DNA from: Sulfurimonas sp. HSL1-2
GTDB lineage: Bacteria; Campylobacterota; Campylobacteria; Campylobacterales; Sulfurimonadaceae
Direction: 5' to 3'
Length of the DNA stretch: 64,000 nucleotides
Assembly (NCBI RefSeq): GCF_039645565.1
Contig: NZ_CP147914.1
Location: 558,001 to 622,000, forward strand
In this document: positions 1 through 64,000 of the stretch, piece by piece
Numbering within the stretch: position 1 is the stretch's first letter
Layout of the letters: each line of letters opens with the position of its first letter
Notes under the pieces: generated by a model
What the model saw: only the letters and a program-made list of their open reading frames with translations
Told to the model about the DNA's origin: nothing
The model's database searches: none
Translations under genes and position numbers: made by a program

Positions 1-1
1 T

Positions 2-484
2 ATTGATCAGGCAGCTAAAAGCCCCTTTTCAGCCGCCGTACGCCGTGTATGGGTCGGCGGGGGCATCCTCGTCGGTCTCCTGCTGGCGGCATCGGCGGGA
101 CTGCACCTGGTCAACGGGGAACTGCGCACCTCGGTGCAAAAAGAGCGCAACGCGCAGGAGACGATCCAGCTTCAGACGGCGCAACTGCGCGAACAGCATA
201 CGCAGTTTTCGCAGAAACAGGAGCTGTGGCAGCAGACCATTGCTTCGGATCAGCTCCTGGCCGATCAGCTTTACGATCTGCTCGACCTTATTCCCGACGA
301 CGCGGTATTGACGCATTTCGCGTATGACGGGGCGGGGATCCTTTTCGAAGGGACAAGCCGCCGTTTCAGCACCCTGAAGGCGGATCTTGAACGGGCCCTT
401 TCGGGACGCTATGTCCTCGCTTCTGCGACGTCCAAATCCGGAACGTTCAGCCTGCGATTCAGCGTAACGGGAGGGCTGCAGTGA
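2..484 (+). CDS. PilN-like inner-membrane assembly protein (5' end missing)
   Basis: The reading frame is open from the window edge, so the N-terminus is missing; about 160 residues are visible. They show one hydrophobic segment (GGGILVGLLLAASAGL, about residues 19-34 of the visible part), a glutamine- and glutamate-rich probable coiled coil, then a small alpha/beta domain with the pattern LLDLIPDDAVLTHFAYD. This order (one helix, coiled coil, ferredoxin-like domain) is typical of PilN/GspL-type proteins of type IV pilus or type II secretion inner-membrane platforms. The next gene has the matching PilO/GspM-like layout and starts at this gene's stop codon. Pilus versus secretion system cannot be decided from this fragment; pilin-like genes do occur at 34,340-36,171. 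Confidence 0.6.
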   Translation: MDQAAKSPFSAAVRRVWVGGGILVGLLLAASAGLHLVNGELRTSVQKERNAQETIQLQTAQLREQHTQFSQKQELWQQTIASDQLLADQLYDLLDLIPDDAVLTHFAYDGAGILFEGTSRRFSTLKADLERALSGRYVLASATSKSGTFSLRFSVTGGLQ

Positions 485-993
485 TGCTCAGACGCCAGAA
501 TACGGGTTTTGAACTGACCCTTTCGCTTTTCGCCGTCATTTTTCTGATCCTTGGGGTGACGGTCTGGCTGCTGATCCCGGAGGCAAAAGCCTATCTGCAG
601 CTGCAGGATGACGTGCAGAGCGCAGTTGAGCGCAGCGACAGGCTGCAGATGGAATACGACCGGCTTTATGAGACGAAAGAGCAGCTGGCGATGGAAGATG
701 CACGGCTCTCGGAGCGTTTTGAAAATAGTATCGATGCCGCGCAGCTGAAGGCGTGGATTGCGACGGTTCTGAAAGAGGCACCGCTGACGGTGACGGCTTC
801 CGCGGATGGCTTCGAGGTCTCCGCACGGCTGAAAACGCCGCTGGCATTTTATGCACTGATCGACCGTCTCGATACCGCACCCTGGGTCCTGAAAGTCGGT
901 TCCTCCCTCTCCATGCAGGCAGAGGGTAATGAGGTCCGGGTTATCTTTTCGCTTCACCTGCTGCAGCAGCCAGTTTCTCCCGCACTGCAGTAA
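484..993 (+). CDS. PilO/GspM-like inner-membrane assembly protein
   Basis: The 169-residue protein has an N-terminal transmembrane helix (about residues 13-32, LTLSLFAVIFLILGVTVW), a probable coiled coil (about 40-80) and a C-terminal ferredoxin-like domain. This is the PilO/GspM architecture, and the gene follows a PilN-like gene. ATG at 484 overlaps the upstream stop by one base and lies 8 nt after GGGAGGG; GTG at 481 is an equally possible start that adds one residue. The 3' end runs 53 bp into the convergent tilS gene. Family assignment rests on layout and context rather than a diagnostic motif. Confidence 0.55.
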   Translation: MLRRQNTGFELTLSLFAVIFLILGVTVWLLIPEAKAYLQLQDDVQSAVERSDRLQMEYDRLYETKEQLAMEDARLSERFENSIDAAQLKAWIATVLKEAPLTVTASADGFEVSARLKTPLAFYALIDRLDTAPWVLKVGSSLSMQAEGNEVRVIFSLHLLQQPVSPALQ

Positions 994-1954
994 AATGATC
1001 CGGGTGGGCATAAAGATAGGGGCGGACGGCTGCCCCGATGCCTAGTACCCGGCATGATTCCCGGAATGATTTGGGCATGCTGGTGTCTGCTATCGGCGTC
1101 ACGATGGTGCAGCGCGGCGTGATGCTCAGGGCATAGCGGCGTCCCAGCACCAGGCTGTCTTCGGAAAGCATCCGCTCTTTTTCCCCCTGTCTTAGCAGAT
1201 ATCCCTGCCGCTTCAGCCAGCGGTCAACGGCACGCATGAGTGCCGAACGCTCCAGCGGCCCGATCAACATCAAGAAGTCCAAATCAATGACAGGTACGGG
1301 CAGCGGCGGCAGGGCCGCGGCATCGCGGTTGAGAAATTCAAGGGAGTTTCGGATGCCGCTGCGGTACTGTTCAAGCAGCGGTGCGGCATGCTGCGTACGG
1401 AAACGGTTACGCGTGTGGCGCGGGTCGCGGTTGGAAGCGTCTTCAAAGTAGCGGTATCCGCGCGAATCCAGCCAGGCCCGAAGCTCGTTTTTGCTGGTAC
1501 CCAGCAGGGGACGGACCAGCCGGTAGCCATCCCGGCCAGTGACAGGTGCCACTCCCAGCAGTTCGGGGAGCCCGGCACCTTTGCACAGCTGCATCAGCAG
1601 CCACTCCAGCCGGTCGTCGAGCTGGTGTGCCGTCAGCAGGACATCATAACCGTGTGCCTCCATCAAAGTGTCGAAGAAGCCGTAGCGGATGCGGCGGGCC
1701 TCCGCTTCGAAGTTTTCGAGGATCTCGCCGCTGTCATAAACGTAGCACTGTTTGCCGTACTGTGCAGCGAGCGCACGGGCATGGGCGGCCTCTGCATCGC
1801 TCTGTTCGCGGGTATGGTAGTTGACGTGGGCGATATCGAAAGGGATCTTTTCGTGCAGCAGCAGGTAAAAGAGGGCGGTGGAATCAATACCGGCGGAGAA
1901 CGCCAGCAGATTTTTCCCCTTCGCTAGGAGCGGAAGGGTTTGGGCATCAAGCAT
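941..1954 (-). CDS. tilS: tRNA(Ile)-lysidine synthase TilS
   Basis: TilS converts C34 of the CAU-anticodon tRNA-Ile to lysidine, using ATP and lysine, so that the tRNA reads AUA codons. The protein is 337 aa and has the N-type PP-loop ATP pyrophosphatase motif as SAGIDSTA at residues 20-27 (SGGxDS in most relatives; here the first Gly is Ala). It also has the family patterns AHVNYHTR and LLTAHQLDDRLEWLLM. The start overlaps the 3' end of rimO by 8 bp, so the two are probably co-transcribed and translationally coupled. The 3' end overlaps the convergent PilO-like gene. Confidence 0.9.
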   Translation of the reverse strand: MLDAQTLPLLAKGKNLLAFSAGIDSTALFYLLLHEKIPFDIAHVNYHTREQSDAEAAHARALAAQYGKQCYVYDSGEILENFEAEARRIRYGFFDTLMEAHGYDVLLTAHQLDDRLEWLLMQLCKGAGLPELLGVAPVTGRDGYRLVRPLLGTSKNELRAWLDSRGYRYFEDASNRDPRHTRNRFRTQHAAPLLEQYRSGIRNSLEFLNRDAAALPPLPVPVIDLDFLMLIGPLERSALMRAVDRWLKRQGYLLRQGEKERMLSEDSLVLGRRYALSITPRCTIVTPIADTSMPKSFRESCRVLGIGAAVRPYLYAHPDHFTAVREKLAAAAGEAKR

Positions 1955-3266
1955 GGCCCGTAACGGTCGCCGTCAGTGTCTCACCGACAAGTTCAGTGAT
2001 CTTGGCACGGTAAGGTACGCCGAAAGAGAGCTCTTCGTCGAGGGCGTTGTCGTTGACGTAGATCTCCCCGTCGATCTCCGGGGCCCAGCGGAGGTCGCGG
2101 GCGCTGAGGAGGTATTCGTGCTCGTCGCTTTCACCGTCGATGACGAGGGTGATCTCGCTGCCGACCATCTTCTGCAGGGAAGCGAGTTTCGCCTCTTCGG
2201 CAATAGCGCCCAGGATCTCGGCGCGTTCTGCGATCGTATCAGCGTCGACCTTGTCAGTGCGTTCAAAGGCGCTTGTGCCCTCTTCGTCGGAGTAGGCAAA
2301 GACGTTGATGCGGTCAAAACCGAAATCACGGGCATAGTCGCACATCGCCCGGAAGCTTTCACCCGTTTCACCCGGGTGGCCGACGATGAAACTGGTACGC
2401 ACGAAACTCTCCGGCAGCTTGCGCATGTAGTCGAGCAGCATCTGCGTCTGTTCCCGGCCGGCACCGCGTTTCATGATCTTGAGCATACCGTCGTCGATGT
2501 GCTGGATCGGCATATCGAAGTAGTTGTGGAAGGTTTTCGACTTCGCGATCGTCTCCAGCAGTTTCATCGATGTCGTCGTCGGATAGAGGTAGAGGATACG
2601 TGCACTTCTGACCCCTTCGATCAGCTCGACGCGTTTGATAAGCTGGATGAGCCCGTCTTTGAAGCCCTGGTCGCGGAGGAAGGAGCTGGAGTCCTGGGAG
2701 ATGAAACTGAAGTCGTAATACCCCTTCTTTACAAGCCCCTCGACCTCGACGGCGATACTCTCCAGTGTCCGGGAGTGGAGCTTGCCTTTGAAGGAGGGGA
2801 TGGCGCAGAATGAACAGCTCTGGTTGCACCCCTCGGAGAGTTTGACATAGGCGTGGTAGGTAGAGCCGGTGACGACGCGCTCGGCACCGTCGATCAGGTA
2901 GACCTCGTCGCTGAAGCGGCTCTGCTTCGCAGCCAGGAGTTCGTCGATCTTGTCATAGTCGCCGACACCGGTGAAGATGTCGACCTCGCTGAGCTCTTTG
3001 CTCAGTTCTTCCTTGTAGCGCTCGCTGAGGCAGCCGGCCATGACAAGGACAGAGTCCTCCTTGCGGGAAGCATCGAGGCTCAGGACCGTATTAAGGGACT
3101 CCTCCTTGGCTGCGTCGATAAAGCCGCAGGTGTTGACGATGATGACGTCGGCATCTTCGCTCTCCTGGGTCAGTTCGTACGATTGTAGCCGTCCCATCAT
3201 GACTTCGGTATCCACGAGGTTCTTGGTGCACCCCAACGAGACGATATGCAGTTTTTTTGTACTCAT
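1947..3266 (-). CDS. rimO: Ribosomal protein S12 methylthiotransferase RimO
   Basis: RimO is a radical-SAM enzyme that adds a methylthio group to an aspartate of ribosomal protein S12. The N-terminal MTTase domain begins KLHIVSLGCTKNLVDTE. The radical-SAM cluster motif CxxxCxxC is seen as CNQSCSFC, followed by AIPSFKGKLHSR. A TRAM-like domain ends the protein. I start at ATG 3266 (439 aa, MSTKKLHIV), which has AGG about 7 nt upstream; a GTG at 3287 in the same frame would add seven residues that do not look like the family. It is first in an operon with tilS and is divergent from the flavoprotein at 3344. Confidence 0.94.
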   Translation of the reverse strand: MSTKKLHIVSLGCTKNLVDTEVMMGRLQSYELTQESEDADVIIVNTCGFIDAAKEESLNTVLSLDASRKEDSVLVMAGCLSERYKEELSKELSEVDIFTGVGDYDKIDELLAAKQSRFSDEVYLIDGAERVVTGSTYHAYVKLSEGCNQSCSFCAIPSFKGKLHSRTLESIAVEVEGLVKKGYYDFSFISQDSSSFLRDQGFKDGLIQLIKRVELIEGVRSARILYLYPTTTSMKLLETIAKSKTFHNYFDMPIQHIDDGMLKIMKRGAGREQTQMLLDYMRKLPESFVRTSFIVGHPGETGESFRAMCDYARDFGFDRINVFAYSDEEGTSAFERTDKVDADTIAERAEILGAIAEEAKLASLQKMVGSEITLVIDGESDEHEYLLSARDLRWAPEIDGEIYVNDNALDEELSFGVPYRAKITELVGETLTATVTGHA

Positions 3267-3311
3267 GCTTTGCCTGTTGCAGGGCACAGCGGTTTTCGCT
3301 CTACCCTTTAT

Positions 3312-3329
3312 TATAATTACGCAATTATA
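3312..3329. promoter_or_regulatory. Divergent promoter: back-to-back TATAAT boxes
   Basis: TATAAT reads on the plus strand at 3312-3317, 26 nt before the GTG of the flavoprotein gene. It reads again on the minus strand at 3329-3324, upstream of rimO. No convincing -35 hexamer is visible, which fits Campylobacterota sigma-70 promoters. Confidence 0.55.
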
Positions 3330-3343
3330 GCGAAAGGGGACGC

Positions 3344-4498
3344 GTGGAGTATGATGTAGCCATTCTCGGCGGCGGTGCGGCAGGTCTGATGGCTGCGGCC
3401 CGCCTGAACGAACGGGGCGGTCTGTCCGTCTGTGTCGTTGAGGGCAATGCCAAACCGGGTGCCAAGATCCGTATCAGCGGAGGCGGAAAGTGCAACCTCA
3501 CCAATGTCTCCGTTTCCGAACACAACTACCTCGGCGATGAAGCCCTGGTGCGGAGCGTACTGAAACGGTTTGACGACAGCGCCCTGCTGAAGTGGGTGCG
3601 TGCGCGGGGCTGCGAGCCTGTTGTCCGCAAAGCGCGCTACTATTTCTGCCCGCGCAGTGCCCAGGAACTCATCGATATCCTGCTCAAATCCGCCGAAGGG
3701 GTCCGCTTCTTCCTTGGACACAAAATCGAGACGGTCCGGCACGATGATGAAGGCTTTATCGTTACGACGGACAAAAGGACGCTCAAGGCACGGAACGTGA
3801 TCGTCGCCACGGGCGGGGTCAGTTACGCCTCAGTGGGCGCGACAGATATCGGCCTGAAGATTGCCGAAAGTTTTGGGATTGAAACGGTGCCGTTCCGTCC
3901 GGCATTGGCGGGGATGACGCTGCAAAAAGAGCAGTTCTGGATGAAGGCCATGACGGGGATCAGTTTTCCGGTGACGATACATGTCGGCGAAAAACGTCTC
4001 AGGGAGGATATGCTTTTTGCCCACCGCGGTATCAGCGGTCCGGCCGTCCTGTCCGCGTCGCTTTACTGGGAGAAGGGGATGATCACGATCGATTTCCTTG
4101 ACGGCCTTTCTGTCGAAGGGGTGTTGAAACGGGGCGGGAACAAAAAAATCGCCACCGCGATTCCGCTGCCGAAACGTTTTGTAACACAGTTCCTTGATGC
4201 TCTGGGGGTATCTGACAAGCCCTGCAGTGCAGTGACAGCAGAAGAAAAAGTAATGCTGAAAACATTGAACGCCTATACGTTTGCCCCGGCCGGAACCTTC
4301 GGGTTTACGAAAGCGGAGGTGAGCAAAGGGGGTGTTGCCTGCAGCGCACTGCAAGCCTATTCATGCGAGAGCAGGGACGTGCGGGGGCTCTATTTTGTCG
4401 GGGAGGTCGTCGACGTCACGGGCGAACTCGGCGGTTATAATTTCCAGTGGGCTTTTGCCAGCGGGCGGTGTGCGGCGGATCACATTACGGCGGTTTAA
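3344..4498 (+). CDS. NAD(P)/FAD-dependent oxidoreductase, HI0933/YhiN family
   Basis: The 384-aa flavoprotein starts with a Rossmann FAD-binding motif, AILGGGAAGLMAAARL (GxGxxG). The family signature GAKIRISGGGKCNLTN follows at about residues 43-58. A C-terminal motif, GLYFVGEVVDVTGELGGYN, contacts FAD in this family. The reaction is unknown for most HI0933/YhiN members. The start is GTG at 3344, supported by AAGGGG upstream. It is transcribed away from rimO and appears to be a single-gene unit. Confidence 0.85.
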   Translation: MEYDVAILGGGAAGLMAAARLNERGGLSVCVVEGNAKPGAKIRISGGGKCNLTNVSVSEHNYLGDEALVRSVLKRFDDSALLKWVRARGCEPVVRKARYYFCPRSAQELIDILLKSAEGVRFFLGHKIETVRHDDEGFIVTTDKRTLKARNVIVATGGVSYASVGATDIGLKIAESFGIETVPFRPALAGMTLQKEQFWMKAMTGISFPVTIHVGEKRLREDMLFAHRGISGPAVLSASLYWEKGMITIDFLDGLSVEGVLKRGGNKKIATAIPLPKRFVTQFLDALGVSDKPCSAVTAEEKVMLKTLNAYTFAPAGTFGFTKAEVSKGGVACSALQAYSCESRDVRGLYFVGEVVDVTGELGGYNFQWAFASGRCAADHITAV

Positions 4499-4521
4499 AG
4501 TTGCGTTAAAATCGCAGTGGG

Positions 4522-4553
4522 TATAATCAGGGAAACACAGCAGGTGTTATACT
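4522..4553 (+). promoter_or_regulatory. Candidate -10 boxes upstream of the OMP-like gene
   Basis: TATAAT at 4522-4527 and TATACT at 4548-4553 precede the ATG at 4570. The first gives a plausible leader that contains AAAGGTG as the ribosome-binding site. The second would leave an almost leaderless message. Confidence 0.4.
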
Positions 4554-4569
4554 GTACTAAAGGTGTACT

Positions 4570-5103
4570 ATGTTGAAAAAAATCATGCTGCCGGCATTGT
4601 TGGTTCTGGGAATGAGCGCTTATGCCGAAGAAGAGAGTGCCAAAGGTCTTATCGGGGTGGAAGCCGGATATGTTAACACGAAATACAACACTGAGAACAC
4701 GGCAATCGGTGAAACCAGTGAAGTAGGAACGGCGACGCTCGGTCTGAAACTGGGTGCGGAAAGCCGTCATTACCGTGTTTTCATTGACAGTAGCTTCTGG
4801 TATACGGACCAATACAAGAAAGCAGGGAAGATCGGCGCTTCACTGCAGTACCTTGTTCCCCTCGGCGATGTGTTCAACATTTTTATGGGTCTTAACGCCG
4901 GTGTTATCAACTCTATTGGTGATACGGACGTCGATCCTTACTACGGCGCAGACCTCGGGGTCAATCTTAACGTGAGCGAAGATTTCGGTATTGAACTGGG
5001 GGCACGTTATTGTGACGTTGCTGATTCCAATGCAGCTCTCGTAATTAATGACTTGGTCCAGGGATACATTTCTGCCATCTTCAAATTTACCAGCGATTAT
5101 TAA
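4570..5103 (+). CDS. Small outer-membrane beta-barrel-like protein
   Basis: The 177-aa protein has a clear signal peptide (MLKKIMLPALLVLGMSAYA, cleavage near residue 19). After it come alternating polar and hydrophobic strands with repeated glycines (GLIGVEAGYVNTKY, ATLGLKLGAESRHYRVFID, GIELGARYCDVADS), the look of a small 8-strand barrel of the OmpA/OmpW/porin-like type. The final aromatic Tyr suits an outer-membrane insertion signal. Its function cannot be read from the sequence. A broken relative lies directly downstream (5232-5370). Confidence 0.6.
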   Translation: MLKKIMLPALLVLGMSAYAEEESAKGLIGVEAGYVNTKYNTENTAIGETSEVGTATLGLKLGAESRHYRVFIDSSFWYTDQYKKAGKIGASLQYLVPLGDVFNIFMGLNAGVINSIGDTDVDPYYGADLGVNLNVSEDFGIELGARYCDVADSNAALVINDLVQGYISAIFKFTSDY

Positions 5104-5231
5104 TTCGCCCTTTGTGCAGCGGAAACTCCGCTGTACACTCTGCAAACGGTAAGCTTCAAAAACAGCACGCGATACAGTACAACTGACCTTTGACTGACCA
5201 ATCTTTCCGCCATAGAGGGCCCGGAATGATC

Positions 5232-5370
5232 ATGAAAATAGCTTTGGGAATTTTACTAACAGTTGCTTTACCTGTTTTTTTTCCGAAGGAAACACATTCT
5301 CATCGGTTTATTTGGTGTAAAACCCGGTTACATTAATACGGGCTATAACGTTTTAGGAACGGCGGAATAG
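5232..5370 (+). pseudogene. Frameshifted and truncated copy of the upstream OMP-like gene
   Basis: An ATG at 5232 opens a signal-peptide-like segment (MKIALGILLTVALPVFF). The frame then breaks at a run of eight T (5275-5282). In the +1 frame after the run the sequence reads LIGLFGVKPGYINTGYNVLG and stops at TAG 5368-5370. This aligns with LIGVEAGYVNTKYN of the intact gene at 4570. The rest of the barrel is missing, so it looks like the decayed remnant of a tandem duplicate. It accounts for most of the gap between 5103 and 5406. Confidence 0.6.
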
Positions 5371-5405
5371 ATAGTTTTAATGCATAGGATGGAGAACCCT
5401 CAGTC

Positions 5406-5831
5406 ATGATCAAAACACCCCATGTCAGCGTCGACGGTATCGTCGAACTTTTCGATGCCAAAGGCAGTTTTTTTGGTATCGTACTGATCGAACGCAAAAA
5501 TCCGCCTCACGGCTGGGCGCTGCCGGGCGGATTTGTCGATATCGGCGAAACGGTCGAACAGGCAGTGCGCCGGGAAATGAAAGAGGAGATCAGCCTGGAT
5601 GTCCGGGTGGAACGTCTGCTGGGTATCTACTCCGATCCCTCCCGCGATTCGCGTTTCCATACCGTCTCGGCGGTATTTGTCTGCCGCGCAACCGGGTTTC
5701 CCATCGCGGCCGACGATGCAAAAAAACTCCGGGTCGTTACACCCGAAGATGCGGTCAAAACGCCGCTGGTTTTCGACCACCGCCGGATTCTGGATGATTA
5801 CATCAGTGGGAAGCAGTGCGTGACCTACTGA
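5406..5831 (+). CDS. Nudix hydrolase
   Basis: The protein is 141 aa. The Nudix box is complete (GGFVDIGETVEQAVRREMKEE, fitting GX5EX7REUXEEXGU), so a Mg-dependent nucleoside-diphosphate-linked hydrolase is expected. The substrate is not predictable; ADP-ribose or oxidised nucleotides are common for this size class. It starts at ATG 5406 with GGAG upstream. It sits between the broken OMP copy and glyQ and is likely a separate unit, because glyQ has its own -10 box. Confidence 0.85.
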   Translation: MIKTPHVSVDGIVELFDAKGSFFGIVLIERKNPPHGWALPGGFVDIGETVEQAVRREMKEEISLDVRVERLLGIYSDPSRDSRFHTVSAVFVCRATGFPIAADDAKKLRVVTPEDAVKTPLVFDHRRILDDYISGKQCVTY

Positions 5832-5864
5832 GCCGTCGCCATCGATGCCTCAGAAAGGAGTGGC

Positions 5865-5870
5865 TATAAT
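5865..5870 (+). promoter_or_regulatory. glyQ promoter -10 box
   Basis: TATAAT lies 27 nt before the glyQ ATG. The surrounding bases, CTATAATTGCGTAATT, also occur in reverse complement in the rimO/flavoprotein promoter (3315-3330), so this may be a common local promoter form. Confidence 0.5.
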
Positions 5871-5897
5871 TGCGTAATTTTTTTCAAGGCGATAGCG

Positions 5898-6779
5898 ATG
5901 TTGACATTTAGTGACCTGCTGCTCAAACTGCAGCAATTTTGGAAGGATCAAGGCTGCAATATCGTCCAACCCTACGATATCCCGGCCGGCGCGGGGACTT
6001 TTCACCCCGCGACCTTCCTCCGTTCGCTTGATTCGACGCCGTGGTCGGTAGCCTATGTCGCCCCGAGCCGCCGTCCGACGGACGGTCGCTACGGCGAGAA
6101 CCCCAACCGTTTGGGGAGCTACTACCAGTTCCAGGTCCTGATCAAGCCGAGCCCGGACAATATCCAGGAGCTCTATCTCAAAAGCCTGGAGTACCTGGGC
6201 CTGAACCTCAAAGAGCACGATATCCGTTTCGTTGAGGATAACTGGGAATCCCCGACGCTGGGCGCATGGGGGCTGGGCTGGGAAGTCTGGCTCAACGGGA
6301 TGGAAGTCACGCAGTTCACCTACTTCCAGCAGGTCGGCGGTGTCGCCTGTGACCCGGTTGCTGTCGAAATCACTTACGGTACGGAGCGCCTGGCCATGTA
6401 CCTCCAGGGCGTCGATACGGTGTTCGATATTGTCTGGAACGAGAATGCATTCGGCAAAACCCTCTACCGCGACATTCACAAAGAGGGGGAAATCGAGTTC
6501 TCCAAGTACAACTTCGAAGTGGCGGATACGGCAATGCTCTTCGCCGACTTTGAGGCGAAGGCCGCCGAGTGCAAACGTGCCCTCGATGCGGAACTTCCCC
6601 TGCCGGCCTATGACCTCTGTATGGCGGCCAGCCACACCTTCAACACCCTTGATGCGCGCAAGGCGATCTCCCAGACAGAACGCGCCAACTACATTCTCAA
6701 GATCCGTGAACTGGCCAAGGGATGCGCGGAACTTTACAAAGCCCAGGAAGCGGAGCGGCTTGCACGGGTAAAGGCGTAA
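5898..6779 (+). CDS. glyQ: Glycyl-tRNA synthetase alpha subunit
   Basis: GlyQ is the catalytic alpha subunit of the bacterial alpha2-beta2 glycyl-tRNA synthetase. At 293 aa it has the usual length. The sequence follows the family closely: [19 protein letters not shown] near the N-terminus, then [31 protein letters not shown] and [17 protein letters not shown]. The beta subunit gene glyS is not in the window, as is usual when the two are unlinked in Campylobacterota. RecD2 follows after 10 bp, suggesting co-transcription. Confidence 0.96.
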
Positions 6780-6789
6780 CTCCTCTTCC

Positions 6790-9018
6790 ATGAAACTGAT
6801 CGGCCAGATCGAGAAGATCTTTTACGAGGACGAAGGCTTCTTCGTCGGCGTGCTCGGTTCGGGCGAGAAGATCAGCGGCCACTACTTTGAGAGCAGTGTC
6901 GCCAGCATCGAAAACGCGGCCGTCACCCTTGAAGGCGAGTATGTCGAACACCCCAAATACGGGCGTACCTTCAAATTTCACACCCTCAACGTCAACCAGC
7001 ATGAACTTTTCTTTTTCCTCAACCGTGTCGTCAAAGGCTTCCCGAAAAAGGTGACCGCAGAACTGATTGAGCGTTTCGGAGAAGCGGGCCTGATCGACAT
7101 CCTCGACAACGACATCGAAAAACTGACAGAATTCGCAGGCATAAAACAGAAACGGGTGGAGCGGATCCAGGGCCGCTGGAAACAGTTCCGCTCTATGCGT
7201 GAACTGGGAAGCCTATTGGCTCCCTTTGACGTTACCCCCGCCATGCTGACGACGATCGCGGGTGCGATGAAAGAGGTCAGAGACCCTGTCGCGGCGATCC
7301 GGAAAAATCCCTATATCCTGACCAACGTGGAGGGGATCGGTTTCCGGCGTGCCGATGAACTGGCCCTGAAGATGGGGGTGGAGACCGGAGATGAGCGGCG
7401 TCTGGCCTGTGCCATGGAATACGCGATAGCACAGCGTTGCGAACGCGACGGCAACAGCTGTGTAGGCAAAGAGGAACTCTTCGCCGAACTGGATACCCTA
7501 TTGCAGGAAGGTGCCGTACCGCAGCGTTATGAGGCGGTACTGGCGGAGCATGTTGCGGAGGAGTCGATCCGCCCGCTGAACGGCGAGCTACTCTCGCCGG
7601 TGCGGCTCTATGAGGCAGAGCGTTTTCTCTACGAAGAGTTCCGTCGGCGAGCGAAACGCGATGACACCCCTTTGACCGAAGATCTCGATACTTTTTTGGC
7701 GGAGGCGGCATTTGTACCGGGAGAGCAGCAGCGCGAAGCGCTTGAGACGCTGAACCGGGGAAAACGGCTCTTCTGTCTGGTCGGTTATGCCGGGACGGGT
7801 AAGAGCACGACGGCAAAACTGTTGCTGGACCTCCTGGCCCTGCGGCACGGACGTGAACAGGTGATCACCTGTGCGCTCAGCGGCATCGCGTCCCAGCGCA
7901 TCGGGGAGGTGAGCGGCTATGAGAGTGCGACGATCCAGAGCCTGCTGGTGCGCTTCGAAGAGCGCGACAGCATGCCCTACAAGGTCGTGCTCATCGACGA
8001 AGCCTCCATGATCAATGCACCGCTCTTTGCCCGGCTGCTCAGCAAATGCCACCGGGATGCGGCACTTATCATCGTCGGCGACGATGCACAGCTGCCGCCG
8101 ATCGGCGCCGGGGACGTGCTCGGCGACATCATCCGTTTCAAACTGATGCCGGTGGTGACCTTGACGAAGATCTACCGTCAAAGCGAGACACAGGCGATCC
8201 CGGCCATCGCCGATGCGGTACGCCACAGCGAGATCCCCGCACTCTACGGGGAGTATGAAGACTTCCGCTTCCTGCCGATCGCTTCACGCGACTTTCCCGA
8301 CCGTGGAACCCATGCCGAGGCGCTGTTGGCGGCGTTGGCAGAGCAGGCGGTGAATGCGATCCCCGCGTGCCGCGAGCATCTGAAACAAAAAGAGCTGTAT
8401 GCCTACCTGACGGCCTTCCAGGTGATCAGCCCGATGAAGGGAGGGACGCTCGGTACCGAGAACCTCAACCGGGTACTGCAGGGCTATTTCAACCCCTCCC
8501 CCCGCCAGACCGTCCAGCGCGGCGAGCGCCGCTTCGCACTCATGGATAAGGTGGTCCATACGAAAAACGACAACTTGCCTTCTTGGAGCCTTCAGGAGTA
8601 CAAAGCAGAGGCGCCTTCGGAGAAACGCCGTATTTTCAACGGGATGCTGGGGCTGCTCTTCCGGATCGACGAAGAGGCGGAGCAGGTCTATGTCGTGTAC
8701 CCTCTTGAGGAGATGGTCGCCTGCTACGACTATACGCAGCTGACTTCGCACCTGATGCTGGCCTATGCCCTGACCGTGCACAAAGTCCAGGGGATGGAGT
8801 ACCGCAGCATCGCGATGCCGCTGACCTTCAGCCATTACGCCATGCTGGATCGGAAGCTGCTTTATACGGCGATCACCCGTGCAAAAGAGCACTGCTTCAT
8901 CGCCGGCGAGTCCGACGGGTTTGCCCGTGCGCTGCTGCGCGGCGATACCGTGTCACGCCGTACGGTTCTGCAGTACCTGGCAGATGGGGCTTCAAAGATT
9001 CCGGGCTCGGGAGAATGA
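6790..9018 (+). CDS. recD2: RecD2-like SF1B DNA helicase
   Basis: This 742-aa 5'-3' helicase of the RecD2 type acts in DNA repair without RecBC. The N-terminal region carries an OB-like segment (LIGQIEKIFYEDEGFFVG) and helix-hairpin-helix repeats. Walker A is GYAGTGKST at about residues 332-340. Walker B is LIDEASM, motif III is VGDDAQLPPIG, and the C-terminal UvrD-like part has LTVHKVQGMEY and LYTAITRAKE. Its length is typical of RecD2 and longer than the RecD of RecBCD. No recB or recC is nearby. It follows glyQ by 10 bp and is probably expressed with it. Confidence 0.88.
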   Translation: MKLIGQIEKIFYEDEGFFVGVLGSGEKISGHYFESSVASIENAAVTLEGEYVEHPKYGRTFKFHTLNVNQHELFFFLNRVVKGFPKKVTAELIERFGEAGLIDILDNDIEKLTEFAGIKQKRVERIQGRWKQFRSMRELGSLLAPFDVTPAMLTTIAGAMKEVRDPVAAIRKNPYILTNVEGIGFRRADELALKMGVETGDERRLACAMEYAIAQRCERDGNSCVGKEELFAELDTLLQEGAVPQRYEAVLAEHVAEESIRPLNGELLSPVRLYEAERFLYEEFRRRAKRDDTPLTEDLDTFLAEAAFVPGEQQREALETLNRGKRLFCLVGYAGTGKSTTAKLLLDLLALRHGREQVITCALSGIASQRIGEVSGYESATIQSLLVRFEERDSMPYKVVLIDEASMINAPLFARLLSKCHRDAALIIVGDDAQLPPIGAGDVLGDIIRFKLMPVVTLTKIYRQSETQAIPAIADAVRHSEIPALYGEYEDFRFLPIASRDFPDRGTHAEALLAALAEQAVNAIPACREHLKQKELYAYLTAFQVISPMKGGTLGTENLNRVLQGYFNPSPRQTVQRGERRFALMDKVVHTKNDNLPSWSLQEYKAEAPSEKRRIFNGMLGLLFRIDEEAEQVYVVYPLEEMVACYDYTQLTSHLMLAYALTVHKVQGMEYRSIAMPLTFSHYAMLDRKLLYTAITRAKEHCFIAGESDGFARALLRGDTVSRRTVLQYLADGASKIPGSGE

Positions 9019-9049
9019 AAGAGACTGACTGCAGCTGCGGAACACGCGG

Positions 9050-9757
9050 CTATTCGCCTATGCCTTCGAACTGTTTTTGAGCCTCCGGTAGCCTTTGGCG
9101 GGGGATCTGCACGAGGAGCGGTGCTTTATCGGGATCCAGCCAGCGGATAATGGCTGCCAGGGAAGCCGGGGCCATGGACGTACATCCGGCCGTTCCCGCG
9201 CCGGGGGCTTTTTCAATATGCAAAAAGATACACGAGCCTTGCCCGGCCTGGGCATCCCTGTTATGCCCGACGACGACCCCCATCCGGTAGAGGGAGTCTT
9301 CCCTTCGCATCCATTCGAAACTGCCGAAAGTGAGCTCGGGCCGGACAGGCACGATGCGGTTATAGGCTGCAGAGAGGCTGTCGTCGACGCAGACGAGGTC
9401 CGGGGTGGCCTGCAGGTAGGGCATCCGTGTGGATATCGAAGCGGCATAGCCGAAGACGGGCCCCAGGGCAAAGACACCGGCCGGTGCCCGTCCGTCACCT
9501 TCGTGCTTGATCGGGTCGCTGTCCGGATGGGGAAAATCCAGGATGCCGATGCCCCAGCCCAGACCGTTCCGACCGACATTGACGGGCACCCGCTCGCCGA
9601 CGGTTTTCCAGACGCCTGCAGTCCGTTCATAACGCTGCAGCAGGGCGGTGGAACGGTTCATGTCGTCCGCGACGACAAGGAGCAGCTGATCGTGTGCGTG
9701 AAGCGTCACACCTATCACATAAGAAAACAGATAAATCATATTTGCAAAACGTAACAT
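9050..9757 (-). CDS. Secreted L,D-transpeptidase (YkuD-type)
   Basis: The protein is about 235 aa with an N-terminal signal peptide (hydrophobic stretch NMIYLFSYVIGVTLHA). The C-terminal catalytic domain ends in FLHIEKAPGAGTAGCTSM, matching the HxxxG(T/S)xGCxxM active site in which Cys is the nucleophile. Such enzymes cross-link peptidoglycan peptides or attach proteins to it. I take ATG 9757 as start; GTG 9769 is an alternative with AGG just upstream. It is divergent from the GNAT gene at 9826. Confidence 0.75.
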   Translation of the reverse strand: MLRFANMIYLFSYVIGVTLHAHDQLLLVVADDMNRSTALLQRYERTAGVWKTVGERVPVNVGRNGLGWGIGILDFPHPDSDPIKHEGDGRAPAGVFALGPVFGYAASISTRMPYLQATPDLVCVDDSLSAAYNRIVPVRPELTFGSFEWMRREDSLYRMGVVVGHNRDAQAGQGSCIFLHIEKAPGAGTAGCTSMAPASLAAIIRWLDPDKAPLLVQIPRQRLPEAQKQFEGIGE

Positions 9758-9825
9758 CTCGTGGTACACTTACCTCATAGCGATAAAATGGTGGCTACAT
9801 CATAACATAGACGGCAGGGACGCAT

Positions 9826-10449
9826 ATGAATCCGAGTGTCAGAAAAGCGACGGAAAGTGATGCCGGTATCGTGGCAGAGGCGATACTCACAAGTTCGAGG
9901 GCAGGGAAGAAGATCGGTATCTTCGACCTGATCTTCGAGACGTCGGATGATGCGCTTTTGCTCGAGCAGCTCAGTGCTTTGGTACGGACGGCAACCAAAA
10001 GCTACTGCCATTACAGCAATTTTCTTCTGGCGGTGTCGGGGAGTGAGGTCGCGGGAACGATCTGTGGTTATGAACCGCGGGTGGCAACGCATGATGTTTT
10101 CACTCAGGCTCTGGCGGAAATTGGGGTTGACGAAGGGTACCAGGAACGCATCGCGACCTACCTGCTGGTCAAACCGGAAATTGACCGTCAGACCTGGGTC
10201 GTTGACTTTATGACCGTGATAGAGGGACATGAACCGCTGCCCGTTTTCGCGGAGTTGATCAAAAAGAGCCTCCTGTCCGCACGGCTGAAGGGGTACCGGA
10301 AAGCGCAGACGATGGTGGAGATAGGCTCTTCAGATGCACAGATCCTTTACGAAAAGCTCGGCTTTGAAGTGATCGATGAGAAACGAAGCGAGTTGTATGC
10401 CGACCAGTTCGGCCGCGCCGGGATCAAACGACTACAGATGACGCTGTGA
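9826..10449 (+). CDS. GNAT-family N-acetyltransferase
   Basis: The 207-aa protein has the layout of GNAT acetyltransferases: an N-terminal VRKATESDAGIVAEAI, central strands ending in TWVVDFMTVI, and the C-terminal AQILYEKLGFEVIDEKRSE, which is the usual YEKLGF element of the fold. The acyl-CoA-binding Q/RxxGxG/A loop is replaced by RLKGYRKA, a common degenerate form. The acceptor is unknown. The stop overlaps the start of the antiporter gene by 4 nt (GTGA), so the two are coupled. Confidence 0.72.
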   Translation: MNPSVRKATESDAGIVAEAILTSSRAGKKIGIFDLIFETSDDALLLEQLSALVRTATKSYCHYSNFLLAVSGSEVAGTICGYEPRVATHDVFTQALAEIGVDEGYQERIATYLLVKPEIDRQTWVVDFMTVIEGHEPLPVFAELIKKSLLSARLKGYRKAQTMVEIGSSDAQILYEKLGFEVIDEKRSELYADQFGRAGIKRLQMTL

Positions 10450-11831
10450 CGTATACCCCTGACGTCTTCTCGCTGCTGCCGCCGGCTGCGGCGATCATCC
10501 TGGCACTGCTGACACGCAGGGTGCTGCTCTCCCTGGCTCTCGGAACGTTGACCGGCCTCCTGGTCTATACCCGGTTCGATCCGGTCGCGGCCATGGTGGA
10601 GGCGTGGACGCTCTTTGCGACACTCTTCAGTACGCCGTGGATATTGAAAACCCTCGGTTTCGCCGTGCTGGTGGGATCGGTGATGGAACTGGTCCGCCGT
10701 TCAGGCGGGATCGACGGGTTCGTTCATCTGCTTCAGGAACGCTACCGGATGCTCCGTTCGCGCCGGGGGGCACTGCTGCTGGTCTATACGACGGGACTTG
10801 TCATTTTTATCGAATCATCCATCACTTCCCTGATCGCCGGGGCCATCGGCAGACCCCTCGCCGGACGTTTCGGGTTCAGCCGCGAAAAACTGGCCTATGT
10901 CTGCGACTCTACGGCCGCACCGGTCTGTTCCCTGCTCGTGATCAACGGGTGGGGGGCACTGCTGCTGGGACTGATTACGACGCAGATCGGTGCCGGGTAC
11001 CTTCAGGGTGATGCTGTCAGCATCCTAGTGCATTCGGTCGTCTTTAACTTTTACGCCATCATCGCACTGCTGCTGACGTTTTCCGTCATCTGGTTCGAGT
11101 GGGATATCGGGCCGATGCGCCGATGCAGCGCCCCGCACGCCGCCTATGAGCCGGAGACGAAGCATGGGGATGCATCACTGATGATCCTGCCGCTTCTGCT
11201 GATGGTTGCAGGCGTTTTCGTTTTTCTGTGGATCTCGGGCGGCGGCGATCTGCTCAAAGGGAGCGGGAGCAGTGCCGTCTTCTATACGATGCTGCTGACG
11301 CTGGGCGGGATTGCCCTGCAGTACCGTCTGAAGCGGGTGATGTCATGGACGGAGTACGGGGCGGCTGCCCTCGGCGGCGCACGTGCGCTCTTCCCGATCG
11401 CGACGATCCTGCTTTTTGCCTTCGCTATCGGGAAGGTGATCGACCTGGTCGGTACCGGCAGTTACCTTGCCAGTTTCCTGGAAGCGGGGATGGCGCATGT
11501 CTGGCTTCCCGCTGCCGTTTTTGTCCTGGCCTCTATCATGGCCTTTGCAACGGGGACAAGCTGGGGAACGTTCAGTGTCATGCTGCCGATTGCCGTGGCA
11601 ATGGGGGCCGCCGGAGAGAGTTATATGCCGCTGCTCATCGGCGCCGTGATCTCGGGCGGGGTCTTCGGCGACCACTGCTCCCCGATCTCGGATACGACGA
11701 TTATCTCCTCCCTCGCGGCGGGGTGCGATCATATCGATCATGTACGGACGCAGCTTCCCTACGCTCTTCTGGCCGGCGTCGTTGCGCTTGGAATGTTCCT
11801 TGTGGCGGGGTATGGGATCGAAACGCGTTAG
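10446..11831 (+). CDS. NhaC-family Na+/H+ antiporter-like transporter
   Basis: The 461-aa polytopic inner-membrane protein has about 11 to 12 hydrophobic segments. The NhaC/ion-transporter signature is clear in the C-terminal half: FATGTSWGTFSVMLPIA and GGVFGDHCSPISDTTIISS. Exchange of Na+ (or an organic ion, as in the malate-lactate branch) for H+ is the expected role; the substrate is not fixed by these motifs. The start is GTG at 10446, overlapping the GNAT stop. The 3' end overlaps the convergent small gene at 11828 by 4 bp. Confidence 0.85.
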   Translation: MTYTPDVFSLLPPAAAIILALLTRRVLLSLALGTLTGLLVYTRFDPVAAMVEAWTLFATLFSTPWILKTLGFAVLVGSVMELVRRSGGIDGFVHLLQERYRMLRSRRGALLLVYTTGLVIFIESSITSLIAGAIGRPLAGRFGFSREKLAYVCDSTAAPVCSLLVINGWGALLLGLITTQIGAGYLQGDAVSILVHSVVFNFYAIIALLLTFSVIWFEWDIGPMRRCSAPHAAYEPETKHGDASLMILPLLLMVAGVFVFLWISGGGDLLKGSGSSAVFYTMLLTLGGIALQYRLKRVMSWTEYGAAALGGARALFPIATILLFAFAIGKVIDLVGTGSYLASFLEAGMAHVWLPAAVFVLASIMAFATGTSWGTFSVMLPIAVAMGAAGESYMPLLIGAVISGGVFGDHCSPISDTTIISSLAAGCDHIDHVRTQLPYALLAGVVALGMFLVAGYGIETR

Positions 11832-12046
11832 GAGGAGAGGAGTTCGAACCCCTCTGCTTTTTTGGCGGAGATGAGGTTGAGCGAACTGAGAAGGGCCTCT
11901 TTTTTGCTGCTGAAATAGTGCTTTTTGGAGGTTTTGGAACAGTGTTTTCCGCAGTGGTGAACGAGCAGATAGTCGTTGAACAGCGTGGGGTAGAGTGCGA
12001 TCTTGTAGTAGGAGAGGGACCGGTCGTTTTTGCGCACAAGAACCAT
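11828..12046 (-). CDS. Small WGR-like protein
   Basis: The 72-aa basic protein has the strand pattern of WGR domains: a YLLVHH segment, a middle TSKKHYFSSKKEALLSSLNL, and a final ISAKKAEGFELL. The Trp-Gly-Arg of the name is not preserved, so the match is weak. The start ATG at 12046 has AGGA about 10 nt upstream. It is a single gene, convergent with the antiporter gene. WGR domains can bind nucleic acid, but no function is claimed here. Confidence 0.5.
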   Translation of the reverse strand: MVLVRKNDRSLSYYKIALYPTLFNDYLLVHHCGKHCSKTSKKHYFSSKKEALLSSLNLISAKKAEGFELLSS

Positions 12047-12144
12047 TTTCGCAATCCTGTTCGGTTTTGTTGATTGTAGCGGATTTGCTTAGAAAATGCA
12101 AAAAAACGGAAGACAACGTATTGTTGACCGGCCGAACTGAACGG

Positions 12145-12741
12145 TTATTTGGCGTCGCCGGCAGGTGCCTTGGAACGGAATGCCCCGCTGTCAATGTATT
12201 TCAGAAGTGTCCTGGGATAGACAGAGGGAATGGTGACGGTGAGCTCGCCCTTCGGTCCTAGGAAGAGCAGGGTCGTTTCCTTCTGGGCGGCGGTTTCGAG
12301 CCAGCTGCGCGGTACGCTGATGTAGTAGTTGTCGTAATAAATACCGTCCCGGATATAGGAGGTGTAGGCAAAGACGTCGTGCTGCTTGCCTGCCGTATCG
12401 ACGGCCGTCGTAAAGCCGCCCCACTCGGTCGCCTTGAGACTGAAAAGCAGCAGATAACGCGGTGGGATGATGTCGGTGATCTCGTCCCTGTCGTCAAGGG
12501 TGAGCTGTACGTTGAAGGTGGTGCTGAGTCCGGCCCGCTCTCCCAGGTAGCGGGGGGAGGAGATACGGCTCGGAGGGACGATGGAGACCTGGTTCTCTTC
12601 CGGGTAGGAGACCTCTATATGTTCCAGGAGATACGCTTCTGTCATGGGATCGGGTATAGACTCCGGAACCGGCTTTTTGGCACAGCCCGTATTCAATAGA
12701 ATGATAAGAAGTGGTAATAACCAGATGACTGTTCGCTGCAT
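12145..12741 (-). CDS. Predicted lipoprotein of unknown function
   Basis: A type II signal peptide is visible: MQRTVIWLLPLLIILLNTGC, with lipobox LNTGC and lipidated Cys20. The mature part (about 179 aa) has no recognised domain. It contains beta-rich stretches such as YLLLFSLKATEWGGFTT and YYDNYYISVPRSWLE. I start at ATG 12741 (198 aa); an upstream in-frame start at 12771 would only lengthen the n-region. It is divergent from the response regulator at 12780, with a 38-bp shared promoter region. Confidence 0.65.
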   Translation of the reverse strand: MQRTVIWLLPLLIILLNTGCAKKPVPESIPDPMTEAYLLEHIEVSYPEENQVSIVPPSRISSPRYLGERAGLSTTFNVQLTLDDRDEITDIIPPRYLLLFSLKATEWGGFTTAVDTAGKQHDVFAYTSYIRDGIYYDNYYISVPRSWLETAAQKETTLLFLGPKGELTVTIPSVYPRTLLKYIDSGAFRSKAPAGDAK

Positions 12742-12779
12742 GGTCGACAATTTTACCATAACCTGATACAATCAACTGC

Positions 12780-13448
12780 ATGAAGAACGCGACGATCCTG
12801 CTGCTTGAAGATGATACGGCTTTGCATGAAACCCTGAGCGAATACCTCGATGAGGAGGGGTTTGAAGTTGTCGGCTGTTTCGACGGGGAGTCGGCGGAAG
12901 ATCAGCTGTATGAACGCAGCTTTGACCTGCTGATCCTTGATGTCAATGTTCCGGGGAAGAACGGCTTCGAGGTTTTGCGGGAGGCACGGGAACGCGGGGT
13001 CGAGACCCCGGCGCTTTTCCTGACGACGCGCGACAGTGCCGCCGATGCGGAACAGGGTTTTGAGAGCGGGGCGGATGACTATGTCCGCAAGCCTTTTTCG
13101 CTCAAAGAGCTGCTGCTGCGCGTCCAGAGCATGCTGCGCCGCCGCTTCTCCCACCCCGCCAGTGAGCGGATGGATCTGGGAGGCGGATTGGCGTTCGATC
13201 TGCAAAACGCACTCCTCTACGATAACGGCGAACCGGTCAAACTGGCGGAAAAACCGCGGAAACTCCTCGAACTGCTGCTGCAGCGCCGCGGTGACGTCGT
13301 GACCCACGAAGTGATCAATGCGCACCTCTGGGGCTTTGAAGAGACCCCGAGTGAAGAAGCGCTTCGCACTTACATCAAAACCATCAGGAGCGCCGTTGGC
13401 AAAGACCGTATCATCAGCCACAAACGTACGGGCTATCAGTTTCGCTGA
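12780..13448 (+). CDS. OmpR-family response regulator
   Basis: The 222-aa two-domain regulator has a receiver domain with the acidic pair at residues 10-12, phosphoacceptor Asp54 in LLILDVNVPG, and conserved Lys104 in YVRKPF. The C-terminal winged-helix DNA-binding domain (about 125-222) ends in the typical TYIKTIRSAVGKDRIISHKRTGYQFR pattern. The partner kinase gene overlaps its 3' end. Targets are unknown; the divergent lipoprotein gene is a natural candidate. Confidence 0.9.
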   Translation: MKNATILLLEDDTALHETLSEYLDEEGFEVVGCFDGESAEDQLYERSFDLLILDVNVPGKNGFEVLREARERGVETPALFLTTRDSAADAEQGFESGADDYVRKPFSLKELLLRVQSMLRRRFSHPASERMDLGGGLAFDLQNALLYDNGEPVKLAEKPRKLLELLLQRRGDVVTHEVINAHLWGFEETPSEEALRTYIKTIRSAVGKDRIISHKRTGYQFR

Positions 13449-14586
13449 AAACCGGACCTTTCGCTCTTTCGTCCTGCTCTATACCTTGATGGGACTTGCG
13501 ATCCTGGCACTGCTCGGGCTGCTCTACTTCCGTGCCTCCAAGGCGGAGATGCTCTCCTCGCACCGTTTGTCGATGCAACTTGAAGGGGAGAGTTATCTGC
13601 CGAACCTGATCAGATGGATGCAGGGGGAGCGGGCGGACTTCCCGGTTGACCCGGCCTACGACACGGCGTTCTACCTCGGCAAAAAACATGTGGGCGGCCG
13701 TCTGCCGATACCGCCGCCGGACTTTTCGCCGGGTGTCCACGAAAGCGGGGGGATGATCTACCTGGTGATCCCGATGGGCTCTTACGGCCTCAAAGAGGGC
13801 AAAACGGTGATGATGACCCGGGATGACGGACTGTGGCTGCAGCTTTACTGGCGCAGAGCAGGCATGTACGGCACGGCGCTGTTCATACTGCTGCTGCTGA
13901 CCGGGGTGGGGCTTTCCCGCCTGTTCCTGCGGCCGATGAAAGAGGCGGTGGCGCTGCTGGACAGTTTCATCAAGGATACAACCCATGAACTCAATACACC
14001 TGTCACGGCGATATTGACGAACGTGGAGCGCCTTGATACGGCGGCGCTGGATGAGAAGCAGCGCAAAAAGATCGCCCGTATCGAGACGGCGGCACGCACG
14101 ATCGGGTCGATCTATGACGATCTGACGTTTCTGCTGCTGCGGCGCGATGTCCGTATCGAGGACGTTCCGATTGATCTGGCAGTATTTGTGAAAGAGCGGC
14201 TGGAGTATTTTCAGACCCGTTTCGATGCAAAAGGGCTGCATGTGGAGATGGAGGTGGAAAGGCCGGCAAAGGTCGTGATGGACCGGACACTGGCGGCACG
14301 TCTTATTGACAACCTTCTTTCGAATGCCGTCAAGTACAGTGACAGGGATACATCGGTTCTGGTGGGGATCAGTGCGGAAGGATTGCGGCTTGAGAACACC
14401 GGCGTCCCGATCCCGGAGGAAAAACTCTCCCATATATTTGAGCGTTTTGCCCGGGCGGACGAGAGCCGGGGAGGGTTCGGTATCGGGCTGCACCTGGTAG
14501 CGCAGATCGCGGCCCGGTACCGCATCCGTATCGCCGTGGAAACGGAGGGGAAACGAACCCGTTTCGTGCTTACTTGGCCCCGATAA
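13396..14586 (+). CDS. Sensor histidine kinase
   Basis: The 396-aa kinase is partner to the regulator upstream. It has a first transmembrane helix (LLYTLMGLAILALLGLLYF), a periplasmic sensor of about 110 residues, a second helix (TALFILLLLTGVGLSRLFL), then a HisKA domain with phospho-accepting His197 (DTTHELNTPV). The HATPase domain has an N box, LIDNLLSNAVKYS, and a G box, GGFGIGLHLV. No ATG fits; TTG at 13396 lies 5 nt after AGGAG and overlaps the regulator gene by 53 nt. The end overlaps the convergent cytochrome gene by 17 bp. Confidence 0.87.
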   Translation: MAKTVSSATNVRAISFAENRTFRSFVLLYTLMGLAILALLGLLYFRASKAEMLSSHRLSMQLEGESYLPNLIRWMQGERADFPVDPAYDTAFYLGKKHVGGRLPIPPPDFSPGVHESGGMIYLVIPMGSYGLKEGKTVMMTRDDGLWLQLYWRRAGMYGTALFILLLLTGVGLSRLFLRPMKEAVALLDSFIKDTTHELNTPVTAILTNVERLDTAALDEKQRKKIARIETAARTIGSIYDDLTFLLLRRDVRIEDVPIDLAVFVKERLEYFQTRFDAKGLHVEMEVERPAKVVMDRTLAARLIDNLLSNAVKYSDRDTSVLVGISAEGLRLENTGVPIPEEKLSHIFERFARADESRGGFGIGLHLVAQIAARYRIRIAVETEGKRTRFVLTWPR

Positions 14587-14860
14587 ACTCTGCGATCGTT
14601 TTGATCTGTGCATCGTCCAGGGAAGCAGCCTGGCCTTTCATCAGCGCTTTCATAGAAGCGCCGTAGGTACCGTCTTTATAGCCCTTGAGGGCCGTTTCGA
14701 TCTCCGCGGGTGTCATCGTATTGATGACTTTGCTTTTACCGAGGGCGTGTTTTTCGCCGTTGGCACCGTGGCAGGCCGCACATTTGTTAAAGAGGGCCTG
14801 GCCGTCCGCCGCGCTGAGTGCGACCCCGAGGATGGTGATGAGTAACAGTGACTTTTTCAT
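14570..14860 (-). CDS. Small periplasmic class I cytochrome c
   Basis: The 96-aa protein has a signal peptide (MKKSLLLITILGVALSAA) and one haem site, CAACH at 27-31. The axial Met is probably in MKALMKGQAASL, and the protein ends KTIAEFIGAK, as in cytochrome c553-like carriers. It likely shuttles electrons in the periplasm to a terminal oxidase or reductase. The start ATG at 14860 has a strong AGGAGA site. Several bases of the 3' end overlap the histidine kinase gene. Confidence 0.85.
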   Translation of the reverse strand: MKKSLLLITILGVALSAADGQALFNKCAACHGANGEKHALGKSKVINTMTPAEIETALKGYKDGTYGASMKALMKGQAASLDDAQIKTIAEFIGAK

Positions 14861-15199
14861 GGTGTGTCTCCTAATGGTTTGATACAGGCAGTATAGAAAA
14901 GCATTGTGGAGGGATCGTGAAGTAGTAGGATATACCTGTCGGCAGCATTTGGTGGTTAAAAAATACTTCAGTCCGCCTATTCCTCTAAAGCAGTGCAAAA
15001 GACGCAAACAGCGCACCCTTTCGAAACCGAATGCAGCATCTTAACTTCTCGCTTTCAGGATGGTTATGCCTTCAACGACGTATAATTCCAGACCTCGTTC
15101 TTGTATGCGGCCTGGTAGAGTGTCTTACAGTGTCTTAAGCGAAAGCAAACGGCAGGCCTAATACCATATAAGAACAGCAAAAGAGAGAAGGCAGACAAG
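14861..15199 (+). promoter_or_regulatory. Intergenic region with candidate pckA promoter
   Basis: This 339-bp gap has no convincing gene. A TATAAT at 15081-15086 would give a pckA leader of about 105 nt. A short direct repeat, GTGTCTTA, occurs twice in close succession (about 15119-15136), and AGAGAAGG precedes the pckA ATG. The cytochrome gene's promoter must also lie at the left end. No riboswitch-like structure was recognised. Confidence 0.4.
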
Positions 15200-16792
15200 A
15201 TGATAAATGCGGAAGCACTGGAAGCATTAGGCATTAAGAATACCCAAGAGATTTTTTACAACCTTTCCCTGGACGATCTGATCGACCACGAACTCAAAAA
15301 CGGCGAGTGCCATATGACGAGTAGCGGTGCGACCACAGTCGATACCGGTATCTTCACCGGCCGCAGTCCCAAGGACAAATTCTTTGTCTTTGAAGAGCCT
15401 TCCAACAAATACATTGCCTGGGGCGACGTTAACCAGCCCGTCTCCAAAGCAGTGTTTGATGAGGTGTATGCTGTCGCCGTCAAAGAGCTTTCCGGTAAGA
15501 AGCTCTACGTCAACGACCTCTTCAGCGGTGCCAGCGCCTCCAGCCGCCGCAATATCCGTTTCGTTTCCGAAATCGCATGGCAGTCCCATTTCGTCCGCAA
15601 CATGTTTATCGTTCCGAAGACGGAGGAGCTTGAAGGGTTCACGCCGGATTTCACGCTGCTCAATGCCTGCAAAGCCGTCAATGAGAAGTGGGAGGAGCAT
15701 GGTCTCAACTCCGAGGTATTCGTTCTGTTCAACGTCGAGGAGAATATTGCTATCGTCGGTGGTACCTTCTACGGCGGGGAGATGAAAAAAGGGATCTTCT
15801 CCATGATGAACTACTGGCTGCCGCTCGAGGGGAAGATGGCCATGCACTGTTCCGCCAACGTCGGCAAGGATGGGGATACGGCACTCTTCTTCGGCCTTTC
15901 CGGTACGGGGAAAACAACCCTCTCCACCGACCCGAACCGTGCACTGATAGGTGACGATGAGCACGGCTGGGATGACGAAGGCGTCTTCAACTTCGAAGGC
16001 GGCTGCTACGCCAAGGTCATCGATATCGATCCGAAGAACGAACCGGAGATTTACGCCGCGATCCGTCGCGGTGCGCTGCTGGAGAACGTTGTCTTTGACG
16101 AAGAGGGAACTGTTGACTACGGTGACGGCAGCAAAACGGAGAACACCCGTGTCTCCTACCCGATCGAACATATCGAGAACCGCCAGCCGGGCCTGATGGC
16201 CGGGCATCCGAAAAACATCATCTTCCTCACCGCGGACGCTTTCGGCGTTCTGCCCCCGGTTTCCAAACTCTCCAAAGAACAGGCGATGTACTACTTCCTC
16301 AGCGGCTACACGGCCAAGGTCGCCGGAACCGAACGCGGGATTACCGAGCCGGTCGCAACCTTCTCTGCCTGTTTCGGGGAAGCGTTCCTGCCGCTGCACC
16401 CGACGGTCTATGCGAAACTTCTCGGCGAGAAGATCGACAAGCACGGTGTCAACGTCTACCTGGTCAACACCGGCTGGACGGGCGGCCCGTACGGCATCGG
16501 TAAACGTATGAGCATCAAAGACACGCGCGCCTGTATCGACGCGATCCTTGACGGTTCCATCAACGACTGCGAATTCGATACGACGAGAACGTTCCGTCTC
16601 AACGTACCGAAGACGCTCGGCGATATCGACCCGAAGGTTCTCAACCCGCGCAACGCCTGGGCAAACAAAGAGGAGTTCGATGCGGCGCGTGACCGCCTCG
16701 CGGCCATGTTCATCGACAACTTCCACAAATATGAAGAGGCGGGTGGTCACGAATTCGACTACCACGAGGCGGGACCGAAAATCGAGTCCTGA
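15200..16792 (+). CDS. pckA: Phosphoenolpyruvate carboxykinase (ATP)
   Basis: PckA interconverts oxaloacetate and PEP with ATP/ADP; in autotrophic Campylobacterota it links the reductive TCA cycle to sugar synthesis. The protein is 530 aa. The ATP-type signature is present: the kinase-1a P-loop [11 protein letters not shown], the metal-binding DDEHGWDD, and the N-terminal [13 protein letters not shown]. Further along come [23 protein letters not shown] and the NTGWTGG element. It appears monocistronic with its own promoter and a downstream hairpin. Confidence 0.96.
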
Positions 16793-16794
16793 TC

Positions 16795-16814
16795 CCGACG
16801 GGCTCGCCCGTTGG
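16795..16814 (+). terminator. Terminator-like hairpin after pckA
   Basis: CCGACGGG pairs with CCCGTTGG (one G-U) around a CTCG loop. It begins two bases after the pckA stop and is followed by a pyrimidine-rich tract, CCTTTCCTTCTTCTCTTT. The tail is not a pure T run, so efficiency is uncertain. Confidence 0.6.
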
Positions 16815-16836
16815 CCTTTCCTTCTTCTCTTTAGAG

Positions 16837-16842
16837 TATAAT
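16837..16842 (+). promoter_or_regulatory. -10 box of the DedA gene
   Basis: TATAAT is placed 27 nt upstream of the ATG at 16870, just past the pckA terminator. Confidence 0.5.
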
Positions 16843-16869
16843 CCCCCAAATCTCTTTTTCGGACTGTTT

Positions 16870-17439
16870 ATGGAAGATATGTTCTCCAACTTGACGACGT
16901 ACGGCTATATTGCACTTTTCCTCTATTCGCTCGGCGGCGGGTTTGTGGGCCTGATGGCGGCCGGGGTACTCTCCTACATGGGAAAGATGGACCTGGTGAC
17001 GGCGATGACGGTGGCGATGGTCTCGAACTTTTTGGGCGATACACTGCTGTTTTATATGGCGCGCTACCACAAGAAAGAGGTGCTGAACTATTTTCACAAA
17101 CACCGCCGTAAGCTGGCCCTGTCGCATATGCTGATGAAGAAACACGGCAGCTGGATCATCTTCATGCAGAAATTCGTCTACGGCATCAAAACCCTGATCC
17201 CGCTTGCGATCGGGATCACGAAGTATGATTTCACACGCTTCTCCATCCTCAACTTTTTCGCGGCAGTGCTGTGGGCCCTGGTCGTGGGGCTGGGGAGTTA
17301 TCTGGCCGGCAAACCGATCATGGGTATTTACGAGGTTATTGTCGAACGCCCCTATATCGCACCGCTGATCATCGTCGTCCTGGGAGGGTTGATTTGGTAC
17401 TATTTGGTAAATGCCACGAAACGGCAAAAGAAATCATAA
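16870..17439 (+). CDS. DedA-family membrane protein
   Basis: The 189-aa inner-membrane protein of the DedA/SNARE-associated superfamily has a GxxxG-rich first helix, FLYSLGGGFVGLMAAGVLSY. The membrane-embedded family core follows: VSNFLGDTLLFYMARYHKK, then FVYGIKTLIPLAIGI and FSILNFFAAVLWALV. Family members are implicated in lipid carrier (undecaprenyl phosphate or phospholipid) recycling across the membrane. The large membrane protein at 17411 overlaps its 3' end by 29 nt if its first ATG is used. Confidence 0.85.
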   Translation: MEDMFSNLTTYGYIALFLYSLGGGFVGLMAAGVLSYMGKMDLVTAMTVAMVSNFLGDTLLFYMARYHKKEVLNYFHKHRRKLALSHMLMKKHGSWIIFMQKFVYGIKTLIPLAIGITKYDFTRFSILNFFAAVLWALVVGLGSYLAGKPIMGIYEVIVERPYIAPLIIVVLGGLIWYYLVNATKRQKKS

Positions 17440-19399
17440 ATATACAGACAGAACATTGAGCTCTTTTCTGTCATGGCTTTCAAATGCGATCCATCAAAAC
17501 TTGAAGCCGAACTGCTACTCCGTATATTCTGTCAATAAATATATCATCCTTCATCGCCGCTATTGGCTTCTTTTTCTTTTAGCGGCCACAGGTTTATATC
17601 TGTTCCCGCTGTTTATCTATACGGGTGATTTGAAATATTTTATTTTTGACAACATCAATGGAAATCATCTTCCTCTGTTGGCGAAATGCGGATTATTATT
17701 TGCCGAAAGTCATAAAACAATTGCCATGATTTTCAATGGTCTCCCGAGAGGGGCGTTTGGCAGTGAATTTGATATTCAAGTGTGGCTATATTATTGGCTT
17801 GATACCCTTCAGGCCTATATTGTCAATGAGTTCACTATACACATAGTTGCATTTATTGCAATGTATGCGTTCCTCTGGAGATATCTTCTAGCCGATGAGA
17901 GTGAATCCATTAGATTTTTTTCTGCTTCGACAGGTGCTTTTTATTTTGCAATAACACCTTTCTTGCCTACACTGGGGTTAAGTATCGCGATCATGCCGTT
18001 GGTTGCCTTTGCATATATAAGAATATGGCAAAGACAGAACGGTTGGATAGAATGGTTGATTCTAAGCCTCTTCCCATTTTATTCAAGTTTTGCCCAGGTT
18101 TATGTTTTTTTTCTTTTCACCGCCGTAACGATTGCTCTTTTCGGAATGTTACGTCATCGCGTCATTCACTTCCGTCTCCTGTTCGCCCTTCTGCTGGTGA
18201 TATTTATTTTTTTATGCAAAGACTATCGGTTAGTATTGCAAATGATCTTCGATAGCGGTTTTGTGTCGCATCGTGTTGAGTTTGCGAAGTTTGACAAAAC
18301 ATTTATGGACGCATATCGTATGGCGCATCTGCAGTTTTTGCACGGGTTGAGTCATGCAAAGGGTATGCATTTTGAACTATTGCTTCCGGCAGCAATATTC
18401 GCTGTGCTCTTGTCTCTGCTCAAACAAAAACTGACACCTCTTTTCTCGCTGATTCTTTTATCGGTCTTCATATTTCTCGTCCTTGTAGATTTCTGGTCTT
18501 TCCTTTTGGCGCAGAAATACAGTCTTCCGCTCTTTTTCATTTTTATTGTCTCAGTTTACAAGTTCCAGCACGATAAATATGGGAAATGGTTGTCCATTAT
18601 CTTGATACTACTTGTTGGTCTCTCCTATTGGCTTGGATTTAGTTTTTATGAAAAATGGGATGAAATCACCAAAGAGCTCTTATTGATCAGAATGTTTGAT
18701 TTTTCAAGATTTTTCTTTTTTTCTCAAGTGCTTTGGGCAATTGCAGCTGCCTTGGTGGCCATTGTCGTTATGCGAAAAGTGCAATTCGCTCTATTGATAT
18801 TGTCGCTGTTTGTCATTTTTCAGTTCGCCATCGGCAGGGAAAAAGCATATTTCGGTATGGGAAAGCAGCCGTATCTCTTCTCATATAATGCGTATTTTGC
18901 AGCATCCCAATTTCAGCGGATTGAAGACTATATCGGAAGAACACAGTGTTCATATAGGGTTGTTAGCCTGGGCATCGATCCCATCGTTGCTCTTCATAAT
19001 GGTTTCTATACGTTAGATGGGTATATGGTTAACTACCCATTGCAATATAAACATGAATTCAGAAAAATTATTCAACGGCATTTGGAAAAGAATGATGAGG
19101 CAAGAAAGCTTTTTGATAATTGGGGCAACAAAGTCTATTTGTATGACAACGGGGTGACATACGATTATCTGAATGAAGAAATGCTCCGGAATAACAATGC
19201 ACTCGTCTATAATGATTTGGATATGAACACGACGCAGATCTCCCGAATGGGCGGTCAATATTTGTTTTCATCCAGACGTATTCTTGAGGCACAAAAATTC
19301 GGATTGAGGTATCTGGCAACTTTTGAAGATGAGAAAAGTGTATGGACAGTGCATCTGTATGCAATTATAGGTAATGAGCCGCAGGGAAAGAACTTCTAA
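17411..19399 (+). CDS. YkoS/YfhO-like polytopic membrane protein, orphan copy
   Basis: The 662-aa protein has about a dozen hydrophobic segments and an extracytoplasmic C-terminal part. It shares with the four tandem proteins at 26,857-34,244 a first-loop motif (FDNIN, residues 79-83; FDNLD in most of the others), GLPRGAFGSEFDIQVWL, and YRVVSLGIDPIVALHNGFYT followed by LDGYMVNYPLQYKHEF. The C-terminus, VWTVHLY, is also shared. I assign it to the DUF6044-like group related to B. subtilis YkoS/YfhO, putative lipid-linked sugar transferases of GT-C type. ATG 17411 has no clear ribosome-binding site; TTG 17456 is possible. It is visibly AT-richer than its neighbours. Confidence 0.6.
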   Translation: MPRNGKRNHKYTDRTLSSFLSWLSNAIHQNLKPNCYSVYSVNKYIILHRRYWLLFLLAATGLYLFPLFIYTGDLKYFIFDNINGNHLPLLAKCGLLFAESHKTIAMIFNGLPRGAFGSEFDIQVWLYYWLDTLQAYIVNEFTIHIVAFIAMYAFLWRYLLADESESIRFFSASTGAFYFAITPFLPTLGLSIAIMPLVAFAYIRIWQRQNGWIEWLILSLFPFYSSFAQVYVFFLFTAVTIALFGMLRHRVIHFRLLFALLLVIFIFLCKDYRLVLQMIFDSGFVSHRVEFAKFDKTFMDAYRMAHLQFLHGLSHAKGMHFELLLPAAIFAVLLSLLKQKLTPLFSLILLSVFIFLVLVDFWSFLLAQKYSLPLFFIFIVSVYKFQHDKYGKWLSIILILLVGLSYWLGFSFYEKWDEITKELLLIRMFDFSRFFFFSQVLWAIAAALVAIVVMRKVQFALLILSLFVIFQFAIGREKAYFGMGKQPYLFSYNAYFAASQFQRIEDYIGRTQCSYRVVSLGIDPIVALHNGFYTLDGYMVNYPLQYKHEFRKIIQRHLEKNDEARKLFDNWGNKVYLYDNGVTYDYLNEEMLRNNNALVYNDLDMNTTQISRMGGQYLFSSRRILEAQKFGLRYLATFEDEKSVWTVHLYAIIGNEPQGKNF

Positions 19400-19449
19400 A
19401 AATCAATGGCTTTACTCAAGAAAATTTTATAGGGAACATTCTTACAATG

Positions 19450-21423
19450 TCATAACTGTCTAATCTTGGCGATCTCGTCGCGTAGACGGGCCGCCTCTTC
19501 GAATTCCAGCTTCTTCGCCGCTTCCTTCATCTTCTGGTTCAGTTCATTGAGAATCTTCTTGCGTTCGGCAGCGGGCATCTTCTCCAGTTTCTTGCGTTTG
19601 TTGTAGAGCTCTCCGGTCTCTTCGAGCTTGAGGTTTTCGTCGAGTTTGCGTTTGACGGTCGTCGGGGTAATACCGTTGGCTTCGTTGTGAGCCATCTGTT
19701 TTTCGCGGCGCTGCTTATTGATGTCGATGGCGGCCTGCATCGAGCGTGTCATCTTTTTGGCATAGAGGATGACACGGCCGTCGGCGTTGCGCGCGGCGCG
19801 CCCGATCGTCTGGACCAGCGAAGTCTCCGAGCGCAGAAAGCCCTCCTTGTCGGCGTCGAGGATGGCGACGAGGCTGACTTCGGGCAGGTCCAGCCCTTCG
19901 CGAAGGAGGTTGATCCCGATGAGGACATCGAACTCCCCCAACCGGAGGCTTCGGATGATCTGGTTACGTTCGATCGCATCGATGTCGGAGTGCATATACT
20001 GCACCTTGATACCGAGGTCGGCCAGATAGGTCGTCAGTGACTCCGCCATCTTCTTGGTCAGGACCGTCACCAGGATACGGTCGCCTTTTTCCACGGTCTT
20101 TTTGATCTCGTCGTGGAGGTCTTCGACCTGGTTGTCGGAGTCCTTGATCGTGACGATGGGATCAAGCAGCCCCGTCGGACGGATGATCTGTTCGGCCTTG
20201 ACGGCACTGAGCTCGAGTTCCGTTTCGGCGGGGGTGGCGGAGACGAAGAGGTAGTGGGGCGCTTTGTTGATGAACTCCTCGTACTTCAGCGGCCGGTTGT
20301 CGAGGGCGCTCGGCAGACGGAAGCCGTATTCGACCAGGACCTCTTTGCGGCTGCGGTCGCCGGCGTACATGCCGCGGAACTGCGGCAGTGAGACATGCGA
20401 TTCGTCGACGATGATCATGTACTTGTCGTGGTTGATGGCGAAGTAGTCCAGCAGGGTATAGGGCGCTTCGCCCGGCTTTTTGCCGGTGAGGTGGCGTGAA
20501 TAGTTCTCCACCCCCTTGCACATGCCGACGGTCTCCAGCATCTCCAGGTCGAACTCGGTCCGCTGCTTGAGGCGCTGCGCTTCGACGATCTTCTCGTTGG
20601 CAAGCAAGTTGTCGAGGCGCTCGCCCAGCTCGTCCTCGATCGTCTTGACGGCCCGGGAGAGCCTCTCCTGGCCGACCGTGAACTGGCTGGTGGCGTAGAC
20701 AGTTACCTTCTCCTTCTCCTCGAGCTTCTTGTTAGCGATCACCTCGAAGGTGTAGATGGCCTCGATTTCGTCGCCGAAGAATTCCACGCGGATCGCCTCG
20801 TCTTCGAGGTAGGGTGGGTAAATGTCGAGAACGTCGCCGCTGACGCGGAGGTGGCCGCTGTCGAAGTAGGTGTCGTTGCGGGTGTAGCCCATCTCGACCA
20901 GGCGCAACAGAAGCTCTTTTTGCCCGACCTCCTGTCCGACTTCGAGGATCTGCACCATTTTGGCGTACTCCTCCGGATCCCCGAGACCGTAGTTGGCGGA
21001 GACGGAGGCGATGACGATGACATCGTCGTAGCTGAGCAGGTTGGCCGTTGCGGAGAGACGCAGGCGTTCCAGTTCATCGTTGATGGAGCTGTCCTTCTCG
21101 ATAAAGAGGTCCTGGCGCGGGATGTAGGCTTCGGGCTGGTAGTAATCGTAGTAGCTGATGAAGTACTCGACGTGGTTGTTGGGAAAGAAGGCTTTGAATT
21201 CGCTGTAGAGCTGGGCTGCGAGCGTTTTGTTGTGGGTCATGATGATCGTCGGCAGCTGGGTCTTCTCGATGACTTTGGCCATCGTATAGGTCTTTCCGCT
21301 CCCGGTGACCCCTTCGAGGGTCTGGTAACGGTTCCCCTCCAGGACGCTCCCGGCCAGTGTGGCAATCGCCCCCGGCTGGTCCCCCGCCGGTGCGTATTCC
21401 GTGACGACTTCAAATCTGCCCAC
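19450..21423 (-). CDS. uvrB: Excinuclease ABC subunit B
   Basis: UvrB is the damage-verification helicase of nucleotide excision repair. The protein is 657 aa, the family's normal length. Walker A is [10 protein letters not shown] at residues 38-47, followed by [15 protein letters not shown] and the beta-hairpin region [13 protein letters not shown]. Helicase motifs DESHVSLPQ and TIGRAARN are present, and the C-terminal UVR motif ([20 protein letters not shown]) binds UvrC. The start is GTG 21423 after AGGA. TATAAT on the minus strand (21463-21458) gives a suitable promoter. Confidence 0.97.
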
Positions 21424-21522
21424 CCATCATCCTTTACTCTTATCTCTTTGTGATAGAATTATAACCAAGAGCGGCGGGGCCCATCCCTGCCGGAGAATTG
21501 AGCGAAACAGGATTAGAGAATA

Positions 21523-21756
21523 ATGGAACAGCAATCACAAAACGTCGTTGACAGACTCGGCGGAAAAGTCGCGCAGGTCATGGCCCAGCTGCACGCCCTC
21601 AAAGAGGAGAACGAGGTTCTGAAAAACGACCTGATGAACCAGCAGGCGCAGAACGAAGCCTTCCGCGGCCAGATCGAACGTCTTGAGGCGGACAATGCTG
21701 CCAAAGAGCGCGAGATCGAAGAGATCGTCAACAAGATCGAGAGTATTCTCGGATAA
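21523..21756 (+). CDS. Small coiled-coil protein (ZapB-like)
   Basis: The 77-aa protein is almost entirely a heptad-patterned coiled coil (GGKVAQVMAQLHALKEEN, then LERLEAD-type repeats to the end) without membrane segments. Length and pattern resemble the cell-division factor ZapB, but coiled coils give weak evidence of homology. It is followed 22 bp later by another conserved 77-aa gene, a likely operon, and is divergent from uvrB. AGGA precedes the ATG. Confidence 0.6.
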   Translation: MEQQSQNVVDRLGGKVAQVMAQLHALKEENEVLKNDLMNQQAQNEAFRGQIERLEADNAAKEREIEEIVNKIESILG

Positions 21757-21778
21757 GCCGGCAGACCCGGCACAGCGT

Positions 21779-22012
21779 ATGAGCAAAAAAGTCTCCCTCA
21801 CCGTCAACCGCAGCCGCTTCGACATCGACCTCGACGATGCTTTCGCGGATTTCCTGCTGCACCAACTCGAGAAAGATTTCAAACTGGACGGTAACAACGA
21901 TCTGAAGGTCTTGCTGCAGGCGTATGTCAAGAAAAACTATGAGTTGTTTGAGCAGGATAGAAAAATTGTCAAGTTACTTGAGCAGATGACGGTGGAGTCT
22001 GCTGAAGCATAA
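21779..22012 (+). CDS. Small conserved hypothetical protein, possible ZapB-like partner
   Basis: The protein is 77 aa, starting at ATG 21779 (MSKKVSLTVNRSRFDIDLDD). It is charged and soluble, with a short N-terminal strand region and a helical tail, LLQAYVKKNYELFEQDRKIV. The N-terminal strand pattern faintly recalls ZapA, and pairing with a ZapB-like gene would fit, but no diagnostic residues are seen. The SASA esterase gene starts 4 nt after its stop, so the accessory block may be transcribed from this operon. Confidence 0.55.
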   Translation: MSKKVSLTVNRSRFDIDLDDAFADFLLHQLEKDFKLDGNNDLKVLLQAYVKKNYELFEQDRKIVKLLEQMTVESAEA

Positions 22013-22016
22013 CGTA

Positions 22017-22844
22017 TTGAAAAACAGACACCTTTTTATTTCCATCGCTTCACTCTCCGTACTTTTTTTGTTTTCAGTGTCAGTATTTCTGTCCGGACGC
22101 ACCGCATTGTGTGTAAGTAAGTCAGGGGAAACTCCACATTATCGGGTGATATTATTCGCCGGGCAGTCCAATATGTTTGGAATGGACCCGCTGCAAGAGC
22201 CCTACTCCGAAGCAATGTTGGGTCATCATCGGTTTGCCAATTTGAGAGACGATACCGATTTGCCAAAACGCGGTATCGGTCCTGCTAATAGCATGATGAA
22301 GGCATTGATTGAAACGTTTCCGGATGAACATTTTATATTTGTCATGTTTGCAGTCGGCGGGAGCAATGTCAAAGAGTGGGGGCCTGACAGATCAACAGGC
22401 TTTACGGTTCAATATAAAGACGAAACTTCTACATTTTACGAAGTCCTGCTCAAAGGGATTGAAGAAGCAGTCGATGGCCGGGATGTCTCCTGCGCTGCCC
22501 TGGTCTGGATGCAGGGGGAAGCGGATAGCCGCGAGTTGGAGTTGGCGGAAAATTATGACAAAAACTTTGACCGATTTTACCGATCACTGCAAAAAGATTT
22601 GGGGGTAGTGGATCTTCCTCTTATCATCGGGGAGGTAAACCCGCCTCTGAAAACCCACCGGTATCGTGAAACAGTGAGGACGTTGCAGGTTAAAATGGCA
22701 CAAAAATATGCGAACGCTGTTTTAGTAGATACGGACGATCTGGCCAAGCTGGAGGATGAGCTCCATTATACGGCAGCAGCAGATATTATACTCGGCAAAC
22801 GTTTTTTTGAGGCCTACATGCAGCTGATGCGGCATTCACATTAA
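22017..22844 (+). CDS. Membrane-anchored SASA-type esterase (SGNH hydrolase)
   Basis: The 275-aa protein has an N-terminal signal or anchor helix (LFISIASLSVLFLFSVSVFL), so the catalytic domain should be periplasmic. The sialate O-acetylesterase/DUF303 blocks are present: FAGQSNMFGMDP with the nucleophilic Ser, VGGSN, VWMQGEADS, and DELHYTAAA with the Asp/His pair. It likely removes acetyl or similar ester groups from a carbohydrate. The start is TTG 22017, 4 nt after the preceding gene. It lies directly upstream of the glycan operon, so editing of that glycan is a reasonable inference. Confidence 0.72.
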   Translation: MKNRHLFISIASLSVLFLFSVSVFLSGRTALCVSKSGETPHYRVILFAGQSNMFGMDPLQEPYSEAMLGHHRFANLRDDTDLPKRGIGPANSMMKALIETFPDEHFIFVMFAVGGSNVKEWGPDRSTGFTVQYKDETSTFYEVLLKGIEEAVDGRDVSCAALVWMQGEADSRELELAENYDKNFDRFYRSLQKDLGVVDLPLIIGEVNPPLKTHRYRETVRTLQVKMAQKYANAVLVDTDDLAKLEDELHYTAAADIILGKRFFEAYMQLMRHSH

Positions 22845-22874
22845 TCCACATGTCAATTGCCAAGATCGATATAG

Positions 22875-22880
22875 TATAAT
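22875..22880 (+). promoter_or_regulatory. -10 box of the glycan operon
   Basis: TATAAT lies 22 nt before the ATG of the GT2 gene and is the only clear promoter before the ten overlapping genes. Confidence 0.5.
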
Positions 22881-22902
22881 CTAATAAAAAAGTGTACTTT
22901 GC

Positions 22903-23844
22903 ATGAAAGAAATGCTTCACAGCTTTAGATATTCCATTGTCATCCCCGTTTACAACAGTGCTTCTTTTGTCACGAAAACGGTTCATCAAATAATCGAGGA
23001 GACTGAGAAGGCGCATCTTGTTGCCGAAATCATATTGGTAAACGACGGCAGCAGTGATGGAAGTTGGGACGTCATCAAGGGCCTGGCCCGTGAACTTCCG
23101 AATGTCAAATCGATCAATCTGATTAAGAATTTTGGGCAGCACAGTGCCATCCTGTGCGGCTTTGAGCATGCCTCTGGTCTGTACGTTATTACGATGGATG
23201 ATGACCTCCAAAACCCACCGAGCGAGATTGTAAAACTGACAAATGCTATCGAAAAGAGCGAGTTTGATCTCGTTTTCGGTAAGTTCACTGAAAAAAAGCA
23301 TGCAAATTACAGGAAACTCGGCTCGAAAGTTATCGGATATTTGAATCGTAAGATTTTCAATAAACCGGATCATATCGTATTGAGCAACTTTAGGATAATC
23401 CACAGGGATGTCATAGACCGTCTGCTTTCGCATAAAACCGCTTACCCTTATATTCCGGGGCTTTTATTGCTTTATGCTACCAATATCGGGAATGTAGAGG
23501 TCGAACACCACGAGCGCATAGAAGGTAAGTCAAACTATACCTTCAAACGTATTGTCAGTTTGGTGAGTCGTCTCCTTATCAACTACTCTTCCTATCCTTT
23601 GCGCCTGCTGAGTATGATCGGGCTGATCATTTCGGGTGCCAGTTTCCTTCTCGGTGTCGTTTATCTTCTTCTCGGCCTTTTCGGGTACGTGAATGTCCCA
23701 GGATGGACGACAATGGTCGTCCTGACGTCATTCCTCGGCGGTTTTATTATTGCGATGCTGGGGATCATCGGGGAGTACCTGTCGCGTATTCTTGATCAAC
23801 TTTCTTCGGAACGCAGTTACTATGTCAGAGAGATTGTAGAGTGA
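22903..23844 (+). CDS. GtrB/CsbB-like polyprenyl-phosphate glycosyltransferase (GT2)
   Basis: The 313-aa protein has a GT-A domain of family 2: YSIVIPVYNSASF at the start, ILVNDGSSDGSWD, and the metal-binding MDDDLQNPPSEI. Two C-terminal transmembrane helices follow (about residues 235-260 and 270-295). This is the layout of DPM1/GtrB/ArnC/CsbB enzymes, which load a sugar from a nucleotide donor onto undecaprenyl phosphate on the cytoplasmic face. It is the first gene of the overlapping operon, so it probably charges the lipid for the transferases encoded downstream. The sugar is not predictable. Confidence 0.88.
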   Translation: MKEMLHSFRYSIVIPVYNSASFVTKTVHQIIEETEKAHLVAEIILVNDGSSDGSWDVIKGLARELPNVKSINLIKNFGQHSAILCGFEHASGLYVITMDDDLQNPPSEIVKLTNAIEKSEFDLVFGKFTEKKHANYRKLGSKVIGYLNRKIFNKPDHIVLSNFRIIHRDVIDRLLSHKTAYPYIPGLLLLYATNIGNVEVEHHERIEGKSNYTFKRIVSLVSRLLINYSSYPLRLLSMIGLIISGASFLLGVVYLLLGLFGYVNVPGWTTMVVLTSFLGGFIIAMLGIIGEYLSRILDQLSSERSYYVREIVE

Positions 23845-24575
23845 AGCACAGCCATTTTATCATTGTCGGCGCGCAGCGCAGCGGTACAACCTACCTGTAT
23901 GAACTGCTAGCGGCGCATCCGGAGGTTTGTATGGCAACACCCGTGAAGCCGGAACCGAAGTACTTTCTCGGTGCTGAAAAAACACGTGATTATTCTACAT
24001 ACCTTTCCAGCTTTTTTAGCGGCTGCGGTCGCGAGGCGGTTCTGGGAGAGAAAAGCACGAGCTATTATGAAAGCGAGGGCGTTGCCGAACGCATTGCCGA
24101 GCTTATACCGGAAGCCCGTATCGTCTTCATGTTGCGTGATCCGGTCGAACGGGCCATTTCCAATTACTTTTTCAGTCGTAACAACGGTATTGAATCCCGG
24201 TCGCTTCGGGAGGTCTTTTTGCAGAACAAAACAGCACCGGCATATGACCGTTCCAGTATTTCCGTTAACCCGTTTGATTACCTTGGCCGCGGGGAATATG
24301 TGACATTCATCCAAAAATATCTTGCCGTCTTCGGGGCAAAGCAGGTCGGTGTTTTCTTTTTTGAAGAGCTGACGAAGCGCCTGGAGGCTTTGGAGACGCT
24401 GTATGAATTTATCGGTGTGGATCGGTCGTTCGTACCGGAGTGTTTTGCAGAGAAGGTCAATGCTGCGCAACGACATACCGTTGTCACGGATGATGTCACC
24501 GAAGCGTTGCGTCAGTATTACCTGCAGCCGAATCAACGGCTCTCCGAATTGCTTGGTAGGGAGCTGCCTTGGTAG
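23841..24575 (+). CDS. Sulfotransferase
   Basis: The 244-aa protein has both PAPS-binding motifs: the 5'-phosphosulfate loop IIVGAQRSGTTYLYELLAAH near the N-terminus, and the 3'-phosphate motif FMLRDPVERAISNYFFSR. It is cytoplasmic, with no signal peptide. It should transfer sulfate from PAPS to a hydroxyl or amino group, here most likely a carbohydrate given the neighbours. The start is GTG 23841, overlapping the GT2 stop by 4 nt. PAPS synthesis genes are not in this window. Confidence 0.85.
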   Translation: MKHSHFIIVGAQRSGTTYLYELLAAHPEVCMATPVKPEPKYFLGAEKTRDYSTYLSSFFSGCGREAVLGEKSTSYYESEGVAERIAELIPEARIVFMLRDPVERAISNYFFSRNNGIESRSLREVFLQNKTAPAYDRSSISVNPFDYLGRGEYVTFIQKYLAVFGAKQVGVFFFEELTKRLEALETLYEFIGVDRSFVPECFAEKVNAAQRHTVVTDDVTEALRQYYLQPNQRLSELLGRELPW

Positions 24576-24922
24576 AGTTCAGGAAACTTCTTCTTGTCAC
24601 CTTAACAGTGGTATTGACACTGGCCAGTGCCGCTTTGCTCAATTTCGGGGCAAAGCACCTTTCTGAAGGAGTTGTGGTCTCTTCAGCCGTTATTTTTTCC
24701 GTTTTAACTTTTAATGTACTCAAGCTGAAGCTCTGGGGGGACATCTACCAGCGGTACCATCTGCATGACAGTTACCCGCTGACTGCCGTTTTTTTTCCGC
24801 TGATTTATCTCTATGCTGTCGCGATCGGGGAAGGAACGCTGGTATGGAATAAAACACTGGGAGTGCTCCTGATCGTCATCGGTGTCGGGGTGATGAGTTA
24901 CAATAGGACATCTGCACAATGA
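24569..24922 (+). CDS. Small four-helix membrane protein, SMR/ArnE-like (first of pair)
   Basis: The 117-aa protein has four predicted helices, starting LLLVTLTVVLTLASAALLNFGAKHLS and ending GVLLIVIGVGVMSYNR. This size and layout match the SMR/EamA-half family, which includes ArnE and ArnF, proposed flippases for undecaprenyl-phosphate-aminoarabinose. Placement between a lipid-charging GT2 and the transferases suggests a lipid-sugar flippase, probably as a heterodimer with the next gene. The start is TTG 24569, overlapping the sulfotransferase stop by 7 nt; no ATG fits. Confidence 0.62.
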   Translation: MVEFRKLLLVTLTVVLTLASAALLNFGAKHLSEGVVVSSAVIFSVLTFNVLKLKLWGDIYQRYHLHDSYPLTAVFFPLIYLYAVAIGEGTLVWNKTLGVLLIVIGVGVMSYNRTSAQ

Positions 24923-25227
24923 GCTGGGGGTGTTTGAGTCTGGCAATTTTGGCCACCGCTTTTGGACAGTACAGTTTCAAACGCTATAAAATGACGCGCA
25001 GAGGGTTGTTCATAGCCGTCGCTTTAACACTTTTTGTACTGACGCCCGTACTGAGTTTCTGCGCGTTAAAGCAGATCCCTGTCGACACGGTGTATATGTT
25101 CACATCTTTAACGATTTTGGTGGTATTGTTACTTTCACACTTTTCGTTGAAAGAAACAATTCCCTTTCAGAAACTGATAGGTGCAGGATTTATTTTGGCA
25201 GGAGTCGTGCTTTATGGTATTCAGTAA
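24919..25227 (+). CDS. Small four-helix membrane protein, SMR/ArnF-like (second of pair)
   Basis: The 102-aa protein has four helices. The last two carry the EamA-type pattern YMFTSLTILVVLLLSHF then LIGAGFILAGVVLYGI, and the middle loop has LKQIPVDTVY, as in SMR proteins. It overlaps the preceding SMR-like gene by 4 nt (ATGA), so equimolar expression is likely. Together they probably replace the GtrA/GtcA flippase of similar systems. Drug efflux is the alternative for this family but fits the operon poorly. Confidence 0.65.
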   Translation: MSWGCLSLAILATAFGQYSFKRYKMTRRGLFIAVALTLFVLTPVLSFCALKQIPVDTVYMFTSLTILVVLLLSHFSLKETIPFQKLIGAGFILAGVVLYGIQ

Positions 25228-25762
25228 AAATACAAAGCGGCATCTCTTCATGTGGTATTCCTATGGTTTGAACCTTGGATTAATGCTGCTGAACCTCATG
25301 CCACCTCTTCTCAGGACATTGTGTCTGCGCATCGTGTTCGCTGGTTTCGGCCGGAATGTATTTGTCGATTACGGATGCTATTTCCGGTTTCCGAAAAAAA
25401 TCCGGGTTGGTAACGAAGTGACGATTGGCAGGGGGTGTATGCTCCTGCCCTCATATTTCATTGAATCCTCCGAGATTGTCATCGGCAATAATGTCAGAAT
25501 CGGACCATCGGTATCATTTTTGGCGGCCGGGCACGATCATCGGTATCTTCATTTACCGGATACCGGGGGAAGGATTCAAGTGGGTGATAACGTCTGGATC
25601 GGCGGAAATGTCACCATTCTGGCCGGAGTGAACATTGGCGAAGGTGCAATTGTGGCAGCGGGGGCGGTGGTGACTCGGGATATCGAGCCCTACTGTATCG
25701 CCGGAGGGGTCCCTGCCGTAAAAATCAAGATGAGAGAGGTCATGCACAATGATCTATTTTAA
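25214..25762 (+). CDS. Left-handed beta-helix (hexapeptide) acyltransferase
   Basis: The 182-aa protein belongs to the maltose/colanic acid O-acetyltransferase group. Hexapeptide repeats build the left-handed helix (IRVGNEVTIGRGCML, IVIGNNVRIGPSVSFL, IQVGDNVWIGGNVTI, VNIGEGAIVAAGAVV). The catalytic His lies in AAGHDHRYLH, and the C-terminus is IAGGVPAVKIKMR. It would O- or N-acetylate a sugar with acetyl-CoA. ATG 25214 overlaps the upstream gene by 14 nt. Because an aminotransferase follows, N-acylation of an amino-sugar is a possible role. Confidence 0.85.
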   Translation: MVFSKNTKRHLFMWYSYGLNLGLMLLNLMPPLLRTLCLRIVFAGFGRNVFVDYGCYFRFPKKIRVGNEVTIGRGCMLLPSYFIESSEIVIGNNVRIGPSVSFLAAGHDHRYLHLPDTGGRIQVGDNVWIGGNVTILAGVNIGEGAIVAAGAVVTRDIEPYCIAGGVPAVKIKMREVMHNDLF

Positions 25763-26873
25763 TGTGTCGCCGGTGACCGGCGATGAAATGGCCTATATTG
25801 GCGAGGCAATCCAATCACGCCTGTTGGCCGGAGACGGCCGTTTTACAAAGATGTGCGAGGCATGGTTTGAAAAGAGCTTGTCAACGCCAACAGTACTGAT
25901 GACAACTTCTTGTACACATGCACTCGAGATGGCTGCAATGCTTATCGGAATAGTGCCGGGCGATGAAGTGATCATGCCCAGTTATACCTTCGTCTCGACG
26001 GCCAATGCCTTTGTGATCCGAGGGGCAAAGATTGTTTTTGTCGATGTCCGTCCGGATACGATGAATATCGATGAAACACTGATTGAGGGTGCGATCACCC
26101 CGAGGACTAAAGCGATTGTCCCGGTGCATTATGCAGGTGTAGGCTGCGATATGGAAACCATCATGGATATTGCGACGCGGCATGGGCTCTACGTTGTGGA
26201 AGATGCGGCACAGGGGATGATGTCGACCTATGCAGGCAAACCGCTCGGTACTATCGGCCATCTGGGGACTTACAGTTTTCATGCTACCAAAAACTATACG
26301 AGCGGCGGGGAAGGTGGCCTGCTGATTATCAATGATGAAAAACTGGTGGACCGGGCACAGATTATTCGGGAAAAAGGGACGAACCGTAATCAGTTCTTTA
26401 GGGGGATGGTCGACAAATACAGCTGGGTCGATGTCGGGAGCAGTTATCTGCCCTCCGAAATCCAGGCCGCCTACCTTTGGGCACAGCTGCAGCATGCAGG
26501 TGCGATCCTGGCGGACCGTATGAACAGCTGGCAGGCCTATGACCGTTTTTTCCGTGCAAGCCCATATGCGCTTGAGCTGCCTACGATTCCAGAAGCGTGC
26601 ATTCATAACGCCCATATGTATTACATCAAAGTAAAGGATCTGGAGGAGAGGCGGCAGTTGATTGATCACATGCGTGATCAAGAGATTAATGCCGTATTCC
26701 ATTATGTTCCGCTGCACTCTGCACAGGCAGGCAGGCGTTTTGGCCACTTTCAGGGGGAGGACAGGTACACCACAAAAGAGAGTGAGCGCTTATTGCGTCT
26801 GCCTCTCTATTTCAAGATGTCAGGCAGTGATCTGGAACGGGTATGTGAGCAGGTGGATGCTTTTTTTAAATAG
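25749..26873 (+). CDS. DegT/DnrJ/EryC1/StrS sugar aminotransferase, WecE-like
   Basis: The 374-aa PLP enzyme has the catalytic lysine at residue 181 in FHATKNYTSGGEGG, which is close to the WecE/RffA form of the motif. Other family features are TTSCTHALEMAA, GDEVIMPSYTFVSTANAFV and VEDAAQGM. WecE makes dTDP-4-amino-4,6-dideoxygalactose from the 4-keto-6-deoxy sugar. The same or a related product is plausible here, but neighbouring substrate specificities are hard to tell apart. rmlA/rmlB-type genes for the precursor are absent from the window. It overlaps both neighbours (14 and 17 nt). Confidence 0.85.
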   Translation: MIYFNVSPVTGDEMAYIGEAIQSRLLAGDGRFTKMCEAWFEKSLSTPTVLMTTSCTHALEMAAMLIGIVPGDEVIMPSYTFVSTANAFVIRGAKIVFVDVRPDTMNIDETLIEGAITPRTKAIVPVHYAGVGCDMETIMDIATRHGLYVVEDAAQGMMSTYAGKPLGTIGHLGTYSFHATKNYTSGGEGGLLIINDEKLVDRAQIIREKGTNRNQFFRGMVDKYSWVDVGSSYLPSEIQAAYLWAQLQHAGAILADRMNSWQAYDRFFRASPYALELPTIPEACIHNAHMYYIKVKDLEERRQLIDHMRDQEINAVFHYVPLHSAQAGRRFGHFQGEDRYTTKESERLLRLPLYFKMSGSDLERVCEQVDAFFK

Positions 26874-28707
26874 CAGATTGTTTCTTCTCACAGTCGTCTT
26901 CCTGACGCTTGCCTTATACCTTGGGCCGTTCGGGCTGTACGGTCCCTCTGTGGCTCTACCGACATTTGACAATCTTGACAGTAAGATCGTCCTTTATAAG
27001 ATCTTGGCTGAAAGCGGTATGCTGTTTGCGCCTTCATCGTCTATTGTCCCCAATATGATGGATGGACTTCCGCGCCTCTCGTATGGGAGTGAATTGAATG
27101 CCTTGGTGTGGCTTTTTGTCTTTTTCAAACCTTTCACTGCCTATGTGATGAACGAAGTGATCATGCATCTGACGGCATTCGTCAGTATGCTGGTTTTACT
27201 GCGCCATTATTTTGTGCCTTATACCATTCGGTTCAGAAGGCTTGTTATCCTTTCGAGCTCTTTACTTTTTGCATTGACACCTTTCTGGTTCTCCGGCGGC
27301 CTGAGTGTCCCGGCAATGCCCCTGGTCTTGTACGCCTTTTTACGTATCAGAGATGGTCAGGGGAGGTGGCAGGAGTGGGCCGTACTGCTATTAGTGCCTT
27401 TTTACAGCAATCTGATTCTGGTGTACAGTTTTTTTTTAACGGCAATGGCACTCTGGGCAGTCGCGGACAGGATTGTGTACCGATCCATTAACCGCCCTTT
27501 TGTGGGTGCCATCGTACTGATGGGCATTGTCTATCTCGGTGTGGAATACAGACTGGTGATTTCTATGTTCTTTGATGATGCATTTATTTCTCACCGCACT
27601 GAATTCGTGAAGTATTACGGGACTTTTGCGGAGGCATTCCGCTCCGCACATTTGCTCTTCCTGGGAGGTGAAGAGCATACGGCAATACGGCTTTCACCTT
27701 ATGTGATCGGCACTGTCATGATCGCGATGCTGCTTTCGTTCAAGTCATCGGATTTCTCCCGAAAAGATTCGTTGCTTGTCATCGCCGTGATCTTACTGGG
27801 GTTTTTTTCAGGGTTATGGAACACTGCCTTGGCGCAGAAGATGACACTCCCGGTCATTGTCTCTGTTTCACTGGTAGGATTTTTCCTGCAAAAAGGAATT
27901 CTCAGAGTATTGTTTGCGATGATGCTTGTTCAGATCGCGTTTGCCTATGAATATGCATTTTGGTTCTATGAAGGGATGCATGATCTCGCCCGGCAGTTTT
28001 CTTTTATCGAAATGTTCAATATGTCACGCTTCTATTTTATGGCGATTCCACTGTGGATTGTTATGCTGGCCATTTCGTTTTCGCTGCTAGTGTCCAAACT
28101 CAAGTATGCTGAGATACTCATCGGTTCCGTGGTAGTGATGCAGGCGGCAACCCTCTTCGACGTACGGACCTTTGTCGAAAAAGACCTTTATCACACCAAG
28201 GTGGGTTTCGAACAATACTATGCACCGGAACTCTTTGAAGACGTTGCAGATACTGTCGGAAAGCCTAAAGATTCCTACCGTGTGGTCAGTCTGGGGATTC
28301 ATCCGCTTGTCGCACTCTATAACGGTTTTTATACGCTCGATGGCTATTGTACGAACTACCCACTCTCCTACAAGTACAGATTCCGTCCGGTCATTGCCGA
28401 CAATCTGTCACGATATCCCGGCAATAGAAAGATGTATGATGATTGGGGAAGCAAGTGTTACGTCTATGCGGGCAATATCGGTTACATCCGTTATTTCCCC
28501 GGGGTGGTGCTGAAAGGTGTCGAGATCAATGTCGATTATCTGAAGGCTATGGGAGGGGAGTATGTCCTTTCAGGCTATGAAATAGACGGTGCGGCTGACA
28601 TCGGATTGAAATTCATAAAAGTTTTTACAAGCGACAAGGCTTATTGGGATGTCTATCTTTATGAGGTGATAGGAACAGCAGGCGAAGGCGGGGAAAAAGT
28701 AGAATGA
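26857..28707 (+). CDS. YkoS/YfhO-like polytopic membrane protein, array copy 1
   Basis: The 616-aa protein has about 12 hydrophobic segments. The first extracytoplasmic loop carries FDNLDS (residues 37-42) and is followed by GLPRLSYGSELNALVWL. The C-terminal region has YRVVSLGIHPLVALYNGFYT, then LDGYCTNYPLSYKYRF, WGSKCYVY and the ending YWDVYLYE. These blocks recur in the other four copies. The group resembles YfhO/YkoS, proposed GT-C transferases that move sugars from polyprenyl phosphate to surface polymers; the paired acidic residues in the first loop suit that fold. ATG 26857 overlaps the aminotransferase gene by 17 nt. Confidence 0.65.
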   Translation: MLFLNSRLFLLTVVFLTLALYLGPFGLYGPSVALPTFDNLDSKIVLYKILAESGMLFAPSSSIVPNMMDGLPRLSYGSELNALVWLFVFFKPFTAYVMNEVIMHLTAFVSMLVLLRHYFVPYTIRFRRLVILSSSLLFALTPFWFSGGLSVPAMPLVLYAFLRIRDGQGRWQEWAVLLLVPFYSNLILVYSFFLTAMALWAVADRIVYRSINRPFVGAIVLMGIVYLGVEYRLVISMFFDDAFISHRTEFVKYYGTFAEAFRSAHLLFLGGEEHTAIRLSPYVIGTVMIAMLLSFKSSDFSRKDSLLVIAVILLGFFSGLWNTALAQKMTLPVIVSVSLVGFFLQKGILRVLFAMMLVQIAFAYEYAFWFYEGMHDLARQFSFIEMFNMSRFYFMAIPLWIVMLAISFSLLVSKLKYAEILIGSVVVMQAATLFDVRTFVEKDLYHTKVGFEQYYAPELFEDVADTVGKPKDSYRVVSLGIHPLVALYNGFYTLDGYCTNYPLSYKYRFRPVIADNLSRYPGNRKMYDDWGSKCYVYAGNIGYIRYFPGVVLKGVEINVDYLKAMGGEYVLSGYEIDGAADIGLKFIKVFTSDKAYWDVYLYEVIGTAGEGGEKVE

Positions 28708-30536
28708 AGAGACTGGCACAGACCGTTTTGGACAAACGTACCCTGCTTGTTGCAGCACTGACGGTACTTGGACTCTATCTGCTCCCGTTGTGGGTTACAG
28801 GAGATAGGCTCTATATCCTGGTCTTTGATAATCTTGACTCGCCGATACTCCTGTTCAAAGTATTGGCAGAGAGCCATCAGCTTTTCGCGCCTTCCATGGA
28901 GATCATTCCGAACATGATGTCAGGTCTGCCGCGCTTGAGTTTTGGCAGCGAATACAATGTACAGGTGTGGCTCTACCTTCTTTTTAGCCCTTTTTTGGCG
29001 TATCAGATCAACTTGACACTTGTTCACCTGGTGGGTTTCATCGGTATGTATCTGCTGATGAACCGCCTGACGCCAAGGGATACCGGGCCATATCGACAGG
29101 CCGTTGCGGTATTGTCGGCGCTGCTTTTTTCCATACTGCCATTCTGGCCTCCCGGAGGGCTGAGCGTATCGGGGCTCCCTTTGCTGCTTTATCTCTTCTT
29201 GAAGGTCCGTGACGGGGAGTATGCCTATTATGATATTGCACTGCTGCTGCTCTTCCCGTTATACAGCAGTTTTGTCCTAAGCGGTGTGTTCTTTCTGACG
29301 GCAATCACGCTGCTTTGGATCGCAGATGTTGTGAGGAAAAAGGCACTGAATGCCCCATTTGTCGGGATGATTGCTTTGCTGGGTCTCTCCTATTTACTGG
29401 TGAATTACCGTCTGGTCGACCAGATGCTGCTTCCGTCGGATTTTATCTCCCATCGTTCGGAGTTCTTCCGCGATTTCGGTTCGTTCTTTGATTCGTATCG
29501 TTTTGCGCACCTTCTGTTCCTCAACGGCCAGGAACATACCTCTTGCTCGCAGGCGAACTGGATCATCCCGACTATTCTGATCGGACTATCGTTTTCCGTA
29601 CTTTCTACGCCGCTTTCTAGATATGCGTCACTTTTTTGGCTGATGGTGATAGCCTTGTCATTTCTTTTCCCTTTTTGGCAGACGATGACAACGCAACGAT
29701 ACTCACTGCCAATGCTGCTGCTGTACGGTCTTGGGATCCTCCTGGTATCAAAAAAGCGGTTGCTTCCGCTGCTGTGGATCATCCAGATCGCTATTTCATA
29801 CTGGCACGGCTTCTGGACGTACGAGGGATGGATCGGTTGGGTCGAAAAGTACCAGATCCTCCGTTCGTTCGATTTTTCAAGGTTTTATTTTCTTCAACCG
29901 ATGTTGTGGATCATGATGTTGGGCATTGCATTTGCGGTCATTGTGAAAACAGTGCGGTATGGTATAGTGATGGTCCTTGCGATTGCCGTGCTGCAGTCCC
30001 ATGCCCTTTTCCAGTCTAAAACGTTCATGAAGGCATCCGGCCCAGACAGGTTGAGTTTTCATTCATATTACGCAGAAACACTATTTCAGCGTGTAAGAAC
30101 AACGCTGGATGAAGATCCTGCTGGCTACCGGGTCGTCGCATTCGGCATACCGCCGGCGGTCCTAATCTGGAACGGCTTTTATACAATCGATGGGTATGTG
30201 ACGAACTATCCACTGTCATATAAACACGAATTCGCAAAACTGCTGGAAAAGGATTTTGCGAAGCGGCCGCAGAACAAAGCGATATTTGAGCATTGGGGAA
30301 GCAAGTGCTATCTGACCGGCGGTGTCTCTTATACGCATTATGTCCGCGGCCAACCCTTGGATGATGTACAGCTTGATACTGCAAGGCTGAGGGCCATGAA
30401 TGTACGATACCTGTTTTCCGCGCATGAAATAAGGGCACCCGAACGCGATGCGTTGCGGTTGAAAACAAAAGTAGTAAATGATCAGGATAGTTATTGGGAT
30501 GTCTATGTCTATGAGCTGGATACAGCAGAAAATTAA
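28704..30536 (+). CDS. YkoS/YfhO-like polytopic membrane protein, array copy 2
   Basis: The 610-aa protein is closest in outline to copy 1, with which it overlaps by 4 nt (ATGA). FDNLDS lies at residues 41-46 and GLPRLSFGSEYNVQVWL begins at about 74. Near the C-terminus come YRVVAFGIPPAVLIWNGFYT, IDGYVTNYPLSYKHEF, WGSKCYL and YWDVYVYE. The hydrophobic core differs clearly from the other copies, so this is old duplication rather than a recent repeat. The likely role is a lipid-linked glycosyl transferase with its own acceptor or linkage. Confidence 0.65.
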   Translation: MKRLAQTVLDKRTLLVAALTVLGLYLLPLWVTGDRLYILVFDNLDSPILLFKVLAESHQLFAPSMEIIPNMMSGLPRLSFGSEYNVQVWLYLLFSPFLAYQINLTLVHLVGFIGMYLLMNRLTPRDTGPYRQAVAVLSALLFSILPFWPPGGLSVSGLPLLLYLFLKVRDGEYAYYDIALLLLFPLYSSFVLSGVFFLTAITLLWIADVVRKKALNAPFVGMIALLGLSYLLVNYRLVDQMLLPSDFISHRSEFFRDFGSFFDSYRFAHLLFLNGQEHTSCSQANWIIPTILIGLSFSVLSTPLSRYASLFWLMVIALSFLFPFWQTMTTQRYSLPMLLLYGLGILLVSKKRLLPLLWIIQIAISYWHGFWTYEGWIGWVEKYQILRSFDFSRFYFLQPMLWIMMLGIAFAVIVKTVRYGIVMVLAIAVLQSHALFQSKTFMKASGPDRLSFHSYYAETLFQRVRTTLDEDPAGYRVVAFGIPPAVLIWNGFYTIDGYVTNYPLSYKHEFAKLLEKDFAKRPQNKAIFEHWGSKCYLTGGVSYTHYVRGQPLDDVQLDTARLRAMNVRYLFSAHEIRAPERDALRLKTKVVNDQDSYWDVYVYELDTAEN

Positions 30537-32379
30537 AATGGTTGCTTCGTGGAGCCGGGTCCCCGGGCTGCAGGAAAGGGTTTCGGTCGGCATGGCACTG
30601 ACCGTTTTGGCAATATACCTTCTTCCGCTGCTGACATATGGGACATCTTTGCATATCCTGGTGTACGATAATCTTGACGGGATCATCCCTACCGTGAAAA
30701 TTTTGGCGCAAAGCGGGCAGCTTTTCGCTGACTCTACATCGGTTCTTCCCCAGATGATGGGAGGACTGCCGAGGCTGTCATTCGGAAGCGAATGGCGTCT
30801 CGTGGTGTGGCTTTATTCCCTGTTCCCGCCCTTTGCGGCTTATGCTGTTCATGAAATACTCATCCACGTTGTCGCATTTGCATCGATGGCATATTTTTTG
30901 AAGTCGAACATTCTTTCGCCGACATACCCATACCGTAGTGTGATGCGCTACGGGATCGCACTCGCGTTTGCCCTCATGCCGTTTTGGCCGATGGGAAGCC
31001 TGAGTATTCCGTTGATGCCGCTGACGGCAGCTATTTTGATTAAGATACGTGCCGGGCACGCATCCCGCCTGGAGTGGGGCTTGCTGATGCTGGTCCCGTT
31101 TGCCAGCAGTTTCGTCGTCTACTATTTCTTTTTTCTCTTGATCGCCGGGGTGGTTTGGCTGCGGGATCTTCTCATAAGGCGTCAATGGAACCTTGCGTTT
31201 TTCTTTGCGATCGCGGGGATGGTTTTGGTTTTTCTTCTGGTGGACTATCGTCTGGTCCATGAGATGTTTTTCGACGTAGGGTATGTTTCGAACCGTGTAG
31301 AATTTATAAAGACCTATATTCCTTTCGCACAGGCGTATAAAATTGCGCACCTGACGTTCTTGGAAGGGCAGCCGCATAGCCGGAGCATACATCTCCCCTT
31401 TATACTGTCCATGGTGATTGTGGGGATCATGCTGACACGGGTTCGTACACAACTGTCTTTGCCGCTGTCACTTGTGCTTATGCTCCTGCTGGCCGGCACT
31501 TTCATGACGACGTTCTGGAACCAGGTCCTGGGAAATTTTTACACCATGCCGGTTTTGCTGGTCGGCACGACTGTTTTGCTGGTGGCGCAAACGCACTCTC
31601 GACCTTTTCTGGGACTGTTCTTGTTGCAGATCGTGATCGCTTATTGGTATGCCTTCTGGTATTACGAAGGGTGGGAAAAGATCGCGGAGCAGTTTCGATT
31701 CATCGAGATGTTTCATTTTTCCAGGTTTAATAACCTGCAGCCGTTTTTGTGGTATGTCTTGATGGCATACAGTGTTTCGATACTGGTCCGCAAAGTCCGT
31801 TTTGCGACGCCATTTCTTGTAATGCTCATCGCATTTCAGGTGGCGATGGCATTCAATCACCGAACGTTCCAGATCGCAGTAAGCCAGCAGGCCGTGACCT
31901 ATGAAAATTTTTATGCTGTCGATATGTTCAAGAGGATCAAAGCATATATCGGTCTCCCGCAATCGCAATATAGGGTTGTCAGCCTCGGGATATACCCGGC
32001 GGTGAGCCTCTATAACGGTTTCTATACCCTTGACGGTTATATGAACAACTACCCTTTGTCCTATGCACATCTGTTTGAAAAGTTTACTCTTCGCCCCGAT
32101 GCTTACCGTTATCGTAAAGAGCACGGCCTTCAAAACTGGACGAGCAAATGTTACATACCCGTGGAGGGGAAAGTATATTATGACTATACGAAGAACGGCA
32201 GTGCTGATCGTCTTGATATGGATACATCACTGATGTACGATCATGGGCTTCGCTTCGTATTGTCGGGATACAGGCTGAGTGCCCCTGAACAATATGGACT
32301 GGAGTTTTTAAAGTATTTTTCGGACCAGGAGAGTTTCTGGGATGTCTATTTGTATGCTGTGTGTAAGGAGAAGATGTGA
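30511..32379 (+). CDS. YkoS/YfhO-like polytopic membrane protein, array copy 3
   Basis: The protein is 622 aa from ATG 30511, which overlaps copy 2 by 26 nt. ATG 30538, 1 nt after the copy 2 stop, is an alternative, and neither has a strong ribosome-binding site. The first-loop motif is YDNLDG (residues 52-57), then GLPRLSFGSEWRLVVWL. The C-terminal block is YRVVSLGIYPAVSLYNGFYT, LDGYMNNYPLSYAHLF, WTSKCYIP and FWDVYLY. It therefore keeps both acidic residues of the first loop but has Tyr and Gly at the flanks. Same proposed role as the other copies. Confidence 0.65.
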   Translation: MSWIQQKIKMVASWSRVPGLQERVSVGMALTVLAIYLLPLLTYGTSLHILVYDNLDGIIPTVKILAQSGQLFADSTSVLPQMMGGLPRLSFGSEWRLVVWLYSLFPPFAAYAVHEILIHVVAFASMAYFLKSNILSPTYPYRSVMRYGIALAFALMPFWPMGSLSIPLMPLTAAILIKIRAGHASRLEWGLLMLVPFASSFVVYYFFFLLIAGVVWLRDLLIRRQWNLAFFFAIAGMVLVFLLVDYRLVHEMFFDVGYVSNRVEFIKTYIPFAQAYKIAHLTFLEGQPHSRSIHLPFILSMVIVGIMLTRVRTQLSLPLSLVLMLLLAGTFMTTFWNQVLGNFYTMPVLLVGTTVLLVAQTHSRPFLGLFLLQIVIAYWYAFWYYEGWEKIAEQFRFIEMFHFSRFNNLQPFLWYVLMAYSVSILVRKVRFATPFLVMLIAFQVAMAFNHRTFQIAVSQQAVTYENFYAVDMFKRIKAYIGLPQSQYRVVSLGIYPAVSLYNGFYTLDGYMNNYPLSYAHLFEKFTLRPDAYRYRKEHGLQNWTSKCYIPVEGKVYYDYTKNGSADRLDMDTSLMYDHGLRFVLSGYRLSAPEQYGLEFLKYFSDQESFWDVYLYAVCKEKM

Positions 32380-34244
32380 GTTTTGACAAGCTGGCCGGGG
32401 AACGGATAAAGCAGTACTTCAGTACTTCTAGGAGCCGATTTTTTGTTTTTCTGCTCGGGATGGTGGCGATGGGAGTCTACCTGTGGCCGATCAGCAGCGG
32501 TGCCGATATGATCATGACAATCTCCGATAATCTCGATTCCGCGCATTCGCGGTACTATGTCCTGGCGAATAGCGGAAAGATTTTCGCAGATTCCATGAGT
32601 ATGGTCCCGGGGATTATGCATTCGTTGCCCCGGATCTCCTTTGGAAGCGAATTCAACGTTTTACTGTGGCTTTATGTCATCTTCCCGCCGCTCGAAGCCT
32701 ACAGTGTCAATCTTGTAATGATGCACATGGTCGCTTTTTGGGGGATGCTGCTGCTGTTGCGGAATCATTTTATTCCCCGTGATATTGCCTATCGCGAGTT
32801 GCTTGTTGTCCTGGGGACCTTGCTCTTTGCTTTCGTGCCATTCTGGCCAGCGGGCGGCCTCAGTGTTGCCGGTCAGCCCTTGGCGCTCTATGCATTTTTG
32901 AATATTCGAAAGAGCGGTGGGCGGTATTATGATTGGATGATCGTGACGCTCCTGCCGTTTTACAGCAGTTTTGTCTTGGCCTACCTCTTCTTCCTGATTC
33001 TGATGACAGGGCTTTGGCTTTTTGATTGGCGAAAAGAAAAGCGAATCAATACTGGTCTGTTTATCGCCATTGCACTGATGACAGCGATTTTCCTTGCGAT
33101 TGAATATCGCCTGGTTTCCGTGATGCTGTTTGGTCAGGGCGGATTTGTGTCCCACAGGGAGGCATTCGTCACGGAAGTAAGAGGTTTTTTGGATGCCTAT
33201 CGTGAATCACACCTGATCTTCCTTGATGGGCATGTCAATACACCCACAGTGCAGTTTGACATTGTCATTTTGGCGGTATTGGCAGCAATGGCACTCTTTG
33301 CACTTGTTGAGAAGATACGGATTGGAACACGCATTTCAATCCTGTTTATCCTGACGTTTTTTCTTATGATGTACAGTGGCGCATATATGGACATGATAAG
33401 ATCAAAATATGCGATGGGGACGCTCCTCGTCATGACGCTTGTATTTGTGAAGTTTGTCCGCGTGCATGCATCCAGACTCTTCGGAATGCTTTTCCTCCTG
33501 ATTCTCATGAGTTCGTTCCTCTACGGGTTTTGGTCTTATGAAGGGGTTCAGTTCATCAAAGAAGCGATGCCGTTTTTTGAAAAATTCAACTTTTCACGGT
33601 TTTATTTTTTACAGACATTGGCCTGGTACATATTGCTGGCAATGGCTTTCGTCATATTTGTCCGCTATTTGCGTTTTGGAATGGTCTTGGTCATATTTAT
33701 ATTCGTGTTCCAAGCTGACAATGCATTCGTCCGCCGCTCTTTTAACAAATTAACAATGCAGGCTGTCAGTTACGGCAGTTTTTTTGCCCCGTCGGTGTAC
33801 AAGGATATTCGTGACTTCATCGGAAAAGATCCGAAGGATTATTATGTCGTCATGTTGGGGATGCACCCCTCAAGCGCGCAGTTGAACGGCCTGCAGACCC
33901 TGGACGGGTACGTCTCCAACTATCCGCTTGCGTACAAGCTGGAATTCCGCAAAGCGATAGAAAAGGAGTTGGAAAAAAATGCATTTATCATGCAGCGCTA
34001 CGACACATGGGGCAGTTCCAACTACCTGTTTTCATCGGAACTGGGCAAATACGTCATCTACAAGCGTGAAGGGGTGATCCACCATTTGGATATCAACACC
34101 ACGGTGCTGTATCAATTGGGGGGAAGGTATCTTTTAACACAGTACACGATCATGAATGCAGCTGACATCGGGCTGGACTTCAAAGCATCATTCGATTCGA
34201 AGGCGAGTTTCTGGAAAATCAACCTATATGAGATCAACCCGTGA
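32376..34244 (+). CDS. YkoS/YfhO-like polytopic membrane protein, array copy 4
   Basis: The 622-aa protein starts at GTG 32376 and overlaps copy 3 by 4 nt. The first-loop motif is SDNLDS (residues 50-55), followed by LPRISFGSEFNVLLWL. It is the most divergent in the C-terminal block: YYVVMLGMHPSSAQLNGLQT replaces the NGFYT form, while LDGYVSNYPLAYKLEF and WGSSNYLF are kept. It ends FWKINLYE. It is the last gene of the coupled operon, 95 bp before the pilin cluster. The altered block suggests a different acceptor or donor within the same family. Confidence 0.65.
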   Translation: MSFDKLAGERIKQYFSTSRSRFFVFLLGMVAMGVYLWPISSGADMIMTISDNLDSAHSRYYVLANSGKIFADSMSMVPGIMHSLPRISFGSEFNVLLWLYVIFPPLEAYSVNLVMMHMVAFWGMLLLLRNHFIPRDIAYRELLVVLGTLLFAFVPFWPAGGLSVAGQPLALYAFLNIRKSGGRYYDWMIVTLLPFYSSFVLAYLFFLILMTGLWLFDWRKEKRINTGLFIAIALMTAIFLAIEYRLVSVMLFGQGGFVSHREAFVTEVRGFLDAYRESHLIFLDGHVNTPTVQFDIVILAVLAAMALFALVEKIRIGTRISILFILTFFLMMYSGAYMDMIRSKYAMGTLLVMTLVFVKFVRVHASRLFGMLFLLILMSSFLYGFWSYEGVQFIKEAMPFFEKFNFSRFYFLQTLAWYILLAMAFVIFVRYLRFGMVLVIFIFVFQADNAFVRRSFNKLTMQAVSYGSFFAPSVYKDIRDFIGKDPKDYYVVMLGMHPSSAQLNGLQTLDGYVSNYPLAYKLEFRKAIEKELEKNAFIMQRYDTWGSSNYLFSSELGKYVIYKREGVIHHLDINTTVLYQLGGRYLLTQYTIMNAADIGLDFKASFDSKASFWKINLYEINP

Positions 34245-34339
34245 ACATTTAAGGTTCCAAAGAGAATATTAAGTTTTTCTATGCGAGAATATCTCTAGGT
34301 TGCAAGAGTAGCCAAATTTCACAAAACAAGGGGTCTCTT

Positions 34340-34717
34340 ATGAAAAGAGCTGGTTTTACAATGATCGAATTGATCTTCGTTATCGTTATTCTTGGTATTT
34401 TGGCAGCGGTTGCCATTCCGAAACTGGCAGCGACTCGTGACGATGCTAAAACGTCAACAGAGCTGACAAACATTTCCACTGCGGTTAATGATATCGGTTC
34501 ATACTACACTTCTCAGGGTACAATTGACTCATCTAGCTCTGCATCAATTGCAGCGGGTAAAGTCAAATGTTTCTCTATCGCTGCTAACGGTGCAACAGGT
34601 ATCGTAGTTTCTTCTACAAACGATGCAACAACTTATTGTGCTGCTGCACATACTGCTGCAAACACACAGGGCCTGATCGGAACACACGTATTCGGTGGTA
34701 GTGGCGTTTCTTACTAA
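34340..34717 (+). CDS. Type IV pilin-like protein 1 (candidate major pilin)
   Basis: The 125-aa prepilin has the type III signal MKRAG/FTMIELIFVIVILG: Gly at -1 and Glu at +5. The helix continues to IPKLAATRDDAK. A Ser/Thr/Ala-rich globular part has two Cys, at CFSIAAN and TTYCAAA, and the C-terminus is GVSY. It is the shortest of four tandem pilins and the only one with Gly at -1. Its codons lean to GCT, TCT and ACA, unlike the neighbours, as in abundant proteins. It has a strong AAGGGG site, and a hairpin follows it. These points suggest the major subunit of the cluster. Confidence 0.8.
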   Translation: MKRAGFTMIELIFVIVILGILAAVAIPKLAATRDDAKTSTELTNISTAVNDIGSYYTSQGTIDSSSSASIAAGKVKCFSIAANGATGIVVSSTNDATTYCAAAHTAANTQGLIGTHVFGGSGVSY

Positions 34718-34738
34718 TACAATCTGATAAATGCTCTT

Positions 34739-34760
34739 TTCAACGGCATGGGCCGTTGAA
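34739..34760 (+). terminator. Hairpin after pilin gene 1, possible attenuating terminator
   Basis: TTCAACGGC pairs perfectly with GCCGTTGAA around a four-base loop (ATGG). The downstream tract, GGGGTTTTAT, gives only four T, and upstream T can extend the stem by wobble with those G. It is placed to end most transcripts after pilin 1 or to protect its 3' end. Confidence 0.6.
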
Positions 34761-34768
34761 GGGGTTTT

Positions 34769-34792
34769 ATAACAATATACCGGTATTGTTAT
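34769..34792 (+). repeat. Perfect 9-bp inverted repeat in the pilin 1-2 gap
   Basis: ATAACAATA and TATTGTTAT flank a six-base loop, TACCGG. It sits between the terminator-like hairpin and the hairpin at the start of pilin gene 2. It could be an operator or an RNA stem. Confidence 0.5.
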
Positions 34793-34812
34793 TAGACTCA
34801 AAGGGAGTCTAA
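34792..34812 (+). promoter_or_regulatory. Inverted repeat enclosing the pilin 2 ribosome-binding site
   Basis: TTAGACTC and GAGTCTAA pair perfectly around AAAGG and end at the base before the ATG at 34813. The Shine-Dalgarno sequence AAGGGAG lies in the loop and 3' arm, so the stem would hide part of it. This could reduce pilin 2 translation relative to pilin 1 or make it switchable. Confidence 0.55.
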
Positions 34813-35271
34813 ATGAACATAAAAAGAAATGCCTTTACGATGATAGAACTGATTTTTATCATCCTGATTCTGGGTGTTTTGGCTGCCATTGCGATTCCAA
34901 AGTTTGCTGCGACCAGAGATGATGCGAAAACATCTCGTATGGCTCACAATATTATGACCACCGCATTTGAAATTTCGACGTTTGTTGTCAGTAAGGCTAA
35001 CGTAGAAGCTGATTTTACGGTCATGTCCAATACAGCCAAACTCATGAATAATCTCGGGACAGTAACGCTTAGCAATTACAAGGCGGATTACAATTTCGGG
35101 AACGTCTCCCCCTGTGTGACGCTTGAAGTTCAAAATCCCAATGCACAGATTGTCTATCTTTCAATTGCCGTTCATCCCGCGGGTGGGGATGATATGTGTA
35201 CAGCCATGCAGGGGTTGATTGATGACGGCGTATTCCCAATCAAATTAAAGGGTAGTAGTGTCTCATATTAA
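34813..35271 (+). CDS. Type IV pilin-like protein 2
   Basis: The 152-aa protein has the prepilin signal MNIKRNA/FTMIELIFIILILG, with Ala at -1 and Glu at +5, then IPKFAATRDDAK. The globular part carries a two-Cys element, VSPCVTLEV to GGDDMCTAMQ, and the C-terminus SVSY, the same plan as pilin 4. It follows pilin 1 after 95 bp filled with inverted repeats, and overlaps pilin 3 by 14 nt. It is probably a minor or alternative subunit of a type IV pilus or type II secretion pseudopilus. Confidence 0.78.
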   Translation: MNIKRNAFTMIELIFIILILGVLAAIAIPKFAATRDDAKTSRMAHNIMTTAFEISTFVVSKANVEADFTVMSNTAKLMNNLGTVTLSNYKADYNFGNVSPCVTLEVQNPNAQIVYLSIAVHPAGGDDMCTAMQGLIDDGVFPIKLKGSSVSY

Positions 35272-35710
35272 AAAAAGAAGAGCTTTCACGCTTATTGAAT
35301 TGGTTTTCATCATTGTGGTACTGGGGATCCTGGCCTCCATTGCCATTCCGAAATTTTCAGCTACACGGGATGACGCGCATATTTCAAGTGCCCGTGCAAC
35401 GATCGGTGCAGTCCGGTCCGGTATCGTGTCGGTACGCCAAAAATATCTGCTCAGAGGCGTGAACAGTTATATCAACTCATTAAGCTGCGGAGGATCAGGG
35501 GTGCTCTTCGACGGGAACTGTACAGCAGGTACGGAAATTCTGATGTACCCGTTGACACCTTCGACAGCGAACGGACATTGGTCTCAGAGCGGAAGCGATT
35601 ATGTTTTCCATATCATGGATAAGAGTTGTACGTTTGCATACAATTCAGGTACTGGTACATTTGCTCTGAAAGCCTCACAGCCTTCAGAATGTGACCCGCT
35701 CGATTTCTAA
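35258..35710 (+). CDS. Type IV pilin-like protein 3
   Basis: The 150-aa protein has the prepilin signal MSHIKKRRA/FTLIELVFIIVVLG, Ala at -1 and Glu at +5, then IPKFSATRDDAHISSAR. The globular domain differs from the other three: the Cys are in LSCGGSGVLFDGNCTAG, DKSCTF and SECDPLDF, and the C-terminal VSY is absent. The start is GTG 35258, overlapping pilin 2 by 14 nt, so translation is likely coupled. The distinct C-terminal part suggests a different position in the fibre, for example a minor or tip pilin. Confidence 0.78.
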   Translation: MSHIKKRRAFTLIELVFIIVVLGILASIAIPKFSATRDDAHISSARATIGAVRSGIVSVRQKYLLRGVNSYINSLSCGGSGVLFDGNCTAGTEILMYPLTPSTANGHWSQSGSDYVFHIMDKSCTFAYNSGTGTFALKASQPSECDPLDF

Positions 35711-35721
35711 ACGGTATCCAC

Positions 35722-36171
35722 ATGTTACGCAGTGCATTTACGATGATCGAACTTATTTTCGTCATCGTTATACTCGGGATCCTGGCAGCCGTTGCCATTC
35801 CCAAACTGGCAGCAACGCGGGATGATGCCGAAGTAAGTGCAATCATGACAAAGATTGGACAGGCTGTAGGCGAAATCTCCAATTATGCCGTTTCACAGGG
35901 AAAAGTTGAGACCGACTTTTCTGTGATGTCAAATGCTATTGATAATCTTGTGATGCGGGGTGAAGCGACACTGGGAAATAAGAGTGCCGCCATTAAGGGC
36001 GGCAGTGTGGCAAATTGTGTCTCAATTCAGGTGGTAACGAACGGTTTGGACGAAAGCATGCAGATTCTCTTCGGTGCACCCGGAGGGGATGATAAGTGTG
36101 CTGCAATTCAGAATAACCTTCCGCTCCAGAATGAGACGATTGCACTTGTTGGGAACCGCGTAAGCTATTGA
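35722..36171 (+). CDS. Type IV pilin-like protein 4
   Basis: The 149-aa protein has the prepilin signal MLRSA/FTMIELIFVIVILG, Ala at -1 and Glu at +5, then IPKLAATRDDAE. The N-terminal half is nearly the same as in pilin 1. The globular part aligns with pilin 2 (VETDFSVMSN in both forms, a two-Cys GGDDKCAAIQ element) and the end is RVSY. It starts 11 bp after pilin 3. priA begins 54 bp later and probably has its own signals. Confidence 0.78.
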   Translation: MLRSAFTMIELIFVIVILGILAAVAIPKLAATRDDAEVSAIMTKIGQAVGEISNYAVSQGKVETDFSVMSNAIDNLVMRGEATLGNKSAAIKGGSVANCVSIQVVTNGLDESMQILFGAPGGDDKCAAIQNNLPLQNETIALVGNRVSY

Positions 36172-36225
36172 CGGGTCCCGGCACTATTCCTCGGCGCTAT
36201 ACAATGTACCCAATGGCAGGACCGA

Positions 36226-38064
36226 TTGTTTTTTTATAGAGTTGCTCTCTTTTCTTCGATATTAGAACCCCTTACATACGCATCTGAAATCAGTATAAAA
36301 ATCGGAACAGTTGTCAAAGTTCCCCTGCAGACAAAAACAGTTGCCGGTGTCGTCTGGGCTGAAGTGCATTCCCCCGAACATGATGTGAAAAATGTGATTG
36401 AATTCACGAACGAGACATTGATGCAAAAACAGCGAAAGTTCATTCAGTTCATCTCAGATTACTATTTTTGTAGTCTGGGAGAAGCTGCAGCGCTGTTTAC
36501 GCCATTTGAAAAAGGGAGAGAAGCGGGGAAAATATCCACAGAACATACCGAGATTATGCTTTCGCCAAAACAATCAGAAGCATTTGTATTTCTGTCAAAA
36601 TACCCGGTCGGTCTGCTTTTCGGTGATACAGGTTCCGGCAAGACAGAAATTTATATGAAGTATTTCGAGGAGAAGCTATCAAAGGGAAAACGATCACTCT
36701 TTTTAATGCCAGAAATATCCTTGACGCCGCAGATGCAGAAGCGGCTGGAGGCGCATTTTGGAGAGTCTGTGGTGATGTGGCATTCGAAGCTGACGAAGAA
36801 ACAGAAAGAGAAGGCGCTGGAGAAAATCCGCAGCGGTGAAGCGGGCATCATCGCCGGACCGCGGTCGGCACTGTTCCTTCCTATTGACGATCTGGGTCTG
36901 ATCGTTGTGGATGAAGAGCACGATGACAGTTACAAATCCTCTTCACGGCCGCGCTACCATGCACGGGATATGGCGATTTACTACGGCAAACTCCTTGATA
37001 TCCCAGTGGTGCTCGGCAGTGCTACCCCTTCACTGAGCTCCTATGTCAAATTCCCCCACTACAGGCTCAAAGGCGGGCACTTCCAGAGCGAACGAAGATT
37101 CGAATTTGAAGCACATGCGGAGGGGGTCACACCAAAGATCGAATCGGCGATCGAGGCGGTCGTGGCCCAGAATGAACAGGCGATGCTTTTCATCCCGACC
37201 CGGGCGAATTTCAAATATCTTATCTGCAGCAGCTGCGGCTATACCTACGAGTGCCCTTTCTGCAGTGTGGGGATGAGCGTGCACCGTTACCGGCGCCAGG
37301 TGCGCTGCCACTACTGTGGGTATGCAGAGGCGATCCCCCAGCACTGCCCCGAATGCAAAACGGGCGACCTCGTCAGTTCACGTCTGGGTACGGCGGAAGC
37401 GGTCGAATATTTTCATGAACAGCGTCCGCAGTGGCGCGTGGCGCAGTTTGACCGGGATAAGATCACGACGCAGAAAAAGCTCAAGGAGCTGCTGCATGCC
37501 TTCAACGAACACGAAATCGATCTGCTCGTCGGTACACAGATGCTCTCAAAGGGGCATGATTACCATGCCGTGACGCTGGCGGTCGTCCTGGGTCTGGACA
37601 ACCTGCTTAGCCTCAGTGATTACCGTGCGCGGGAACGCGCCCTATCACTGCTGCTGCAGATCGCAGGGCGCAGCGGCCGTAAAAAAGCGGCGCGCGTCAT
37701 CGTCCAGACCTTCAATGCCGAGTTTTTTTCCGCCTACGTCGACGGGTATGAGCGGTTCCTGGATGAGGAGAAGCTTTTCCGCGAAGGGATGTACCCACCC
37801 TATAAGAAACTCTGCCGTGTGCTCTTTGCCCACAAAAAAAGCGAAACGGCCGAAGCCGCGATGCGGCAGATGGAAACGGGACTCAGAGCATTTAAGAGTG
37901 TTGAGATCGTCGGTGCGGACAAAGCGCCGATCGAAAAGATCGCGGGGAAGTACCGCTACCAGATTCTGCTTCGTGCGGACAAAAGTACGGACCTTATCCG
38001 CGCGCTGAAAGCATCTAAGGTACCGCTGGCCGAAATCGACATGGACCCCATCGAGTTCGGGTAA
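36226..38064 (+). CDS. priA: Primosomal protein N' (PriA helicase)
   Basis: PriA restarts stalled replication forks. The 612-aa protein is short compared with the about 730 aa of E. coli, as usual in Campylobacterota. Walker A is FGDTGSGKTEIYM, the DEAH-like box is VVDEEHDDSYK, and the zinc-binding region holds four CxxC pairs (CSSCGYTYECPFC, CHYCG, CPEC). Helicase motif VI is LLLQIAGRSGRKKAARVI. The start is TTG 36226 (MFFYRVAL) with AGGA 4 nt upstream; no ATG gives a complete N-terminus. Composition returns to the core type within this gene. Confidence 0.93.
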   Translation: MFFYRVALFSSILEPLTYASEISIKIGTVVKVPLQTKTVAGVVWAEVHSPEHDVKNVIEFTNETLMQKQRKFIQFISDYYFCSLGEAAALFTPFEKGREAGKISTEHTEIMLSPKQSEAFVFLSKYPVGLLFGDTGSGKTEIYMKYFEEKLSKGKRSLFLMPEISLTPQMQKRLEAHFGESVVMWHSKLTKKQKEKALEKIRSGEAGIIAGPRSALFLPIDDLGLIVVDEEHDDSYKSSSRPRYHARDMAIYYGKLLDIPVVLGSATPSLSSYVKFPHYRLKGGHFQSERRFEFEAHAEGVTPKIESAIEAVVAQNEQAMLFIPTRANFKYLICSSCGYTYECPFCSVGMSVHRYRRQVRCHYCGYAEAIPQHCPECKTGDLVSSRLGTAEAVEYFHEQRPQWRVAQFDRDKITTQKKLKELLHAFNEHEIDLLVGTQMLSKGHDYHAVTLAVVLGLDNLLSLSDYRARERALSLLLQIAGRSGRKKAARVIVQTFNAEFFSAYVDGYERFLDEEKLFREGMYPPYKKLCRVLFAHKKSETAEAAMRQMETGLRAFKSVEIVGADKAPIEKIAGKYRYQILLRADKSTDLIRALKASKVPLAEIDMDPIEFG

Positions 38065-38112
38065 TATCGTTTCAAAAGCTCAAACTAACGCCCATCTGGC
38101 TAAAATCCCTCT

Positions 38113-39174
38113 ATGATTAAGCGCTATCCCACCAAACAGATCTATGTCGGAAACGTCCCCGTCGGCGGGGATGCGCCCATCTCTGTCCAGTCGATGACCT
38201 ACAGCCGTACCCGCGATGTTGAAGCGACGGTCGAGCAGATCAATCGCCTCCACTTCGCGGGATGTGACATCGTACGTGTCGCCGTCCCGGATATGGAAGA
38301 TGCCCTGGCGCTCAAAGCGATCAAGGAGCGGATCTCGCTGCCCCTTGTCGCCGATATCCACTTCAACTACAAACTGGCCCTCGTTGCGGCCGAAGTTGTC
38401 GACTGCATCCGCATCAACCCGGGCAATATCGGTGAGCAGAGCCGCGTGAAAGATGTCGTCAAGGCCTGCCAGGAGCGCAACATCCCGATCCGCATCGGTG
38501 TAAATGCCGGTAGCCTGGAGAAGCAGTTTGACACAAAATACGGCCAGACGGCGGAGGGAATGGTCGCCTCGGCAGAGTACAACATCAAATTCCTCGAGGA
38601 CCTCGGTTTTACGGACATCAAGGTCTCTCTCAAAGCTAGCGACGTACAGCGCACTGTTGATGCTTACCGGATGCTGCGCCCGAAGAATAACTATCCCTTC
38701 CACCTGGGCGTTACCGAAGCGGGGACGAAGTTCCATGCGACAGTGAAGAGCGCCATCGGTCTTGGTGCCCTGCTGCTCGACGGGATCGGTGACACGATGC
38801 GGGTCTCCATCACCGGCGAGCTCGAAGAGGAGATCAACGTCGGCCGTGCGATCCTCAAGGACTCCGGTGCGGCGGGCGAAGGGCTCAATATCATCTCCTG
38901 TCCGACCTGCGGCCGGATCGAGGCGGACCTAGTGAGCGCGGTGGACGAGATCGAGCGTAGGACCAAGCACATCAAGGCACCGCTCAATGTCTCCGTCATG
39001 GGCTGTGTCGTCAACGCCATCGGCGAAGCGCAGCACGCCGACGTCGCGATCGCCTACGGCAAGGGAAGTGGCCTGGTGATGGTCAAGGGCGAAGTCGTCG
39101 CACGTTTGGAGGAGAAGGATCTTGTGGATAAGTTCGTCGATGAAGTCGAGAAGATGGCGGAGGGGAATGAATAA
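38113..39174 (+). CDS. ispG: 4-hydroxy-3-methylbut-2-en-1-yl diphosphate synthase
   Basis: IspG (GcpE) is a 4Fe-4S enzyme of the MEP isoprenoid pathway that converts MEcPP to HMBPP. The 353-aa protein starts with [20 protein letters not shown] and includes [12 protein letters not shown] and RINPGNIG. The cluster ligands are in SCPTCGRIE and [12 protein letters not shown]. It is followed directly by dnaB, whose ATG overlaps the ispG stop by one base, so the two are co-translated. Confidence 0.95.
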
Positions 39175-40616
39175 TGGAAGAGAAACTCTATAACCTCGCA
39201 TTTGAAAAAGCCGTTCTCAGTTCCATCATCTTCGAGCCTTCCCAGTTCGAGGAGCTCGAAGCGATCCTGAAGCCGGATGATTTCTACCTGCCGGCCCACA
39301 AGGATATCTACGGCGCTATTGTCTCTCTCACCCGACGTGACGAGCCGATTGACGAGGAGTTTATCCGCAAAGAGCTCAGCGCGAAGAAGAAGTTCGACGA
39401 GAACGTGATGCTCGAGATCCTCTCGGCCAACCCGATCTCGAATACGGCGGCCTATGTCAGGGAGCTGAAGGACAAATCGCTCAAACGCCACCTGCTGACC
39501 CTGACGACGGAGATAAAGAAGGTTGCGCTCGAAGAGGAGTGGCCCAGCAGCGACGTCGTCGACATGGTCGAGAAAAAGCTCTACGAGATCACCCAGGATT
39601 CGCAGACGAGCGACTTCAAAGATGCCGAGTCGGTGACGATCGATACGATGCGCTACATCGAAGAGATGAAGGCGCGCGGTAATTCCGTACTGGTCGGTGT
39701 CGATACGGGCTTTGCCGAACTCAACAAGATGACGACGGGTTTCGGCAAGGGGGACCTCGTCATCGTTGCGGCGCGCCCGGCAATGGGGAAGACCTCCTTT
39801 GCACTTAACATGGTGCAGAACCTGCTGCGAAAAGGGAAGGGCGTCGCTTTCTTCTCCCTAGAGATGCCGGCGGAGCAGCTGATGCTGCGTCTCCTCTCCG
39901 TCGATACCTCCGTCCCGCTGCAGAAACTGCGCGTCGGCGATATGAACGACGAGGAGTGGACCCGGCTGGGGCAGGCGGTCGAGCGGATGCAGTCGAGCAA
40001 GCTCTTCGTTGACGACCAGGGGTCGGTCAACATCAACCAGCTCCGCTCCCGCCTGCGCAAGCTTAAGGGGCAGCACCCCGAGATCGAGATGGCCGTCATC
40101 GACTACCTGCAGATCATGAGCGGTACGGGCACGCGGGACCGCCACCTTGAAGTCAGCGAGATGTCCCGGGGGCTGAAGATGCTTGCGCGTGAGCTGGAGA
40201 TGCCGATCGTCGCACTCTCCCAGCTCAACCGCGGCCTGGAGTCGCGCAACGACAAGCGCCCGATGCTCAGCGATATCCGCGAATCCGGTTCCATCGAGCA
40301 GGATGCCGACATCATCCTCTTCGTCTACCGCGACGACGTTTACCTCTACAAGGAGGAGAAAGAGCGTGAAAAGGCGGCGAAGGCGGAGGGCAAGGAGTTT
40401 ACACCCACCTACGTCGAGAAGGAGGAGGAAGAGGCCGAGATCATCATCGGCAAGCAGCGTAACGGCCCGACCGGGCACGTCAAGCTGCTCTTCCAGAAGC
40501 GGCTGACGCGCTTTATCGACATGCCGACCTACAACGCGACGGAGATCGTGTATGAGAATGTCGATACGTCGAGCGCCCAGATGGACGTCGGCACTGTTTC
40601 GATGCCGACGATCTGA
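39174..40616 (+). CDS. dnaB: Replicative DNA helicase DnaB
   Basis: DnaB is the hexameric 5'-3' fork helicase. The 480-aa protein has an N-terminal DnaB domain (LYNLAFEKAVLSSIIFEPSQ) and a RecA-like C-terminal domain with Walker A ARPAMGKTSFALNM and Walker B MAVIDYLQIM, followed by LSQLNRGLESR and SDIRESGSIEQDAD. There is no intein. An acidic insertion, EKEEEEAEIIIGKQRNGPTG, contains the family IxKxRNGPTG motif. It is coupled to ispG. The gene ends 38 bp before a large inverted repeat. Confidence 0.96.
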   Translation: MEEKLYNLAFEKAVLSSIIFEPSQFEELEAILKPDDFYLPAHKDIYGAIVSLTRRDEPIDEEFIRKELSAKKKFDENVMLEILSANPISNTAAYVRELKDKSLKRHLLTLTTEIKKVALEEEWPSSDVVDMVEKKLYEITQDSQTSDFKDAESVTIDTMRYIEEMKARGNSVLVGVDTGFAELNKMTTGFGKGDLVIVAARPAMGKTSFALNMVQNLLRKGKGVAFFSLEMPAEQLMLRLLSVDTSVPLQKLRVGDMNDEEWTRLGQAVERMQSSKLFVDDQGSVNINQLRSRLRKLKGQHPEIEMAVIDYLQIMSGTGTRDRHLEVSEMSRGLKMLARELEMPIVALSQLNRGLESRNDKRPMLSDIRESGSIEQDADIILFVYRDDVYLYKEEKEREKAAKAEGKEFTPTYVEKEEEEAEIIIGKQRNGPTGHVKLLFQKRLTRFIDMPTYNATEIVYENVDTSSAQMDVGTVSMPTI

Positions 40617-40653
40617 TCCACTGAAACCACCCCTTTCCCTTCAAAAAGATTTG

Positions 40654-40687
40654 ATAGAATAACTATAAACCAAAATAGTTATTCTAT
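40654..40687. repeat. Perfect 13-bp inverted repeat abutting the comEC start codon
   Basis: ATAGAATAACTAT (40654-40666) and ATAGTTATTCTAT (40675-40687) flank an eight-base spacer, AAACCAAA. The second arm ends at the base before the comEC ATG, and no Shine-Dalgarno sequence is visible. Being AT-rich it is a poor intrinsic terminator; an operator or a translation-blocking stem is more likely. Confidence 0.7.
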
Positions 40688-41953
40688 ATGAAACTTGAAC
40701 CGCCGCATCTGCTGGCTTCTAGACAGGAAGTCCTAGTGTTTCTTGGCCTCGTATTCCTTCTTTTTATTATTTCCCTATGGGGAGAGTACCACTCGTACCG
40801 GAAACTGACCCGTTATGACGATGCGGTAATTTCGGCAACCGTTGAGCAGCAGTATGAAAAACGCAAGCAGGGGAGTGCTTACCAGGTCCTGAAACTGCGC
40901 AGCGAGGCGGGCGCCCCCTTTTTTATCACGGTACCGACGGCCCTGCGGAACCTGCAGGGGTACGAGGTCCGTGTCTGGCTCAAAACGGACCGGTTGGATT
41001 TTTGGCACTATCTGGGCGGTTTTTTCGCCTACGGGGCCATCGACGCGGTAATGCCGCAGCGGCAGTGGAAGTTCCGGGCGGGGGAGTGGATTGCGGATCA
41101 GCACACCGAGCCACGGAGCGGTGCACTCTTCGCCGCCCTCTTTACGGCGACGCCGCTGCCGCCGGATCTGCGCAAAGCGCTGGCGCGTCTGGGGATCAGC
41201 CACTTGCTGGCGATCAGCGGTTTCCATCTGGGGCTGCTCAGCATCTTCCTGTTTGCGCTGCTGCGTTTGCCCTACCGCTATCTTCAGACGCACCTGTTCC
41301 CCTGGCGTAATGCCCGCCGGGACCTCTTTTATGCCGCTGCCGCCGTACTCTGGGGGTATGCCCTGTTTTTGCATTATCCCCCGTCGGTACTGCGTGCATT
41401 CGCGATGATGCTCGTCGGGTTTATCCTCTATGACCGCGGCCTCCGGCTTCTCTCCTTTCAGACCCTCGGCATCGCGGTTGTTCTGTTGATTGCTTTCTGG
41501 CCGCGCCTGCTCTTTTCCGCCGGCTTCTGGCTCTCGGTCGCAGGTGTCTTCTATATTTTCCTTTTTCTGCAGCGTTTCGCCGACCGGGGACGGCTTTTCA
41601 CTTTTGTGGGCATTCATTTGTGGGTCTATGCGATGATGCTGCCGATTGCGCTGGCTCTTTTCGGGACTTTTTCGATACTGCACCCGCTCTCCGTGCTTTG
41701 GACGATGGTGTTCATTCTCTTTTATCCGCTTGGGCTGCTGCTGCACGCTGTCGGAGCGGGGGGTATCCTCGACACCCTTGTCGTCTGGATACTGGAGCTT
41801 CCGGCGACGCCGGTCCGCATAGAGGTCGGAAGGTGGTTTTTGGCTGCCTGGGCAGGGCTAAGCCTGCTTGCGCTTCCATTCAAGACGGTCAAAATGCTCC
41901 TGCCCTTTCTGGCCGCGGCGGTATTTGTAGGCGCGGTCTATCAGGTAGCATAG
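40688..41953 (+). CDS. comEC: ComEC/Rec2-related competence protein (short form)
   Basis: The 421-aa polytopic inner-membrane protein has the ComEC core: a short N-terminal OB-like region, then GALFAALFTATPLPPDLRKAL and LGISHLLAISGFHLGLLSIF. The Competence domain signature is YPPSVLRAFAMMLVGFILYD. The C-terminal metallo-beta-lactamase domain of longer ComEC proteins is absent, as in Campylobacterota. It should form the DNA uptake channel. ATG 40688 lies directly after the 13-bp repeat; GTG 40736 with AGGA upstream is a less likely start. The 3' end overlaps the convergent YihY gene by 96 bp. Confidence 0.87.
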   Translation: MKLEPPHLLASRQEVLVFLGLVFLLFIISLWGEYHSYRKLTRYDDAVISATVEQQYEKRKQGSAYQVLKLRSEAGAPFFITVPTALRNLQGYEVRVWLKTDRLDFWHYLGGFFAYGAIDAVMPQRQWKFRAGEWIADQHTEPRSGALFAALFTATPLPPDLRKALARLGISHLLAISGFHLGLLSIFLFALLRLPYRYLQTHLFPWRNARRDLFYAAAAVLWGYALFLHYPPSVLRAFAMMLVGFILYDRGLRLLSFQTLGIAVVLLIAFWPRLLFSAGFWLSVAGVFYIFLFLQRFADRGRLFTFVGIHLWVYAMMLPIALALFGTFSILHPLSVLWTMVFILFYPLGLLLHAVGAGGILDTLVVWILELPATPVRIEVGRWFLAAWAGLSLLALPFKTVKMLLPFLAAAVFVGAVYQVA

Positions 41954-42739
41954 TTTGAGACCGTAGACGAAGATGATCCACGAGGTGTAGATCCAGATGA
42001 AGGTGAAGAGGACGATCGAGAAGGAGCCGTAGACGGTCGAATAGGTCTTGTTGTAGAAGATGTAGTAGACGAAGCCGTTCTTGGCCAGCGTCCAGACGGC
42101 GGCGATGATAAAGGAGGTGATAAAGACGGCCTTGGTGTCGACATTGGTGTTGGGCGAGATCTTGTAGATGATGAAGAAGAGCATCCAGATGATAAAGTAG
42201 GGGAAGATACTCACCAGGTTGAACCATGCCGTCGCCCCGTATTCTCCGAGCACGGCAGCGGCCCGGGTCGAGAGGTAGATGGAGAGGCCGAAGGCGATCG
42301 GGCTGAGCGTCACCAGGGTCCAGTAGGTCGTAATGGACTGCCAGATGGTACGGCGCTTGGTATGGAAGATCTTGTTGACGATGTACTCGTAGTTTTCGAA
42401 AAAGAGCATGGAGGCAACGACGATCATCAGGGAACCGACGACGCTGAGCTTGACGGCGTTGCTGAGAAACTCGTCGATATACTGGGAGATCTGTTCGGAC
42501 TGCACGGGCAGAAGGTTCTCGATGAGAAAGGTCTTCAGATCCGCGTAATACTCCTGGAAGCTCGGCATGGTGACCGCGATGGAGAGGATGATCATCAGCA
42601 GCGGGATGACGGTGAAGATCGTATAGAAACTGAGGCTCGAAGCATAGTAGGTCAGCTCCGAGTCAAGGAGCTGGTTCCAATAGTAGCGGGCGTGCCGCTT
42701 AAAGCGTTTCCAGGAGTAGCGGTGGATGTTCTCTTGCAT
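41858..42739 (-). CDS. YihY/BrkB-family membrane protein
   Basis: The 293-aa protein has six predicted helices. The N-terminal signature is LDSELTYYASSLSFYTIFTVIPLLMIIL, shared by the YihY/UPF0761 (formerly ribonuclease BN) family; GEYGATAWFN and FIWIYTSWIIFVYGLKL are in the second half. The molecular function of the family is not established; lipid or solute export has been suggested for relatives. The start ATG 42739 is preferred over GTG-type upstream starts. It is convergent with comEC, and the overlap is long (96 bp). Confidence 0.85.
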   Translation of the reverse strand: MQENIHRYSWKRFKRHARYYWNQLLDSELTYYASSLSFYTIFTVIPLLMIILSIAVTMPSFQEYYADLKTFLIENLLPVQSEQISQYIDEFLSNAVKLSVVGSLMIVVASMLFFENYEYIVNKIFHTKRRTIWQSITTYWTLVTLSPIAFGLSIYLSTRAAAVLGEYGATAWFNLVSIFPYFIIWMLFFIIYKISPNTNVDTKAVFITSFIIAAVWTLAKNGFVYYIFYNKTYSTVYGSFSIVLFTFIWIYTSWIIFVYGLKLCYLIDRAYKYRRGQKGQEHFDRLEWKRKQA

Positions 42740-42804
42740 ACGAAGATTGTAGCACAAAGCGCTTTACGGAAGCGGTGCACGGGGGGTGCACCGAGAGAGG
42801 CGGT

Positions 42805-44190
42805 TTAGTCGAGTCCCATCTTGTTCGGGTTGAGGATGTTATTGGGGTCGAAGGCTTTTTTGATCGCTTTGAAGAGATTCATCTCTTCGTCGGTGAAGGC
42901 CATGCCCATGTAGGGGGCTTTCGCCAGGCCAATGCCGTGCTCGCCGCTCAGCGTCCCGCCCATGTCGATGGTGGCCTGGAAGACCTCCTCGATCGCCTTG
43001 TAAGCGATTTTGACCTGTTCGGGGTCCTTGCCGTCGACCATGACGTTGGTGTGGACGTTCCCGTCGCCCGTATGGCCGAAGCAGGGGATGTTGATGTTGT
43101 ACTTGTCGGCGATGGCGTAGAACTTCTCAAGCAGTCCCGGCAGGGCGGAACGGGGGACGGTAACGTCCTCGTTGAGCTTTTTGCTGCCGTAGACGGCGAG
43201 TGATTGGCTGGCGTTGCGGCGTGCGAACCAGAGGTCGGCCGCTTCGGCCTTGTCTTTGGCGATGACGAAGTCCGAACAGCCGTTCTCGCGGAAAACCTTC
43301 TCGATCTGGGCGAGCTGGAAATCCAGGTCGGGTTCGAGGTTGCCGTCGACGTCGGTGACGAGGATGGCGCCGGCATCGACGGGGAGGCCTTTCTTGAATG
43401 TCTGCTCGACCGCGCGGATGGTGAGGTTGTCGAGGAACTCCATCGCGACCGGGGTGACCCCAGAGGCCATCGTTTTGTAGACCGCTTCCATCGCTTCGGT
43501 GACGGAGGGGAAAACCCCCATCGCCGTCTTCGTCATTTTCGGTTTGGCGATCAGCTTGAGGGTGACCTCCGTCGTGACGGCGAGGGTCCCCTCGGAGGCG
43601 ATCAGAATCCCCGCGATGTTGTAGCCCGCGACGTCCTTGATGGTGCGTTTGCCCGCCTTGATGACGTCTCCGTTGGGGAGTACGGCACGGATCGCCATGA
43701 CGTAGTCCTTGGTGATGCCGTATTTGGCCGCGCGCATCCCGCCGGCGTTCTCGGAGACGTTGCCGCCGATGGTGGAGTAGTCCTGGCTGGCCGGGTCCGG
43801 CGGGTAGAAGAGCCCGACCGCTTCGACGGCGCGCTGCAGGTCCATGTTGATCACCCCCGGCTGTACGACGGCGACCATGTTCTGCATGTCGATCTCGAGG
43901 ATCTTGTTCATGTGCTTTTCGAACGCAAGGACGATCCCGCCGTGGCTCGGGAGCGCTCCGCCGGTAAAGCCGCTGCCCGCACCGCGCGGCACGATGACGA
44001 TGCTGTGCTCGTTGCAGTAGCGGAGGATATCGCTGACGTCCTGCTCATGGCGCGGGAAAAGGACGGCGTCGGGTTCGAACCGTTCGCGGGTCGCATCGTA
44101 GGAGTAGGCGAGGAGGTGCGCTTTGTCGCTGTAGATATTGTCGTCGCCGACGACGGCGGCAAAATGCTGCAGGTGCTTGGGATCGATCAT
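42805..44190 (-). CDS. glcD: Glycolate oxidase-type FAD-linked dehydrogenase (GlcD)
   Basis: The 461-aa flavoprotein has the PCMH-type FAD-binding segment VPRGAGSGFTGGALPSHGG, then GGNVSENAGGMRAAKYG. The FAD-oxidase C-terminal domain has GHTGDGNVHTNV and GTLSGEHGIGLAKAPYM, as in GlcD and D-lactate dehydrogenases. It oxidises an alpha-hydroxy acid (glycolate or D-lactate). glcE/glcF partners are not adjacent. It overlaps the upstream pgbA-like gene by 4 nt (ATGA), the same pairing seen in Helicobacter. Confidence 0.88.
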   Translation of the reverse strand: MIDPKHLQHFAAVVGDDNIYSDKAHLLAYSYDATRERFEPDAVLFPRHEQDVSDILRYCNEHSIVIVPRGAGSGFTGGALPSHGGIVLAFEKHMNKILEIDMQNMVAVVQPGVINMDLQRAVEAVGLFYPPDPASQDYSTIGGNVSENAGGMRAAKYGITKDYVMAIRAVLPNGDVIKAGKRTIKDVAGYNIAGILIASEGTLAVTTEVTLKLIAKPKMTKTAMGVFPSVTEAMEAVYKTMASGVTPVAMEFLDNLTIRAVEQTFKKGLPVDAGAILVTDVDGNLEPDLDFQLAQIEKVFRENGCSDFVIAKDKAEAADLWFARRNASQSLAVYGSKKLNEDVTVPRSALPGLLEKFYAIADKYNINIPCFGHTGDGNVHTNVMVDGKDPEQVKIAYKAIEEVFQATIDMGGTLSGEHGIGLAKAPYMGMAFTDEEMNLFKAIKKAFDPNNILNPNKMGLD

Positions 44191-44996
44191 GGCTGGCCCT
44201 TCAGGTCAAATTCGTCTAATAATTGCTTATCGGCGCTTGGATGCGACTGAATAAAGTCGTATAGTTTGCGCGAGTGCGGGTTGTTTTCAACGAGCAGTTC
44301 AAGGTAGTAGGGTTCATAGGCGTCAAGCCTGCTGCTGCCGCTGCCGAACCAGTTGGCGTCGATCTCTTCGACCCGGGTGTAAAAGGGGAGCTGCGGTGCT
44401 TCGTATGCCAGTCCGGCCGTCGTGAGCTGCAGCAGGCTCAGGCTCTGGCAGTCTACGGTAAAGAGGCTGTCGTCGAGGTAGAGAAAGAGCAGTCCGGTCG
44501 TCGCAACGGTACAGAAGCCGGAGAAGTCCTCTTTGAGCGGCGTCGGGTGCCCGCGGTAGGAGAGGTAGGTCGCCAGGGTGTCGGGGTGCATCCAGTCTAC
44601 GCTCCCCAGCTGCTCCGTCAGTTTCAGGTAGATGGTGCGCGTCGGCGCGATCAGGATGCCGCGGGTATAGGCAAAGGCAAGGATGACCTCGTCCCCCGCC
44701 TTGGGCTGCCACTCGCCTAGGGGCAGGGAGTTCTGCTGCAGGCCGCTGTATTCGGAAAAGGCGACGGTCAGCACTCCTGCCGTCTCGTCATACGCTTCGG
44801 CAACGGCATTGGCGATGATCGCGCTGTGCTCCGGCGTGAAGTGGCGGACGACAAAACCGCTGACGCCGGGTTCGACACGGGCCGTTTTGATCGTTCCCGT
44901 CTCGGTCTCTGCCGAAACAGCATCGAGGCTAAGGTGCAGTTCGCCGGCATGGAGAACGCCAAAAAATAACGGAAGAAAAAAGAACAGTCTGATCAC
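44187..44996 (-). CDS. Exported protein with PgbA N-terminal-like domain
   Basis: The 269-aa protein has a signal peptide (MIRLFFFLPLFFGVLHA). The mature part resembles the N-terminal domain of Helicobacter PgbA (plasminogen-binding A), a domain widespread in Campylobacterota including free-living species. Segments include GVSGFVVRHFTPEHSAIIA, AGDEVILAFAYTRGILIAP, and WMHPDTLATYLSYRGHPTP. Host plasminogen binding is unlikely to be its native role. Context (glcD downstream, Csd3-like peptidase divergent upstream) repeats the Helicobacter order and supports the identity. A cell-envelope role is inferred. Confidence 0.7.
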   Translation of the reverse strand: MIRLFFFLPLFFGVLHAGELHLSLDAVSAETETGTIKTARVEPGVSGFVVRHFTPEHSAIIANAVAEAYDETAGVLTVAFSEYSGLQQNSLPLGEWQPKAGDEVILAFAYTRGILIAPTRTIYLKLTEQLGSVDWMHPDTLATYLSYRGHPTPLKEDFSGFCTVATTGLLFLYLDDSLFTVDCQSLSLLQLTTAGLAYEAPQLPFYTRVEEIDANWFGSGSSRLDAYEPYYLELLVENNPHSRKLYDFIQSHPSADKQLLDEFDLKGQP

Positions 44997-45125
44997 TGAA
45001 TACCTTGCATGCTAAATGGGAAAAAATTATAGCCTAGCCTTGATAAATGGGCTCTTTATACCCTTTAGAGCTGGGCTTTAGCACGAATCTGCTACCCTTT
45101 CACATCCGTTGGATGGAGGTGAGAT

Positions 45126-46340
45126 TTGGTTCGGTTCTTATGGCTGCTCTTGGCGCCCCTGATGCTGTTGGCGTCGTCGGTGGAGACGTACAAATGGAGC
45201 GAAGGCGAAACGTACCTGATGTTCCTGGAGCGCCTGCATCTGCCGCAGGCGCTCTATTACGATATCGACAGCGACGATCAGAAGCTGACGGAAGAACTCC
45301 GCAGCGGCATCCCCTATCAGGTGATGCATGACCGAAACGGCACCATTGAACAGGTGCTCATCCCCGTCTCCGACGAACTGCAGCTGCATCTCTACCGCAA
45401 AGACGGGAGCTTTGCGTTTGAAGCGATCCCGCTGATCGCATCGACCAAACAGGAGTCGATCACACTCGCCATCCAGAACTCTCCCTATTACGACATCCTG
45501 AAAGCGACCGGTTCCCGCTCCCTGGCACATGCCTTCGTCGCGGGGTTCAAAAACTCCCTCAACTTCCGCCGCGATCTGCGCAAGGGGGACAAGCTGGTGA
45601 TGGTTTATACGCAGAAGTACCGTCTTGGAAGCCCTTTCGGCATGCCCGAGCTGCTGGTGGGGATGATCGAGATGCGGGGGAAACGGCATTCGGTCTACCT
45701 CAACAGCGACGAACGCTACTATGATGATAAAGGGCGCCAGGTCGAAGGCTTCCTGCTTTCGCGTCCGGTCCGCAGCGGCCGGGTCAGTTCCGGGTTTACG
45801 CTGCGCCGCTTCCACCCGATCCTCAAACGCTACCGTGCCCACCTCGGGGTGGATTACGCCGCGCCGCGCGGGACACCGGTTGTAGCCGCCGGCAGCGGAA
45901 CCGTCATTTTCGCGGGACGAACGCGCGGGTACGGCAATCTCATCAAAGTCCGGCACGGGGACGGGTATGTGACGCTGTATGCCCACCTGAAGGCCTTCAA
46001 ACGTGGTATCCGCAGCGGCAAAGCGATCAAGCAGGGGCAGGTGATCGGTTACGTAGGAAGCACGGGGCTCTCGACGGGCCCGCACCTGCACTTCGGGCTT
46101 TACAAGAATGGCCGGGCGATCAACCCGGCCCGGGTGGTCCAGGTGACGACAAAACAGCTCGGCGGCAAAGCACTTCAAGCCTTCAAGGGTGAAATGGCAC
46201 GCCTCGATGCCATGGTCGCCGATGTGATGGTGCACCCGCCGGAGGCAGTCAAGGTCGAGACGATCGACAACGCCTGCTACATCGATCCGGAAAGCTGCCG
46301 CCCGCTGAAGAAGGGGGAGAACAATGAAACACATCAGTGA
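45126..46340 (+). CDS. M23-family peptidoglycan endopeptidase, Csd3/HdpA-like
   Basis: The 404-aa protein has a signal peptide (FLWLLLAPLMLLASSVE), a long regulatory N-terminal region, and a LytM/M23 zinc peptidase domain. The zinc ligands are in HLGVDYAAPRGTP and HLHFGLYKNGRAINP, with LYAHLK between them. In Helicobacter, Csd3 (HdpA) trims peptidoglycan and sets helical cell shape. The position next to the PgbA-like gene supports this orthology. The start TTG 45126 lies 5 nt after GGAGGTGA. MgtE overlaps its 3' end by 17 nt. Confidence 0.87.
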   Translation: MVRFLWLLLAPLMLLASSVETYKWSEGETYLMFLERLHLPQALYYDIDSDDQKLTEELRSGIPYQVMHDRNGTIEQVLIPVSDELQLHLYRKDGSFAFEAIPLIASTKQESITLAIQNSPYYDILKATGSRSLAHAFVAGFKNSLNFRRDLRKGDKLVMVYTQKYRLGSPFGMPELLVGMIEMRGKRHSVYLNSDERYYDDKGRQVEGFLLSRPVRSGRVSSGFTLRRFHPILKRYRAHLGVDYAAPRGTPVVAAGSGTVIFAGRTRGYGNLIKVRHGDGYVTLYAHLKAFKRGIRSGKAIKQGQVIGYVGSTGLSTGPHLHFGLYKNGRAINPARVVQVTTKQLGGKALQAFKGEMARLDAMVADVMVHPPEAVKVETIDNACYIDPESCRPLKKGENNETHQ

Positions 46341-47670
46341 GATCAAACACGCGTTCGACCAGTTTCTGCTGGGTAAAACGGAACACCTTCCCCACGCCAG
46401 CGAGATTTCGTACCTGCTTAAAAACATCCACCAGGAGAGCCCGGAAGATTTCCGCGGGATGCTGGGCCGGATCCCCCAGGATGTCCGGGGGGAGGTTCTG
46501 CTCGAACTGCCCGAAAAACTCAAAGAGGATGCGATCGAGCACTACTCCAGCGATGAGCTGGCCGAGGCGGTCGAAGGACTGGACTCGGATGATGCGGCAG
46601 AACTGATCGAGGACATCGTCGACATTGACGAAAACAAGTCCGAAGCCGTATACGAGCAGCTCGATGAGGAAGACCGTGAAGATATCGATAAGATCCGCAG
46701 CTACGAGGATGACCAGGCCGGGGCGTGGATGCAGACGGAGCTCTTCGAGGCGACGCTCGACGAGACGGTCCGCATCGCCATCGCCCGGCTCAAACACCTC
46801 AAAGAGGAGGGGGAGCTGGAAAATGTCCACCAGCTCTACATCGTCAACGACGAACACCGGCTGGTGGCGACCGTCGCCCTGGAAGATATGATCCTGATGG
46901 ATTTTGAACAGACCTTCCGTGCGCAGCTGACGACGAAAGCGTTCCGTTCAGTCAAGGCGACCGATGACATTGACGAGGTCGCGACGATCTTCGAACAGTA
47001 CGACGTTGCGGTACTGCCGGTCGTCGACCATGAAAGCCGGCTGGTGGGGCGGATCACCTCGGACGACATCTACGACGTCATCGAAGAGCGCGCCACCGAG
47101 CAGATCTATAACCTCGCGGGGGTCAACGACGAGGTCGAACAGGAAGAGGGCATCAAAGGGGTTTTCAAAAACCGCGCCAGCTGGCTCTTCGTCAACCTGC
47201 TCACGGCCATTCTTGCCTCGGCGGTCATCGGTTTGTTCGATGCGACGATCGCGGCCTATGTCCCGCTGGCGATCCTGATGCCCATTGTCGCGTCAATGGG
47301 GGGCAATGCGGGCACCCAGACCCTGACGGTCATGGTACGCCAGATGGCGCTGGGGGATATCGAGTTCGGCAACGCCAAGTCGGCGCTCTACAAGGAGATC
47401 GCCGTCGCGCTACTTAACGGGCTTCTTTTTGCCCTGATCATGGGGCTGATCGCCTGGGCGTGGTTCCAGCTGCCGCTGCTGGGGATCGTCATCGGGATGG
47501 CGATGATCATCAACCTCTTTATCGCCGGTTTCTTCGGCGCTTCCATCCCCCTGCTGCTCAAACGCCTCAACATCGACCCGGCGGTCGGCTCGACCGTGCT
47601 GCTGACGACGGCGACGGACGTCTTCGGCTTCTTCAGCTTCCTTGGACTGGCCAAGGTTATTCTGCTCTGA
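46324..47670 (+). CDS. mgtE: MgtE-type magnesium transporter
   Basis: MgtE is a gated Mg2+ channel. The 448-aa protein has the N-terminal superhelical domain with LDSDDAAELIEDI and DEEDREDIDKIRSY. Two CBS domains follow (about residues 130-255, ending VVDHESRLVGRITSDDIYDV), then a five-helix membrane domain with PIVASMGGNAGTQTLTVMVR, the pore-lining signature. The two functional parts are complete. The start overlaps the peptidase gene, so the pair may be co-transcribed. Confidence 0.93.
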   Translation: MKHISEIKHAFDQFLLGKTEHLPHASEISYLLKNIHQESPEDFRGMLGRIPQDVRGEVLLELPEKLKEDAIEHYSSDELAEAVEGLDSDDAAELIEDIVDIDENKSEAVYEQLDEEDREDIDKIRSYEDDQAGAWMQTELFEATLDETVRIAIARLKHLKEEGELENVHQLYIVNDEHRLVATVALEDMILMDFEQTFRAQLTTKAFRSVKATDDIDEVATIFEQYDVAVLPVVDHESRLVGRITSDDIYDVIEERATEQIYNLAGVNDEVEQEEGIKGVFKNRASWLFVNLLTAILASAVIGLFDATIAAYVPLAILMPIVASMGGNAGTQTLTVMVRQMALGDIEFGNAKSALYKEIAVALLNGLLFALIMGLIAWAWFQLPLLGIVIGMAMIINLFIAGFFGASIPLLLKRLNIDPAVGSTVLLTTATDVFGFFSFLGLAKVILL

Positions 47671-47959
47671 TTATTCCTTTTTTCCTATCTGTAGAACGAA
47701 TGTTTTTGTTCCCCTTCTTCTTTGCTTGTGCAAAGCAGAAGCCGAACCGGGAAGAAGAAAGCACAAAGGGCTGACGCCTTCGGCAACATCCAACCAATAA
47801 TTATCCGCTCGATACGCTAATGACCATTTCGGATATGACCTTTCAACCAAAGTAAGACACGCTGTTTTTCAGGGAAAAGTTAAAGATACAAGGTGCGGTT
47901 TGCTTGTGTACGCTCGAGGGAAATGGGCCCGCCGCAGAGGCGGACACAGCGTCAGTGTT
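47671..47959. other. Convergent intergenic region with weak hairpins
   Basis: This is a 289-bp gap between the 3' ends of mgtE and the TonB receptor gene. A stem CTTTGC/GCAAAG with an outer imperfect extension lies at 47714-47741 and may end mgtE transcripts. CCGCC/GGCGG at 47929-47943 may serve the receptor gene. Neither has a T run. No gene was recognised. Confidence 0.35.
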
Positions 47960-49981
47960 TTAGAATTTATAGGAGACGTTGGCGTAGTAGTAGCGGCCCG
48001 GTTCGTTCAGGAGCATAACGTCTCCGTAGGGATCAAGGCTGAGAAGCGTCAGGTCTTTGTAGGTGTTGGAAACGGCATAGGTCGCATCAAAAACGTTGTC
48101 CACGCCGAGAATCAGCCCGAAGTTGCGGTTGATGCGGTGATCGACCTTGAGGTTCATGACCGCCCAGGCGCCGATGGCCTGTTCGCCGTTCTCCGCATCG
48201 TAACGGTCCCACTGGTGCGCGGCCACGCCTTCGATGGTGGCCAGGCTGTCGTCACGATAGTTCCAGTTGAGCGCCAGGTGGCCTTTGAGCGGCGGAATGT
48301 CGGCAAGGTTGGTGCCGTTCTGGTCTCTGAGCGCACTGTCTTTTTTGCCGTACTGGTATGCCGCACCGAAGTCGACGTAGACAGAATCGCTTGCATACCA
48401 TGTCCCGGCCATTTCGGCACCCCAGATCGTGGCATCGACATTCTCGAAATTGTTCTGGGTGATCGTCGGCGTCGCGTTGAAATAGATGTAGTTTTTCAGG
48501 CGGCTGTAGAAGAGGCGCGTCTTCAGGTTGAAATTGCTGTAGGTGTTCTTCATCCCGAGGTCGGCCTCGTAGTTCGTCGTCTGGTCGAGATCGGGTGTCC
48601 CGATGATCATACCGCTTTTCTGGAAGTACAGCTCGCGGGCATCCGGAACGCGTGAAGCCATACCAATGCCGCCGAAGAAGCCGAGGGTCTCCTTCACGCC
48701 GTAGTCGGCAAAGAGGTTGAGGCCGACGGAGGTGTAGTCGTTGTCCTGCAGTGCGGGGTTGCCGGAAGTAATGGCCGTATCGTCATAGCGCAGTCCCAGT
48801 TTGTAGGCGGCGTTGTTATAGCGTTTTTCCAGTTCGGCGAAGAAGGCGATGTTGCGGGTGTCGGCATCGTTGATACTGGGGCCCATATAGGTGCCGTTCA
48901 TGTCATAAGCGCCGTCCCAGTTGCGGAGGCTGCCGTCGAGTCCGAAGGTGATATCCATCGTGTCGGAAACGGCCGTCGTGTTTTTGAGCGTCGCTCCCTG
49001 AATCGTGGAGGTGAGGTGGTTGGTCATCGTCCCCATCATCATGGAGGATTTACGCCACTCGGTCCACATCGGGTGGTCGACGTAGGAGTAGTAGTAGGTC
49101 GCACTCAGCTCCTTGGACCAGCCTGCCAGCTCCGTGGCAACGTACTGGACGTTGTAGAGGTCCGAGTTGTCGTAGCGGGCGTCCATCCCGGAGTTGGGGT
49201 AGAGGACACCGTCGCTGCGGTTGCCCGTATAGCCGAGGCGGAGCTCCTGGTTTTCGGCCAGATTGACAAAGAGTTTCGCCATGACAGAGCGTTTCGCGTA
49301 GGCACTGCGGTCGCGTTCGGAGGGCAGGTAGGCGTTCGGGGCCTTGGCTGTACCCGCGGCGACGGCATTGTCGATCTGATCGGCGAAGGTGTTGCCGCTG
49401 CCGTCCTCGTACTGGCCGCTCCACTCGCCCGAGACACCGATCAGCGCGCGGACCGTATCGTTCCCGCCGGTGAGGGTACCGGCGACTTTCGAGTAGCCGA
49501 AGCTGCCGATGCCCGCGTTGAAGTTGCCGTGGATCCCTTTTTCCGGCTGGACGGTGTCGACGGTCACGAGGCCGCTGAGGGTGCCGGCGTGTTCGACGTC
49601 ATACGGCCCTTCGACTACGCTGATCGAGGAGATGTTGTTCGTGATGACGTGAGAGGTCGGCGGGTCCATGCGGTTGGGGCAGGCGCCGTAGATCTTGCCG
49701 CCGTCGACGATGACGTTGATGTTGTCGCGCTTCTGGCCGCGGAGGATGATGTCGTTGGCGATACCGCTGCGGCGCACGAGGGTGATGCTCGGTACCTGTT
49801 TGGCCAGTGCCTCGGCGGTGTCGGCGGATTTGATCTCTTCGGTGTTGACGTCGCTGAGCGATGAGCTTTCGACGACGATGCTGCCGAGCGTCGTTACGCC
49901 GTTGTCTGTTGCGTTGTTTTCCGCAGCGTCATTCGCAAGCAGTGCGGCCGCTGCGAGGGAAACCAATAGCGTTTTCTTCAT
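47960..49981 (-). CDS. TonB-dependent outer-membrane receptor, copper-type (OprC/NosA-like)
   Basis: The 673-aa receptor has a signal peptide (MKKTLLVSLAAAALLA). The plug domain carries ADTAEALAKQVPSITLVRR and DIILRGQKRDNINVIVDGG, and the barrel ends in Tyr-Lys-Phe. The plug holds ACPNRMDPPTSHV, the Cys/Met-containing pattern seen in OprC and NosA copper receptors, so copper binding or delivery to copper enzymes is inferred. The start region ends about 100 bp before the small gene at 50080, which is divergent. TonB/ExbBD are not in the window. Confidence 0.8.
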   Translation of the reverse strand: MKKTLLVSLAAAALLANDAAENNATDNGVTTLGSIVVESSSLSDVNTEEIKSADTAEALAKQVPSITLVRRSGIANDIILRGQKRDNINVIVDGGKIYGACPNRMDPPTSHVITNNISSISVVEGPYDVEHAGTLSGLVTVDTVQPEKGIHGNFNAGIGSFGYSKVAGTLTGGNDTVRALIGVSGEWSGQYEDGSGNTFADQIDNAVAAGTAKAPNAYLPSERDRSAYAKRSVMAKLFVNLAENQELRLGYTGNRSDGVLYPNSGMDARYDNSDLYNVQYVATELAGWSKELSATYYYSYVDHPMWTEWRKSSMMMGTMTNHLTSTIQGATLKNTTAVSDTMDITFGLDGSLRNWDGAYDMNGTYMGPSINDADTRNIAFFAELEKRYNNAAYKLGLRYDDTAITSGNPALQDNDYTSVGLNLFADYGVKETLGFFGGIGMASRVPDARELYFQKSGMIIGTPDLDQTTNYEADLGMKNTYSNFNLKTRLFYSRLKNYIYFNATPTITQNNFENVDATIWGAEMAGTWYASDSVYVDFGAAYQYGKKDSALRDQNGTNLADIPPLKGHLALNWNYRDDSLATIEGVAAHQWDRYDAENGEQAIGAWAVMNLKVDHRINRNFGLILGVDNVFDATYAVSNTYKDLTLLSLDPYGDVMLLNEPGRYYYANVSYKF

Positions 49982-50079
49982 TTTTATCCTTCATTCCATT
50001 GCATTCAAAACCACAAATACTAGGGAAAAAGTGTTAAGGGGGTGTTAAATTGCCGCGGCGGATCGGAGGGTGCGTTACA

Positions 50080-50238
50080 ATGGCGCTCATGAATGCAAAA
50101 ACGAAACAGATCATCAAAATAATCCTGCTGCTCGCAGGGTCGGGTTTCTTCCTTTTTCAGGGCTTCTCGCTGCTCTTTACGGAGCAGGAGGTGACGCCGG
50201 AGAAGGTCGAAGCGGTTATTGGGGGCAGCGCAGAGTAA
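50080..50238 (+). CDS. Small single-helix membrane protein
   Basis: A 52-aa protein starts at ATG 50080, 9 nt after GGAGGG. It has a short basic N-terminus (MNAKTKQIIK), one transmembrane helix (IILLLAGSGFFLFQGFSLLF) and an acidic tail, EQEVTPEKVEAVIGG. The family is not recognised. The 3' end overlaps the convergent agmatine deiminase gene by 23 bp. The ribosome-binding site and helix make it a credible gene despite its size. Confidence 0.5.
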   Translation: MALMNAKTKQIIKIILLLAGSGFFLFQGFSLLFTEQEVTPEKVEAVIGGSAE

Positions 50239-51244
50239 CGCAGTCTGGGAACTGCATCGTCACGCAGTGCAGCGAACCGTGCTGGCGGATCAGGATGCTG
50301 CAGTCGATGCCGATGATCTCCCGGCCGGGGAAGAGCGTTTTGAAGACGGCCAGCGCCTCGTCGTCATGGGGGTCGTTGTAGACCGGCACGAGGACGGCGC
50401 CGTTGATGATGAGGAAGTTGGCGTAGGTCGCCGGCAGCCGCTCGCCGTCATAATGGATCGCCTCGGTCATCGGCAGCGGGACGAGGGTGAAGGGCTCGCC
50501 GCGGTCGTTACGGAGCTCTTGGAGTTCGCGTTCCATTTTTTGCAGGGCGTGGTAGTGCTCGTCGGCGGCATCCGTGCACTGGACGTAACAGATGGTATTG
50601 GCGTCGCAGAAGCGGGCGAGGGTGTCGATGTGGCTGTCGGTGTCGTCCCCGGCGAGGTAGCCGGAAGTGAGCCAGAGGGTCCGTTCGACCCCCAGGGTCT
50701 CGGAAAGAACGGCCTCGATCTCCGCGCGGCTTGTTAACGCGCTGTTGCGGTTGGGGTTCAGAAGGCACTCTTCGGTGACGAGCAGCAGCCCCTCCCCGTT
50801 GCTTTCGATCCCGCCCCCTTCGAGAATAAAACGGTGTGAAGCGACCGGCGCGCCGTAATGCTGCGCGATTGCCATGGTCATCGCGCTGTCTTTGGCCGCT
50901 TCGAACTTCCCGCCCCAGCCGGTGAAAACAAAGTCCTGGATGAGACACCCCTCTGTCGTCTCGACGGTAATGCCGCTGCAGTCCCGGGCCCAGGTGTCAT
51001 TGGTGTCACACTGAACGAAACGCAGGTTCGCCCCCGGGGCGACGTAGCGCTGCACCCGGGCGATGTCGTCACAGACGATCAGGCAGGGCTGGAAACGGGC
51101 GACGCCTTCGGCGATACGGGCAAAGGTTTGGCATGCTTCGTCGAGGTAGGGCGCCCAGTCGCTGTCGGCGTGGGGAAAGATCAGCTGGACAAAGGATTGG
51201 GGTTCAAACTCCGCAGGGAGACGTTTTACGTGATAGGTTTGCAT
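50216..51244 (-). CDS. aguA: Agmatine deiminase (PAD_porph family)
   Basis: The 342-aa enzyme converts agmatine to N-carbamoylputrescine in polyamine synthesis. Guanidine-group modifying motifs are TWARDCSGITV, FILEGGGIESNGEG and DDTDSHIDTLARF, with the catalytic Cys in GSLHCVTMQFP near the C-terminus. Members of this family in Campylobacterota are often misnamed peptidylarginine deiminase. I start at ATG 51244 after AAGAGAAG; TTG 51262 is possible. A minus-strand TATAAT (51276-51271) lies 26 nt upstream. Confidence 0.85.
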   Translation of the reverse strand: MQTYHVKRLPAEFEPQSFVQLIFPHADSDWAPYLDEACQTFARIAEGVARFQPCLIVCDDIARVQRYVAPGANLRFVQCDTNDTWARDCSGITVETTEGCLIQDFVFTGWGGKFEAAKDSAMTMAIAQHYGAPVASHRFILEGGGIESNGEGLLLVTEECLLNPNRNSALTSRAEIEAVLSETLGVERTLWLTSGYLAGDDTDSHIDTLARFCDANTICYVQCTDAADEHYHALQKMERELQELRNDRGEPFTLVPLPMTEAIHYDGERLPATYANFLIINGAVLVPVYNDPHDDEALAVFKTLFPGREIIGIDCSILIRQHGSLHCVTMQFPDCVTLRCPQ

Positions 51245-51267
51245 CTTCTCTTCAACATTCAATTTAT

Positions 51268-51281
51268 GACATTATAATGTC
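51268..51281. promoter_or_regulatory. 14-bp palindrome with overlapping divergent -10 boxes
   Basis: GACATTATAATGTC is a perfect palindrome in the 39-bp gap between aguA and alr. It contains TATAAT on both strands. The minus-strand copy is well placed for aguA. The plus-strand copy is only 5 nt before the alr ATG, which would leave alr nearly leaderless. It could also be an operator. Confidence 0.5.
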
Positions 51282-51283
51282 GT

Positions 51284-52303
51284 ATGGCTTTTATCACCCT
51301 AGACCGCAAAGCGTTCCACCACAACCTTAACATGATCTCGAAACAGCTCCAGAGCCGTGAGAAAATCGCACTCGTCCTCAAGGACAACGCCTACGGACAC
51401 GGCCTGAAACAGGTCGCGCAGATCGCAAGCAAATACGGGATCGGCCGGGCCGTCGTCCGCACGATCGAAGAGGCGGAACTGGTCCGGAACAAGTTCAACT
51501 ATATTCTTGTCCTCGCGGATATGCCGGCGGTGCTGATGCCCGCCTACTGCTTTACCGTCAACGCGATGGAGCAGATCAAGAGTTTTCCCCCCGGAAGCCG
51601 TGTCGAGCTCAAGGTCGATACGGGGATGCACCGCAACGGTGTCCCGCCGCACCTGCTGCACCACGCCTTTGAAAAGATCAGCAAGAACGGATTGAAACTC
51701 GAAGGGGTCTTTACCCACCACCGTAGCGCGGATGAGATGGGGAGCGAATATTTCTGGCAGCGCCACACCTTTGAAAGCGTCAGACGCGAAGCGCTGATGC
51801 TGGCCAAACGCTACGGTTTTCCGAAGCCCCGCTTCCACTCCGCGAACTCCGCCGCGACCTTTAGAAGCCATGAAGGGCACGACGACATGGTGCGTGTCGG
51901 TATCGCGGCGTACGGCTGCCTGGAAATGCCAGAAGGCCTGCCGCAGCCGGACCTGCTTCCCATCCTCTCGCTCTGGGGTGAAAAGATCTCCCAGCGGCGC
52001 CTAAACCAGGGCGAACGTGTCGGATACGGCGGCTGCTTCGGCGCCGACCGCCAGATGCAGATCAGCAATTACGATGTCGGGTATGCCGACGGGCTGCTGC
52101 GCACGGCATCGAACCGCTACACCGCGCCGGGCGGTGAGATGCTGCTTGGGCGCATTTCCATGGATAACTGCAGTTTTGCCGGCGAGGCGGAGCAGCTGCT
52201 CATCTTCGACGATGCCCGCAGCTACGCGGCCGCGGCGGGGACAATTTCGTATGAAGTCCTGGTCGGGCTGAACCCCCGCCTGCCGCGCAAGATCATCGAA
52301 TAG
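51284..52303 (+). CDS. alr: Alanine racemase
   Basis: Alr makes D-alanine for peptidoglycan. The 339-aa PLP enzyme has catalytic Lys33 in LVLKDNAYGHGL, the substrate-side VELKVDTGMHRNG, and the second catalytic base region, NYDVGYADGLLR. LGRISMDNC precedes the C-terminal part. It is slightly shorter than the usual 360-380 aa. The start ATG fits the conserved N-terminus (MAFITLDRKAFHHNL) but lacks a Shine-Dalgarno sequence. Confidence 0.93.
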   Translation: MAFITLDRKAFHHNLNMISKQLQSREKIALVLKDNAYGHGLKQVAQIASKYGIGRAVVRTIEEAELVRNKFNYILVLADMPAVLMPAYCFTVNAMEQIKSFPPGSRVELKVDTGMHRNGVPPHLLHHAFEKISKNGLKLEGVFTHHRSADEMGSEYFWQRHTFESVRREALMLAKRYGFPKPRFHSANSAATFRSHEGHDDMVRVGIAAYGCLEMPEGLPQPDLLPILSLWGEKISQRRLNQGERVGYGGCFGADRQMQISNYDVGYADGLLRTASNRYTAPGGEMLLGRISMDNCSFAGEAEQLLIFDDARSYAAAAGTISYEVLVGLNPRLPRKIIE

Positions 52304-52319
52304 CGCGAAGCCTGACTGT

Positions 52320-52712
52320 CTAAGCGGTGACTTTGATGACCGCTTCGGCGAACACGACCCCGTCAATTCCTTCATAGGCCATCGCTTCCATCTGCTCCTC
52401 ATCCTCGATATAGGTCAGGATTTTGGCATCGAAAAGGTAGGTTTCCGCGACCTTCTGTACCGAACGCGCCAGGGCCGGGTCGACCAGGATGAAGCGTGCC
52501 CCCGCGTTTTCGGCGAAGAGGGCGTCTTTGAGCGAGGCGGCTTCAAGGGCGAAAGGGATGCCGTTCGCACCGCAGTAGGCGACGAGGTCGAGGTTCGCCG
52601 CGCCCCAGGCGAAAAGCACGGTGCTGCCTGCCGGCGTCGATGCGATCGCTTCCGGGCCGTCGATGTGGTAGAAGGATTCCGATGCCAGATGCGGGTGGCC
52701 GAAGATCAGCAT
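52320..52712 (-). CDS. Conserved hypothetical protein in the ribA-rsmG operon
   Basis: The 130-aa soluble protein has an alternating strand-helix pattern: MLIFGHPHLASESFYHID, AGSTVLFAWGAANLDLVAY, NAGARFILVDPALARSV, and KILTYIEDEEQMEAMAYEG. The pattern suggests a small Rossmann-like or receiver-like fold, but no family was recognised and no catalytic motif is evident. It begins 1 nt after the stop of the upstream small membrane protein and is last in a four-gene operon headed by ribA. Confidence 0.6.
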   Translation of the reverse strand: MLIFGHPHLASESFYHIDGPEAIASTPAGSTVLFAWGAANLDLVAYCGANGIPFALEAASLKDALFAENAGARFILVDPALARSVQKVAETYLFDAKILTYIEDEEQMEAMAYEGIDGVVFAEAVIKVTA

Positions 52713-52713
52713 C

Positions 52714-52944
52714 TCAGGCGCCTTCCATACAGCTTTTCGAACAGTAGTATTTCCCCTCTTTGATAAAGGCTTCCTTGACGCTGACGAAGACCCCGCACGC
52801 CTCGCAGGGCACCATCGTGTCGTCGTCGCTCTTTTTCGAGGCGGTGTCGGCGTTCGGCTGTTTTGCTACGGGGGTGCTTTTTTTGAAGAAAATGAAGTAG
52901 ACGGCGGCGATGACGCCGAGGACGAGAAGGATTTTCAAGAGCAT
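52714..52944 (-). CDS. Small membrane protein with Cys motif (PP0621-like)
   Basis: The 76-aa protein has one N-terminal transmembrane helix (ILLVLGVIAAVYFIFF), a polar linker, and a C-terminal metal-binding-like motif: CEACGVFVSVKEAF then GKYYCSKSCMEG, i.e. two Cys pairs. This matches small PP0621-type proteins. The Cys pairs probably bind zinc. Its start overlaps the rsmG 3' end by 10 nt. Confidence 0.7.
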   Translation of the reverse strand: MLLKILLVLGVIAAVYFIFFKKSTPVAKQPNADTASKKSDDDTMVPCEACGVFVSVKEAFIKEGKYYCSKSCMEGA

Positions 52945-53528
52945 GCGGTCTCCTTGGGGGGATTGATGAGAAGGTAGTGCCGCTCATCGGTTTCGATGAT
53001 ACGGTAGGGCAGCTCCTCCGGAACTTCGTTGTAGACGTTTTCGCCTTTGTAAAAGAGGAGCATCGTCTCCGCATCCCGGTAGGGGGCGCTGAGGTTCAGC
53101 AGCATCCCGGTATCGGTGACGGCCCGGGAGGTGATGAGGTCGAAACGCTGAGGCTCAAGCGCCTCGACGCGGCAGTTCTCCACGGTGACATTTTCCAGTT
53201 TCAGCGTCGCCTTGACGAACTGCAGGAACCCGGCCCGCTTCTGCAGCGGTTCGACGAGCGTCCAGTGCGTCTGCGGCTGTGCCATTGCGAGGATCAGCCC
53301 GGGGAACCCGGCTCCCGTACCGATATCCATCGCCGTCGCCACCGGCGGCAGAAAGGTGATGGGGTAGAGGGCATCATAGAGGTAGTATTCGATCGTCGCG
53401 GCGTCTTTGTAGCCGCTGAGGTTGTGGATCTTGTTCCACTGCAGCAGAAGGTCGCGGTAGCGCTCCAGGTGGGAGACCAGATCGGAGGGGACATCGGGCA
53501 GGGTGGCGATCTTCTGGGCGAATGTCAT
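52935..53528 (-). CDS. rsmG: 16S rRNA (guanine527-N7)-methyltransferase
   Basis: RsmG (GidB) methylates G527 of 16S rRNA with SAM. The 197-aa protein has LLLQWNKIHNLSGYKD in the N-terminal helical part, the SAM-binding motif AMDIGTGAGFPGLILA, and RVEALEPQRFDLITSRAV. ATG 53528 lies 1 nt after the ribA stop; the longer in-frame opening upstream reads into ribA in another frame and is not used. The 3' end overlaps the small membrane protein gene. Confidence 0.93.
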   Translation of the reverse strand: MTFAQKIATLPDVPSDLVSHLERYRDLLLQWNKIHNLSGYKDAATIEYYLYDALYPITFLPPVATAMDIGTGAGFPGLILAMAQPQTHWTLVEPLQKRAGFLQFVKATLKLENVTVENCRVEALEPQRFDLITSRAVTDTGMLLNLSAPYRDAETMLLFYKGENVYNEVPEELPYRIIETDERHYLLINPPKETACS

Positions 53529-53529
53529 G

Positions 53530-54099
53530 TTAAATGAGGTGCCCCATCTGCTCTTTTTTGACCTGCAGATAGTTCTCGTTGTGCTCGTTGGGGTCGATGA
53601 CGATGGGCAGACGCTCGACGATCTCAACCCCCTCAAGCGCATTGATCTTCTGCGGGTTGTTGGTCAGCAGACGGATCTTCGTAATGCCGTAGTGGGCCAG
53701 GATGAACTGGACCATCTCGTACGTGCGTTCGTCGGCCGCAAAGCCCAGCTGGTGGTTGGCGGCGACGGTGTCGAACCCTTTGTCCTGCAGCGCATAGGCG
53801 TTGATCTTGTTGAGCAGGCCGATGTTGCGGCCCTCCTGGCGCAGGTAGATGACGATGCCGCCCTCTTTTTCGATCATGTTGAGGGCGAAGGCCAGCTGGT
53901 CGCCGCAGTCGCATTTGAGACTGCCCAGGGCATCCCCGGTGAGGCACTCGGAGTGGACCCGTACGATCGGGGTGTCGCCGAAGGGCTCCCGCAGGATCGC
54001 CAGGTGCTCTTTGTAGCCCTGCTTGAAGGCCTGGACTTTGAACTTCCCGAAACGCGACGGAAGGTTGGCAACATCAGAAATTTTTATATTTTGAAGCAA
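53530..54099 (-). CDS. ribA: GTP cyclohydrolase II
   Basis: RibA opens GTP in the first committed step of riboflavin synthesis. The 189-aa protein is a stand-alone RibA domain with no fused RibB. Zinc ligands are in ECLTGDALGSLKCDCGDQL and the active site includes YLRQEGRNIGLLNKINAYAL. The C-terminal RLLTNNPQKINAL completes the fold. It is first in a probable operon, ribA-rsmG-small membrane protein-hypothetical, and is divergent from hemB. Confidence 0.94.
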   Translation of the reverse strand: MLQNIKISDVANLPSRFGKFKVQAFKQGYKEHLAILREPFGDTPIVRVHSECLTGDALGSLKCDCGDQLAFALNMIEKEGGIVIYLRQEGRNIGLLNKINAYALQDKGFDTVAANHQLGFAADERTYEMVQFILAHYGITKIRLLTNNPQKINALEGVEIVERLPIVIDPNEHNENYLQVKKEQMGHLI

Positions 54100-54161
54100 A
54101 AACAGTTCTTTAACGATGGAATTGTTACAATGCGATTATAGCAAAATTGTCAAGGGTTAAC

Positions 54162-55127
54162 ATGTTCCAACGTTTCCGCCGTAACCGGCTCAACTCTCAC
54201 CTGCGTGCTCTGGTGCGCGAATACCACGTCCGTGCGGACGATTTCATCTATCCTCTTTTCGTGCGTTCGGGCGAAGGCATCAAGAGCGAAGTGGCGTCGA
54301 TGCCCGGCGTCTACCAGATGAGTATCGACGAAGCGATCCGGGAGTGTGAGACGCTCAAGGCGCTGGGGATCTACTCCATTATCCTTTTCGGGATCCCCGA
54401 CGTCAAGGACTCCGTCGGCTCCGATGCCCTGGATGAGAACGGTATCATCGCCACGGCCGTCAAGGCGATCAAGCGGGCCCACCCCGAGATGTTCGTCGTC
54501 ACCGACCTCTGTTTCTGCGAGTACACCGACCACGGCCACTGCGGGATCATCGACCACGTGCACGAAACCGTCGACAACGATGCGACGCTCGCCATCTCCG
54601 GCCAGCAGGCGATCGTCCATGCCCAGGCGGGCGCGGACATGATCGCCCCTTCGGGCATGATGGACGGGATCATCGAGACCCTGCGCACGGCACTCGACGG
54701 CAGCGGCTTTGAGAACCTGCCGGTCATGAGTTACTCGACGAAGTTCGCCAGCGGCTACTACGGCCCGTTCCGCGACGTCGCCGAATCGACGCCGTCGTTC
54801 GGGGACCGTGCCACCTACCAGATGGACCCGGCCAACCGCCGCGAGGCGATCGCCGAGAGCATCGCCGACGAGATGCAGGGGGCGGACATCCTGATGGTCA
54901 AACCCGCACTCGCCTACCTTGACATTATCCGCGATATCCGCGAAGCGACCTCCCTGCCGCTGGCGGTCTACAACGTCAGCGGCGAATACGCCATGCTCAA
55001 GCATGCCGGCAAGGCCGGACTGATCGATTACGAGCGGGTCATGATGGAGACGATGCTGGGCTTCAAACGCGCCGGTGCGGACATCATCATCAGCTACCAC
55101 GCCAAAGAGGTGGCGGGGCTGCTGTAA
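54162..55127 (+). CDS. hemB: Delta-aminolevulinic acid dehydratase (porphobilinogen synthase)
   Basis: HemB condenses two 5-aminolevulinates to porphobilinogen. The protein is 321 aa from ATG 54162, which has AAGGG 7 nt upstream; a TTG at 54147 would add five residues. The Cys-rich metal site [15 protein letters not shown] indicates a zinc-type enzyme. The two Schiff-base lysines lie in [16 protein letters not shown] and [14 protein letters not shown]. HemJ, a later haem enzyme, is encoded at 60628. Confidence 0.95.
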
Positions 55128-55146
55128 GCTTTTTCACACTTTACGC

Positions 55147-55152
55147 TATAAT
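55147..55152 (+). promoter_or_regulatory. argF promoter -10 box
   Basis: TATAAT lies 44 nt before the argF ATG, shortly after the hemB stop, giving argF an independent promoter. Confidence 0.5.
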
Positions 55153-55196
55153 GGGCGCTTTCATTCCGGGGAGACCCGTTACGCCGTGAGCAGACA

Positions 55197-56117
55197 ATGC
55201 GACACTTTTTAACCCTCAGAGATTACACGAAAGAGGAGATCCTCTCCATCATCGACCTCGGACTGCAGATCAAGTCCGAGTGCAAACGCCGCGAGCACAA
55301 GCCCTATCTGGACAAGCAGACGCTGGCGATGATCTTCGAGAAGAGTTCGACACGGACCCGCGTCAGTTTTGAGACGGGGATCTACCAGCTCGGCGGACAG
55401 GGGCTCTTCCTCTCCAACCGCGACATTCACCTGGGCAGAGGGGAGCCGGTCAAAGATACGGCCCGCGTTATCTCCTCCATGTGCGACATGGTGATGATCC
55501 GCACCTTCGAACAGAGCATGCTCGAAGAGTTCGCCTCCTACTCCAAAGTCCCCGTCATCAACGGCCTTACCGACAGCTACCACCCGGTGCAGCTGCTGGC
55601 GGATTATATGACGATGATCGAACACGGTCAGGCAGAGAACCCTGTTGTCGCCTATGTCGGCGACGGCAACAACATGACCCACTCCTGGCTGATGCTCGCC
55701 GCCAAGCTCGGGTTTGAACTGCGGGTCGCGACGCCAAAGGGGTACGAAGTCGACGTGGCGATCCTGGCGGATGCCATGGAGATGGCCGTGCAGAGCGGTG
55801 CCGTCATCAAGGTCGGAAACGATCCGGAAGAGGCGATCGCCGGTGCAACGGTCGTCACGACGGACACCTGGGCCTCCATGGGGCAGGAAGACGAGAAAGA
55901 ACAGCGCATACGTGACTTCGCCGGTTACATCGTCGACGAAGCGAAGATGGCGCTTGCCGGGCAAGATGCGATCTTCCTGCACTGCCTGCCCGCCTACCGA
56001 GGACAGGAAGTGAGTGCAGAGGTCCTCGAAGGGCCGCATAGCGTTATCTTTGACGAGGCGGAAAACCGCCTGCATGCGCAAAAAGGATTGATGGTCTGGC
56101 TCGATCGGGCACGTTAA
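55197..56117 (+). CDS. argF: Ornithine carbamoyltransferase
   Basis: ArgF makes citrulline from ornithine and carbamoyl phosphate. The 306-aa protein has the carbamoyl-phosphate motif [13 protein letters not shown], followed by [17 protein letters not shown]. The ornithine-binding element [11 protein letters not shown] and the catalytic [12 protein letters not shown] are present. It is transcribed alone from its own -10 box and ends before the multihaem cytochrome promoter. Confidence 0.95.
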
Positions 56118-56151
56118 AATCTGTTTAATTGACTTTGGTGCTCCTTCACCC

Positions 56152-56157
56152 TATAAT
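56152..56157 (+). promoter_or_regulatory. -10 box of the multihaem cytochrome gene
   Basis: TATAAT lies 41 nt upstream of the ATG at 56199, after the argF stop. Confidence 0.5.
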
Positions 56158-56198
56158 AGTTTTAATCATAATTAAACTGTTAAAAAGGGACCAAGGTC

Positions 56199-57401
56199 AT
56201 GAAACGTTTTGCCGCGACTCTCCTGACGTTTGCCGCTATCGGCGCCTCACTGTATGCTACGGAGGCTGCCCCCGAACTCAACTCTCAGTACCACGATTCG
56301 AGCAAGTGTAAAGCCTGCCACGCCACCATTGTCAATGAATGGGCCGGTTCCTATCACGCCAAATCACATTACAAACATGACGAGTACCTTCGCCAGTCGA
56401 TGGAGTACTATGCCCGCAAAACGCGCAAACCGATCAACGCCGTGAAGGTGGAGTGCGCCGCCTGCCATAACCCCCGCGTTGCCGTGACGAAAACGGATAT
56501 CAACTACCAGATCGACGTTCTGATGGGACTGGATGAAGGGAGCGAGGTCAATGCCGCGGTCAGCGACAGTACACTCTCCGAAGGGGTAAACTGCCTCGTC
56601 TGCCACAATGTCGACAGCATCAAACACGACCTTCCCGCGGACAAGCGCGGGGTACACCGGATACAGTGGAACCCGGTCGGCATCATGAGCGGTCCGATCG
56701 AGGACGCGAAGTCCCCGTACCATAAGACGCAGTACCGCGACTTTTTCGGCAAAGACCCCAAGCAGCTCTGTTTTGTCTGCCACGCCAATGACCGTTCAGC
56801 GGAGAACTTCGTCTTTGCCAATACGCAACAAGAGTATAAGGATACGCAGAAGCAATGTGCCGACTGCCACATGAGCCCGAAGAAAGAGGGGTTTGCATCG
56901 AACCTCCCGATCGACGACGGCAAGCCGAAGAAGCGGATGGTCCGTGAGCACGGTTTTGTCGGTGCGCATACGAACTGGCTCTGGCAGGACGCCCTGGGGA
57001 TTGAAGCGAAAAAGAGCGGGGACAGCTTTATCGTGACGCTTACCAACGAGAACCCGCATAATATCCCGACGGGATTCGGTGCAAGGGAGCTGATTCTTGA
57101 CGTCATCTACCGCAGCGGCTCGAAAGTGATCGAGACCAAGAGTATTTCGATGACCCAGCACTACACGGACAAACGCGGCAAGCCGACGATCCCGCACCTG
57201 GCCACATCCGCGACCGAGGACATGTCCGTTCCGGCACGCGGCACCAAGACATTCAAAGTCCCGATGGTCGAAGGAACGGGGCAGGTGACATTCGAACTCC
57301 ATTACCGCCTGGTGAATGATGAGATCAGGTCACTGCTGGAACTTAAACAGCCTCAGTGGAGCGAGAAGAAGTTTATCAACCGTACTACTATCAGGCTCTA
57401 A
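56199..57401 (+). CDS. Periplasmic pentahaem cytochrome c
   Basis: The 400-aa exported protein has a signal peptide (MKRFAATLLTFAAIGASLYA). Five haem sites are visible: CKACH (37-41), CAACH (86-90), CLVCH (132-136), CFVCH (191-195) and CADCH (220-224). The last 170 residues have no haem and form a beta-rich domain containing NENPHNIPTGFGARELIL. The layout resembles cytochrome c554-like multihaem proteins of Campylobacterota whose redox partners are mostly unknown. A role in periplasmic electron transfer to or from nitrogen or sulfur compounds is inferred only. Confidence 0.82.
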   Translation: MKRFAATLLTFAAIGASLYATEAAPELNSQYHDSSKCKACHATIVNEWAGSYHAKSHYKHDEYLRQSMEYYARKTRKPINAVKVECAACHNPRVAVTKTDINYQIDVLMGLDEGSEVNAAVSDSTLSEGVNCLVCHNVDSIKHDLPADKRGVHRIQWNPVGIMSGPIEDAKSPYHKTQYRDFFGKDPKQLCFVCHANDRSAENFVFANTQQEYKDTQKQCADCHMSPKKEGFASNLPIDDGKPKKRMVREHGFVGAHTNWLWQDALGIEAKKSGDSFIVTLTNENPHNIPTGFGARELILDVIYRSGSKVIETKSISMTQHYTDKRGKPTIPHLATSATEDMSVPARGTKTFKVPMVEGTGQVTFELHYRLVNDEIRSLLELKQPQWSEKKFINRTTIRL

Positions 57402-57403
57402 GG

Positions 57404-57421
57404 CGGGGTTTCAGAACCCCG
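57404..57421. terminator. Hairpin between convergent genes
   Basis: CGGGGTT pairs with AACCCCG around a TCAG loop in the 21-bp gap between the cytochrome stop and the stop of the small gene at 57423. No T run follows on either strand, so it is at best a weak bidirectional terminator. Confidence 0.45.
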
Positions 57422-57422
57422 G

Positions 57423-57632
57423 TTAGCGGTTGATCAGTTTGATCATCACTTCGTCATCCGCCGTTTCGGCGGGGCGGAAAAAGTGTTTCCCGCAGAACTC
57501 TTCGTTGATCGTTCTGCACAATCCTTTGGCGTAGAGCATCGCGGCATCTTTGGTGTCAAACGACATTTCCGAATCAATATTTCTCGCATCTTTGAAGCAT
57601 CCGCACTCTTTTTCCAGCTTTACCGTAACCAT
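57423..57632 (-). CDS. Small ECGCFK protein, copy A
   Basis: A 69-aa soluble protein starting MVTVKLEKECGCFKDARN. A CGC motif near the N-terminus is followed by a helical middle (SFDTKDAAMLYAKGLCRTINEEFC) and a C-terminal strand, DDEVMIKLI. It is paralogous to the gene at 57782 on the same strand, with the same spacing of four Cys. The function is unknown; the Cys could bind metal. There is a short intergenic region upstream. Confidence 0.6.
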   Translation of the reverse strand: MVTVKLEKECGCFKDARNIDSEMSFDTKDAAMLYAKGLCRTINEEFCGKHFFRPAETADDEVMIKLINR

Positions 57633-57781
57633 TGTTCTTTCCTTATCGTGGTGTTTTACAGAGATAAAACTTCGGGTGCATAGGCTATTCTACCGCGTTG
57701 ATAAAGAGGCGGAATTCAGGCGATGTGATTTGGGAAATAGGGTGGCCGTAGAGGGATGATGAATGGAGAGTGATGAACGGC

Positions 57782-57991
57782 TCAGCCGTTCATCGCAAGG
57801 TTGATTGTCATTTCGTTGTCCGCCGTTTCGGTGACGCGGAAAACGTGTTTCTGGCAGAAGGTCTCGTTCATGTCGCTGCAGAGCTCCTGGGCATACAGGA
57901 GGGCATCGTCTTTGCTCTCGAAGGTTTTGACCGCTTCATAGTCCGAACGTTTGAAGCAGCCGCACTCTTTTTCCATTTTAACTGTGATCAT
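57782..57991 (-). CDS. Small ECGCFK protein, copy B
   Basis: The 69-aa paralogue of copy A starts at ATG 57991 (MITVKMEKECGCFKRSD). It keeps the CGC motif, ALLYAQELCSDMNETFC, KHVFRVTETADNEM and the total length. The upstream sequence has GAGGATAGAGAA before the ATG. A longer in-frame start (58024) is unlikely because family similarity begins at MITVK. The two copies probably arose by tandem duplication. Confidence 0.62.
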   Translation of the reverse strand: MITVKMEKECGCFKRSDYEAVKTFESKDDALLYAQELCSDMNETFCQKHVFRVTETADNEMTINLAMNG

Positions 57992-58089
57992 TTCTCTATC
58001 CTCAATGAAATTCAGGAGCAGCATTCTACAGAGGATGGTTTAAGCGGGCGTAAAAAATTGGAGTCAGGTCGCCCGGGGTGGGCGCGGTG

Positions 58090-59055
58090 TCAGTATGCGG
58101 CGCCGGTGACGCTGCGGACCTTCTCCGTGATCGCGCGGGCGGCTTCGCTGGCCTTGGCCGCACCGGCTTTGAGAATGTCGCGGACTTCGTCCTGGTGCGC
58201 TTCGTAGTAGGCGCGTTTTTCGCGGTAGGGGCGGAAGTGTTCCCAGATCACCTCGGCCAGGTAGAGCTTGAAGTGGCCGTGCCCTTCGCCGCCGCGCTCG
58301 TAGCGCTCCTGCAGGGCGAGGCACTCATCCTCGTCGAGGAAGAGCTTGGTGATGTTGTAGACGTTGCATCCACGCCACTCTTTGGGCTCTTCCATCGGGA
58401 CGGCTTCGGTGACGATCTTTTTGATCGTCTTGAGCTGCGCCTTCTCGTCACCGAAGATATTGATCGTGTTGCCGTAGCTTTTGCTCATCTTCTGGCCGTC
58501 GATGCCCGGGACTGTCGCGACATTCTCGTCGACGCGGAATTCGGGGAGTTTCAGGATGTCGCCGTAGGCGTTGTTGAAGCGGATGGCGATATCACGGGCG
58601 ATCTCGACGTGCTGGATCTGGTCCTTGCCGACGGGGACGACATCGACGTCGTAGAGCAGGATGTCCGCGGCCATCAGCACCGGGTAGGCGAAGAGGCTGT
58701 GGTTGGCGGAAATGCCTTTGGCGACCTTGTCTTTGTAGCTGTGGGCACGCTCGAGCAGTCCCATCGGGGTGAAGGAGGAGAGAAACCAGTAAAGCTCGAG
58801 GACCTCTTTGACGTCGCTTTGGACCCAGAAGGTCGATTTTTCCGGGTCGATGCCCAGGGCGAGAAAATCGGTGGCGGCCTGCATCGTCAGTTCAGAGAGG
58901 CGTGCACCGTCCTGGACCGTCGTCATAGCGTGATAGTTGGCGATAAAGGCAAAAACCTCGTTCTCCGCCTGCGAATCGACCATGGCTTTGATCGAGCCGA
59001 AATAGTTGCCGATATGCAGGTCACCGGAGGGTTGGATGCCCGTAAAAACTCTCAT
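58090..59055 (-). CDS. trpS: Tryptophanyl-tRNA synthetase
   Basis: A class I synthetase of 321 aa. The HIGH-type motif is TGIQPSGDLHIGNYFGS at the N-terminus and the KMSKS motif is GQKMSKSYGNTI. ALDPEK-type and DVVPVGKDQIQHVEIARDIA segments are typical. The start ATG has GAGGAGAA and a minus-strand TATAAT (59085-59080). It appears monocistronic. Confidence 0.95.
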   Translation of the reverse strand: MRVFTGIQPSGDLHIGNYFGSIKAMVDSQAENEVFAFIANYHAMTTVQDGARLSELTMQAATDFLALGIDPEKSTFWVQSDVKEVLELYWFLSSFTPMGLLERAHSYKDKVAKGISANHSLFAYPVLMAADILLYDVDVVPVGKDQIQHVEIARDIAIRFNNAYGDILKLPEFRVDENVATVPGIDGQKMSKSYGNTINIFGDEKAQLKTIKKIVTEAVPMEEPKEWRGCNVYNITKLFLDEDECLALQERYERGGEGHGHFKLYLAEVIWEHFRPYREKRAYYEAHQDEVRDILKAGAAKASEAARAITEKVRSVTGAAY

Positions 59056-59101
59056 TGTTTCTCCTCTTTTAGTCGCGGCATTATAGCGTAAGAGGTTGAA
59101 A

Positions 59102-59118
59102 AGGGGCGCAGCGCCCCT
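59102..59118. other. GC-rich hairpin between trpS and hpf
   Basis: AGGGGCG pairs with CGCCCCT around CAG, between the divergent trpS and hpf promoters. It lies upstream of both start points, so it is not in either leader; a protein-binding site or a remnant terminator is possible. Confidence 0.35.
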
Positions 59119-59159
59119 CCGGCGGCAGATTCGTTGATATCAATTTAGATATCTTCTGT

Positions 59160-59165
59160 TATACT
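59160..59165 (+). promoter_or_regulatory. hpf promoter -10 box
   Basis: TATACT lies 29 nt before the hpf ATG; AAAGGA provides the ribosome-binding site. Confidence 0.45.
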
Positions 59166-59194
59166 TTTTTTATCCCAAAAAAAAAGGATTTTCG

Positions 59195-59524
59195 ATGAAT
59201 ACTCCTATTCGCACAAAAGATATTACTCTGACGGACAACACCCGCGACCATGTTCAAAAAGCCAAAGAACAGTTTATGAAATTCGGACTCGATATTACGA
59301 CGATCAATGTGCTTCTGAGCAAAGTGAAAAACGGCGTTGAAGCGGAATTTGACATTCATATTGCCCACAACACGCCTGTCGTCATTACCCAGCAGGACGA
59401 CGATCTCGATGCAGCGATCGATATGGCCGTTGAGCGTGCGAACAAAGCGCTCCGCCGTCTGCACGACAAACTCAAATCCCACCGCGGCCCAGGCCTGAAA
59501 GACCTCGAGGTCCAGGAGGCCTAA
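59195..59524 (+). CDS. hpf: Ribosome hibernation / stress factor (HPF/RaiA family)
   Basis: The 109-aa short form binds the 30S subunit and inactivates ribosomes in stationary phase. The pattern is that of the S30AE domain: a central strand with VKNGVEAEFDIHI, then DDDLDAAIDMAVERANKALRRLHDKLKSH. There is no long C-terminal dimerisation tail. trxC starts 5 bp after its stop, so the two are co-transcribed. Confidence 0.88.
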   Translation: MNTPIRTKDITLTDNTRDHVQKAKEQFMKFGLDITTINVLLSKVKNGVEAEFDIHIAHNTPVVITQQDDDLDAAIDMAVERANKALRRLHDKLKSHRGPGLKDLEVQEA

Positions 59525-59529
59525 GGGTC

Positions 59530-59961
59530 ATGGAAAAGCGCAAAGTGGTCTGCCCCCACTGCGGGCAGGTCAATGCCGTCCCGGTCAAAGAGACCTACGC
59601 CAAGGCCAACTGCGGCCACTGCAGATACTCCCTCCTCGACACGAAACCCATCGCCCTCGATCCAACCGCCTTCGACAACCAGATCGCCAACAGCGACATC
59701 CCGGTCATCGTCGATTTCTGGGCACCGTGGTGCGGCCCCTGCCGCATGATGGCCCCGGCGTTCGAGGAAGCGGCTTCCTCCTTCGCGCTGAAAGTCCGTT
59801 TCGCCAAGGTCAATACGGAAGAGCAGCAGGCGCTGGCGTCGCGCTTTCATATCCAGTCCATTCCGACACTGATCGTCTTCAAAGGGGGGTGGGAAGTCGA
59901 CCGCGTTTCCGGCGCCCTCAGCGCCGAGCAGCTCCGGCAGTGGGTCGGACGTTTTCTCTGA
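59530..59961 (+). CDS. trxC: Thioredoxin 2 (TrxC-like, with zinc ribbon)
   Basis: The 143-aa redox protein has an N-terminal zinc ribbon, CPHCGQVNAV and CGHCRYSLL (two CxxC pairs), followed by a thioredoxin domain with the active site FWAPWCGPCRMMAP and cis-proline FHIQSIPTLIVFK. This ribbon distinguishes TrxC from TrxA. It is cytoplasmic and reduces protein disulfides, often under oxidative stress. It is coupled to hpf. Confidence 0.93.
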   Translation: MEKRKVVCPHCGQVNAVPVKETYAKANCGHCRYSLLDTKPIALDPTAFDNQIANSDIPVIVDFWAPWCGPCRMMAPAFEEAASSFALKVRFAKVNTEEQQALASRFHIQSIPTLIVFKGGWEVDRVSGALSAEQLRQWVGRFL

Positions 59962-59987
59962 TATAATGCTGCCCCATGAAACGGGGC

Positions 59988-60617
59988 ATGACATTGAAAT
60001 TACTTCTTCTACTTCTTTTTACCTTGACACTGGCAGCGGCAGACAATAATGCGACAGCCGATGAGCGTGAATGGTCGGTACGCGTCGGATACGGATTTTC
60101 CGATCAGAGCGACCTGGGGGAGATTATCTCCCTGATGGGCGACCAGCACCCGGCGGGGACCTCGGCCGGCGGTGTCGAACTGGGCTACCGTTTTTCGCAG
60201 GATACCTGGGGCCTTCCCCTTGATTTCTACCTCAAAGGGGGCGTGAACCGCTTCTTCGAGAACGGCCATCAGCCTGATTTTATGGAAATGACCTTCTATA
60301 TCAAGGCCTACTGGAACTTCCGGCCGTGGGAACGGACGATCCGTCTGGGCTTCGGCGAAGGGGCTTCCTACGCCTGGGGCATCCCCTATGTCGAGAAGCT
60401 TGAGGCCCAGGCCGAAGGCGATCACAACTCCCGCTTTCTCAACTACCTCGACATCTCGCTCGATTTCGACCTGGGGCGCATGGTCGGCTACCGGCCGCTT
60501 TACGATACCTATGCCGGGTATGCCCTCAAGCATCGGTCGGGCATCTACGGCGCAATCAACGGCGTCCGCCGCGGCGGATCGAACTACAACCTTTGGTATG
60601 TCGAACACAACTTTTAG
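59988..60617 (+). CDS. Outer-membrane barrel, possible PagL-like lipid A deacylase
   Basis: A 209-aa protein from ATG 59988 (MTLKLLLLLLFTLTLAAA signal peptide), with a GGGGC-like site upstream; ATG 59976 is an alternative. The mature part has alternating strands (WSVRVGYGFSDQSDLGE, GGVELGYRFSQDTWGL, DISLDFDLGRMVGYRP) and ends in aromatic Phe. Near the C-terminus, GYALKHRSGIYGAI recalls the His-x-Ser motif of PagL-type lipid A 3-O-deacylases, but the match is not secure. hemJ follows 10 bp later. TATAAT lies at 59962-59967. Confidence 0.55.
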   Translation: MTLKLLLLLLFTLTLAAADNNATADEREWSVRVGYGFSDQSDLGEIISLMGDQHPAGTSAGGVELGYRFSQDTWGLPLDFYLKGGVNRFFENGHQPDFMEMTFYIKAYWNFRPWERTIRLGFGEGASYAWGIPYVEKLEAQAEGDHNSRFLNYLDISLDFDLGRMVGYRPLYDTYAGYALKHRSGIYGAINGVRRGGSNYNLWYVEHNF

Positions 60618-60627
60618 GAGTCTATAG

Positions 60628-61062
60628 ATGGAATACTATAACTGGATTCTCGCCTTTCACGTTATGAGCCTTATCAGCTGGATGGCCGTGCTGTTTTACC
60701 TGCCGCGTCTCTTTGTCTATCACACCGAACATGCGGGCAATGCCGGCTTCGTCGAGGTCGTCAAGATCCAGGAATACAAGATCTACCACTATATCGGCGT
60801 ACCGGCGATGTGGGCAACGATCCTCAGCGGCGGAGCGATGATCGCGCTGAACCCCGGACTGTTTCAAAGCGGCGGCTGGTTGCACGCCAAACTGACGGCG
60901 GCCCTGCTGCTGATCGTCTACCACTTTACGCTCGGACGCTACAAAAAGCAGCTGGCCGAGGGGACGTGCACCAAAAGCGGGAAGTTCTTCCGCGCCTACA
61001 ACGAGGTTCCGACCCTGCTGATGATCTTTATCGTCATCATGGTCATTATCAAGCCCTTCTAA
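60628..61062 (+). CDS. hemJ: Protoporphyrinogen oxidase HemJ
   Basis: HemJ oxidises protoporphyrinogen IX in the membrane. The 144-aa protein has four helices. The start YYNWILAFHVMSLISWMAVLFYLPRLFVYH contains the conserved His, and a second His lies in KIYHYIGVPAMWATILSG. WLHAKLTAALLLIVYHFTLGRYKK follows and the protein ends with NEVPTLLMIFIVIMVI. The start has AGGAG upstream. It overlaps the convergent gene at 61059 by 4 bp. Confidence 0.9.
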   Translation: MEYYNWILAFHVMSLISWMAVLFYLPRLFVYHTEHAGNAGFVEVVKIQEYKIYHYIGVPAMWATILSGGAMIALNPGLFQSGGWLHAKLTAALLLIVYHFTLGRYKKQLAEGTCTKSGKFFRAYNEVPTLLMIFIVIMVIIKPF

Positions 61063-61994
61063 TTCTGCAGGGCTTCCGCCTCGGCGAGGCAGGCAAGTCC
61101 GAAGGCCTCCGCATCGGTTGCGGGGTCATACTCCAGGGTCTGTATGTTTCGGAGATGATCACTCTCGAGAATATGCTGCAAACGCTCCGTCAGGGGCGCG
61201 AGGTCCGCGACATGGGAATGCGGTGTCAGCAATGCGAATGAAACGGGTGAAAGCCGAAAAAGTTTCTCTTCCCTGCGGCAGCCGTTCTGCATATCCGTGA
61301 CCAACCGTTTCAGACTCCTTCCGCGGACGGCATCTCTGGCAAAGATCATCAGCACGACGGAAAGCGGCGCATGCCCGCGCTGTGCACCCAGTGCATGTAC
61401 CGTACACTCCTCGATGAATGCCTGGGCATTGTAGAGCCCGGTCTGGAGGTCTACGGACTGATGCCCCTCCAGATCGACACGGACATACCGGTAGATGAGG
61501 TAGAAGAGGTAGAGGATCAGCAGCGTGCCGAAAAGCCCCAGCATAAAGAGGGTGTTGAGCAGGCGGTCGCTTTTTGCTTTGATGACGTTATGCAGATCAA
61601 AGAGCGCATGGTTGCCGTGCAGCCAGCAGAGTTCACTCTGTTTTTTCAAAGACGTTTCCGACCACGCTGTTACCGTTTTGATGCGCTCCCAGCAGCGCTT
61701 TAATACTTGATAGCTGTCAGCCAGTGCCTGCTCCTCTCTGCCCGGGTTTAGGAGGACGGGATAGACATGTTCGGAGGATTGGAAAGCTTCATCGATCTCC
61801 AGCGCGATGCCTTCGCTGCTTGCGGGCTCTTTGATAAAACGCTGCATGGAGCCGCCGATGTACGTCAGGCGTTTGAGCAGTGCATCATCATCGTTTCGGC
61901 TGTCGACCTGGTAGGAGACGGTAAAGTATGCCATCGGCAGCAGCAGCAAAAGCATAATGGTAAAAACTGCCAGAAAATTGGAACGTTTATTCAA
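61059..61994 (-). CDS. Membrane protein with degenerate GGDEF domain
   Basis: The 311-aa protein has an N-terminal transmembrane helix (FLAVFTIMLLLLLPMAYFTV), a periplasmic region of about 110 aa, and a second helix (LLNTLFMLGLFGTLLILYLFYLIY). The cytoplasmic domain begins VDLQTGLYNAQAFIEEC, the usual GGDEF entry. The signature itself is replaced by EEKLFRLSPVSFALLT, lacking GGDEF, so diguanylate cyclase activity is unlikely. The start is TTG 61994, 5 nt after AAGGAG; the ATG codons further upstream lack such a site. It may be a c-di-GMP or signal sensor. Confidence 0.65.
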   Translation of the reverse strand: MNKRSNFLAVFTIMLLLLLPMAYFTVSYQVDSRNDDDALLKRLTYIGGSMQRFIKEPASSEGIALEIDEAFQSSEHVYPVLLNPGREEQALADSYQVLKRCWERIKTVTAWSETSLKKQSELCWLHGNHALFDLHNVIKAKSDRLLNTLFMLGLFGTLLILYLFYLIYRYVRVDLEGHQSVDLQTGLYNAQAFIEECTVHALGAQRGHAPLSVVLMIFARDAVRGRSLKRLVTDMQNGCRREEKLFRLSPVSFALLTPHSHVADLAPLTERLQHILESDHLRNIQTLEYDPATDAEAFGLACLAEAEALQN

Positions 61995-62109
61995 AGAGGC
62001 TCCTTTGAAATAAATCATATCCAAATCTAACAGTATTGACTATAATGGATTTGTGCTGCCTTTATCGTCAGCGCTTCGCGGTGAATACGGAGAGTGGACG
62101 GGAATGCGT

Positions 62110-62115
62110 TATAAT
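62110..62115 (+). promoter_or_regulatory. der promoter -10 box
   Basis: TATAAT lies 24 nt before the der ATG at 62140. Confidence 0.5.
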
Positions 62116-62139
62116 TGCAAAAAATAAATTGGGATGTTG

Positions 62140-63558
62140 ATGAAAAAACTAGCCATTATCGGTCGTCCGAACGTAGGGAAAAGCTCCTTTTTCAATCGTC
62201 TGCTGAAAGAACGGGATGCCATTACGTCGGAGATGGCGGGGACGACGCGCGACGTCAAAAAACGCGTTGCCACGGTCCTTGACCGGGAGGTAGAAGTGCT
62301 CGATACCGGCGGGCTCGACGAAGGAAGTGAACTTTTTGACAAGGTGCGCGAAAAGTCGATCGAGGCCGCCAAGCAGGCGGATATCATTCTGTTCATGGTC
62401 GACGGCAAGAACCTGCCGATCGAAGAGGACAAGAAACTCTTCCACGAACTCGAAGCGATGGGCAAAAGCATGGCCCTCGTCGTCAACAAGATCGATAACG
62501 ACAAGATGAACGAGAAGGTGTGGGAGTACTACGAGTTCGGGACCCAGACCATCTTCGGCATCTCCGTCTCCCATAACCGCTCCATCAATCCGCTGCTCGA
62601 GTGGATCGGTAAACAGCTGCCTTACATCCCCAAGGCCGAGGAGCTGGCAGCGTCGGAGCCGGATATGATGGACGAGTTCGACGATTTGCTCGATGCGTAC
62701 GTGGAGGATGAAGAAGAGAGCTCCATCTACGACGAAAACGACGAAATGAAAGAGAGCGACGAAGATCCGAACCATATCAATGTGGCGATCATCGGCCGGG
62801 TCAATGTCGGAAAGAGCTCCATGCTCAACGCCCTGCTGGGGGAAGAGCGTTCCGTCGTCAGCGACGTTGCCGGGACGACCATCGACCCCATCGACGAAAC
62901 GATTGCACGCGATGATAAGACCATCACTTTTATCGATACGGCCGGTATCCGCAAACGCGGGAAGATCGAGGGGATCGAACGCTACGCCCTCTACCGGACG
63001 CGCACGATGCTCGAACGGGCCAATCTCGCCCTGCTGGTACTTGATGCTTCCGAGCCCTTCACGGACCTCGACGAGAAGATCGCCGGCCTCATCGACGAGA
63101 ACCGTCTGGCCTGTATGATCGTGCTCAACAAATGGGACAAGGCGCCCAAAGAGGATTACGACAAGATCGTCCAGCAGGTGCGCGACCGCTTCAAGTTCCT
63201 GCACTACGCCCCGGTCATTACCGTTTCGGCACTGACGAAGCAGCGCATCCACAAGCTCTACGACATGATCATCCAGATCAACGACAACTATTCGCAGCGT
63301 ATCACGACGTCGCGGCTCAACGAAGCGCTGGGCTTCGCGATGCGCAAACACCCGATCCCGTCGATGAACGGGCAGATGATCCGCATCTACTACGCCACGC
63401 AGTACGCGTCGCGCCCGCCGCAGATTGCGCTGATCATGAACAAGCCCAAGGGCCTGCACTTCACCTACCGCCGCTTCCTCGCCAACCAGCTGCGCGAGGC
63501 CTTCAATTTCGAGGGGACCCCGCTGCTCTTCAAAGCGAAGAAACGGGGCGAAAAGTAG
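62140..63558 (+). CDS. der: Ribosome-assembly GTPase Der (EngA)
   Basis: The 472-aa protein has the Der layout: two tandem GTPase domains and a C-terminal KH-like domain. G1 motifs are GRPNVGKSSF and GRVNVGKSSM; G3 motifs are DTGGLDE and DTAGIRKRG; G4 motifs are NKID and NKWD. An acidic linker of about 50 residues separates the domains, longer than in E. coli. I use ATG 62140 (MKKLAIIGRP) with GGGA upstream; ATG 62134 would add two residues. Confidence 0.95.
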   Translation: MKKLAIIGRPNVGKSSFFNRLLKERDAITSEMAGTTRDVKKRVATVLDREVEVLDTGGLDEGSELFDKVREKSIEAAKQADIILFMVDGKNLPIEEDKKLFHELEAMGKSMALVVNKIDNDKMNEKVWEYYEFGTQTIFGISVSHNRSINPLLEWIGKQLPYIPKAEELAASEPDMMDEFDDLLDAYVEDEEESSIYDENDEMKESDEDPNHINVAIIGRVNVGKSSMLNALLGEERSVVSDVAGTTIDPIDETIARDDKTITFIDTAGIRKRGKIEGIERYALYRTRTMLERANLALLVLDASEPFTDLDEKIAGLIDENRLACMIVLNKWDKAPKEDYDKIVQQVRDRFKFLHYAPVITVSALTKQRIHKLYDMIIQINDNYSQRITTSRLNEALGFAMRKHPIPSMNGQMIRIYYATQYASRPPQIALIMNKPKGLHFTYRRFLANQLREAFNFEGTPLLFKAKKRGEK

Positions 63559-63561
63559 GGC

Positions 63562-64000
63562 TCAGCCCGCGGCCAGAAGCAGCGGCTCCTCTTCGACCTG
63601 CTGCCGGTGGAAGTGCAGCAGTTTCCACTCCCCCTCCATCGTCTCCACCACTGCCGTACATGACTCTACCCAGTCGCCGCAGTTGAGGTAGTGTACCCCG
63701 TCGATATCCCGGTTCTCCGCTTTGTGGATGTGCCCGCAGATCACCCCGTCGAATTCCCGCCGCTTCGCCTCGGATACGAGGACCTGTTCGTAATCGTCAA
63801 TGAACATGACCGCTTTTTTGACGCTCTGCTTGGCGAAGTTTGAAAGGGACCAGAACCGTTTGTACCCGATCAGGCTCCGGATACGGTTGATGGGTTTGTT
63901 GAGCTTGAGCAGCATCTCGTAGCTGATATCGCCGAACTTGGCCAGCCACTTCTTTGTCATCGTGATGCTGTCGAAAAAGTCGCCGTGGGTGACAAGGTAC
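63562..64000 (-). CDS. Metallophosphoesterase, LpxH-like (5' end beyond window)
   Basis: The frame is open to the window edge, so the N-terminus is missing; about 145 residues are visible. They include THGDFFDSIT, VICGHIHKAENRDI and YLNCGDWVES, which are metal-binding elements of calcineurin-like phosphoesterases. In Campylobacterota, proteins with this C-terminal part are annotated as UDP-2,3-diacylglucosamine diphosphatase of lipid A synthesis. Convergent with der, with the two stops 3 bp apart. Confidence 0.78.
   Translation of the reverse strand, partial: YLVTHGDFFDSITMTKKWLAKFGDISYEMLLKLNKPINRIRSLIGYKRFWSLSNFAKQSVKKAVMFIDDYEQVLVSEAKRREFDGVICGHIHKAENRDIDGVHYLNCGDWVESCTAVVETMEGEWKLLHFHRQQVEEEPLLLAAG

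Follow-up and report, generated by a model that had tools for sequence, protein, structure and literature searches.

In Pseudomonas aeruginosa, a terminator after pilA sets the ratio of pilin to TfpY, and weakening it raised TfpY (PMC11841053). The stem-loop between the two genes was put forward as an attenuator of the downstream gene that sets stoichiometry; when the authors mutated its U stretch, more of the downstream protein was made, and similar terminators in pilA-type cassettes have been reported for Bacteroides (Dichelobacter) nodosus, Eikenella, and Xanthomonas (PMC11841053). Hairpins can also act by protection: in polycistronic mRNA, protective hairpins and differential decay lead to uneven expression of neighboring genes, pilus genes (papBA) included (PMC5927463). 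In a further known case, which is not a type IV pilin operon, an intergenic stem-loop after structural subunit genes affects expression, and there the measured outcome of altering or deleting the stem-loop was reduced subunit expression.

The locus considered here lies in a 64-kb stretch of DNA (the window, in which all coordinates below are counted) from a Sulfurimonas chromosome that is complete at 2.52 Mb and gave no flagellin match. By profile matches, four genes stand in a row before priA, each product bearing the N-terminal prepilin motif of type IV pilins. Pilins 1 and 3 score above the cut-off for PF07963, with pilins 2 and 4 just below it; TIGR02532 is above cut-off for pilins 1, 3, and 4. 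The gap from the pilin 1 stop (34717) to the pilin 2 ATG (34813) carries three hairpins. The features, in order, are as follows.

34340..34717, + strand: pilin 1, the presumed major pilin, 125 aa (PF07963 N_methyl; TIGR02532; codon adaptation 0.69)
34736..34763, + strand: hairpin 1, a putative 3′-end-forming hairpin with a perfect 9-bp core, 34739-34747/34752-34760, and loop ATGG (folding; position kept in relatives)
34765..34768, + strand: short T run, TTTT, past hairpin 1 (sequence; terminator-like scan match 34735-34764)
34769..34792, + strand: hairpin 2, AT-rich, weak, and lineage specific (no counterpart in most relatives)
34792..34812, + strand: hairpin 3, with the pilin 2 ribosome-binding site half in the loop and half in the arm (folding, pairing probabilities)
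34801..34807, + strand: AAGGGAG, the ribosome-binding site of pilin 2 (sequence; AAGG in the loop, GAG paired)
34813..35271, + strand: pilin 2, a presumed minor pilin (TIGR01710 N-terminal match; PF07963 just under cut-off; codon adaptation 0.42)
35258..35710, + strand: pilin 3, overlapping pilin 2 by 14 nt (PF07963; overlap common to many relatives)
35722..36171, + strand: pilin 4, starting 11 nt past pilin 3 (TIGR02532 above cut-off; PF07963 just under cut-off)

The first-pass annotation had described three perfect stems of 9, 9, and 8 bp in this gap, and all three are where it had placed them. One correction is needed: T34792 is common to stems 2 and 3, so that both cannot be full length simultaneously. 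Hairpin 1 extends outward to 34736/34763 through two G-U pairs and one C-G pair and is by far the most stable, at -18.1 kcal/mol (34735-34764). Hairpin 2 (34769-34777/34784-34792, 9 bp, loop TACCGG) reaches -6.8 kcal/mol and is AT-rich, as had been described; hairpin 3 (34792-34799/34805-34812, 8 bp, loop AAAGG) reaches -8.7 kcal/mol and does have AAGGGAG in its loop and arm and end at the ATG. The three stems are real and far from chance. Counting perfect hairpins with a stem of 8 bp or more and a loop of 3-8, 3 of the 11 found in the 64 kb fall in this one gap; in 20,000 dinucleotide shuffles of the gap, 19,823 gave no hairpin, 177 gave one, and none ever gave two. The folding z-score of 34718-34850 is -4.6, which 0 of 200 shuffles matched. 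The longest perfect hairpin of the window lies elsewhere, at 40654-40687 (13 bp, AT-rich, ATAGAATAACTAT/ATAGTTATTCTAT), where it runs right up to the start codon of a ComEC-like competence gene (PF03772, 40688-41953) that follows a dnaB-like gene; its layout is like that of stem 3, with the hairpin ending at an ATG.

With seven ribosomal genes as the reference, pilin 1 has a codon adaptation of 0.69, and pilins 2, 3, and 4 have values of 0.42, 0.47, and 0.46, which agrees with a highly expressed first gene; codon adaptation is the sole proxy by which pilin 1 is judged to be expressed above pilins 2-4. Directly upstream of the pilin row, 26662-34244 encodes four large membrane proteins in tandem (610-680 aa), apparently paralogs; the two that were checked are both DUF6044 (PF19510, E 2e-152). 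One might guess at a role for them in pilin modification or another surface function.

Like the pilA-tfpY/tfpZ cassette, then, this locus has a stem-loop directly 3′ of a major type IV pilin gene. We compared pilin loci taken from the same genus, family, and order, and the counts below are for 54 loci (53 relatives and the window); a scan of genome contigs for relatives gave one distant locus only. The same gene order recurs, in that a major-type pilin (MKR[AS]GFTMIELIFVIVILGILAAVAIPKL) is followed, 70 to 508 nt later, by at least one divergent pilin; where there are several, they often overlap, and overlap of pilins 2 and 3 is common. In the family set, the gap past pilin 1 is never shorter than 70 nt. 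At 49 of the 54 loci, the window included, a hairpin of -10 kcal/mol or better lies no more than 90 nt past the major pilin stop, so that a stem-loop separates the major pilin gene from a codirectional pilus gene, as between pilA and tfpY. Its median position is about +14 to +41 from the stop, and its z-score is below -2 at 48 loci. Such hairpins were found at far fewer loci in control regions (2/54 upstream of pilin 1, 15/54 mid-gene, and 15/54 after the last pilin; Fisher's test, ~1e-11 or less), and they are also present at most loci from other families of the order.

The hairpin sequences are mostly unrelated from locus to locus, and what is conserved is therefore a structure at a place. 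In 38 loci the hairpin is stabler on the sense strand and in 10 on the antisense strand (Wilcoxon, 8e-6), the bias expected if RNA with G-U pairs is under selection. Among the 11 hairpins that can be aligned, four pairs have changes on both sides, and pairing is kept at 96%, compared with at most 49% in slid versions; the set is small, and the both-sides count was reached by 7 of 500 shuffles. Stem covariation in relatives had been proposed as a check; it came out in favor of stem 1 only, and stems 2 and 3 are not conserved. By these comparisons, hairpin 1 is a conserved feature whose position has been kept while its sequence was rewritten.

At five loci, the first gap has no hairpin that reaches -10 kcal/mol. 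Three of them (L092, L095, and L097) have two tandem major pilins each, with no hairpin between the copies and one after the second; in those three genomes, the hairpin thus sits where the major pilins end and the minor ones begin. The other two (L100 and L124) have weaker hairpins, of -7.0 and -7.8 kcal/mol. Three further loci (L104, L107, and L108) carry a hairpin past the first pilin as well as past the second.

Taking together the codon bias, the conserved hairpin, and the parallel with pilA, we take an abundant pilin 1 mRNA to have its 3′ end formed by stem 1. Our main reading, to which we give a probability of roughly 75%, is that hairpin 1 is a constitutive 3′-end-forming hairpin between the major and minor pilin genes, with limited readthrough. 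Transcription starting upstream of pilin 1 would mostly end at hairpin 1, or be trimmed back to it and protected there, and pilin 1 mRNA would be abundant as a result. A smaller share of transcripts would run on through pilins 2-4, which are probably translationally coupled. The proposal of high pilin 1 and low pilin 2-4 expression, made at first pass, thus holds up as far as stem 1 is concerned: its position is kept, it shows compensatory change, codon adaptation agrees, and an open gap follows pilin 1, in contrast to the overlap of pilins 2 and 3. The suggestion that pilin 2-4 expression is conditional found no support, since 34500-35000 offers no alternative partner of at least 7 bp for the stems, and no thermal opening is predicted up to 55°C.

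How hairpin 1 would make a 3′ end is less clear. In the window, it resembles a terminator, as had been noted: the terminator-like scan matches 34735-34764, a G+C-rich hairpin of 13 pairs, 6 of them G-C, and the TTTTATAA directly 3′ of it, with its four T, passes a loose scan. In this it differs from pilA-tfpY, which has a U stretch, and the relatives differ further, being mostly without a U-tract: at least five T within 8 nt after the stem were found in only 12 of 54, and the T fraction past the family hairpins is flat at ~0.4, with no U enrichment. Classical intrinsic termination is therefore not established, and termination and 3′-end protection are indistinguishable. Nor were clear canonical terminators to compare with found at rRNA operon ends or between the window's convergent genes. 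The rRNA operon ends of this same genome (L147-L149) read CCCCTCTTTTT or CCCCTCTACTT, with no strong hairpin and U-tract right after 5S rRNA, and so the 3′-end signals of this genome may be unusual. One can envision, tentatively and with some doubt, that the order uses a U-tract-less hairpin, kept in place but not in sequence, for the 3′ end of the major pilin mRNA, outside the classical rule for intrinsic terminators.

It is plausible, although we lean against it, that hairpin 1 does not terminate at all and is a stabilizer, blocking 3′-5′ exonucleases after a four-gene transcript has been cleaved in the gap. Such differential decay is a sub-case of 3′-end formation at hairpin 1 and not exclusive of it. 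It is a known route to uneven operon expression, with papBA among the examples (PMC5927463), and the missing U enrichment after the family hairpins fits it. As in papBA, a hairpin in a polycistronic pilus message would here give uneven expression of neighbors; in papBA, however, protection is 5′ of the downstream gene, whereas the conserved hairpin here is 3′ of the upstream one. Against pure protection, hairpin 1 in the window has TTTT after it and a terminator-like score. Elsewhere in related genomes, moreover, the same hairpin motif is found mostly just past stop codons, and in several cases it separates convergent genes; these are sites at which transcripts would be expected to end, and thus likely ends of transcription units.

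It seems rather unlikely that hairpin 1 is a full terminator and that a separate promoter, within the gap or close to it, drives pilins 2-4, so that no readthrough would be needed. Against this, the tail has only four T; no sigma-70-like match was found on the + strand of the window's gap, nor in the stretch from hairpin 1 to pilin 2, which is only ~49 nt long and is occupied by two hairpins. What speaks for it comes from the relatives. Some have long gaps, up to the full 508 nt, and −10-like boxes before pilin 2 number 100 against 78 ± 7 expected, with TATAAT at -25 in L034, -42 in L040, and -35 in L052. Given this excess, some of the family may transcribe pilins 2-4 as a unit of their own, and a separate pilin 2 promoter is likely in some relatives. 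A block resembling CGTARAAYTCAGNNCAATAGGATTA also lies upstream of the second pilin in six loci (L051, L053, L100, L114, L122, and L126); unlike the hairpins, it is conserved in sequence.

Stems 2 and 3, as far as these loci tell, are private to the window's lineage. Around the start of pilin 2, a strong hairpin is missing from most relatives. An 11-bp stem is present there in L039 and L041 but leaves the ribosome-binding site free, and in a few (e.g., L036 and L042) an unrelated fold may cover it. This weighs against stem 3 as a conditional translational switch for pilins 2-4, be it a thermometer or a target of a small RNA or protein, as does the prediction that it stays paired from 10 to 55°C, with no opening in the warm of the kind expected of an RNA thermometer. 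No arm of 7 nt or more that could compete with any of the three stems, as in a riboswitch or attenuator, was found in 34500-35000, and Rfam gave no credible match in 32000-38000. What speaks for a switch is the perfect 8-bp stem running up to the ATG with the ribosome-binding site partly paired, and we consider it very improbable. The statement that stem 3 hides this site was half right: throughout 10-55°C, GAG is predicted to be paired and AAGG, in the loop, unpaired. Because this pairing is predicted to be stable and no competing helix was found, a fixed brake is possible and a switch is without evidence. At most, stem 3 may impose, in this lineage, a modest and fixed reduction of pilin 2 initiation by pairing half the ribosome-binding site. 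Hairpin 2 may serve as a spacer or as an insulating helix.

That stems 2 and 3 serve a regulator as DNA operators and are not RNA structures is the least probable reading of all; their sequence is AT-rich and nearly palindromic, but the genome has no other near copy of the gap sequence. A REP-like dispersed repeat was rejected, as the TTCCCAAGC...GCTTGGGAA hairpin is limited to 0-2 sites in each genome and there is no second copy of the window's gap.

For 3′-end formation at hairpin 1, the closest comparison remains pilA-tfpY, with the difference that an accessory protein is encoded downstream there and presumed minor pilins are encoded here. Most likely, the separation of major from minor pilin expression by hairpin 1 is an ordinary form of control that is unusually well conserved here. 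It offers a simple account of how one row of genes would yield many main filament subunits and few minor ones, a solution known from Pseudomonas and a few others that has been kept across the whole order while its sequence was rewritten. As the U-tract is missing, 3′-end formation without one may be studied in this order.

Follow-up and report, generated by a model that had tools for sequence, protein, structure and literature searches.

The dnaB–comEC junction and its surroundings

In the window, meaning the whole 64-kb stretch of DNA that was analysed, the genes dnaB and comEC lie in tandem on the plus strand with 71 nt between them (Table 1). The spacer ends in an inverted repeat whose arms are complementary at 13 of 13 positions, and the last base of the right arm directly precedes the ATG of comEC at 40688. 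The coordinates and the sequence agree exactly with the initial annotation, which had described a perfect 13-bp repeat with an 8-bp separation abutting this start codon.

Table 1. Features at the dnaB–comEC junction (positions within the window).
Feature	Position	Strand	Remarks
dnaB, replicative helicase	39174..40616	+	PF03796 and PF00772; ORF coordinates; likely source of read-through RNA
dnaB–comEC spacer, 71 nt	40617..40687	+	Most likely derived; most relatives without a spacer
TTTGATAGAAT, extended -10 box predicted for the promoter of comEC itself	40650..40660	+	Hexamer at 40655-40660; overlaps the left arm
Left arm ATAGAATAACTAT	40654..40666	+	5' strand of the predicted hairpin
Loop AAACCAAA, 8 nt	40667..40674	+	Holds the predicted transcription start at ~40667 (deduced from the -10 box)
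Right arm ATAGTTATTCTAT	40675..40687	+	3' strand of the predicted hairpin; end of the predicted comEC leader
comEC, DNA-uptake channel, 421 aa	40688..41953	+	PF03772, E 3.5e-29; conserved N-terminus; begins right after the right arm

The ATG at 40688 is likely to be the true start of comEC, because it is preceded by an in-frame TAG (40676-40678) and close relatives share the N-terminus MKLEPP.LL. The conserved N-terminus from this ATG also ruled out a downstream start, GTG at 40736, which is preceded by AGGAAG.

The two genes are usually much closer together. In 109 of 133 records from the family and the order, comEC lies less than 20 nt from dnaB, the 133 being the records, among 160 and with some genomes counted twice, in which both a comEC start and a dnaB stop were found (of the others, 23 lacked a dnaB match and 4 a usable start). 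The close junction has been lost in the present genome, and this distribution makes a spacer with its own promoter most likely a derived state. A terminator scan of the 71-nt spacer called none. The repeat was also considered as an intrinsic terminator of dnaB and rejected, since it consists of an AT stem followed by ATG rather than a G+C-rich stem and a T run, and the scan calls none.

Several other features of the window were recorded. Three ORFs near comEC (34340-36168), all of them short, carry a methylation motif like that of type IV pilins (PF07963); two of these matches fall just under the cut-off. Two of the three ORFs are poorly conserved in relatives, and they may be pilins or pseudopilins. 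None of the scored genes at 21535-28707 was matched in the corresponding syntenic regions of three relatives (G006, G001 and G007), and this region is possibly an island. The minus-strand gene at 44187-44996 matches PF15436, the N-terminal domain of the plasminogen-binding protein PgbA (E 6e-59). This family was named from a host-associated bacterium, and the name may mislead for the gene found here.

The inverted repeat, the candidate promoter and the predicted hairpin

A repeat of this kind had been held improbable by chance, and our shuffling analyses bear this out. When the 101-base locality was shuffled 2000 times with dinucleotide composition kept (loops of 3-20), the longest stem had 9 pairs and none of the 2000 reached 10. 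In 60 block-shuffles of the whole window, an arm of 13 bases never arose and one of 12 bases arose twice. In a listing of the 64-kb window that allowed loops of 0-30, the repeat at 40654-40687 is the longest perfect inverted repeat.

The left arm contains a conserved -10-like box. The hexamer TAGAAT is retained at the same place in all seven alignable members of the genus, where one reads TAAAAT, and the 11-mer to which it belongs has three copies in the genome, every one upstream of an ORF. In Campylobacter jejuni, the housekeeping promoter is described as an extended -10 element, TGxTATAAT, with no clear -35, and leaders are mostly 20-50 nt long (PMC3656092). The 11-mer matches this extended -10 pattern as it is given there. 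Transcription would be predicted to start about 7 nt past the box, in the loop at ~40667, and therefore comEC's own mRNA would begin with AAACCAAAATAGTT and would not include the left arm.

The predicted 21-nt leader of this mRNA contains none of the motifs AGGA, AAGG, GGAG and GAGG. The initial annotation had pointed to the missing Shine-Dalgarno sequence. Its absence holds, but not as a special feature, since a motif of this type is found at -18 to -4 in just 13 of the 27 scored leaders of the window (on crude gene calls), and a motif-less comEC leader is therefore unremarkable here. A search of Rfam returned no element at the repeat up to E 1. Two matches, at 41112-41189 and 41131-41185, were set aside; they lie inside comEC and score below the gathering thresholds.

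Computed folding gives different predictions for the two possible RNAs. The predicted stem of 13 pairs ends at -1 and joins upstream sequence to the initiation region; in the long RNA this hairpin is the minimum-energy fold (z -3.7), whereas in the short RNA expected from the comEC promoter it is gone (z 0.4). The predicted cost of opening the region from -15 to +13 was 13.9 kcal/mol when the RNA was folded from -75 and 2.1 kcal/mol when it was folded from -21, and the difference ranks 3rd among 244 leaders.

We tentatively favour, at a little under an even chance, the reading that the palindrome is the DNA of an RNA hairpin that silences read-through and is built around the promoter of comEC itself. 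RNA begun at or before dnaB would cross the spacer and carry both arms. The left arm would then pair with the right arm, the bases directly ahead of the AUG would be closed off, and little ComEC would be made. RNA begun at comEC's own promoter, starting in the loop, would lack the left arm; its leader, about 21 nt long, would be open and translation would proceed. How much ComEC is supplied would then depend on the gene's own promoter rather than on the dnaB transcript. The earlier proposal of a stem that blocks comEC translation is made plausible by the prediction, but in a narrower form: because the left arm contains the -10 box, the stem is expected in read-through RNA only, and not in comEC's own mRNA.

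Conservation and competing explanations

Conservation upstream of comEC in close relatives, on which the initial annotation had made its reading depend, was found. The 34-mer occurs within 3 mismatches in five of eight genomes of the genus, at one site each, and each site is upstream of comEC. The stem is perfect in the present genome, has one G-U pair in G006 and one U-U mismatch in G001 and G007, and is clearly weakened in G002. The repeat is also perfect in L012 and L034 (titled Sulfuricurvum sp. SZUA-415), where ComEC is 99% identical, and it is imperfect elsewhere. The contrast in opening cost between long and short RNA is retained in G006, G001 and G007 (10.0, 10.8 and 9.3 kcal/mol, respectively) and amounts to 5.0 kcal/mol in G002, whose ComEC is 90% identical. 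It was not seen in G003 (2.7), G033 (0.1) or G005 (-1.9 kcal/mol). In G004, comEC directly adjoins dnaB.

The locus could also hold an ordinary promoter followed by an AU-rich leader, each conserved for its own sake, with the perfect complementarity an accident of AT-rich sequence and the structure functionless. This is possible, and we give it substantial but smaller weight. The weakened stem in G002 agrees with it. The -10 box is likewise present in G003 and G005, whose leaders differ, and G005 keeps the box with no stem at all. Across five members of the genus none of the 13 pairs shows a compensatory change, and variable pairs are altered on one side only. The leader itself is not exceptionally conserved, with an identity of 0.97 against the 0.86-1.0 that is general for window leaders (-35 to -1) among G000, G001 and G007; most leaders here are equally conserved, and we therefore no longer took the conserved right arm to prove a structure. 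Covariation was likewise sought as proof of structure and not obtained, in the close clade or in the genus g8. Against an accident of composition stand the 13 perfect pairs, where local shuffles never reached 10, and the recurrence of repeats of unrelated sequence in other comEC leaders that have a spacer.

Such repeats take several forms. In G018, 13 of 14 positions of the repeat pair and its 5' arm ends with TATAAT, in G003 it has 12 of 13 pairs with the ATG within the stem, and in G033 it has 9 of 9 pairs with the ATG within the loop. The genus g8 has a longer, G-U-rich stem that is 84.7% paired across four genomes, with the -10 box in its 5' strand, so that in G018 and g8, too, this box borders or forms the 5' strand. 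Covariation in g8 was limited to one double change (1 of 18 pairs in four genomes) and was not above shuffles. In another family, G265 (L163) carries a perfect repeat of 15 of 15 pairs at -43 to -5 of comEC, in single copy in that genome; a dnaB match upstream of this comEC was not found.

When counted by lineage, with the present genome excluded, a repeat score of at least 9 was reached by 3 of the 11 independent lineages with a spacer, compared with 6 of 237 control leaders (p 0.0048, post hoc, the cut-off of 9 having been picked after the data were seen). The opening-cost difference was also larger in spacer lineages than in controls (p 0.0077, post hoc). Both signals became weaker when 22 leaders without a dnaB match were added (repeats 4 of 33, p 0.023; opening cost, p 0.14). 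The 109 abutting comEC records showed no excess, with a score of at least 9 in 1 of 109 and a median opening-cost difference of 1.3 against 1.4 in controls. The controls came from crude gene calls (longest non-overlapping ORFs of at least 100 aa, first start codon), were unmatched for G+C, and were purged of seven comEC rows by BLAST. Since the cut-off was set post hoc and the controls are crude, the lineage excess is suggestive only.

Two further patterns were seen in these leaders. A tandem pyrimidine-rich repeat of the CATTYMCC type lies just upstream of the promoter and is common to the comEC spacers of three genera (L008, 1425-1439; L014, 2810-2824 on the minus strand; L016, 2810-2824 on the minus strand). 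Among 223 loci it was found in 4, each of which is a comEC locus (L090 being the same contig as L014), and it may mark the spacers' mode of origin. At the abutting dnaB–comEC junctions of L019, L033 and L040, 8-bp arms lie on either side of the comEC start codon, so that the loop contains the ATG; this pattern may be incidental to the coding sequences.

The initial annotation had also suggested an operator for a dimeric regulator. The perfect dyad across the promoter would agree with a DNA site at which a dedicated dimeric protein covers the -10 box to the start codon and represses comEC. Each arm reads ATAG-N5-CTAT and the arms lie 21 bp apart, which would correspond to two helical turns. We consider this quite unlikely. 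With up to 3 mismatches allowed in its fixed letters, the repeat as a whole has no other copy in the 2.52-Mb genome; nor has either arm with up to 1 mismatch, and ATAG-N5-CTAT occurs three times in it, two of these being the arms themselves. The changes in close relatives are one-sided and break the dyad, so that an operator of a regulon finds little place here, and the repeats at other comEC leaders are unrelated in sequence.

Other promoter arrangements are very unlikely. A facing antisense promoter in the right arm draws on the presence of TAGAAT on both strands in G000, G006, G001 and G007, but the minus-strand box is missing in G002, G003 and G005 while the plus-strand box is retained in all seven; by sequence, the two boxes face each other, unlike those of divergent bidirectional promoters, whose starts are reported to lie most often 18 bp apart (PMC12825309). 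A leaderless comEC mRNA could arise from TTGATA-17-AATAGT, which scores 9 of 12, and this bacterial class is reported to have leaderless mRNAs (PMC3847290), but AATAGT is a poor -10 and such an mRNA would leave the read-through hairpin intact.

Comparison with known systems and implications

A hairpin that silences read-through RNA has precedents, and by its predicted structure the comEC hairpin is probably of the same type as those of phage T4 gene e and Bacillus subtilis sigG. In T4 gene e, the DNA that encodes the 5' strand of an inhibitory stem also contains the late promoter. Translation of the long early transcripts is poor, and the gene's own transcript, which does not include that strand, is translated (PMC3014915). 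The same arrangement is predicted for comEC. Hairpins in the initiation region are also described for T4 soc, 49 and I-TevI (PMC3014915). The T4 case has been proved by experiment and concerns a phage gene whose late promoters are timed, whereas comEC is chromosomal and its hairpin is predicted. Moreover, the helix in gene e and the others of its kind takes in the Shine-Dalgarno sequence, the AUG or both (PMC3014915), while the comEC stem stops at the base preceding the AUG and comEC lacks a Shine-Dalgarno sequence.

For sigG, a large stem was proposed to block the translation of read-through RNA (PMC5942855). Like comEC, sigG is a chromosomal gene in tandem behind another operon, and, as is predicted for comEC, the stem cannot form in RNA from its own promoter. 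It differs in that sigG encodes a sporulation sigma factor, the stem has at least 20 pairs and a Shine-Dalgarno sequence is present (PMC5942855); the bacterium and the gene are both unrelated to ours.

DNA uptake is under other kinds of control in other bacteria. Legionella RocC/RocR is reported to act post-transcriptionally at the 5' untranslated regions of DNA-uptake mRNAs, which resembles the present proposal, but it works in trans, by means of a small RNA together with a chaperone, and not through a hairpin in cis (PMC7973641). In the same phylum, Helicobacter pylori HP1021 regulates DNA uptake as a protein acting on comB genes, and comEC is reported as unchanged there (PMC10593804). Our literature search, which covered titles and the openings of abstracts, did not find a comEC leader hairpin.

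The proposed hairpin may also be seen in an evolutionary setting. Within this order, whenever comEC moves away from its usual position close to dnaB, selection might rebuild such a hairpin from unrelated sequence, with its 5' strand at the new promoter, which would be a convergent insulation of the uptake channel from transcription of the replicative helicase. We regard this wider proposal as unlikely.

If the favoured reading is right, the promoter of comEC itself would determine expression of the uptake channel, with active shielding against transcription from dnaB, and this would point to where the control of DNA uptake in this group should be sought. It would also suggest that read-through-silencing hairpins are a recurrent means of splitting old operons, which could be tested by transcript maps across the phylum.
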